Positions 1 to 33,090 of a stretch of DNA of 33,090 bases are shown here, in pieces. The DNA is taken from positions 1 to 33,090 of the forward strand of contig NZ_KB898686.1 in assembly GCF_000377765.1 (NCBI RefSeq). The letters run 5' to 3'. This stretch comes from Gracilibacillus lacisalsi DSM 19029 (GTDB taxonomy: Bacteria; Bacillota; Bacilli; Bacillales; Amphibacillaceae). Below the pieces are notes generated by a model that ran no database searches, was not told the DNA's origin, and saw only the letters and a list, made by a program, of their open reading frames with translations. Made by a program: the position numbers and the translations under genes. How positions within the stretch are numbered: the stretch's first letter is position 1; each line of letters opens with the position of its first letter.

Positions 1-465
1 ATGGAAAAAGAGTTTCAACATTTAACAGACTTAATTGAAGAAGTGAATCAAGAATATAACTTAACAGGACTAAATAAAGAAGCTATACCTGTTGGAGCAA
101 ATAGATTTAGTAATGAGTATTATTTTGTAACGATTTGGGATGATAAAGATTTCGAGGGAGCTTATCGGGAGTACTTAAAAAATTCCAATCGTTCAGGTAA
201 GGAATGGGAAGAAACGATCCAACTTAATAAAATAGAGCCAGATGGAATCAGTATCGCGATTAATCTTTATATGGCAGAGAAAGATGTTGAACCTAATCAA
301 GAAGCTTTTGATCATTTAATTGACAAGATTGAAGAAGCTGATAATATACCTAAGGGGCGATATGGAATAAGCCTTCATGATAATTATATTGATAAAAAAG
401 TTGCATCTGGTAGTAAGGATAATACTTTAGAAAAGGGACATCCAAATTATATTGTTAAAGAATAA
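1..465 (+). CDS. TilA-like immunity lipoprotein, C-terminal part (5' end outside window)
   Basis: This is the C-terminal half of a lipoprotein of the kind found complete at 1018-1968. The ATG at position 1 is not a start: the same ATG is an internal codon in the complete copy (1504-1506), so the gene begins left of the window. Bases 1-95 are identical to 1504-1598; after that the proteins diverge and only shared islands remain (for example EPNQEAFD and GISLHDNYIDK). The family resembles DUF1672, which includes the S. aureus TilA immunity lipoprotein for the TslA phospholipase. The stop abuts the GTG of a decayed lipase gene at 467, the same arrangement as in the complete module. Family assignment is from recalled similarity; the partial state and the duplication are seen directly. 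Confidence 0.75.
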   Translation: MEKEFQHLTDLIEEVNQEYNLTGLNKEAIPVGANRFSNEYYFVTIWDDKDFEGAYREYLKNSNRSGKEWEETIQLNKIEPDGISIAINLYMAEKDVEPNQEAFDHLIDKIEEADNIPKGRYGISLHDNYIDKKVASGSKDNTLEKGHPNYIVKE

Positions 466-466
466 G

Positions 467-955
467 GTGATTAAAAAGAATGATAAATATACTCAAGACA
501 GTGATTTAGTACAATTAGCAGGTTATCATGCATATATTGAGTCTAGAGAAGAAGATCAATTAGAAGTCAATGGGACAGTATACAAAGTAATTAATATTAA
601 CTACGGACATTCTACAGGCCTCGACGCCATAACTGTACAAAACCTATCAACTCAGGAATTCACCATCGTCTACGTCGGCACCGACAAAGATCAACTCGAA
701 GATTTGCTCACTGATGCTTATTTACTTGGCAGCACGGATGTACCACAATTAACAGCTGCTAAAAAGTACTATGAAGATATGGATAAACAGTATGGAATTG
801 ATTCACTATTGGAAATTTTTTAGGCGAAGCATTAACGGATGTTGTAGTTATCAAAAAGGCTCCCCCGAAATGCTATATATAGTTATAAATTACCATATAA
901 TCCATCTGTTAGCATAGATAAAACGAATCATTTCCAAAAATTTCATTATAAATAG
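467..955 (+). pseudogene. Frameshifted TslA-like lipase remnant
   Basis: This is a truncated paralogue of the lipase at 1970-4042. A GTG at 467 aligns with the GTG at 1970, and the protein matches up to the sequence YGIDS. Around 805-811 one base appears to be missing, giving a stop at 821-823. Restoring the frame continues with GNFLGEALTD, which aligns with GNSLGGALAN of the intact protein, so the nucleophile serine is also replaced by phenylalanine. A further fragment in another frame (893-955, beginning YNPSV) weakly resembles YNPALLPG of the intact copy. The helical C-terminal part is absent. An ATG at 452 overlapping the upstream gene could extend the ORF, but the GTG conserved in the other copy is more likely. 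The lesions make it non-functional as a lipase. Confidence 0.7.
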
Positions 956-984
956 TTGGTTTTACATATCATTATTCTTATAAT
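956..984 (+). promoter_or_regulatory. SigA-type promoter for the lipoprotein-lipase pair
   Basis: TTGGTT (956-961) and a perfect TATAAT (979-984) are 17 bp apart, about 33 bp upstream of the lipoprotein start. The promoter lies directly after the pseudogene remains, so the second module can be transcribed independently of the first. Confidence 0.6.
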
Positions 985-1017
985 GAAAATGCGTAAGCTT
1001 CGATGAGGAGGCGGAAA

Positions 1018-1968
1018 ATGTTAAAAGTGAGAAAAAGTAGTTTAGTAGTCATCATGATTGTCAGTTTATTTATTTTAGGAGGATGTGGTGAAGTGCTAGA
1101 GAAATTTAATGATGCATCAGAAAACGAAACAAAAGATATAGATAATGGAGTAAACGGAAAAAATCCAGAAGTATTAATGCCTGTGCAAGAATACACAGGT
1201 GAAGAGTACACGTTAAGAAACGGAAAAGAAACAGATAAAATAGCAAATGAAAACCGCGAAATCATTGAAAATGCAGTGAAATGTTTCTTTGATGAAGAAT
1301 ATAACACAGAAGTCATCGTACATAACATAGTTGGCAATGTGGATGGTGCTACCGTATTTGTGGAATCAGTAGGAGAACCACACTTTTATACCTATGCCAT
1401 TATTCCAATTAATAAACAAGAAGAAGAAATTCTAGTTGATCAAGTGTGGTCACAAGAAGGACAAATAGAAAATGCCATTATGGCTGGAATATATGGAATG
1501 GTGATGGAAAAAGAGTTTCAACATTTAACAGACTTAATTGAAGAAGTGAATCAAGAATATAACTTAACAGGACTAAATAAAGAAGCTATACCTGTTGGTG
1601 CAGATAAATTTTGTAATGAGTATTATTTTGTCGCCATAAGAAAGACAGAAAACTTCAAAGGGCTTTTGAATAAATATATGGAAAATCCCGATCGTACAAA
1701 AGAAGAATGGAACAGTCTGATGGATTGGGATGAAATTCAACCAGATGAAATACGAATAGCTATTGATCTTTATATGACTGAAAATGGAGTGGAGCCAAAC
1801 CAAGAAGCTTTTGATTATCTAATTAATCTAATTGATAACGATGAGAGAATACCTAAAGGTTTGTACGGGATAAGCCTTCACGATAACTATATTGATAAAA
1901 CAACTGCTACTGGAAATAAAGATAATAGTCTTAAAAGAGCTAATCCAAATGATATTATAAAAGAATAG
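1018..1968 (+). CDS. TilA-like (DUF1672-type) immunity lipoprotein
   Basis: A 316-residue exported lipoprotein. The ATG at 1018 is chosen because AGGAGG lies at 1007-1012; the upstream in-frame ATG at 1003 would place that site inside the gene. Residues 1-22 form a lipoprotein signal peptide with a basic start, a hydrophobic core and the lipobox LGGC, so Cys23 should be lipidated and the protein held on the outer face of the membrane. The rest is acidic and soluble; stretches such as TVFVESVGEPHFYTYAI recall DUF1672. In S. aureus, the DUF1672-like lipoprotein TilA neutralises the type VII-secreted phospholipase TslA. The downstream lipase-like gene starts one base after this stop, supporting an immunity/toxin pair. 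Immunity is inferred from family and context. About 155 C-terminal residues are duplicated at 1-465. Confidence 0.75.
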   Translation: MLKVRKSSLVVIMIVSLFILGGCGEVLEKFNDASENETKDIDNGVNGKNPEVLMPVQEYTGEEYTLRNGKETDKIANENREIIENAVKCFFDEEYNTEVIVHNIVGNVDGATVFVESVGEPHFYTYAIIPINKQEEEILVDQVWSQEGQIENAIMAGIYGMVMEKEFQHLTDLIEEVNQEYNLTGLNKEAIPVGADKFCNEYYFVAIRKTENFKGLLNKYMENPDRTKEEWNSLMDWDEIQPDEIRIAIDLYMTENGVEPNQEAFDYLINLIDNDERIPKGLYGISLHDNYIDKTTATGNKDNSLKRANPNDIIKE

Positions 1969-1969
1969 G

Positions 1970-4042
1970 GTGATGATAGTGGTTGAGAAATATACTTCAG
2001 ATAGTGATCTTGTGGAATTATCTGGTTATCATGCGTATATAGAACAACGTGAATTAAATCATATAAACATTAATGGTACTGAATATGAAGTGGTAAATAC
2101 TAATTATAAAGATACTGCCGGTCTCGACGCCATAACTGTACAAAACCTATCCACTCAAGAATACACGATCGTTTACGTCGGCACCGATAAAGACCAACTC
2201 GAAGACTTGCTCACGGATGCTTATTTACTTAGCAGCACAGATGTACCACAATTAACAGCTGCTAAAAAGTACTATGAAAATATGGATAAACAGTATGGCA
2301 TTGATTCCGTTACAGGCAATTCCTTAGGTGGGGCATTAGCCAATTCCATAGCGGTTGAGTATCCTAATGTTAGGTCTGTAACGTACAATCCGGCCTTATT
2401 ACCTGGTCATTTAGTAGACACGGATAAGGATTATGACAACATTACCAACTATATCGGTCAATACGATGTATTAAATATGACATTAGATAGCTTAGGGCTC
2501 GGTGATCGTGTACCAGGGAAAAAACATGAAATTTATAATGGTATACCAGGTACTGCTGAGAGCAAATTTGGAACGATCGGAAGTAACCATACAGGTTATT
2601 TAAGAAATGATGAGGGAACGCAGTATTATGAAATCCGTCCAGATGGTGGTCCAGGATCTGGTCAAATTCATGTAAAAGCTGATGAGCACATTGTTACTAG
2701 CGCATGGACAGGGCAACCAATTTATGGAGATGGATCAACTAATATTCGAATTACACCAGAAGCATTACATACATTAGCCAATGGGCTACATGATTCTGTT
2801 TTTAATAGGTTGGAAAGAGCTTCAGAATATCTTAGCAATTCGAAAGAGATTATTGATGATGAAGCAGAAAGAAGGCACACAAGAATTAACATTCTCCAAC
2901 GCAGGCTCCAACAGATTATTGAATCCCAAATTGGTGAAGATATGGAAATGATGGGGAATTCTATTCAAGCGAGTATTGATGATATGCATCGATTATTGGA
3001 TCTAATTGAAGACAAAGGACAATCACTTAACTACTTATTAAATTCCCCGCCAGCTGAATTGATGGAATTTATCATGAACCGTCAAGTTGATGTATCTTCA
3101 TTGGTGGATGAAGCAAGAAATTTTTTGAATCAATTAAGTAGTAATGTTGATGAATTAATGGATAACTCTCACCTTATTTTAACAAGCGTAGTTCCTAAGC
3201 TTTTTCATGTAGGAATGGAAAAATGGCATGACGCTGTAGTAAACGAATTACAGGAACATTTTAACATTTTGATGAATAATAACGATATATTGCTTACACA
3301 GATACAAACTTTTCAACAACAAATCGAAGACACCGCAGATACTTTCGAAAAAACTGATTTACAATTAGCAAATGCAATCCAAAATAAAATTTCCTACATT
3401 AAAGAGGTATTCATCTCCGTAAAAGCTAACACTGACAACTTAGAACCATCCCCGTACTTAGAAGCTAAACTGGATATTAAAGAAATACAATTGGACTTAT
3501 CTTTTACCTATTTCTCAACGAAAATGAACAATCTTCTCACTCCTGTACTCGAAGGTATAAACGTCATACTCTTAGGTTTAGAAGTTACAATCGAAAGTTT
3601 ATCTTTTGCCATTAAACAAGGAACCAATATATTTCTTCGCCAAAGTTTGCCAGGTATGATAGTAAGTACGTTTACCGACTTCGATGATAAAGTGAGAAAT
3701 ACAGTCAAGAATACTTTAGAGCCTATCGATACCCTTGCCTCAAGGATTAATGGAGTAAGGGATGGCGTTAGAAGATTGAATAGCAATATCCCTACTATTA
3801 TAAACAGGTTTCGTCCCTATTTAGAAAATGCTTTGTTTAATAATGAACGTTTTTTTGATGTTTATTTATATAATAACTCAGCAATCGCACTTATAAGAGA
3901 ACTGGACTTAGTTTTCCAAGATATTAACAGCCAATTAGCAAACCATCATGCCAAAACCATTCTAGAGTTATTATTATATGGCAGACATATTAGTGTAAAT
4001 ATTAATCAATTACAGGAACAAGTAGAACGCGCAGCAAATTAA
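1970..4042 (+). CDS. TslA-like reverse-domain type VII-secreted lipase toxin
   Basis: A 690-residue protein with no signal peptide and no clear membrane segment. Residues 1 to about 260 form an alpha/beta-hydrolase lipase-like domain: the GxSxG nucleophile motif GNSLGG has Ser118, and Asp166 (QYDVLN) and His207 (SNHTGY) are plausible triad partners. Residues from about 263 to the end are long amphipathic helices rich in N, Q and E. This order, enzyme first and helical targeting domain last, is that of S. aureus TslA, a phospholipase A secreted by the type VII system. The lipoprotein directly upstream fits its immunity partner. The start is uncertain: GTG 1970, ATG 1973 and GTG 1979 are all possible; GTG 1970 aligns with the start of the decayed copy. 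No small helical partner proteins or type VII machinery genes are in the window. Activity and secretion are inferred. Confidence 0.7.
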   Translation: MMIVVEKYTSDSDLVELSGYHAYIEQRELNHININGTEYEVVNTNYKDTAGLDAITVQNLSTQEYTIVYVGTDKDQLEDLLTDAYLLSSTDVPQLTAAKKYYENMDKQYGIDSVTGNSLGGALANSIAVEYPNVRSVTYNPALLPGHLVDTDKDYDNITNYIGQYDVLNMTLDSLGLGDRVPGKKHEIYNGIPGTAESKFGTIGSNHTGYLRNDEGTQYYEIRPDGGPGSGQIHVKADEHIVTSAWTGQPIYGDGSTNIRITPEALHTLANGLHDSVFNRLERASEYLSNSKEIIDDEAERRHTRINILQRRLQQIIESQIGEDMEMMGNSIQASIDDMHRLLDLIEDKGQSLNYLLNSPPAELMEFIMNRQVDVSSLVDEARNFLNQLSSNVDELMDNSHLILTSVVPKLFHVGMEKWHDAVVNELQEHFNILMNNNDILLTQIQTFQQQIEDTADTFEKTDLQLANAIQNKISYIKEVFISVKANTDNLEPSPYLEAKLDIKEIQLDLSFTYFSTKMNNLLTPVLEGINVILLGLEVTIESLSFAIKQGTNIFLRQSLPGMIVSTFTDFDDKVRNTVKNTLEPIDTLASRINGVRDGVRRLNSNIPTIINRFRPYLENALFNNERFFDVYLYNNSAIALIRELDLVFQDINSQLANHHAKTILELLLYGRHISVNINQLQEQVERAAN

Positions 4043-4056
4043 CATATAAACATAAC

Positions 4057-4089
4057 AGCCCTCATCAGAGTTATTCTCAGATGAGGGCT
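4057..4089. terminator. Bidirectional terminator between lipase gene and manA
   Basis: A perfect 10-bp stem (AGCCCTCATC at 4057-4066, GATGAGGGCT at 4080-4089) with a 13-base loop lies between convergent genes. The T-rich tails are modest on both strands, so it probably serves both. Confidence 0.7.
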
Positions 4090-4122
4090 TGTCGATTTAA
4101 TTTGCTCTATAGAATTTATTGA

Positions 4123-5082
4123 TCAAGTCGTATGCGAAACAATAAACGTTGCATTACCAGCTAATTTATATTGCTGAATCGTAGCCGGAATAATAAAGTG
4201 ATCACCTTTTTTAATATCGTATGTTTGGTTACCTGTCGTAATAGTAGCTTCTCCCTCTACCATACTAACTTGCACAAAGTCTGCCGTTCTTTCCAGCTCT
4301 GCTTCGCCATGTAAATCCCAATGATAAACCGTGAAATACTTTTCTTCTACTAGCTTTTTCTCCGTTAATCCTTGTTTATCCACAACTTCTTGGATTAATT
4401 GCGGTGTTTCATGTGGAACACTCGTTACTTCTTTCGCTTCTTTTAAATGTAATTCTCTTGTATTACCGGCTGCATCTGTCCGATCATAGTCATAAACGCG
4501 ATAGGTAATATCAGAGCTTTGCTGTGTTTCTAAAATAACGATTCCTTTACCAATGGCATGGATCGTTCCACTTGGTACATAGACGAAATCGCCTGCTTTT
4601 ACTTTAACACGGCGTAATAAATCATCCCACTTGCCCTCATCAATCAGCTTTTCTAATTCTTCTCTTGTTTGAGCATGGTGACCGATGATTAATTCGGCAT
4701 CTTCTTCTGCACTTAATACGTACCAGCATTCAGTTTTACCATATGCTTCATTCGCTACTTCTCTTGCATATTGATCATCAGGGTGAACTTGAACAGAAAG
4801 GTTGTCGTTTGCATCCAAAATTTTGATTAACAGTGGATAAGCTTCCTGGTTATCCACAGGCTTGTTAAATAATTCGCCATGCTGATTCCATGCATCTAAA
4901 AGTGTTTGATCTTTTAAAGGGCCATTGATAATTTTACTTGGTCCATTCTCATGAGCAGATATTGCCCATGCCTCACCAGTTTGTTCGTAAGGAATCGTGT
5001 AATGAAACTCTGTATGTAACTTCTGACCGCCCCATATTCGTTCCTGAAAAATCGGTTGAAGGAAAATTGGTTCTTGATACAT
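4123..5082 (-). CDS. manA: Mannose-6-phosphate isomerase, class I
   Basis: A 319-residue zinc enzyme that interconverts mannose 6-phosphate and fructose 6-phosphate, feeding mannose into glycolysis or supplying mannose 6-phosphate for glycan precursors. The N-terminal motif FQERIWGGQKL is typical of short Bacillus-type enzymes (about 315 residues). Likely zinc ligands are Gln98 and His100 (VQVHPDD), Glu118 (KTECWYV) and His175 (GTIHAIGKG). The start at 5082 has GGGGAGAG about eight bases upstream and gives the usual N-terminus; a longer in-frame extension to 5145 lacks that support. It is a single gene, convergent with the toxin island. Two perfect DnaA boxes (4376-4384, 4850-4858) and a parS-like site (4405-4420) lie inside it. 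Confidence 0.93.
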   Translation of the reverse strand: MYQEPIFLQPIFQERIWGGQKLHTEFHYTIPYEQTGEAWAISAHENGPSKIINGPLKDQTLLDAWNQHGELFNKPVDNQEAYPLLIKILDANDNLSVQVHPDDQYAREVANEAYGKTECWYVLSAEEDAELIIGHHAQTREELEKLIDEGKWDDLLRRVKVKAGDFVYVPSGTIHAIGKGIVILETQQSSDITYRVYDYDRTDAAGNTRELHLKEAKEVTSVPHETPQLIQEVVDKQGLTEKKLVEEKYFTVYHWDLHGEAELERTADFVQVSMVEGEATITTGNQTYDIKKGDHFIIPATIQQYKLAGNATFIVSHTT

Positions 5083-5170
5083 AAATAGACTCTCCCCTAT
5101 CATTTCTATAAGTTCGTACTTCCTAAAAGATACTATCTTATCCATCTAAAATCAATCTATATCCTGTTAT

Positions 5171-5400
5171 TTATCCACAATTTTGTTCACAATGTACGAA
5201 TTTTATCACTTATTCACATCTGAACAGCCATACAAACAGTTTATCCACAAAATTATTAACATACTCACAATTTTCTTGTATATATCGTATAAGAATTTAT
5301 GTTCTACACCATATATGGACATTTATCCAGAATTATATCCACAGTATGTGAATAACCTACAAAAAATGTGGATAAAAACTGTTGAAAGTTCTTATCCACA
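5171..5400. promoter_or_regulatory. DnaA-box cluster between htrC and manA
   Basis: The 323 bp without a gene (5083-5405) holds six perfect TTATNCACA DnaA boxes: 5171-5179, 5210-5218, 5241-5249 and 5392-5400 on plus, 5347-5355 and 5367-5375 on minus. One-mismatch boxes lie at 5183-5191, 5323-5331 and 5335-5343. The DNA is very AT-rich. DnaA very probably binds here. I recall that B. subtilis has origin-proximal DnaA-box clusters that hold DnaA and restrain initiation, one of them beside yydA, the gene following htrC; this would be the corresponding site. No gene is supported in this stretch. Confidence 0.85.
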
Positions 5401-5405
5401 TCTGT

Positions 5406-6641
5406 TTAATACGATAATGACGTCAGTTCTACCGTTGTTTCCAGCTCTTCTCCATCACGATAGTAGGTAATCGTTAATTGATCCCCGACTGATTTTTCCG
5501 AATAGAGGTGTTTGCGTAAATCTACAATATCCTGAATCGGCTCTCCATCAAGTTCGGTAATCACATCGTATGATTCTAAGTCACCATGATCAGCTGGAGA
5601 CATTGGTTCCACACTACGAATATAGATACCACCTTCGACATGATCAGGCAGATTCAAGCTGCGTTCCCATTCAACTCTTGCGATATCATTTAACGAGTAT
5701 GCTTCCACGCCTAAGTAAGCTCTCATGATTTCTCCATTTTGTTCTAACTCTTCAATGACGGGAATCACATCATCTACTGGAATCGCAAAGCCGATCCCTT
5801 CGACTGCAGATTCTGCAATTTTCATCGAGTTAATACCAATTAGCTGCCCTTCCATATTTAGCAAAGCTCCACCGCTATTACCAGGGTTAATGGCAGCATC
5901 TGTTTGGATAACTTCCGCTTGCCAATCTGCCCTTCCATCCATATTGAAATCTTGTGGAATCGCTCGTTGTTTTCCACTAATGATACCTTGTGTAACAGAA
6001 CCAGACAAATGCAAGCCTAATGGATTACCAATGGCAATCGCTGGTTCTCCGACATGGACATCTTCTGATCGGCCGATTTCAATGACTTTTTCTGCATAGT
6101 TAGCATCCATCTCAATCACAGCTAAATCGGTATACAAATCACTTCCAACAAGGGTAGCTTCTACTTGTGTTTCATCTGGTAAGACGATTTCTACTTGACT
6201 GGACCCTTGAATCACATGATGATTGGTAACAATAAATGCGGAGTCATTTTCAATTTTATAAATCACACCAGAGCCTGTTCCTGCTTCACCGGAATCTTCC
6301 TGTTGCCAAAAATCAGTCTGATCTTGCACATTAATGACACCTACAACAGCTGGTGATACTTCCCCTACTATTTCGGAGATTCTGGTGGAGATGTCCACCT
6401 GCACATTGCGAATGTCTGAAGGCTCAATATTATCTCCTGCACGATTGTCTGTTTGATGTTGATTGGATGTTGTCTCATCACTGATCATGATTTGATATGG
6501 TAAAAGATTATTTTGGACTAACGATGGCAATAAGACAGCAAACAGAAAAGCACCTAAAACCAAGCCAATAACAAAAGGTGTCAGCCAATTTCTTTTCTTT
6601 GGTGGTTTCTTCGATATGTAATGGTCATCATAATAGCCCAT
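5406..6641 (-). CDS. htrC: HtrA-like membrane-anchored serine protease (HtrC/YyxA)
   Basis: A 411-residue trypsin-like (S1C/DegP family) quality-control protease. A basic cytoplasmic start is followed by one membrane segment (about 20-42), placing the enzyme outside the cell. The protease domain (about 85-300) has His142 (TNHHV), Asp172 (YTDLA) and Ser256 (NPGNSGG). A PDZ domain follows (about 315-405), with substrate-site residues such as YLGVEAYSL. It begins 21 bp after walJ with GAAGGTGAA as ribosome-binding site and is the last gene of the wal operon, the position of yyxA/htrC in B. subtilis. It should degrade misfolded exported proteins under envelope stress. No strong terminator follows; the stop is five bases from the outermost DnaA box. 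Confidence 0.93.
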   Translation of the reverse strand: MGYYDDHYISKKPPKKRNWLTPFVIGLVLGAFLFAVLLPSLVQNNLLPYQIMISDETTSNQHQTDNRAGDNIEPSDIRNVQVDISTRISEIVGEVSPAVVGVINVQDQTDFWQQEDSGEAGTGSGVIYKIENDSAFIVTNHHVIQGSSQVEIVLPDETQVEATLVGSDLYTDLAVIEMDANYAEKVIEIGRSEDVHVGEPAIAIGNPLGLHLSGSVTQGIISGKQRAIPQDFNMDGRADWQAEVIQTDAAINPGNSGGALLNMEGQLIGINSMKIAESAVEGIGFAIPVDDVIPVIEELEQNGEIMRAYLGVEAYSLNDIARVEWERSLNLPDHVEGGIYIRSVEPMSPADHGDLESYDVITELDGEPIQDIVDLRKHLYSEKSVGDQLTITYYRDGEELETTVELTSLSY

Positions 6642-6662
6642 TACTTCACCTTCTTTCTTGAT

Positions 6663-7460
6663 TTAAACTACTTCATAAATAGGTGTCGGTGATTTCGGAT
6701 CAGTATCATGAAGTGTTACGTGATCCCCCACCGTAAAACCATATTCATTTAAACCATTCTCTACTGACATTCTCGCTAAATCCTTCATATTATTATCTTT
6801 GCTTAAATGTGCTAAATAAATACGTTTAGTTTCATTATCAATAATATCTTTTAGAGCTACAGCACAGTCCTCATTAGAAACATGACCACTGTCTCCTAAA
6901 ATTCGCCTTTTCACACTCCATGGATAACGACCCATTCGTAGCATTTCCACATCATGATTTGCTTCAAAAATCAGCGCATCTGCTCCTTGTACGGTTTTCT
7001 TTATTCGTTCTGAGACATAGCCAAGATCCGTTACAAGTGCTACTTTTTTGCCATTATGGTGGAAGGTGTAAAACATTGGTTCTGCTGCATCATGGGACAC
7101 AGCGAAAGATTCTACATCTATATCACCAAAGGTTTTAGTCTCTTCCATTTTGAATACAAATTTCTGATCGAGTTCAATTTTACCAATAGCACTGTCCATC
7201 GCTTTCCATGTCTTTTCATTGGCGTAAATCGGTAAATCATACTTTCTAGCAAAGATTCCTAGCCCTTTAATATGATCACTATGTTCATGCGTTACTAATA
7301 TTTTGGAAAGACTGTTGGGATCCACATTGATCTCTGAGAATAAGCGAGTCATTTCTTTTCCACTTAAGCCTGCATCCACTAATATTTTCTCTTTTTCTGT
7401 TCCGATATAAAAAGCATTCCCCGTACTGCCAGATGCTAGTACACTAAAATGTAACGTCAT
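6663..7460 (-). CDS. walJ: WalJ (YycJ) metallo-beta-lactamase-fold exonuclease
   Basis: A 265-residue metallo-beta-lactamase-fold protein. The start [15 protein letters not shown] is characteristic of YycJ, and THEHSDH is the metal-binding HxHxDH motif; further metal ligands are plausible at SHDAAEP and GHVSNED. YycJ proteins have 5'-3' exonuclease activity on DNA and are linked to coordinating division with replication; the name WalJ reflects its operon. The ATG at 7460 is chosen because it gives the family N-terminus and follows GGAGTGGAG; the in-frame ATG at 7475 would overlap walI. It begins one base after the walI stop, so translation is probably coupled. Confidence 0.94.
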
Positions 7461-7461
7461 C

Positions 7462-8400
7462 TTACTCCACTCCATTTGTTGTTTCTTCTTGAATTTCTAA
7501 AAGTTGTTCTAGTAATAACTCTATATCTTCTTCTTCCCATTCTTCATCTGTAACTTCAAATTCCGCTGTACTACCCTCTGCGAAGTAGTCACTAATTTGG
7601 GTCTTCATTTCTTGGATAAAATCTTCATCATTTCTAGAAGTTAAATGGCCTTCAATGGCATTCACATAATAATGGCGTTCTCCATTTACTTCAAATTCCC
7701 AAGTAGGTGCAAGTAATTGCACACCGTTTGGTAAAGGCAATAAGTTATGATAACCTAATTCCACTTCAGCTGTGATTTCATCTCCAGACCTAATAAAACC
7801 GTTTCTGAGATACAATCCGGTTAAAGCATCCATAGGTGAATTTATTTCCTCTGGTTCTTGTTGGTCCTCTGCTTTTTCCAGTATCGTTTGAACATACCTT
7901 GTCACTTCTTCCTTGTCATTAACTTGTACCAAGAGTACGCCACTAGGATTGAAATAAATCGGGCGGTCTATCTCCTGAAAGAAAATATAGGTATTAGAAG
8001 CTTCATCTTTATCAAAGTATCGGTATTGATTAAAGTTCCATATATTTTCTGCCAAAGCTTCCACGTCTTCCTCAACATTAACCGCTAAAGGCTTATCAAA
8101 TTCAGATATTATTAAATGTCTATCAATAATAACGCTTGTCTGATTCGGAAGCTCTTCAATTTCGGTTAACTCTGTATCGGAAAACTCTTTTCGTTCTGCA
8201 TATAACATAGCTTCTTCAGCAGGAGACTCTTCTGGTAAATTATTAATTCCATTGACATTATTTCGAACATCGTCCTCCATTGAAACATTATCAATAGGTT
8301 CAAAATTGGTATTAGAATAAGTAATAAAGTGATGTAACAGGAAAATATCAAGGATAAGAAAACAAAGAATGAACAGCGTTTTAATTTGGCCCCATTGCAT
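7462..8400 (-). CDS. walI: WalI (YycI) regulator of WalK
   Basis: A 312-residue bitopic membrane protein. The short cytoplasmic start MQWGQIKT leads into one membrane segment (about 8-27); the rest is an acidic extracellular domain of the YycI type. In B. subtilis, YycH and YycI form a membrane complex with WalK and dampen its activity. The ATG at 8400 is preceded by GGAGGAGAG and matches the family; a longer frame to 8427 would run through that site. The first 20 bases overlap the end of walH, as expected for coupled translation. Confidence 0.93.
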
Positions 8401-9757
8401 TTGTCTCTCCTCCTTGGGTAACAGCATTAGCTTCCGTTGTTATATACTCCCAACCTGCATAAGTTTGAATACACCATGTTGGAATAAAATCAAAAACTTG
8501 TCCTTGTTGTTCCATTCGATACCCTAGTTGAATATCAATTATCTGATTAAATGAAATACGATTTGTTTGGTGAAGATAGTCATACAATTCTTGGCCAGAC
8601 ATTAAATCAGTCTGTCCCCGGTCATATGGTTTCGTTAATTGTACTAAAGGTCGAACATATTGATATTCATCTAGATTCTTGTACATAACCGACATCATTG
8701 ACAATCCTTCATTTCCCCTTGAAAATACCGGGTAATTTTCGAGCACCATTCGGTAATCAACCTTATTCGAGACTTCACTTAAGTTAAACAAGCGGTATTG
8801 AATTCCTTGACCAGTAAGCCATCCCTTATGTGAATTGATATATTCTATCGAACTGGAGATCAAGAAATCACCTGTATTTGCTGTTCTTTCAAACGAAGAC
8901 TCCTGTTCTTCTTGCTGGTTTTCTGATGGATAAAAGTTCGTATATTCCATGGCATAACCGTTAAGAACGACCTCCCGCTGATTATCACCTAATACTTGGT
9001 TTCCCTCTGCATTTCGTGTATTGACAATCGTAGATGGTCTACGGAAAAAGATCGTTCGAAAATTCGTCGTTTCCGGATCAATGGTCTCATAACGGAATTG
9101 TTTCCCTGCAATATTGACCTCGCCCTCCGTTATATATACGGAACTGTTATTTGCAAGCTCTACTTCCAGGAACGGAATCAGGTCATAAACCAATGAAAGA
9201 CGATTGTAATATTCCACAACCTGGGTCAAGTTTTGCACACTTGCCCGAATACTAATACCATCTTGTTCCCGATTTTTAAATATGACCTGTTGACTGGATT
9301 GATTTTCATCAGCATAGATATAAACACGCTTAAATTTGCTATCATATAACATACTATCATCTGTTGTAAAAACTTCATTGATCAATGAAGCTGGGATCGA
9401 AGTAGGGAAAATAAGCTCTATCACGTGAGATGATTCATCTATTTCAATATCCTCATCTTCTGGAATAATATCAAAATCATACAACGCCCATTGTGATATA
9501 TCTTGAAACACTTCTAATTCATCTTGACTATCACTGAATCCTAATAGAGCATTACCATCATGCATAACAATTTGTGATGGCTGTACTAAATTTTTCTTGG
9601 TTTCTTCTTCCCCATTTAACTCTGCATCTGTTGCAGAACTACTGCTAGATGATTCATAGTCCCCTTGATAAGTCCATATACCGAACGTTAATAATAGGCT
9701 TAATGAAACTAAGAAAACGAGTAATATCGTTTTTACGAGCTCAAAATCTATTCTCAT
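8381..9757 (-). CDS. walH: WalH (YycH) regulator of WalK
   Basis: A 458-residue bitopic protein with one membrane segment near residues 7-29, a Ser-rich linker (about 36-43) and a long extracellular domain of the YycH type. It partners with WalI to restrain WalK, probably sensing the state of the wall through the extracytoplasmic face. The ribosome-binding site is GAGGTAG. Its ATG overlaps the walK stop as ATGA, and its own end overlaps walI by 20 bases, so the three proteins are likely made in fixed proportion. Confidence 0.94.
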   Translation of the reverse strand: MRIDFELVKTILLVFLVSLSLLLTFGIWTYQGDYESSSSSSATDAELNGEEETKKNLVQPSQIVMHDGNALLGFSDSQDELEVFQDISQWALYDFDIIPEDEDIEIDESSHVIELIFPTSIPASLINEVFTTDDSMLYDSKFKRVYIYADENQSSQQVIFKNREQDGISIRASVQNLTQVVEYYNRLSLVYDLIPFLEVELANNSSVYITEGEVNIAGKQFRYETIDPETTNFRTIFFRRPSTIVNTRNAEGNQVLGDNQREVVLNGYAMEYTNFYPSENQQEEQESSFERTANTGDFLISSSIEYINSHKGWLTGQGIQYRLFNLSEVSNKVDYRMVLENYPVFSRGNEGLSMMSVMYKNLDEYQYVRPLVQLTKPYDRGQTDLMSGQELYDYLHQTNRISFNQIIDIQLGYRMEQQGQVFDFIPTWCIQTYAGWEYITTEANAVTQGGETNAMGPN

Positions 9758-11604
9758 TTTTTACTACCTCGCTTTCTTTTCGTGAGCGGTAGCGTAAAAT
9801 ATATGGTAGTTCCTTTTCCTTCTTTACTGGAAGCCCAAATTTGCCCATGGTGTGCTTCAATTATTTCCTTGGAAATAGCAAGCCCTAAGCCAGTTCCGCC
9901 TAATTCTCTTGAACGTGCCTTATCAACACGGTAAAAACGTTCAAAAATCTTGTCGACTTTTTCTCTGGCAATCCCTAACCCCTGATCACTAATACTAATT
10001 CGCAGACGATGAGGTTCCTTAACCACCTGGAAGGTTATTTTTCCACCTTCTGGAGAATACTTGATCGCATTAGACATAATATTATCTGTTACTTGGGTAA
10101 TTTTATCTTGGTCTACCCAAACAAAAATACGCTCATCAGGAATTTTACGCTCAAAATGTATTAATTCTGTCTTATTCATTTCGAACCGGTCCAAAATATG
10201 GTGGAATACCGGAATAATGTCAATTCTCTTCTTGTACATGGCACTTTCTTTATGATCCATCTTAGACAATTGCAATAAATCATTAACTAAACGAATCATT
10301 CGTTCCGTCTCATTTTGGGTAACTTGTAAGAATCGTGGTGCTAGTTCTTTGTCTTCCCATGCACCACCATCTGTTAATGCTTCTAGATAACTTCTCATCG
10401 TTGTTAACGGTGTTCGTAATTCGTGTGACACATTGGAGACAAATTCCTTACGTTCTCTGTCTACTTTCTCCTGTTCAGTTACATCACTAATCACCGTGAT
10501 TAATCCCATAAAGTTGCCATCTTCATCTTGTACAATCGAAAAGTTTGCTTTAATTAAAAAGAGTTGTTCTTCATCACTAAAGTCGACTGTTAAAGAACCT
10601 ACTTCTTCTAATTCCTTTACATCCACTACTTTATCTTCAATCTGCAATATCTCCGAAATAGGCTGGCCCTTAGCTTCATGTAAAGACACACCAATTAAGT
10701 GTGTGGCAGGGTCATTCATTAACGTTATGTTCCCTTTCTCATCGGTCGCGATAACTCCATCCGACATATTGGAAAGTACAGAGCTTAATTTTCGCCGCTC
10801 TTCTTCTGTCGTTTGATTTGCGAGTTTTAATCGGTCATTCATATCATTAAAGGTAGTTGCTAATTGGCCAATCTCATCCTGACCATAGACATTTACTTTC
10901 TTCGAGAAATCCCCTCTGGCCATTCCCATTGCTTGTTTCCGCATTTCCGTAATAGGCTTAGTAATCGTTCTTGCTACTAGAACTCCTATGATAATCGATA
11001 CGATAATGGCGAGTATCGTCCCATTTAAGAAAATTTCATTTATCTCCTGTAATTGTTCATAGACTTCCTCTACGGAAGCTTCGGAATAAATAACACCAAC
11101 CGCTACATCGCCATCCATAATCGGTAATGTGCGAACATATACGCGATCTGATGTTCCTTCTTTTCTTTTGATTTCACCATTGTCTGATTGCCCATGCACT
11201 AAGGCAAGACGAATATCACTGTTTCCGGAGATTTTTTTCCCGACCATATCAAATTTGTTGGAACCTAAAACGCGGAATTGTGAATCAATCACTTGCAGTT
11301 CAGTGAAAATTTCGCTAGAGTATCTATTCGAATAACCGCCATATCGGGCTGTGATATCTTGAACGTCTTCTTGTAATGTTCGTCCTTCTCCATCATCTGA
11401 TCGCTCTTCACGAAAAGCTTCCACTAAATTAGTTTCCAATACCTGTAGTCGATCTTCCACGTTTTCTTTGTGACTTTTTAAAAGACTACTCTCTAATTGT
11501 TGGCCAAAATACGTACCAATCACCTGAATTGCCAATAATAGAAATAAACTAAGTATGACAATAATTTTTAACCGAATCGATTGAAAAAAACTCACTTTAT
11601 TCAT
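9754..11604 (-). CDS. walK: WalK (YycG) cell-wall sensor histidine kinase
   Basis: A 616-residue sensor kinase of the essential WalRK two-component system. Order: membrane helix 1 (about 10-32), extracellular Cache/PAS-like domain (33-190), membrane helix 2 (191-211), HAMP (212-262), cytoplasmic PAS (about 270-375), HisKA with phospho-acceptor His394 (NVSHELRTP), and a HATPase domain (about 495-610) with N, G1 (DQGLGIA), F (FERFYRVDKARS) and G2 (GGTGLGLAI) boxes. Length and order match B. subtilis WalK (about 611). It phosphorylates WalR according to lipid II and wall status. It starts six bases after walR with AGGGG as ribosome-binding site. Confidence 0.97.
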   Translation of the reverse strand: MNKVSFFQSIRLKIIVILSLFLLLAIQVIGTYFGQQLESSLLKSHKENVEDRLQVLETNLVEAFREERSDDGEGRTLQEDVQDITARYGGYSNRYSSEIFTELQVIDSQFRVLGSNKFDMVGKKISGNSDIRLALVHGQSDNGEIKRKEGTSDRVYVRTLPIMDGDVAVGVIYSEASVEEVYEQLQEINEIFLNGTILAIIVSIIIGVLVARTITKPITEMRKQAMGMARGDFSKKVNVYGQDEIGQLATTFNDMNDRLKLANQTTEEERRKLSSVLSNMSDGVIATDEKGNITLMNDPATHLIGVSLHEAKGQPISEILQIEDKVVDVKELEEVGSLTVDFSDEEQLFLIKANFSIVQDEDGNFMGLITVISDVTEQEKVDRERKEFVSNVSHELRTPLTTMRSYLEALTDGGAWEDKELAPRFLQVTQNETERMIRLVNDLLQLSKMDHKESAMYKKRIDIIPVFHHILDRFEMNKTELIHFERKIPDERIFVWVDQDKITQVTDNIMSNAIKYSPEGGKITFQVVKEPHRLRISISDQGLGIAREKVDKIFERFYRVDKARSRELGGTGLGLAISKEIIEAHHGQIWASSKEGKGTTIYFTLPLTKRKRGSKK

Positions 11605-11610
11605 GCAACA

Positions 11611-12315
11611 TTACCCCTGTTCAGGATTTCGCAAATAATATCCGACACCTCTTCTTGTTACGATCCACAATGGATTACTCGGATTATCTTCAATTTTCTC
11701 TCTCAGCCTTCTTACTGTTACATCGACCGTTCTTACATCACCATAATAGTCATAACCCCAGACAGTCTCTAATAAATGCTCTCTCGTCATTACTTGACCA
11801 ATATGACGAGCAAGATAATGGAGTAACTCAAATTCTCGATGTGTAAGCTCTATATATTCGCCATCTCTTGTAACCGTATATGCATCCGGATGTATCACCA
11901 AGGAACCGATCGCAATATCTTTCGATTCGTTTTTTTGGTTGGCAGGTTCCACTTCCAGGCGCCTTAGATTAGCCTTCACCCTAGCAATTAACTCTCTGTT
12001 ACTGAAAGGTTTCGTTACATAATCATCTGCTCCAAGTTCAAGGCCAAGCACTTTATCAATCTCTGCATCTTTTGCAGTAAGCATGATAATTGGCATACTA
12101 TGGGTTTTTCTTACTTCCCGACATACTTCATTACCATCTTTTTTCGGTAACATAATATCGAGCAATATTAAATCAGGATCCTCATTGGTCGCAAGTTCGA
12201 TTGCTTCTTCTCCATCATAGGCACACAATACTTCATAGCCTTCTTTTTCTAAGTTGAATTTTAATATATCTGCAATTGGCTTTTCGTCATCTACTACTAA
12301 TATTTTTTGACTCAT
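11611..12315 (-). CDS. walR: WalR (YycF) response regulator
   Basis: A 234-residue OmpR/PhoB-type response regulator. The receiver domain (1 to about 120) has the acidic pocket Asp9/Asp10 and phospho-acceptor Asp53 (LLDIMLP). The winged-helix DNA-binding domain (about 130-232) includes the recognition stretch [18 protein letters not shown]. WalR controls cell-wall hydrolase genes and is essential in many Firmicutes. The ATG at 12315 gives the family N-terminus [14 protein letters not shown] and is preceded by AAAGGACG; the GTG at 12324 is less likely. It is the first gene of the wal operon. Confidence 0.97.
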
Positions 12316-12357
12316 AAAAAGCACGTCCTTTTTTCATTAAATTTTTCCTTACGTTCT

Positions 12358-12386
12358 ATTCTAACCGATATTAACAAAAATGTCTT
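12358..12386 (-). promoter_or_regulatory. Candidate promoter of the wal operon
   Basis: Read on the minus strand, AAGACA (12386-12381) and TAGAAT (12363-12358) are 17 bp apart, about 45 bp upstream of walR. The -10 is good and the -35 keeps only the GACA half. Confidence 0.4.
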
Positions 12387-12430
12387 ATCGCTACTATATC
12401 TAATCAAAATGATTCTGCTCTATTCGCAAA

Positions 12431-12462
12431 AAACCCTTGTTACGTTACGGTAACAAGGGTTT
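12431..12462 (-). terminator. Terminator after the M23 peptidase gene
   Basis: A perfect 13-bp stem (AAACCCTTGTTAC at 12431-12443, GTAACAAGGGTTT at 12450-12462) with a 6-base loop. On the minus strand it is followed by a run of T, so it ends the peptidase transcript and insulates the wal operon. Confidence 0.88.
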
Positions 12463-12499
12463 GATACTATCTAATTTTGGGTATATTTTAAATAAGTGT

Positions 12500-13906
12500 T
12501 TAATAGTAGTCTGCTGGGTTTTCTAACGAACCGTCTTTATAAATTTCAAAGTGTAAATGGATACCTGTTGAAAAACCAGTATCCCCCATCACACCGATCT
12601 TTTGACCTTGTTCAACTGTCTGACCAGATGAGACATCGATCGATGATAAGTGAGCGTAAATCGTACGATAACCGTTGTTATGGTCAATGACAACTTTGTT
12701 ACCATAACCTCCATTATCCCATCCGGCAGAAGTAACGGTTCCGTTATCAGCTGCTAAAATCGAGCGGTCACTTACACCAGCAATGTCGATTCCTTTATGG
12801 AAAGAACCCCAACGTTCTCCCTGATGGCTTGATATATAACCTCCGACTGCCGGCCAGTTGAAATCACCAGTACCGCGAGATGAAACTACCTTCGTACCTT
12901 TGACAATTACTTTGTTTGTCGGCTCTTTCGTTACATTTTCATCTAATACTTCCGTGTCTACTGTTTTACCGTTAACTTTTTTGATTTGGTAATGGGTTTC
13001 AACGGTTCCGTTCTCGCCTTCTTGTTTCACTTCTTCTTCGCCTTTATACATATCTTCTGACTCTTCTACTTCTGTTTCATAGGCGATTTCTTCTTCATCG
13101 AGTTTCTCTTCCGTAACAACAACTTCTACAAATGGTTCATATGCTGTTACGTTTAATTCATCACCGACTTTGATTAAAGAATCTTCTGTTAGATCTGAGT
13201 TAAGTTCTAGTAACTCATCTAGTGAAAGATCATACTCACTAGCAATACTTCCTAAAACATCACCATCATCCACTACATGTTTTTTGTTTTCCAGTGTACC
13301 TTTTTCTAGTAGTGTAATGCCTTCTTCAACGGTTAAGATTTCATCTTCTGAGACTTTTTTATCTATTATTGAAACCTCTTCGGTTAGTGAAACGTCTATA
13401 ATATGAGACTCCCCTACAGATAGTGGTTCAGATTCTTCTTCTGAATCATTATCTATTTTTTCTAATACGTCTTCACTAACGTAGTTTTCTTTATATTCTT
13501 GGATGACTTGTTCTGCTAGGTCTTTCTCAGCAAAATAACCTACAACTTCATCATCAATCGATAAGGCTTGTGCTTCAACGACTACCGTTAATTCTGCATC
13601 TAAATAATCTAGCACTTCCTGATTATCTACTTGTGATGAAAAAACGGTCTCTGCAACATAGTCAATCTCTTCATTTACAGTATATGTAAAATCATTCTCA
13701 TCTTGGTGATCAGAGATTGTTTCCGCAATGTAATCTTCTACAATGTCTTTGTTTTCTACAATTCCTACGTGCTCACCATCTACATAGACATGATAGACTT
13801 TGCTTAATTCTTCGTCATCCGCCAAAACAACTTGTGACGTAAGACCTAATGCCACAACACCAGCAACCGTCAGTTGTTTCACGAATCCTTTCATATTTAA
13901 TCGCAT
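12500..13906 (-). CDS. Exported LysM-G5-M23 peptidoglycan endopeptidase
   Basis: A 468-residue secreted cell-wall hydrolase. Residues 1-29 form a signal peptide ending VVLADDE. The next 170 residues are acidic. A LysM peptidoglycan-binding domain lies near 210-255 (DVLGSIASEYDLSLDELLELN), then a G5 domain near 262-345, then a peptidase M23 domain (about 350-465). The M23 zinc motifs are present as HKGIDIAG (HxxxD) and HLHFEIY (HxH), so it should be an active LytM-type endopeptidase cutting peptide cross-links. The ATG at 13906 follows GGAGGAAG at good spacing. Location between purA and walR suggests WalR control; a WalR-like box lies about 120 bp upstream. The mid-region is unusually acidic, as in halotolerant bacteria. 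Confidence 0.88.
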   Translation of the reverse strand: MRLNMKGFVKQLTVAGVVALGLTSQVVLADDEELSKVYHVYVDGEHVGIVENKDIVEDYIAETISDHQDENDFTYTVNEEIDYVAETVFSSQVDNQEVLDYLDAELTVVVEAQALSIDDEVVGYFAEKDLAEQVIQEYKENYVSEDVLEKIDNDSEEESEPLSVGESHIIDVSLTEEVSIIDKKVSEDEILTVEEGITLLEKGTLENKKHVVDDGDVLGSIASEYDLSLDELLELNSDLTEDSLIKVGDELNVTAYEPFVEVVVTEEKLDEEEIAYETEVEESEDMYKGEEEVKQEGENGTVETHYQIKKVNGKTVDTEVLDENVTKEPTNKVIVKGTKVVSSRGTGDFNWPAVGGYISSHQGERWGSFHKGIDIAGVSDRSILAADNGTVTSAGWDNGGYGNKVVIDHNNGYRTIYAHLSSIDVSSGQTVEQGQKIGVMGDTGFSTGIHLHFEIYKDGSLENPADYY

Positions 13907-14025
13907 TCTAACTTCCTCCTATAACCCCAACTACTCTATTAAATCTCTATTTATCTTTAATTCAAATCTTCTACCTTACCCAATCTACCATAAAACCAAA
14001 TAGCATTAAACATTTTTAAAGAGAA

Positions 14026-14042
14026 TGTAACAAAACTGTATA
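14026..14042. promoter_or_regulatory. Candidate WalR box upstream of the M23 peptidase
   Basis: TGTAAC, five bases, TGTATA. The WalR consensus is two TGTWAH hexamers separated by five bases; the first is perfect and the second has one mismatch. The box lies about 120 bp upstream of the peptidase ATG, on the opposite strand to transcription. Confidence 0.35.
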
Positions 14043-14189
14043 ATAAAAGCCAAAATATTACATGACTTGTAACAATAGGAATATATACCTAGGAATGATT
14101 CCTTCTTTTCTCTATTGAGTAATATGACAAATCGTGTATCTATATCCTTGGAAAACCACCACTAAACAAAAGGTGATATAACCAACCAC

Positions 14190-14250
14190 CCAGCCTTCGC
14201 TAAGTGTTGTTCTCCAATATAAATCCGCGCTAGAAAATCGGATTATTATC
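14190..14250. repeat. Degenerate partial copy of the 16161-16300 repeat
   Basis: The segment around GCCTTCGCTAAG, followed some 40 bases later by GGATTAT...ATCC, resembles the right part of the hairpin repeat at 16161-16300. Only the core match is strong. It lies in the 674 bp gene-free stretch 13907-14580, which also holds the WalR-like box, the 51-bp array and the purA terminator. Confidence 0.4.
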
Positions 14251-14282
14251 CCATTAACACGCGATATTATAAGGTTTTATAA

Positions 14283-14435
14283 TTTAGTACCAAATTACAG
14301 TAAAAAAAATTCATTTTGGTACTAAATCCTGTTTTAAGTACCATTTTGACAGTTTGTTTTCTATTTTTGGTACTTAATTGAACGCTTAGTACCATTTTGA
14401 CTTTATACTAGTGATTTTTGGTACTTAATGATTCC
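14283..14435. repeat. Three 51-bp tandem units, each an imperfect palindrome
   Basis: Units at 14283-14333, 14334-14384 and 14385-14435. Each starts with AGTACC (14286, 14337, 14388) and carries the complement GGTACT 32 bases later (14318, 14369, 14420). The spacing is exactly 51 bp in both series although the middles have diverged. Flanking bases are also shared: units 2 and 3 both have AGTACCATTTTGAC and TTTTTGGTACTTAAT. The array lies between purA and the M23 gene, about 380 bp upstream of the latter. Its function is unknown; multiple operators or a small structured repeat are possible. Confidence 0.85.
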
Positions 14436-14523
14436 CAAATAGCAACTCCATATGTATAGCTATACTTGCTTATAAAAATGGTGATACCAATGTTTATATA
14501 CTTTCCTTACATATAAAAAAAAG

Positions 14524-14560
14524 TATAAACCCTTCTTCACATCCGTGAAAAGGGTTTATA
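14524..14560 (-). terminator. purA terminator
   Basis: On the minus strand a long stem of about 16 bp (arms 14545-14560 and 14524-14540, one bulge) with a 4-base loop is followed by CTTTTTTTT. A strong intrinsic terminator 20 bp after purA. Confidence 0.9.
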
Positions 14561-14580
14561 CCTTAAAGCTTTATGCTGGA

Positions 14581-15894
<1,314 letters not shown>

Positions 15895-15911
15895 TTATTG
15901 ATTCCGAACTA

Positions 15912-15940
15912 ATTCTACCAATCTTACCGCGCAATGTCAA
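15912..15940 (-). promoter_or_regulatory. purA promoter (SigA consensus)
   Basis: On the minus strand TTGACA (15940-15935) and TAGAAT (15917-15912) are exactly 17 bp apart, about 42 bp upstream of the purA start. A near-perfect vegetative promoter. Confidence 0.85.
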
Positions 15941-15943
15941 TTT

Positions 15944-15987
15944 AATTACGAACATTTATGATGTTTTTATTATTATTGTTCGTGAAA
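15944..15987 (-). promoter_or_regulatory. Paired PurBoxes (PurR operator) of purA
   Basis: Two inverted copies of ACGAACAWT (15948-15956 and, reversed, 15975-15983) separated by 18 bp lie just upstream of the -35. Extended, the first fits AWWWCCGAACWWT with one mismatch. PurR binds such inverted pairs and represses purine genes unless PRPP accumulates. Confidence 0.75.
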
Positions 15988-16160
15988 ATCAAATTGCTAA
16001 AACCCATACTCTATTATGAACATTGGATATTCTGACTATACCAACCAGTCTGAATATTTGAGGATATCAATGAGTAACGACGACTCAGTACTTATCACTA
16101 AATACTAAGTGGGTCTGCTATTGTTATAGTAGCCATTTTGAAATATATCGATCGTATTAC

Positions 16161-16300
16161 CCCCACTCCGGCTGCCCACTTCCCTTTCCGTGGGGTTTAA
16201 CTTTTTCAGACCAAACAATTCCCACAGGAGTGGAAGTGGACGGCCTTCGCTAAGATCTGCTCTACAACAAATGTCAGATCAAGCATCTTGGATTATCCTC
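16161..16300. repeat. Bacillaceae-type intergenic hairpin repeat
   Basis: Within the 516 bp gene-free stretch between purA and dnaC, arms at 16170-16194 and 16221-16245 form an imperfect 25-bp inverted repeat around a 26-base loop. It is GC-richer than its surroundings. Words such as CTTTCCGTGGGG, CCCACAGGAGTGGA and GCCTTCGCTAAG resemble an intergenic repeat common in Bacillaceae genomes (recalled, not searched). Confidence 0.6.
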
Positions 16301-16370
16301 AAATTTCACTTATCATAGTTCAAAAATACGGTGGTACCCGGGATTATATGCTTATCTAACTAAAAAAGGA

Positions 16371-16389
16371 TAAGGATGGAATATCCTTA
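16371..16389 (-). terminator. Probable dnaC terminator overlapping its stop codon
   Basis: A 7-bp stem (TAAGGAT at 16371-16377, ATCCTTA at 16383-16389) overlaps the dnaC stop and is followed on the minus strand by TCCTTTTTT. Short but with a good T run. Confidence 0.55.
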
Positions 16390-17748
16390 CCCTGGTGGTA
16401 TATCGCTGTCTTGATAGCGATGATCTAAATCTACGAATTTATTATATTCTTTTACAAAGGCTAGTTCGACGTTTCCAACTGGACCGTTACGTTGTTTAGC
16501 TATAATAATTTCAATAATATTTTGTTTTTCAGATTCCTTATCATAGTAATCATCACGGTATAAGAAGCCTACGATATCGGCATCCTGCTCGATACTCCCT
16601 GATTCACGTAAGTCGGACATCATTGGTCGTTTATCCTGACGGGATTCAACTCCACGAGATAACTGTGATAAAGCGATTAATGGCACATTTAACTCCCTTG
16701 CTAATCCCTTTAATGATCTAGAGATTTCCGATACCTCTTGTTGACGGTTTTCTTGTGAACCGGCACTACCTTGAATTAATTGCAAATAATCAATTAAAAT
16801 CATCCCGAGGCCGTGTTCTTGTTTTAAACGACGGCATTTGGAACGAATTTCACTTACTCTAATACCAGGTGTATCATCAATGAAAATACCAGCATTGGAT
16901 AAACTACCCATTGCCATCGATAATCTTCCCCAGTCCTCTTCTTCTAAAGTACCAGTTCTTAAACGTTGCGCATCAATATTACCTTCTGCACAGAGCATAC
17001 GTGATACCAGCTGATCTGCCCCCATCTCTAAACTGAAAATAGCGACATTTTCTTCTGTTTTAATCGCTACATTTTGTGCAATATTTAAGGCAAAGGCTGT
17101 TTTACCAACTGACGGTCTTGCAGCAACAATGATAAGATCATTACGTTGGAAACCCGATGTAATACGATCTAAGTCACGAAAGCCAGTGGCAATACCGGTA
17201 ACTTCACCTTGGTTTTTGTGCAATAGATCGATATTATCATAGACTTCCATTAAAACATCTTTAATATTTTTAAATGAAGAAGCATTTTTTCGATTCGATA
17301 CTTCTAATATTCGCTTTTCAGACTCATTCAACACTTCTTCTACTTCGTCTTCTTTCGAATAACTGTCTGTTACAATATCGGTTGCTGTTCGAATCAGTCT
17401 TCTAAGGATCGACTTCTCTTCGACAATTTTACAATAATAAGTAATATTCGCTGCTGTAGGTACAGCATTTGCTAAATCACTTAAATAAGAGACACCGCCA
17501 ACGTCATCTAGCTGTTGATTATTCGCCAAAACTGTTGTAGCAGTGACAATATCTATCGGTTCTCCTTTATCTGACAGCTCTAACATCACGCGGTAAATAA
17601 GCTGATGACTTGCACGATAAAAATCTTCCGGGATTAATATTTCCGAAGCGCTGGAAATAGCATCCGGATCTAGAAAAATGGCACCAAGTACCGCTTGTTC
17701 TGCTTCTATATTATGAGGCGGTGTGCGCCCTTGGATCATTTCCGCCAT
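16387..17748 (-). CDS. dnaC: Replicative DNA helicase (DnaB family)
   Basis: A 453-residue hexameric helicase that unwinds DNA at the fork, named dnaC in Bacillus. The N-terminal DnaB domain begins PPHNIEAEQAVLGAIFLDPDA; the RecA-like motor has Walker A RPSVGKTAF, Walker B LGMILIDYLQLI and the arginine-finger region near MSDLRESGSIEQDADI. The ATG at 17748 is preceded by GGGGG seven bases upstream and gives the family length (454 in B. subtilis); the longer frame to 17781 lacks support. The 181-bp repeat at 17774-17954 lies immediately upstream and separates dnaC from the rplI terminator. Confidence 0.96.
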   Translation of the reverse strand: MAEMIQGRTPPHNIEAEQAVLGAIFLDPDAISSASEILIPEDFYRASHQLIYRVMLELSDKGEPIDIVTATTVLANNQQLDDVGGVSYLSDLANAVPTAANITYYCKIVEEKSILRRLIRTATDIVTDSYSKEDEVEEVLNESEKRILEVSNRKNASSFKNIKDVLMEVYDNIDLLHKNQGEVTGIATGFRDLDRITSGFQRNDLIIVAARPSVGKTAFALNIAQNVAIKTEENVAIFSLEMGADQLVSRMLCAEGNIDAQRLRTGTLEEEDWGRLSMAMGSLSNAGIFIDDTPGIRVSEIRSKCRRLKQEHGLGMILIDYLQLIQGSAGSQENRQQEVSEISRSLKGLARELNVPLIALSQLSRGVESRQDKRPMMSDLRESGSIEQDADIVGFLYRDDYYDKESEKQNIIEIIIAKQRNGPVGNVELAFVKEYNKFVDLDHRYQDSDIPPG

Positions 17749-17773
17749 CTCATTGCCCCCTTTCCTACAAAAA

Positions 17774-17954
17774 GTGGACATTCATTCCGCTATTTGTGAC
17801 AAAATGAACGTTTTTAGGATGTTAGTGGACATCTATTCCGTTATTCATTCAAAATAAGGCTGTTTTCCAGTTCATTTCGTTAAATAAGGGATTATATGTC
17901 CGCCAACACCTAAAATGGAACATTATTCTAGGAAATAACGTACTAAATGTCCGC
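17774..17954 (+). repeat. Dispersed nested-palindrome repeat, copy A
   Basis: An element of about 181 bp built from four related ends: two of the form GGACAT-(C/A)-ATTCCG followed by TATT (from 17776 and about 17828), then two reversed (AAATAAGGGATT..ATGTCCGC and AAATAACG.ACTAAATGTCCGC). The same order and spacing recur in copy B (29271-29453) on the other strand. No ORF. It abuts the dnaC ribosome-binding region. Confidence 0.85.
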
Positions 17955-17990
17955 CATATATCACTATGATCCGAGTTCTTTACTTAAGAA

Positions 17991-18017
17991 AATGGGAAGT
18001 AAGAAAAACTTCCCATT
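17991..18017 (-). terminator. rplI terminator
   Basis: A perfect 10-bp stem (AATGGGAAGT at 17991-18000, ACTTCCCATT at 18008-18017) with a 7-base loop, followed on the minus strand by TTTTCTT. It ends the yybS-gdpP-rplI transcript. Confidence 0.8.
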
Positions 18018-18020
18018 GTG

Positions 18021-18467
18021 TTATGCTTCTACAACATGAACTCTTATCGTACCTGTTACTTCTGGGTGGATTTTGACCGGTACGTTTGTATAACCTAATG
18101 AACGAATTGGTTGATCTAATTCAATTTTACGCTTGTCCATTTTTATTTGATGATCTTTCTTTAAGGTTTCCGCAATTTGTTTACTTGTAATCGAACCAAA
18201 TAAACGGCCGCCTTCACCAGATTTTGCTGTTACTTTCACTTCTATATTAGCTAATTTTTCTTTTAATTGCTCTGCTTCTTCTACTTCTTGCTGTTCCAAT
18301 TGCTTCTCTTTATTCTTCTTTGCGTTTAGTGCCTTCATATTTGCTTGATTTGCCTCGATTGCTAAGTTATTTTTCAGCAAGTAATTGCGAGCATATCCAT
18401 CGGAAACATTTTTTACTTCCCCTTTTTTTCCTTTACCTTTTACATCTTGGGTAAAAATGACTTTCAT
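18021..18467 (-). CDS. rplI: 50S ribosomal protein L9
   Basis: A 148-residue protein of the large ribosomal subunit. The N-terminal RNA-binding domain [21 protein letters not shown] and the signature GYARNYLL are typical, followed by the long connecting helix rich in K and E and the C-terminal domain. Length is standard. The ATG overlaps the gdpP stop as ATGA, with GGAGGAG inside the end of gdpP as ribosome-binding site, so the two are translationally coupled, as in other Bacillales. Confidence 0.97.
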
Positions 18468-20443
18468 TCTGTTTCTCCTCCTTCATAATACTCATCTATA
18501 ATTTCTTTCAACCATTCATAGGCATCGATTACTGCCATATCATCTAATTGTGTAGCAGCGTTCGTCAAATGACCGCCACCATTCATTTTTTCCATAATAA
18601 CCTGGACATTGACATCTCCAAGTGACCTGGCACTGATACCAATACGGCCATCTTCTCGTTCTGAAATCACAAAGGACGCCTCAACTCCAGTCATCATTAA
18701 TAAGGTATCTGCAGCTTGAGCGATAATGACAGGACCATATCTCTCTCTTGAGTTCCCTACAGATATTGCAATATTACCACGATAAATATTCGTATTTTCA
18801 ATTAATCTGCTTCGTTTGACGTAAATATCCAAATCTTCTTTTAAGAATTTCTGGACTAATACGGTATCCGCACCTTTGGATCGTAAATAGGATGCCGCAT
18901 CAAAAGTTCTCGACCCTGTTCGTAAGGTGAAGCTGTTCGTATCTACAATAATACCTGCTAATAATGCTGTCGATTCTAACATATTTAAAGAAAGCTTACT
19001 AGGCTGATATTCCAACAATTCTGTTACTAGTTCTGATGTCGACGATGCATATGGTTCCATATAAACCAGAGTAGGATGATCAACAAACTCTTCGCCTCGA
19101 CGATGGTGGTCAATCACTACCACATGTTCTGTTTTATGGACTAACTTTTCCTCTTGCACCAAGGAAGGTTTATGCGTATCCACTACTACTAAAAGGGTGT
19201 CTTTCGTTACGATATCTAATGCCGAATCAGGGTCAATAAAATGGGACCACAATTCCTCGCTGTCTTTCATTTCATCTACTAGTCGCTGTACCCCTGTATT
19301 AATATCATCCTCATCTAAGACAATAAACCCTTCTACATCGTTCGCTTGTGCTATTTTTAACACACCGATCGACGCACCAATTGAATCCATATCAGGAGCT
19401 TTATGCCCCATCACTAAAATTTGGTCGCTTTCTTTGACTAATTCTTTTAAGGCGTGAGAAATAACCCTTGCTCTTACTCTCGTTCGCTTCTCCATTGGGT
19501 TTGTTTTACCACCATAAAAACGAACTTTTCCAGTGTTATCATCTTTAATAACAACCTGATCTCCACCTCGGCCAAGCGCTAAGTCAAGACTCGATTGTGT
19601 TAGCTCACCCAAGCCTGGTAATCCTTCACTTCCTAACCCGATTCCAATACTTAGGGTTAATGGTACATTTTTATCGGTAATTAATTCACGAACTTCATCT
19701 AAAATTTCAAATTTCGATTTTTCTAAGTCAGCCAAGATCTTCTGATTCATCACCGCCATAAATCGCTCTTGTGATGTTCGTTTTAAATAGATCTCATGTT
19801 CATTCGACCAATTGTTAAGAATAGATGTAACCTGTGAATTAATTTGACTTTTGGCTGTATCATCCATGTTTTGTGTTATTTCTTCGTAGTTATCTAGAAA
19901 AATAATACCTAGTACTGTTTTTTCATTCTGGTATAGCGTGTGTAGCTCTGTTTGTTTCGTTCGGTCAAACAAGTATAATAATTTTTCTTCTTTCTTGTTA
20001 TATACTTGTAAATCATATTGATCAATCGTTAGCCAAAATGTTTCCTTATCATCTTTCAAATAAGAAGAAATATCGTCCGATAAGACGTCAAGATTATCAC
20101 CGATTAATGAGTCTGTTTCAGTAAACTGATTCATATAAGGATTTGCCCACTCTATCTGATAATCGTCTCCGTATAATATAATCCCTATCGGCATTTCTAA
20201 TAGGGCTTCTTCGCCGACTTTTTTGACACGATAAGAAAGTGTTGATATATATGCCTCTGTTTGGTCCACCAGTTGCTTTTCCCGTTCGATACTGTAGTAC
20301 AATGATACAGAAAACAGAACAGTCATCACGGCACCAATAATCCAATGGAAATAAAAGAGAAAGATTAATAGTACAAAGGATAATACATATATGCCTATGA
20401 TATGCCTCCCCATTGCAACTGGTTTATCTTTAATTTTTGGCAT
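18464..20443 (-). CDS. gdpP: Cyclic-di-AMP phosphodiesterase GdpP (YybT)
   Basis: A 659-residue membrane enzyme that hydrolyses c-di-AMP to pApA. Two N-terminal membrane helices (about 12-50) lead to a degenerate PAS domain (about 75-150), a degenerate GGDEF domain (about 170-300), then DHH (about 335-490) and DHHA1 (about 560-650). Catalytic motifs are intact: [30 protein letters not shown] and GGGHLTNAA. Length matches B. subtilis YybT (659). Its substrate controls potassium, osmolyte transport and cell-wall stress. The ribosome-binding site is AGGAG. It follows yybS by 27 bp and overlaps rplI. Confidence 0.97.
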
Positions 20444-20470
20444 TGTTGTCAGCTCCTAACTAAAGTCCCT

Positions 20471-21403
20471 TTACTTTGCCATTCTTTTTCTTAACTCAAA
20501 CCCTAAATCAATTATACCTAAGATTCTCATCAAATAAAGACCCATAAACGGAAAAAATATAATGAAAAGGATGCTAATAACTGGCAATGCAACGGACTGC
20601 TTCTTCGCATGCGTATAAAAGAACAGGAATGACAATCCTTGTAAAGCCATTAATATTCCTGCTAAATGATACACATTCCATATTATAACAGATGGCATCG
20701 TAGAAAAGTCTGCTTCAGCAAAAAAGGAAATAAGTAACATCACAAAATATATCCATAACATCACTTTTGGCAGGTTAAAACTGCGAAAGGGTGGAAATTG
20801 ATAATGTTCTTGTTGCACTTTATTGATTACTTTATAGCATATCCATTGTGTTAATATGGCAAAACCCATGGAAACAACTACTAATATCACGGGCAGTAAC
20901 TGTAGCATATTCATCATTTCTTGTCGTATGACGCCAAACTCCTGTTGTCCCATACCGATTGCTTGAAACAAGTCCTCTGTCATCTGGATGGACTCATCCA
21001 CCGTATTTTCAAAGGCATTCATAATCGAAAATTGAAGAACAACCTCAATATAAGCGTAAATAAGCGTCAATCCTAGAACAAAACCGGCCGTACCTTTCGC
21101 CCATGTTTCATATGGATGCTGGTCTTGTTTTATCGACCATCCAATCATAGCTCCACTTATCAAAGCTAATAATGTTAATGGAAATGAGAATACAGGCACA
21201 ACAAATAGAGAAAAAGTTAACAAAACAAGCATGCCTAATATCGTCCATTTAATGGGGTAATTTTTCATTAGCAATATAACTGGGATGGGTAGCAAAACGA
21301 GTGTAATCATTTGTATAAATGGTATAAGTATTGTAATGAACAAAAGAAGTAAAAAGCTACCTACATATATTAAAAAGTCTTTCCTTACTGGTTGCTGATC
21401 CAT
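20471..21403 (-). CDS. yybS: YybS family (DUF2232) membrane protein
   Basis: A 310-residue integral membrane protein with about eight hydrophobic segments, the same length as B. subtilis YybS (309). The function is unknown; some DUF2232 proteins resemble energy-coupling transporter substrate-binding components, but no ATPase genes are nearby. The ATG at 21403 is chosen because AAGGGTGG lies just upstream and it removes a non-family 38-residue extension that would run through a terminator-like hairpin. It is the first gene of yybS-gdpP-rplI. Confidence 0.88.
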   Translation of the reverse strand: MDQQPVRKDFLIYVGSFLLLLFITILIPFIQMITLVLLPIPVILLMKNYPIKWTILGMLVLLTFSLFVVPVFSFPLTLLALISGAMIGWSIKQDQHPYETWAKGTAGFVLGLTLIYAYIEVVLQFSIMNAFENTVDESIQMTEDLFQAIGMGQQEFGVIRQEMMNMLQLLPVILVVVSMGFAILTQWICYKVINKVQQEHYQFPPFRSFNLPKVMLWIYFVMLLISFFAEADFSTMPSVIIWNVYHLAGILMALQGLSFLFFYTHAKKQSVALPVISILFIIFFPFMGLYLMRILGIIDLGFELRKRMAK

Positions 21404-21432
21404 GAGAACCACCCTTACTACTCTAATTGATT

Positions 21433-21466
21433 GAAAAAGCACAGCAAGAAAGCGCTGTGCTTTTTC
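21433..21466 (-). terminator. Terminator-like hairpin in the yybS leader (candidate attenuator)
   Basis: A stem of about 12 bp (GAAAAAGCACAGC at 21433-21445, GCTGTGCTTTTTC at 21454-21466) is followed by T-rich sequence. It lies between the predicted yybS promoter (21489-21517) and the yybS ribosome-binding site, so it falls inside the 5' leader. No gene upstream on the minus strand needs it. Confidence 0.65.
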
Positions 21467-21488
21467 ATCGTACACTTTTACTATATTA

Positions 21489-21517
21489 ATTATATACGAA
21501 CAATATATCTGCGACAA
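21489..21517 (-). promoter_or_regulatory. Promoter of yybS-gdpP-rplI with a single PurBox-like site
   Basis: On the minus strand TTGTCG (21517-21512) and a perfect TATAAT (21494-21489) are 17 bp apart, predicting a leader of about 80 bases. ACGAACAAT (21496-21504) lies between the two elements; extended (21492-21504) it fits the PurBox consensus with one mismatch. Confidence 0.65.
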
Positions 21518-21594
21518 ATTAAATCGACTTTCTAATGATTTAGTTTCTTTAATCCTTTATAATGTATGTAGAATGATTAGAGGAGGAGCACCAG

Positions 21595-22371
21595 ATGATT
21601 AAGACGATTATTTTTGACCTTGATGATACACTTTTGTTTGACAAAAAAAGTGTCAAAACCGCATTCGAAGAAACTTGTCAATTAGCAAAGCAAAAATATG
21701 GAATCGACCCTGAACAATTAGAAGAAGCTGTACGCGCTCAAGCTCGGAAATTGTATCAAGGATACGAAACCTATGAATTTACCCAAATGATCGGGATTAA
21801 TCCTTTTGAAGGCCTATGGGGAAATTTCTTAGATGATCATACATATTTTAAAAAAATGGCAGAGATTGTGCCTAATTACCGTAAAGATGCTTGGACAAAT
21901 GGTTTAAAACAACTAGGAATAGAAGATGAAGAGTTCGGTGCTTACTTAGCAGAACAATTTCCTGAAAACCGAAAGAAAAATCCATTCGTCTATGAAGAAA
22001 CATTTTCTGTCTTGGAAAAGCTGGCGAGCGATTACCAATTAGTCATGCTAACGAACGGTTCGCCTGATCTACAAAACACCAAATTAACGATCACACCAGA
22101 ACTAAAGGAATACTTCGATCATATTATTATCTCTGGTGGATTTGGCAAAGGAAAGCCTGATCCAAGTATATTTGAACATGCACTGGAAACAGCTGGCGTG
22201 ACCAAAGATGAAGCAATCATGGTCGGAGATAACTTGATGACAGATATCCTAGGTGCAAACCGGACAGGGATTCAAAGCGTGTGGATCAATCGAGAAGAAA
22301 AACAACCAAACGATGTACAGCCTACTTATCAAATTAAACATCTTGATGAATTGTTTGCGATTTTAAACTAA
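21595..22371 (+). CDS. HAD-family phosphatase (YsaA-like, possible phosphoserine phosphatase)
   Basis: A 258-residue haloacid-dehalogenase hydrolase. Motif I is FDLDDTLL (Asp nucleophile near residue 9), motif II LTNGSP, motif III the Lys of GKGKPD, and motif IV MVGDNLMTD. A helical cap (about 15-110) is of the C1 type. It resembles B. subtilis YsaA, annotated as a putative phosphoserine phosphatase. The neighbouring, convergent serA gene makes the precursor of phosphoserine, which fits, but HAD substrates cannot be assigned from sequence. The ribosome-binding site is AGAGGAGGAG. A TATAAT at 21558-21563 is a likely -10 with a weak -35. Confidence 0.85.
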   Translation: MIKTIIFDLDDTLLFDKKSVKTAFEETCQLAKQKYGIDPEQLEEAVRAQARKLYQGYETYEFTQMIGINPFEGLWGNFLDDHTYFKKMAEIVPNYRKDAWTNGLKQLGIEDEEFGAYLAEQFPENRKKNPFVYEETFSVLEKLASDYQLVMLTNGSPDLQNTKLTITPELKEYFDHIIISGGFGKGKPDPSIFEHALETAGVTKDEAIMVGDNLMTDILGANRTGIQSVWINREEKQPNDVQPTYQIKHLDELFAILN

Positions 22372-22416
22372 TGCATAAAGAAAAAGCACACATCACTAGC
22401 AATTTCGGAGGGGTTT

Positions 22417-22467
22417 CTATCAACTTTTAAATTTTACTATCAACTTCGACTGAATTTCTATCAACTT
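22417..22467. repeat. Three CTATCAACTT direct repeats at 20-21 bp spacing
   Basis: CTATCAACTT occurs at 22417-22426, 22437-22446 and 22458-22467, between the convergent HAD and serA genes. The spacing is two DNA helical turns, so the copies face the same side. Confidence 0.6.
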
Positions 22468-22484
22468 TACAAAATCCACAGAAA

Positions 22485-22512
22485 AAGAGCTCTTCAATAT
22501 CGAAGAGCTCTT
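22485..22512. terminator. Terminator between the HAD gene and serA
   Basis: A perfect 11-bp stem (AAGAGCTCTTC at 22485-22495, GAAGAGCTCTT at 22502-22512) with a 6-base loop. The minus side ends in TTTTTC, so it is the serA terminator and may serve the HAD gene too. Confidence 0.85.
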
Positions 22513-22517
22513 ATCTA

Positions 22518-24104
22518 TTACAGTTCCATAGCAGTCAATTTTTCGATTTCTTCAAATTCATTCAATGCTTCTACATCTGTGTCTTCTAAATATTTATCAA
22601 CCGTTAAGATCATGATTGCTTCGCCACCAACATCTGAACGACCTACTTGCATAGCTGCAATGTTAATTCCACGTTCTGCAAGCAGGCTACCTACTTTCCC
22701 GATTACCCCTGGACGGTCATTGTGCTTAATGACTACTAGATCGCCTTCTGGTACTAAGTCCACACTATAAGCATCTACTTGTACAATACGTGGGCCTAAA
22801 CCATTTAATAAGGTACCTGCGATAGAACGTGTCACTTCTTTTGTTTTCACTTCCACTTTTAAGAGGTTTGTAAATCCTCTCGGTGTAGAAGATTTATTTT
22901 CATTAACTTGAATACCTCTTTTTTCCGCTAAGTAAGAGGCATTGACATCATTTACGTGGTCACCTAAATGACGTTTCAATAAGCCTTTAATTGTATTTCT
23001 TGTTAATGGTGCTACTTCAATCTCTGTTAATTCTCCTGAATAAGAGATATTAATTTCTTCAATAACACCTGGAATTAAATAAGTTAAAAATGTACCAAGT
23101 TTTTCAGACAGATGGAAATACGGTTCGATTTTATTCATCAATTCTTTCGGTACAGATGGTAAGTTAACCGGGTTTTTCGCTACATCTTCTGTTAAGTAAC
23201 GAACAACGTCATGACTAACATCAATTGCTACATTTTCCTGTGCTTCTACCGTACTAGCACCTAAGTGAGGTGTCGCAATCACTTCTGGAAGCTCTAATAA
23301 ACGATGATCTGTTGCAGGCTCCTCTTCAAATACATCAAGAGCAGCTCCTGCTACTTTACCAGATTTAATCGCATCATATAAAGCATCCTCATCAATAATA
23401 CCACCACGAGCACAGTTAATAATACGGACACCGTCTTTCATCTTGGCGAATGCATCTTTATTAATTAAATGCTTGGTTTCTTTAATTAATGGTGTATGAA
23501 CCGTAATGAAGTCAGATGCAACAATGACGTCCTCCACTGATCCAAAATCAACACCGAGCTTGTCTGCTCTTTCTTTTGTTAAGAACGGATCATAAGCAAT
23601 AACATTCATTCGTTGACCTTTCGCACGTGCTGCTACTTCTGCACCAATACGTCCCATACCAATAACACCTAGTGTTTTACCTTTTAATTCTACGCCGACA
23701 TGGGTTTTACGATCCCATTTCCCATTTTTCAATGCTACAAATGCTTGAGGTATCTTTCTTGCTAATGACATAAGCATCGCAACCGTATGTTCAGCTGCAG
23801 AATTCGTATTACCATCTGGTGCGTTTACGACAATTACTCCGTATTCTGTTGCTGCACTTAAATCAATATTGTCAACCCCAACACCTGCACGACCTATAAT
23901 TTTTAATTTAGATGCTTGGCTAATAATATCTCGCGTTACTTTTGTTTGACTTCTTACTAATAAGGCATCATATTCCCCAATTTTTTCTGTCAACTCATCA
24001 GGAGATAAACCCGTATCAATATCGACTTGAATATTGTCTGCTTCTCGTAATGGTTTAATTCCATCTTCACTTAAAGGATCGCTAATTAATACTTTAAAAG
24101 TCAC
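22518..24104 (-). CDS. serA: D-3-phosphoglycerate dehydrogenase
   Basis: A 528-residue enzyme oxidising 3-phosphoglycerate to 3-phosphohydroxypyruvate, the first step of serine synthesis. The substrate and NAD domains contain [13 protein letters not shown] (nucleotide-binding), NCARGG with the active-site Arg, and TPHLGAST with the active-site His. An intervening domain (about 320-440) is followed by a C-terminal ACT domain ([29 protein letters not shown] in part), typical for serine feedback. Length fits B. subtilis SerA (525). The start is GTG at 24104, six bases after GGAGGGG, giving [16 protein letters not shown]; a TTG at 24119 lies upstream of that site. It is monocistronic. Confidence 0.95.
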
Positions 24105-24159
24105 AGTTGTCCCCTCCAAAAAAATTATATTTCTTGTAAAAAAGCATCCAGCTTGTTGA

Positions 24160-24181
24160 ATAAGTGAAACACTTCACTTAT
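24160..24181 (-). promoter_or_regulatory. Inverted repeat in the serA leader
   Basis: A perfect 9-bp inverted repeat (ATAAGTGAA at 24160-24168, TTCACTTAT at 24173-24181) lies 55 bp upstream of serA and about 25 bp downstream of a probable -10 (TATAAT on minus, 24211-24206). It could be an operator or an RNA hairpin. No T-box features are seen. Confidence 0.4.
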
Positions 24182-24465
24182 ATACACTTTCTATTAATTA
24201 ATATTATTATAGCACTTTTAAACTTTAATAAATAGAATTGAATTGAGAAAATTTTGACACTTTAGTTTTTAGAAACACGACTATTATTAAAGTTTTCTCT
24301 ATCATAGCAAATTAAAAAAGAATGTCAATGCAAAATCGTATTATACCTCATTATTGTTCGTGTTTTTATCTTGTAACTTGATTTTGATATTAATAAATTT
24401 GATTTTTTGACCGTTAAATACGAACATTCAATAAAAGGATATAGAGATGCATATATTAACACATC

Positions 24466-24684
24466 CTACAATTTAATGGGAAGACCCTTTGATACATCAT
24501 TTATTTTTTTATATTTACTATAGGCATATACATAGAAGAAAATACCTGCTGGGCATGTACCTAAAAAAATAATTTCATACCCGAGAAAACCTACATCTCC
24601 CCTAAAAATATTCATTAAAGAAGTCAATCCTGAAATGATTAGAAGCGAACCTATTACACAATTTATCCAGGGTTTATTTAACAT
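24466..24684 (-). CDS. Small two-helix membrane protein, unrecognised
   Basis: A 72-residue protein with two hydrophobic segments (about 6-26 and 37-56) and a basic tail (YSKYKKINDVSKG). I do not recognise a family. The ATG at 24684 follows AAAGG at suitable spacing; a TTG at 24702 would extend it by six residues. The 361 bp between it and serA (24105-24465) hold only the serA leader and two PurBox-like sites. Reality as a gene is likely but not certain. Confidence 0.55.
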   Translation of the reverse strand: MLNKPWINCVIGSLLIISGLTSLMNIFRGDVGFLGYEIIFLGTCPAGIFFYVYAYSKYKKINDVSKGLPIKL

Positions 24685-24899
24685 AAAATCGACCTTTCCC
24701 AACTGATTGATAATTTGTCATGTAATTCTTTTTAAGTAAGATATGTTTATATCATCTTATATTTGCAGTTCGTAGCTCTGTAAAATTTAATGCTAGTATA
24801 TGAAAAAAAGAAAACTTCCAATTATCTGAGGTTCTATTTCGAAGTATAGTTTGTTTCAACTAACGCACTCAACAAAAGCAATTATTTATTCATGCCCTT

Positions 24900-25088
24900 T
24901 TATTCAGTATCTATTTTTTTTGTTCCCACACTAATAAACAACAAAGAAATGAATAATAGTACTGATAAAGCGAATGTAGTACCAGTTAATGTCCAATTTA
25001 CTTCCCCATTTCGAAGAATACTCACGATCATAATTCCTATAAGAATACCTGCAACAAACAAAAAGTATGACTTCAGTTTATCAAACAT
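24900..25088 (-). CDS. Small two-helix membrane protein, unrecognised
   Basis: A 62-residue protein with a short basic start (MFDKLKSY), two hydrophobic segments (about 8-26 and 36-54) joined by a polar turn (RNGEVNWT), and a charged end (GTKKIDTE). The ribosome-binding site AAGGAGTG is strong and well spaced, which supports translation. It is unrelated in sequence to its neighbour at 24466-24684 though similar in shape. The function is unknown. Confidence 0.6.
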   Translation of the reverse strand: MFDKLKSYFLFVAGILIGIMIVSILRNGEVNWTLTGTTFALSVLLFISLLFISVGTKKIDTE

Positions 25089-25302
25089 ATTTTCACTCCT
25101 TAAATTTCAGTAGTATTTAACCACTTGGGTCGTTAGTTGAAATAAAAACGAGGTTTATATCATAAATGTAGTTAAAATAATTGTATCATAGGTTTATAAA
25201 AATTGTAATATATTTCCTGCGATGATCAAATGATTTCAAGATTAGCGTTCTGATTATAATATAATCCCTTTTAATGCACCATTTCAAACCGTATAACCAA
25301 AA

Positions 25303-25336
25303 AAAGACACTATAGAATTTACTCTATAGTGTCTTT
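25303..25336 (-). terminator. Terminator of rpsF-ssb-rpsR
   Basis: A perfect 14-bp stem (AAAGACACTATAGA at 25303-25316, TCTATAGTGTCTTT at 25323-25336) with a 6-base loop, followed on minus by TTTTTTGG. A strong intrinsic terminator 12 bp after rpsR. Confidence 0.93.
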
Positions 25337-25347
25337 AAAGGTTAATA

Positions 25348-25578
25348 TTAGTCATTCACGTAAGGTAAAAGCGCCATTTGACGAGCGCGTTTAATTGCCT
25401 TAGTCAATTTACGTTGATATTTTGCAGAAGTTCCCGTTACACGACGAGGAAGAATTTTTCCACGCTCAGAAACGAAACGACTTAATAAACCAACATCTTT
25501 ATAGTCGATGTGTGTAATACCGTTCGCTGTGAAATAACACACCTTACGACGCTTTGCGCGACCACGACGAGCTGCCAT
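25348..25578 (-). CDS. rpsR: 30S ribosomal protein S18
   Basis: A 76-residue small-subunit protein that binds 16S rRNA together with S6. The signature [20 protein letters not shown] and the ending [12 protein letters not shown] are fully conserved. The ATG at 25578 is preceded by AAGGAGG; a TTG two codons upstream is not needed. It is the last gene of rpsF-ssb-rpsR, the standard arrangement in Bacillales. Confidence 0.97.
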
Positions 25579-25598
25579 AATCAAAAACCTCCTTTAAT

Positions 25599-26117
25599 TT
25601 AAAATGGTAAATCATCATCCGAAATATCGATAGGTTCTCCACTATCCTGGAATGGATTACCGCCATCGTTATTTCCTTGATTATTTTGATTATTATTGTT
25701 TTGGTTAAATTGATTTTGATTTGCTTGACTCGGTTGGTTCTGATTTTGATTATATCCCTGAGATCCTTGTGCGTTAGGTTGTCCACCAGTTGATCCACCC
25801 TTAGATTCCAAGAATTGAATCGATTCTGCCATTACTTCTGTCATGAAGACTCGCTGACCTTCTTGATTATCAAAACTACGAGTTTGAATACGACCATCTA
25901 CACCGATTAGACTTCCTTTTCCCATGTAGTTTGCAAGGTTTTCCGCTTGCCTTCTCCATGTGACACAGTTAATGAAGTCTGCTTCTCGTTGTCCTTGCTG
26001 ATTAGTAAAAGGTCTATTACAAGCTATGGTAAAATTAGCTACGGCAACGCCATTTGGTGTATAACGTAAATCAGGATCTTTCGTTAACCTGCCGACAAGC
26101 ACGACACGATTTAACAT
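25599..26117 (-). CDS. ssb: Single-stranded DNA-binding protein SsbA
   Basis: A 172-residue protein that coats single-stranded DNA at forks and recruits partners. The OB-fold occupies about 1-105 ([33 protein letters not shown]). A flexible linker very rich in Gln and Asn follows (about 110-160), and the acidic tip DDDLPF is the partner-docking peptide used by replication and repair proteins. The ATG at 26117 follows AAGGAGTG; a GTG at 26126 is inside the weakly spaced region. It lies between rpsF (15 bp away) and rpsR. Confidence 0.96.
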
Positions 26118-26132
26118 CAGAACCACTCCTTA

Positions 26133-26423
26133 TTATTGATCATCTTCACGAATTGCCATGTGACGTAAAATGTCATCAGAGAACTTCGCTTGACGATTGA
26201 ATTCGTTAATAGCTGTTTCATCACCTGTAAAGTTAATGATTACATAATATCCATCACGATAGTCATTGATTTCATAAGCAAGACGTTTCTTACCTACTTC
26301 TTCAACTTTTTCAATTTCCGCACCATTATTCGTAAGGTAACCGTTAAAACGCTCGATTAGAGCTGTTTGTGCTTCCTCCTCGATATCTGGGCGGATGATG
26401 TACATGATTTCATATTTATTCAT
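26133..26423 (-). CDS. rpsF: 30S ribosomal protein S6
   Basis: A 96-residue small-subunit protein that pairs with S18 on 16S r[20 protein letters not shown] and [16 protein letters not shown] are family signatures; B. subtilis S6 has 95 residues. The ATG at 26423 follows AGGAGGTG; a 25-residue in-frame extension upstream runs through the structured leader and has no ribosome-binding site. It is first in rpsF-ssb-rpsR and is probably feedback-regulated by S6:S18 through the leader. Confidence 0.96.
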
Positions 26424-26444
26424 CCGTTTACACCTCCTTTTGGT

Positions 26445-26496
26445 CTTGACGGCCCTATTTCTGAGAATAGAGCAAGGAGTAATAGTCTCATTACTC
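26445..26496 (-). ncRNA. S6:S18-type autoregulatory leader of rpsF
   Basis: On the minus strand, a first hairpin (GAGTAAT/ATTACTC, 26496-26477) is followed by a second structure at 26476-26445: outer CTTG/CAAG, inner CTATT/AATAG, and an unpaired GGCCG on the 3' side. A bulged CCG in an asymmetric loop is the recognition feature of the known S6:S18 leader motif, which mimics the 16S rRNA binding site and represses the operon. Confidence 0.65.
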
Positions 26497-26506
26497 ACAA
26501 TAAGAT

Positions 26507-26535
26507 ATTATATCAATTTTCTTTCTCTAATGCAA
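26507..26535 (-). promoter_or_regulatory. rpsF promoter
   Basis: On minus, TTGCAT (26535-26530) and TATAAT (26512-26507) are 17 bp apart, placing the start of transcription just upstream of the structured leader. Confidence 0.75.
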
Positions 26536-26565
26536 ACAATATTTTGCATGTAACAAGTGATCCTG

Positions 26566-27666
26566 CTATACGTTAAAACGGAAATGCATCACATCTCCAT
26601 CTTTCACCAAATACTCTTTACCTTCTAATCTTACTTTTCCTTTTTCCTTCGCAGCTTGTTCAGAACCTGCTTCAACTAAATCATCATAAGAAACTGTTTC
26701 AGCACGAATAAATCCTTTTTCAAAGTCACTATGAATAATACCTGCTGCTTGGGGTGCTTTGATTCCTTTTTTAAATGTCCATGCTCGTACTTCTTGCTCC
26801 CCTGCTGTAAAGTATGTTGCTAAGCCAAGCAAGTTATAAGTTGCCTTAATCAGTTGATCTAGTCCTGATTCAGCAATTCCTAACTCTTCTAGGAACATTT
26901 CTTTTTCTTCTCCGTCTAATTCAGCAATCTCAGACTCTACCTTGGCACTTACCACAATGACTTCCGCTTCATCTTTAGCAGCAAAATCTTTTACAAGCTG
27001 TACATATTCATTGTTATCTGCTTCTAATAATTCATCTTCCCCTACATTAGACACATACAATACCGGTTTACTTGTTAGTAAGTGTAAACCTTTAACAAGC
27101 TTTTGTTGCTCTTCTGTAAAAGATACCGCACGCGCTGGTGTTTCTTCTTCAAATGCATCCTTTAACTTCGAAAGCACTTCAAATTCAGCCATTGCTTCTT
27201 TGTCTTTCTGTTTTGCCATTTTTTCTACACGTTGAATTCTTTTTGAAACAGTTTCCAAGTCGGCTAAAATAAGCTCCAAATTAATGGTTTCAATATCGGA
27301 AATAGGATCTACTTTTCCAGATACATGGGTGATATTTTCATCTTGGAAACAACGAACAACGTGACAAATTGCATCTACCTGGCGAATATGCGAAAGAAAC
27401 TGATTACCTAGTCCTTCCCCTTTACTCGCACCTTTTACAATCCCTGCAATATCAGTAAACTCAAATGCTGTAGGAATTGTCTTTTTTGGTTTTACTAATT
27501 CTGTTAGCTTTTGCAATCTTTCATCTGGTACTTCTACAATTCCTACATTCGGATCTATTGTACAGAATGGATAGTTTGCCGATTCTGCACCCGCTTGTGT
27601 TATTGCGTTAAATAACGTTGACTTACCCACGTTAGGTAAACCAACAATTCCTGCTGTTAATGCCAT
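26566..27666 (-). CDS. ychF: Ribosome-binding ATPase YchF (EngD/YyaF)
   Basis: A 366-residue Obg-family P-loop ATPase associated with ribosomes and stress responses. G1 is GLPNVGKST, G3 is DIAG, and the usual NKxD is replaced by NVGE, the change that makes YchF prefer ATP over GTP. A coiled insert lies mid-protein and a TGS-like domain ends the protein (KAPQAAGIIHSDFEKGFIRA). Length is identical to B. subtilis YyaF. The ATG at 27666 gives the family N-terminus MALTAGIVGLPN; AAGGAG lies upstream. It may read through into rpsF. Confidence 0.96.
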   Translation of the reverse strand: MALTAGIVGLPNVGKSTLFNAITQAGAESANYPFCTIDPNVGIVEVPDERLQKLTELVKPKKTIPTAFEFTDIAGIVKGASKGEGLGNQFLSHIRQVDAICHVVRCFQDENITHVSGKVDPISDIETINLELILADLETVSKRIQRVEKMAKQKDKEAMAEFEVLSKLKDAFEEETPARAVSFTEEQQKLVKGLHLLTSKPVLYVSNVGEDELLEADNNEYVQLVKDFAAKDEAEVIVVSAKVESEIAELDGEEKEMFLEELGIAESGLDQLIKATYNLLGLATYFTAGEQEVRAWTFKKGIKAPQAAGIIHSDFEKGFIRAETVSYDDLVEAGSEQAAKEKGKVRLEGKEYLVKDGDVMHFRFNV

Positions 27667-27719
27667 GTTAACTTTCACTCCTTAAGGATTCCGTCCATAT
27701 GAACGTATCAGTCATACCA

Positions 27720-27748
27720 ATTATAGTGATACTTTTCCAAAATGACAA
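27720..27748 (-). promoter_or_regulatory. ychF promoter
   Basis: On minus, TTGTCA (27748-27743) and a perfect TATAAT (27725-27720) are 17 bp apart, about 54 bp upstream of ychF. Confidence 0.75.
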
Positions 27749-27762
27749 GTTATTAAAAAACG

Positions 27763-27791
27763 AAAATCAAGGGCATTAACCCCTTGATTTT
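27763..27791 (-). terminator. Terminator downstream of the DUF951 gene
   Basis: A perfect 11-bp stem (AAAATCAAGGG at 27763-27773, CCCTTGATTTT at 27781-27791), followed on minus by CGTTTTTTAAT. Confidence 0.88.
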
Positions 27792-27852
27792 CCAATTTCC
27801 CTCTATTGAAAAAATGATTTATTACCTTTCAGCATATTAGAAAAAATGATTT

Positions 27853-27868
27853 TGTTTCACGTGAAACA
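27853..27868. promoter_or_regulatory. parS: parS centromere site
   Basis: TGTTTCACGTGAAACA is a perfect 16-bp palindrome and an exact match to the parS consensus TGTTNCACGTGAAACA. Spo0J/ParB binds here and spreads as a clamp; its gene lies 2.4 kb to the right. Confidence 0.95.
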
Positions 27869-27885
27869 TTTTTATGAAAATTATT

Positions 27886-28080
27886 TCATTCCTGATGTTC
27901 GAGTACTCGTTTCATTTTTTGTTCGAATCGTTTACGTGGTAACATGACACTATGCCCACATCCTTCACACTTAATTCGAATATCCATGCCCATGCGGATA
28001 ATTTTCCAGCGATTCTCACCACATGGATGGGGCTTTTTCATTTCGACTACATCATTTAACTGAAATTCCTTGCGCTCCAT
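27886..28080 (-). CDS. yyzM: DUF951 zinc-ribbon-like protein (YyzM)
   Basis: A 64-residue cytoplasmic protein of the DUF951 family, normally found beside ychF in Bacillales. The central pattern HPCG followed by CEGCGH suggests a small metal-binding knuckle, and the protein is strongly basic, compatible with nucleic-acid binding. The family's function is unknown. The ribosome-binding site is GAGGTGAT. It follows the YkvI-type gene by 42 bp and is followed by parS and a strong terminator. Confidence 0.88.
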   Translation of the reverse strand: MERKEFQLNDVVEMKKPHPCGENRWKIIRMGMDIRIKCEGCGHSVMLPRKRFEQKMKRVLEHQE

Positions 28081-28122
28081 GTTATCACCTCAATCTTACA
28101 CGATATTCTGATACCTATTATA

Positions 28123-29133
28123 TTAGATTTTTTTATAAAAAGGAAATAGTAAGATAGCACAAAGTAAATATAAATTGACAATTCCATAAATGGGATAAAG
28201 AAATTCAATCAATGTCGAAAAGCCAATAGTTGTTAGCGGTGTGAGAATGATTAATAAAACGATGGTAATTTGCCATAAATGATATTTAAAGAAACGGCCA
28301 AGCCTTGTTACCAGTCCTAAAACACCTGAGATAGCTGTGGTAAATATAGCACACCATAGTAAGATTGACATTATAATATACGTGTAATTGGGATAATTCT
28401 TCAGTATCGCAAATAAAGGAATTTCATATAAAATAATGACCTCAGATATTTGAATTAAAGAATTATTATATAAAAAAGAGATAATTCCTAGAATCAAACC
28501 ACTACCAACACTTGCTATCACTATTTCACCATTTGATTCAATCTTTTCCCCTACTGCTCCTAACACAGCCAAGATGGACAAGATATTTAAAGCTGTAAAT
28601 GTAAAAGCAGCTGTCCAGTTTGCTTGATGATCTAACGATATGATGAATGGAAGTTGTTCATCTATTGAATAAATGACTAAAATCGATAATAAACCTATGA
28701 TTAATAAAGGTAGTATAATGACATTAAAAGTGAGCACCCCTTTAATACCTTTAATAAAAATCAAAATAATAAAAACAACTATAAAGAGTATGCCAATCCA
28801 TTTGGAAAGTTGAAAAGCTTCGAAGGTTGCACCACTTCCCGCTATCATAATCACAGTGGTGGACATAAGGTAGAAGAAAATCAAGATATCATAAAAACGT
28901 GCAATACGTTTCCCCAGAATAATCTCCAATAATGCGTAATAATTGGACGTTTGGTTTTGATAACCAACTTTCATTGTAATTGCAACAGAAGAAATAAATA
29001 ATAAGGTAAATAAAAGAATAGCCAGTCCACTTTCATGACCAAAAAATTGCCATAATTCTCTGCCTGAAGCATACCCTGCCCCAACCATTGTTCCTATAAT
29101 TAAGAACATCCATTTCGCACCCGATTTCCACAT
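28123..29133 (-). CDS. YkvI-family multi-pass membrane transporter-like protein
   Basis: A 336-residue integral membrane protein with about ten hydrophobic segments. The opening KWMFLIIGTMVGAGYASGRELWQFF is typical of YkvI-like proteins (shown in part: GTMVGAGYASGRE), which are distantly related to amino-acid/cation symporters; a glycine-rich unwound first helix is consistent with transport. The substrate is unknown. The ATG follows GGAGGCAAAG. It probably shares a transcript with the DUF951 gene. Repeat copy B lies upstream. Confidence 0.8.
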   Translation of the reverse strand: MWKSGAKWMFLIIGTMVGAGYASGRELWQFFGHESGLAILLFTLLFISSVAITMKVGYQNQTSNYYALLEIILGKRIARFYDILIFFYLMSTTVIMIAGSGATFEAFQLSKWIGILFIVVFIILIFIKGIKGVLTFNVIILPLLIIGLLSILVIYSIDEQLPFIISLDHQANWTAAFTFTALNILSILAVLGAVGEKIESNGEIVIASVGSGLILGIISFLYNNSLIQISEVIILYEIPLFAILKNYPNYTYIIMSILLWCAIFTTAISGVLGLVTRLGRFFKYHLWQITIVLLIILTPLTTIGFSTLIEFLYPIYGIVNLYLLCAILLFPFYKKI

Positions 29134-29270
29134 ATCTTTGCCTCCAAAAAAGCTTTAGATATATTAAAAATATGCGACGCAGGACAAAGGTATGAACAAA
29201 AAATCCATCACTTTAACAGTCACTAACCAAGCACTGATTGTCAGATACGAAATAGATACAAGCTTCCTGA

Positions 29271-29453
29271 GCGGACATTTAGTGCGTTATTTGAATAAAA
29301 ATCGCCTGTTTTTCGATGTTAGCGGACATTAAATCCCTTATTTGGTTCATTTCGGCTTCCATCAGCACTATTTTCGGGGAATAGCGGAATAGATGTCCGC
29401 GACCACCCTAAAAACGGCACTTTTGTTATAAATAACGGAACAAATGTCCGCGC
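29271..29453 (-). repeat. Dispersed nested-palindrome repeat, copy B
   Basis: About 183 bp, the reverse complement arrangement of copy A (17774-17954), with all four GCGGACAT/ATGTCCGC ends present and better preserved. It fills most of the 334 bp gap between the DUF554 and YkvI-type genes. No ORF lies within it. Confidence 0.85.
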
Positions 29454-29467
29454 TCTTTCTCAGTATG

Positions 29468-30175
29468 CTAAAATGCTATAAATCCATAGCTAAAGTAAAA
29501 AATAATGAATACAAAAATTGCTGGAAGGAAGTCTCCTATTTTTATTTTGGTGATGTTAAGAATATTTAAGCCAATTGCCAATATTAATAACCCCCCTATT
29601 GCAGTAACCTCATTGATAAATCCTTCTAAGATAGACTGCGGGAGCCAGTTATTAATTTGTACTGCTAGTAATGCAATCGAGCCTTGATAAAGAATAACTG
29701 GTATCACCGAAAAAATGACGCCATATCCTAATGTTGTCGTTAACACCATTGCCATGAAGCCATCTAAGAACGCTTTCGTATATAAGACTTCATGATCCCC
29801 TCTCAGTCCACCATCCAATGCACCGACAATACTCATTGCTCCAATGACAAAAATTAATGAAGCCGTTATAAATCCTTCTGTTAAATTACCATTGCGATCC
29901 TTACTTATCTTACCTTCTAGTTTTTGTCCAAGGATATTTAATTTATCTTCCAAATGGATACCTGCACCAATAATAGAGCCGAGTAATAGACTTAGCAAAA
30001 TTAAAATAATATTATCTGCTTGAATCGCCATTTGAATACCAATCAGTGCTACTACTAATCCAATTCCTTGTAAAGCAGTATTTTTAATTCTTTCAGGGAT
30101 ATTAGAAAAAACCAGACCAATAATGGTACCAATAATTATACATAAACCATTTACTAATGTTCCTAATAAAGCCAT
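29468..30175 (-). CDS. DUF554 family membrane protein (YdfK/YqgA-like)
   Basis: A 235-residue membrane protein with six to seven hydrophobic segments. GTLVNGLCIIIGTIIG at the start and GALDGGLRGDHEVLYTKA in the middle are typical of DUF554. The function is unproven; the repeated hydrophobic pattern suggests a channel or carrier. The ribosome-binding site AAGGTGG precedes the ATG at 30175. It lies 80 bp after spo0J beyond a terminator, and no clear promoter is seen in the gap, so partial read-through from soj-spo0J is possible. Confidence 0.85.
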   Translation of the reverse strand: MALLGTLVNGLCIIIGTIIGLVFSNIPERIKNTALQGIGLVVALIGIQMAIQADNIILILLSLLLGSIIGAGIHLEDKLNILGQKLEGKISKDRNGNLTEGFITASLIFVIGAMSIVGALDGGLRGDHEVLYTKAFLDGFMAMVLTTTLGYGVIFSVIPVILYQGSIALLAVQINNWLPQSILEGFINEVTAIGGLLILAIGLNILNITKIKIGDFLPAIFVFIIFYFSYGFIAF

Positions 30176-30212
30176 TATGCATCCACCTTCACCTATAGCA
30201 TAGTTTCACATG

Positions 30213-30249
30213 AAAAAGCCTGATCATTCGCACCCGCAAACAATCAGAC
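30213..30249 (-). terminator. soj-spo0J terminator
   Basis: On minus, GTCTGATTGTTTGC (30249-30236) pairs with GCGAATGATCAGGC (30231-30218), 13 of 14 positions counting G-U pairs, followed by TTTTT. Confidence 0.75.
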
Positions 30250-30255
30250 CAAATA

Positions 30256-31089
30256 TTATTCTATCTTATCTAAAATACGGTTTAAGTCTTCTTCCGAAAA
30301 GAATTCTATTTCAATTTTACCTTTTCTTTTTCCTTTGTTAATCTTTACATTCGTTCCAAAGTACTCTTTCAAATGATTTTCCTTTTCGGTAATAAAAATA
30401 TCCTTCTTTGGCTTTTTCTTTTTCTTCGGTTGCTGATTATTTAGTTCGTTTATTAATGCTTCTACTTGGCGGACATTTAATCTCTCTGTCGTAATCCGTT
30501 TCACTACTGGTTTGATTTTATTTTTATCCTTTAAACCTAATAAAGCTCTTCCATGTCCCATGGAAAGTGCTCCGTGGTTGATTTGGGCCATAACCTCTTC
30601 TGGCAAACTGAGAAGCCTTACCAGGTTCGCGATATGTGATCTACTTTTCCCTAATCGCTTAGCAAGTTGATCCTGTGTTGTACCTAACTCATTAATTAAA
30701 CGATCATATGCAGTTGCTTCTTCTATTGGAGTTAAATCCTCACGCTGAATATTTTCTAATAACGCTAACTCCATCATTTGTTCATCTGTTAAATCTTTAA
30801 TAATAACAGGTATTGTGTCTAAATTTGCTTCTTTAGCCGCTCTAAACCTTCTCTCACCTACAACAATTTCGTATCCTCTAATGCTCTTTCTTACTATCAA
30901 AGGTTGTAAGATACCATGTTGTAAAACAGATTCTTTTAATTCCTCGATCGCATCCGCTTCAAATACTTTTCGCGGTTGATACGGGTTTGGCCGGCACTTA
31001 CTCAGTTCTACCTCTTCAATCTTGTCAGAATCTTTTTCTTCTATTTCTGGAAAAAATGCATCTAACCCCTTACCTAATCCTCTAGCCAC
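30256..31089 (-). CDS. spo0J: Chromosome partitioning protein Spo0J (ParB)
   Basis: A 277-residue CTP-dependent clamp that loads at parS, spreads on DNA, recruits SMC and stimulates Soj. The N-terminal RGLGKGLDAFF is the Soj-interacting tail; the CTPase motif GERRFRAAK and ENIQRED are intact; the helix-turn-helix LAKRLGKSRSHIANLVRLL binds parS; the C-terminal dimer domain ends KIEIEFFSEEDLNRILDKIE. Length fits B. subtilis (282). The start is GTG at 31089, eight bases inside the end of soj, giving the family N-terminus; the TTG at 31095 is less likely. Confidence 0.96.
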   Translation of the reverse strand: MARGLGKGLDAFFPEIEEKDSDKIEEVELSKCRPNPYQPRKVFEADAIEELKESVLQHGILQPLIVRKSIRGYEIVVGERRFRAAKEANLDTIPVIIKDLTDEQMMELALLENIQREDLTPIEEATAYDRLINELGTTQDQLAKRLGKSRSHIANLVRLLSLPEEVMAQINHGALSMGHGRALLGLKDKNKIKPVVKRITTERLNVRQVEALINELNNQQPKKKKKPKKDIFITEKENHLKEYFGTNVKINKGKRKGKIEIEFFSEEDLNRILDKIE

Positions 31090-31843
31090 CAGCAATCACT
31101 TCCTTTGCTAAATCAAGGTAAACCTCTGCTCCTCTTGATTTAGAGTCATATGATATGATTGGTTGTCCATGACTTGGCGCTTCACCTAAACGAATATTAC
31201 GAGGTACTACCGTGTTATAGACTTTATCTTGAAAATACTTTTTCACTTCATCTATTACTTGCAATCCCAGATTCGTTCTAGCATCTAACATGGTTAAAAG
31301 AACTCCTTCTATCATCAGTTCTTTATTTAAATGTTTTTGCACTAACCGAATCGTGTTTAATAACTGACTTAATCCTTCTAATGCATAATACTCACATTGA
31401 ACTGGAATTAATACAGTATCTGAAGCTGTTAAGGCATTGATTGTTAGCAACCCTAGTGAAGGAGGACAATCAATGATAATATAATCATAATCATCCTTAA
31501 TACTATCAATAGCCTTCTTCAAACGAACTTCACGTGAAATAGTAGAAACTAATTCTATTTCAGCTCCAGCTAGCTGAATGGTTGCAGGTATTATTTCTAA
31601 GTTTTCGATATCTGTTTGTAAGCATACTTGTTTCGTTTCAATATCCTCTACTAACACGTCATATATACAATGACTTACATCTGCTTTATTAATCCCTACC
31701 CCACTTGTGGAATTACCTTGAGGATCTATATCAACAATTAATATTCTTTTATTAAGATGTGCTAAACATGCACTTAAATTAACAGAAGAAGTCGTTTTGC
31801 CGACGCCACCTTTTTGGTTTGCAACGGCTATTACTTTACCCAT
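31082..31843 (-). CDS. soj: ParA-family ATPase Soj
   Basis: A 253-residue ATPase (the same length as B. subtilis Soj) that with Spo0J controls origin segregation and modulates DnaA. The deviant Walker A KGGVGKTT, Walker A' DIDPQGN and Walker B YIIIDCPPSLG are intact. The ATG at 31843 follows AGAGGTAGGTG and gives MGKVIAVANQKGG; an ATG at 31864 would overlap that site. The noc terminator (31986-32014) separates it from noc, and its own promoter should lie in 31844-31985, though no strong -35 is evident. Confidence 0.96.
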   Translation of the reverse strand: MGKVIAVANQKGGVGKTTSSVNLSACLAHLNKRILIVDIDPQGNSTSGVGINKADVSHCIYDVLVEDIETKQVCLQTDIENLEIIPATIQLAGAEIELVSTISREVRLKKAIDSIKDDYDYIIIDCPPSLGLLTINALTASDTVLIPVQCEYYALEGLSQLLNTIRLVQKHLNKELMIEGVLLTMLDARTNLGLQVIDEVKKYFQDKVYNTVVPRNIRLGEAPSHGQPIISYDSKSRGAEVYLDLAKEVIAGG

Positions 31844-31985
31844 GGTGTCACCTACCTCTTGCATCTTTTCTCTTATTCTATCACTAATATTCTATTATAA
31901 ATAAATTTTTTTTGATTTTTAGCATTTTTAGTCAAAATGGTACAATTTATAAACCTGAAAATTCCTACTATCTTGCCAAAAAACA

Positions 31986-32014
31986 ACCCATCTTCCTAAC
32001 TTATAAAGATGGGT
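31986..32014 (-). terminator. noc terminator
   Basis: A perfect 9-bp stem (ACCCATCTT at 31986-31994, AAGATGGGT at 32006-32014), followed on minus by TTGTTTTTT. It lies 10 bp after the noc stop. Confidence 0.85.
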
Positions 32015-32024
32015 CATCATGTAA

Positions 32025-32825
32025 TCATTTTTTCTTAGGAATTTTGATCGTAATCTGATAAAAGTCATCATGATCCTGTTCATCAGTCTCTAAATCGATT
32101 CCGGTGTCCGATACCATGTCTAACGATTGCCTGATCGTGTTCATGGCAATTCTCATATCTTTGTTAACACCTTTTAATCGAGGCTTTTTGGCAGGCTTTT
32201 TCTTATCAGATAACATTCGTTCTATTTGTGCCTCTGTTTGTTTGACATTTAAATCTCGGTCTATAATCTGTTGCAAAATTTTCAGTTGAAGTTCTTCACT
32301 CTTTAAAGCGATCAAGGCACGAGCATGTCTCTCCGTAATCGTCTTCTGCAAAATAGCTTGTTGCACTGGTTCAGGCAATTTCAATAAGCGCATTTTATTT
32401 GCTATTGTCGATTGACTTTTCCCTAAGCGTTGGGCTAACGCTTCTTGTGTTAATTCATGCATCTCGATCAATTTCTCATATGCGACCGCTTCTTCGATTA
32501 CTGTCAGTTCCTCGCGTTGCAAGTTTTCAATTAACGCTACCGATGCCGTCTCTTTATCTGTCATCTCGCGAATAATTGCAGGAACCTTGTCCCAATTTAG
32601 GCTTTTTGCTGCTCGCCAACGTCTTTCCCCTGCAATTATTTCATATTTTTCCTCTTCCTCATCAAGAGACCGCACGACAATCGGCTGGATCATACCATGT
32701 GTATGTAGGGTTTGTGCTAATTCTTTGATTTTTTCTTCATTAAATATGGATCTAGGCTGGTAGCGATTTGCTTCAATAGCATCAACATCAATAAAAACCA
32801 CTTCATCCTGATTAGAGTGACCCAA
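32025..32825 (-). CDS. noc: Nucleoid occlusion protein Noc, 5' end removed by IS insertion
   Basis: A 266-codon reading frame covering nearly all of Noc, the ParB-like protein that binds Noc sites and blocks Z-ring assembly over the nucleoid. The ParB/CTPase domain ([20 protein letters not shown]), the helix-turn-helix ([22 protein letters not shown]) and the C-terminal dimer domain ([11 protein letters not shown]) are intact. The frame runs into IS sequence at 32830/32831 and stops at 32862-32864. The nominal TTG at 32825 has no ribosome-binding site. B. subtilis Noc begins with an amphipathic membrane-targeting helix (MKHSFSRFFGLG); that part is missing here. The gene is therefore probably silent or yields protein unable to bind membrane. 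Confidence 0.85.
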
Positions 32826-32839
32826 TAATATGAGACAGG

Positions 32840-32894
32840 AAAAAACACCCCCAGAGTCGTATTAATTATTTATCGACATTTGGAGGTGTTTTTT
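32840..32894. promoter_or_regulatory. IS-end hairpin masking the transposase ribosome-binding site
   Basis: Arms 32840-32859 and 32874-32894 form an imperfect stem of about 20 bp around a 14-base AT loop. The 3' arm contains GGAGGTG (32882-32888), the ribosome-binding site of OrfA. T runs on both sides make it terminator-like in both directions. Confidence 0.75.
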
Positions 32895-32897
32895 GTT

Positions 32898-33090
32898 ATG
32901 GGGAAGAAGATGGTTTATCCTGAAGAAATTAAAAGAGAAGTGATACGCTTAAAACTTTCTGGGGAACTAACGAACAAAGAGATTATGGAGAAGTTTGGTA
33001 TTAAAAATAAGACACAAATCAAAACTTGGATGAGATGGTATAGGAATGGTGAGGAGCACAGGTTAGCTCAACCAATTGGAAAACAATATG
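32898..33090 (+). CDS. IS3-family transposase OrfA, N-terminal part (truncated by window)
   Basis: The first 64 codons of a helix-turn-helix protein typical of the short upstream ORF of IS3-family elements: MGKKMVYPEEIKREVIRLKL, then LTNKEIMEKFGIKNKTQIKTW in part, with a tryptophan-rich stretch (WMRWYRNGE). OrfA binds the IS ends and is normally fused to the DDE catalytic ORF by ribosomal frameshifting. The ATG at 32898 follows GGAGGTG. It is open to the window end. Confidence 0.85.
   Translation, partial: MGKKMVYPEEIKREVIRLKLSGELTNKEIMEKFGIKNKTQIKTWMRWYRNGEEHRLAQPIGKQY

What the first reader, a model, noticed from the sequence alone, without database searches (positions are those of the whole stretch)
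1018..4042. TilA/TslA-like immunity and reverse-domain lipase pair in a Bacillaceae genome
Seen: a lipobox lipoprotein one base upstream of a 690-residue protein with a GNSLGG lipase motif at the N-terminus and about 430 helical residues after it, no signal peptide. Known: S. aureus TslA is a type VII substrate with this reversed order, neutralised by the lipoprotein TilA. Inferred: this is a divergent member beside the wal operon, with no partner proteins or secretion genes in view; it may work with a different partner set.
Basis: partly seen in the sequence, partly recalled or inferred. Interest (0 to 1): 0.7.

Follow-up and report, generated by a model that had tools for sequence, protein, structure and literature searches.

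The report
Lipase toxin with matching immunity lipoprotein
This bacterium carries what looks like a lipase toxin gene directly behind its antidote gene, and related bacteria differ mostly in one short stretch spanning both genes, which probably decides which antidote blocks which toxin.

Summary
In detail: a lipobox lipoprotein (1018-1968) lies one base before a 690-residue lipase with a helical C-terminal part (1970-4042). The lipoprotein is DUF1672 (PF07901), whereas TilA is DUF576. The lipase is a full-length member of NCBIfam SA1320_fam, which carries no function in its name. So it is not a TslA/TilA member by the features tested, but a second reverse-order lipase/lipoprotein family that probably works like it. 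The genome has T7SSb genes. SA1320_fam tracks EssC: 33 of 35 carriers have it, against 102 of 362 non-carriers (order sample). A DUF1672 gene lies upstream in 77 of 79 loci (the other 2 begin at contig ends); T7SS genes lie within 8 kb in 9 of 79. No shared Tla-like partner gene was found.

New here: related strains often diverge in a block of about 500 bp straddling the gene junction (lipoprotein C-half plus the first lipase codons); its two sides co-vary (r = 0.97). Some extra DUF1672 copies match a relative's active copy, and truncated lipase 5' ends often follow them. I read this as an antibacterial T7SSb lipase with an exchangeable toxin/immunity specificity block and spare immunities. 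Secretion, enzyme activity and binding are inferred, not shown.

The parts
1..465 (+). 3' part of a second DUF1672 lipoprotein gene (its 5' part lies on contig C26)
   Evidence: PF07901 8.4e-16; contig overlap 1-232 at 100%
473..823 (+). Truncated copy of the lipase 5' end; it ends just before the position of the catalytic serine
   Evidence: 79% identity to residues 6-114 of the lipase, E 5.8e-52; sequence
1018..1968 (+). DUF1672 lipoprotein, probable immunity protein of the adjacent lipase
1970..4042 (+). SA1320_fam protein: N-terminal class-3 lipase-like domain, C-terminal helical part
1603..2102 (+). Variable block across the gene junction: lipoprotein from about residue 196, and about the first 44 lipase codons
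   Evidence: 61-76% identity to G. suaedae here, 93-100% in bins 1003-1502 and 90-99% in bins 2303-4002
2315..2332 (+). GNSLGG nucleophile motif (Ser118); inferred triad with Asp166 and His207
   Evidence: All three invariant in 55 of 55 aligned proteins
2756..4036 (+). Helical C-terminal part (residues 263-689), inferred T7SS targeting region
   Evidence: DSSP of the model; targeting role inferred from TslA

Best explanation
The pair is an antibacterial toxin and its immunity protein. The lipase has no signal peptide and probably leaves the cell through the T7SSb encoded elsewhere in the genome, guided by its helical C-terminal part. It would attack membrane lipids of neighbouring relatives from outside. 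The DUF1672 lipoprotein, anchored on the outer face of the membrane, would bind and block it. The match between the two is probably set by one block that spans the gene junction (lipoprotein C-half plus the start of the lipase), so that toxin and immunity can change together in one recombination. Extra DUF1672 copies are probably kept against toxins of relatives. Shown: pairing, T7SS co-occurrence and some linkage, folds by model, the variable block, matches of extra copies to relatives. Inferred: secretion, enzyme activity, binding, and that the block sets specificity.
For: Own genome: EssC 1887.5 bits, WXG100 71.7 bits, 4 LXG matches over cut-off. EssC in 12 of 13 carriers against 54 of 146 others in the family, 33 of 35 against 102 of 362 in the order. 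DUF1672 upstream in 77 of 79 loci, 71 of them within 47 bases. T7SS genes within 8 kb in 9 of 79. Class-3 lipase fold, as modelled for TslA, with Ser/Asp/His invariant in 55 of 55. Junction block in 31 of 45 related pairs, 7 groups; its two sides correlate at 0.97. 13 of 57 full-length extra lipoproteins have a C-half at least 75% identical to another genome's active copy, 2 of 57 to their own.
Against: No experiment. 70 of 79 loci have no T7SS gene found within the stretch held, and G061, G171 and G367 carry the lipase without EssC over cut-off. In G022, G105 and G498 the EssC match is partial or has stops, and in G190 it is in two pieces. The counts of genomes are not corrected for kinship. 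No partner gene like TlaA1/TlaA2, which TslA needs. The helical part matches only generic bundles, some of them pore-forming toxins. 14 of 45 pairs lack a 15-point drop; the lipoprotein middle also correlates with the lipase start (0.88). The extra-copy figures compare the best of many with one, and the medians are close (56% best foreign, 54% own).
Confidence: 0.74

Rival explanations
1. A true but divergent TslA/TilA (Tsl1/Til1) member that uses partner proteins encoded elsewhere in the genome.
For: Same order of domains and genes, same class-3 lipase fold by model, T7SSb present.
Against: Immunity family differs (PF07901, no PF04507 match up to E = 10). No partner genes behind the lipase, and none of T7SS partner type shared among the 79 loci apart from EsxA and YukD. 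The helical part is about 430 residues.
Confidence: 0.12
2. A pore-forming or membrane-acting protein: the helical part is an alpha-pore former and the lipase domain an accessory.
Confidence: 0.06
3. A housekeeping or phage-related lipoprotein/hydrolase pair that has nothing to do with T7SS or competition.
For: 70 of 79 loci show no T7SS gene nearby; in S. aureus PVL phages insert in a DUF1672 gene cluster (PMC7010278, passages).
Against: Patchy distribution (35 of 397 genomes), strong EssC co-occurrence, tandem extra lipoproteins, variable block limited to the gene junction. No plasmid match, one weak match among 50,697 phage records.
Confidence: 0.08

Closest known systems
TslA/TilA with TlaA1 and TlaA2 (Tsl1/Til1 family, S. 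aureus, Enterococcus, Listeria; PMC10730906)
   Same: Lipase first, helices after; immunity lipoprotein gene directly upstream; tandem immunity copies; polymorphic N-terminal part; T7SSb in the genome
   Different: Lipoprotein is DUF1672, not DUF576; no small partner genes behind the lipase; helical part about 430 residues; secretion and activity untested
SA1320_fam (NF047388) with DUF1672 lipoproteins, known by name from S. aureus
   Same: Full-length match above cut-off; DUF1672 neighbours
   Different: No difference found; the model carries no functional name, and the T7SS reading is new as far as searches show
Reverse lipases at T7SSe and T7SSg loci (Neobacillus, Paenibacillus; PMC11217815, passages)
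   Same: Lipase with C-terminal helical part, linked to T7SS
   Different: Not compared by sequence here
Shuffling immunity arrays and partial toxin copies (esaG, tipC, lpl, tspA, Rhs; PMC9484751, passages)
   Same: Tandem immunity copies with conserved and variable parts; partial toxin copies among immunity genes
   Different: Here the partial copies are toxin 5' ends, mostly upstream of the active gene, and the variable block crosses the junction of the two genes

Membership tests
SA1320_fam (NF047388) | Score above the curated cut-off over the whole model | tested here: met
   656.6 bits against 230, model positions 1-644 of 644
DUF1672 (PF07901) | Score above the gathering cut-off | tested here: met
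TslA/TilA (Tsl1/Til1) | N-terminal lipase domain followed by a helical C-terminal part, no signal peptide | tested here: met
TslA/TilA (Tsl1/Til1) | Immunity lipoprotein of the DUF576 family | tested here: not met
   DUF1672; no DUF576 match up to E = 10. A shared fold is not excluded
TslA/TilA (Tsl1/Til1) | Two small helical partner genes directly behind the lipase | tested here: not met
   The next ORF of 80 aa or more is on the other strand, ending at 4123; no such family shared among the 79 loci
TslA/TilA (Tsl1/Til1) | Sequence relationship to TslA itself | not tested
   No TslA sequence was fetched
T7SSb substrate | T7SSb machinery in the genome | tested here: met
   EssC over cut-off; WXG100
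T7SSb substrate | LXG or WXG100 domain | tested here: inconclusive
   WXG100 E = 0.44 below cut-off, no LXG match listed. TslA also lacks such motifs (PMC10730906, section 12)
T7SSb substrate | EssC-dependent secretion | not testable with these tools
   Needs an experiment

The most novel reading that the evidence does not exclude
A T7SSb toxin family whose C-terminal domain is a self-sufficient secretion signal without dedicated small partners, and whose toxin/immunity specificity is one exchangeable block crossing the gene junction. Upstream modules (immunity gene plus truncated toxin 5' end, with matching DNA on both sides of the block) act as a donor bank, the mirror image of orphan toxin-tip/immunity cassettes. 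In S. aureus, PVL phages would then integrate into the corresponding array.
Probability: 0.3. Interest if true: 0.78.

Novelty: new variant of a known kind. Interest (0 to 1): 0.62.

Why it matters
It proposes a function for two families without one, SA1320_fam and DUF1672, found here in Bacillales and Listeria and known by name from S. aureus. It would be a further reverse-order T7SS substrate family, which PMC10730906 (Discussion, section 12) says remain to be found, and one apparently without small partners, so it may show the smallest C-terminal signal. The junction block predicts which parts of toxin and antidote touch, and this can be tested directly.

Tried and rejected
Plasmid or phage origin: no match among 72,556 plasmid records; one weak match among phage records, not fetched. 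Anti-phage defence: no PADLOC match up to E = 0.01. DUF576 in the own genome: no match, but the control rang nowhere, so this says nothing. Solved structures by sequence: none for the lipase, 4qpv for the lipoprotein. DUF576 structures are not listed for the lipoprotein model; this does not exclude a shared fold. Distances over 43 non-Listeria loci: lipoprotein and lipase parts correlate, but partial correlations are small (0.06 to 0.38) and do not single out the junction; the block shows in close relatives only.

Short lipase pieces: one search counted 19 of 79 loci, but 5 of these are split main lipases (L108, L122, L124, L130, L139). Without them one search gives 15 pieces in 14 loci: 14 directly behind a DUF1672 ORF, 11 starting at the lipase start, all ending by profile position 211. 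Most lie upstream of the main lipase, two (L120, L138) downstream. Whether they are donors or decaying remnants is undecided. In one search, 46 pairs passed the filter and 45 were profiled. In one search extra copies under 280 aa were left out, the window's split copy among them; it is. In one search an extra copy beat active-to-active by 10 points in 10 of 27 pairs and was worse in 3.

A comparator: L027 holds a 465-aa lipase with a 108-aa ORF behind it, weakly related (NF047388 1.9e-14). I take it for a Tsl1-like pair; no call names it so. Literature: searches gave the TslA paper, reviews and other T7SS papers; on DUF1672, SA1320 and SA1319 gave no paper assigning a T7SS role (of 6 DUF1672 papers I saw passages of 4). 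No preprints and few subscription papers are held.

Full report
What is there. The window is the start of contig C25 of a 4.4-Mb genome in 44 contigs. The nearest named relative found is Gracilibacillus suaedae, with a lipase 91% identical. To the left lie the 3' part of another lipoprotein gene (1-465) and a truncated lipase 5' end (about 473-823). Contig C26, identical over window bases 1-232, carries the rest of that gene and one more lipoprotein gene. The array thus holds three DUF1672 genes, one broken lipase start and one intact lipase. To the right, after 80 bases, comes the 3' end of a gene on the other strand (4123-5145).

Pairing. A pattern-based scan of one genome per species (84,980 species), started from 13 aligned lipases, gave 82 relatives, of which 80 were kept, making 79 loci; several genomes give more than one. 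They come mostly from Bacillaceae, with others such as Listeria, Sporosarcina and Sporolactobacillus. In 77 of 79 a DUF1672 ORF lies upstream, in 71 within 47 bases. In the other 6 the longest lipase piece is not the first or the lipase is incomplete. The two loci without one begin at a contig end. More than one DUF1672 ORF, split genes included, is seen in 37 of 79. In 159 genomes of the family, all 13 with SA1320_fam over cut-off have DUF1672; 3 more have DUF1672 alone.

Type VII secretion. The own genome has EssC (1887.5 bits), a WXG100 protein (71.7 bits) and four LXG matches over cut-off. In the family sample EssC over cut-off is in 12 of 13 carriers and 54 of 146 others (one-sided Fisher p = 1.2e-4). 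The exception G061 shows only weak ATPase matches, at most 129 bits. In the own genus it is 5 of 5 against 1 of 12 (p = 0.001). In the order sample it is 33 of 35 against 102 of 362 (p = 6e-15), without G171 and G367. By genus, tallied by me from the rows, it is 18 of 18 against 32 of 118 (p = 1.5e-9). EssC is partial or broken in four of the carriers counted as having it (G022, G105, G190, G498). The samples overlap and kinship is not corrected. T7SS genes (phmmer, E up to 1e-5) lie within the stretch held, up to 8 kb to each side, in 9 of 79 loci: L109, L110, L114, L120, L123, L132, L135, L139, L141. In Listeria farberi (L120) the pair lies directly behind EssC, which is read there as two ORFs; in Cerasibacillus (L110) it lies inside the T7SS cluster. 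About 0.6 would be expected for a 31-kb target in 4 Mb; that rate is my own estimate (p = 1.7e-8 under it).

Partners. TslA needs TlaA1 and TlaA2, encoded just behind it (PMC10730906, abstract and section 7). Here none follows. Clustering ORFs of 55-210 aa from the 79 loci (BLAST 1e-4; the 15 largest clusters were looked at) gave EsxA-like (6 loci) and YukD-like (4 loci) as the only T7SS types; the largest, 8 loci, lies on the opposite strand. Divergent partners could be missed. Three Listeria loci (L127, L129, L141) share an ORF of 122-146 aa close behind the lipase; it has no family match (one member tested). So the C-terminal part may suffice in the Bacillaceae, or a general partner is borrowed.

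The junction block. Against G. suaedae the window is 93-100% identical in 100-base bins from 1003 to 1502, 87-88% in the bins at the edges, 61-76% from 1603 to 2102, and 90-99% from 2303 to 4002. The low part covers the lipoprotein from about residue 196 and about 44 lipase codons. The two copies inside the window differ in much the same part. Of 66 complete cassettes, 46 related pairs passed the filter and 45 were profiled. In 30 of 45 the lowest bin is the lipase start or the lipoprotein end. In 31 the drop against the lipase C-end is 15 points or more, in 7 separate groups; in 30 of these 31 the lipoprotein middle is more alike than both junction bins. Identities of lipoprotein end and lipase start correlate at 0.97; lipoprotein end and lipase C-end at 0.05; lipoprotein middle and lipase start at 0.88. 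The pairs share members and are not independent.

Spare immunities. The C-half of the window's second copy is 78% identical (94 of 120) to the active copy of G. suaedae; the two active copies share 52% (63 of 120). The truncated lipase start is 69% identical to the G. suaedae active one, active to active 62%. Of 57 full-length extra copies, 13 have a C-half at least 75% identical to another genome's active copy and 2 to their own; to their own the N-half median is 74% and the C-half median 54%; the best foreign C-half median is 56%. So a minority match strongly. Of 27 divergent pairs with an extra copy, an extra copy beats active-to-active by 10 points in 10 and is worse in 3; taking the best of several leans this upward. 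Truncated lipase pieces: 15 in 14 of 79 loci after dropping 5 split main genes; 14 of 15 follow a DUF1672 ORF directly.

Reading. A lipoprotein immunity outside, a lipase without signal peptide, co-occurrence with EssC and tandem spare immunities are what an antibacterial T7SSb lipase should show; TslA is the worked precedent. Membership in TslA/TilA fails on two tested features, the immunity family and the partner genes. It is therefore filed as SA1320_fam with DUF1672, probably working like TslA. PMC9484751 (passages) tells of partial tspA and Rhs copies, for tspA at the toxin 3' end; here the partial copies are toxin 5' ends, as a reversed toxin would predict.

Link to S. aureus, from papers only. 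DUF1672 lipoproteins are listed as of unknown function (PMC5020093, passages). PVL phages insert within a cluster of three or four DUF1672 genes (PMC7010278, passages; PMC10763498, passage), and SA1320 is interrupted in ST764 isolates (PMC8826912, passages). If the reading holds, these phages integrate into a toxin/immunity array. No paper found says so.

Noticed in passing
G000:C26:25834-27534 (L154): An LXG-domain protein of 566 aa lies about 24 kb beyond the array on the neighbouring contig (LXG match 85 bits; ORF), with a 192-aa ORF overlapping its end.
   Followed up: partly
G000:C6:128000-160000 (L058, L059): The own T7SSb locus, with EssC and an LXG protein, is followed by what look like tandem paralogous ORFs (for example two beginning VFLDKLKEEDFYVLRGAL), perhaps another immunity array.
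   Followed up: no
L026, L028, L030, L034, L035: Other lipase loci found have small lipoproteins beside them, some in tandem (110-145 aa; one gives DUF1433 3.2e-6, below cut-off), possibly a further lipase/lipoprotein family.
   Followed up: partly
phage record OR845015.1, 2470-4611: A 5.2-kb unannotated record named as a Staphylococcus phage holds a distant full-length match to the lipase (19.4% identity); I suspect chromosomal DNA.
   Followed up: no
L127, L129, L141: Three Listeria loci share a 122-146 aa ORF just behind the lipase, a candidate partner.
   Followed up: partly
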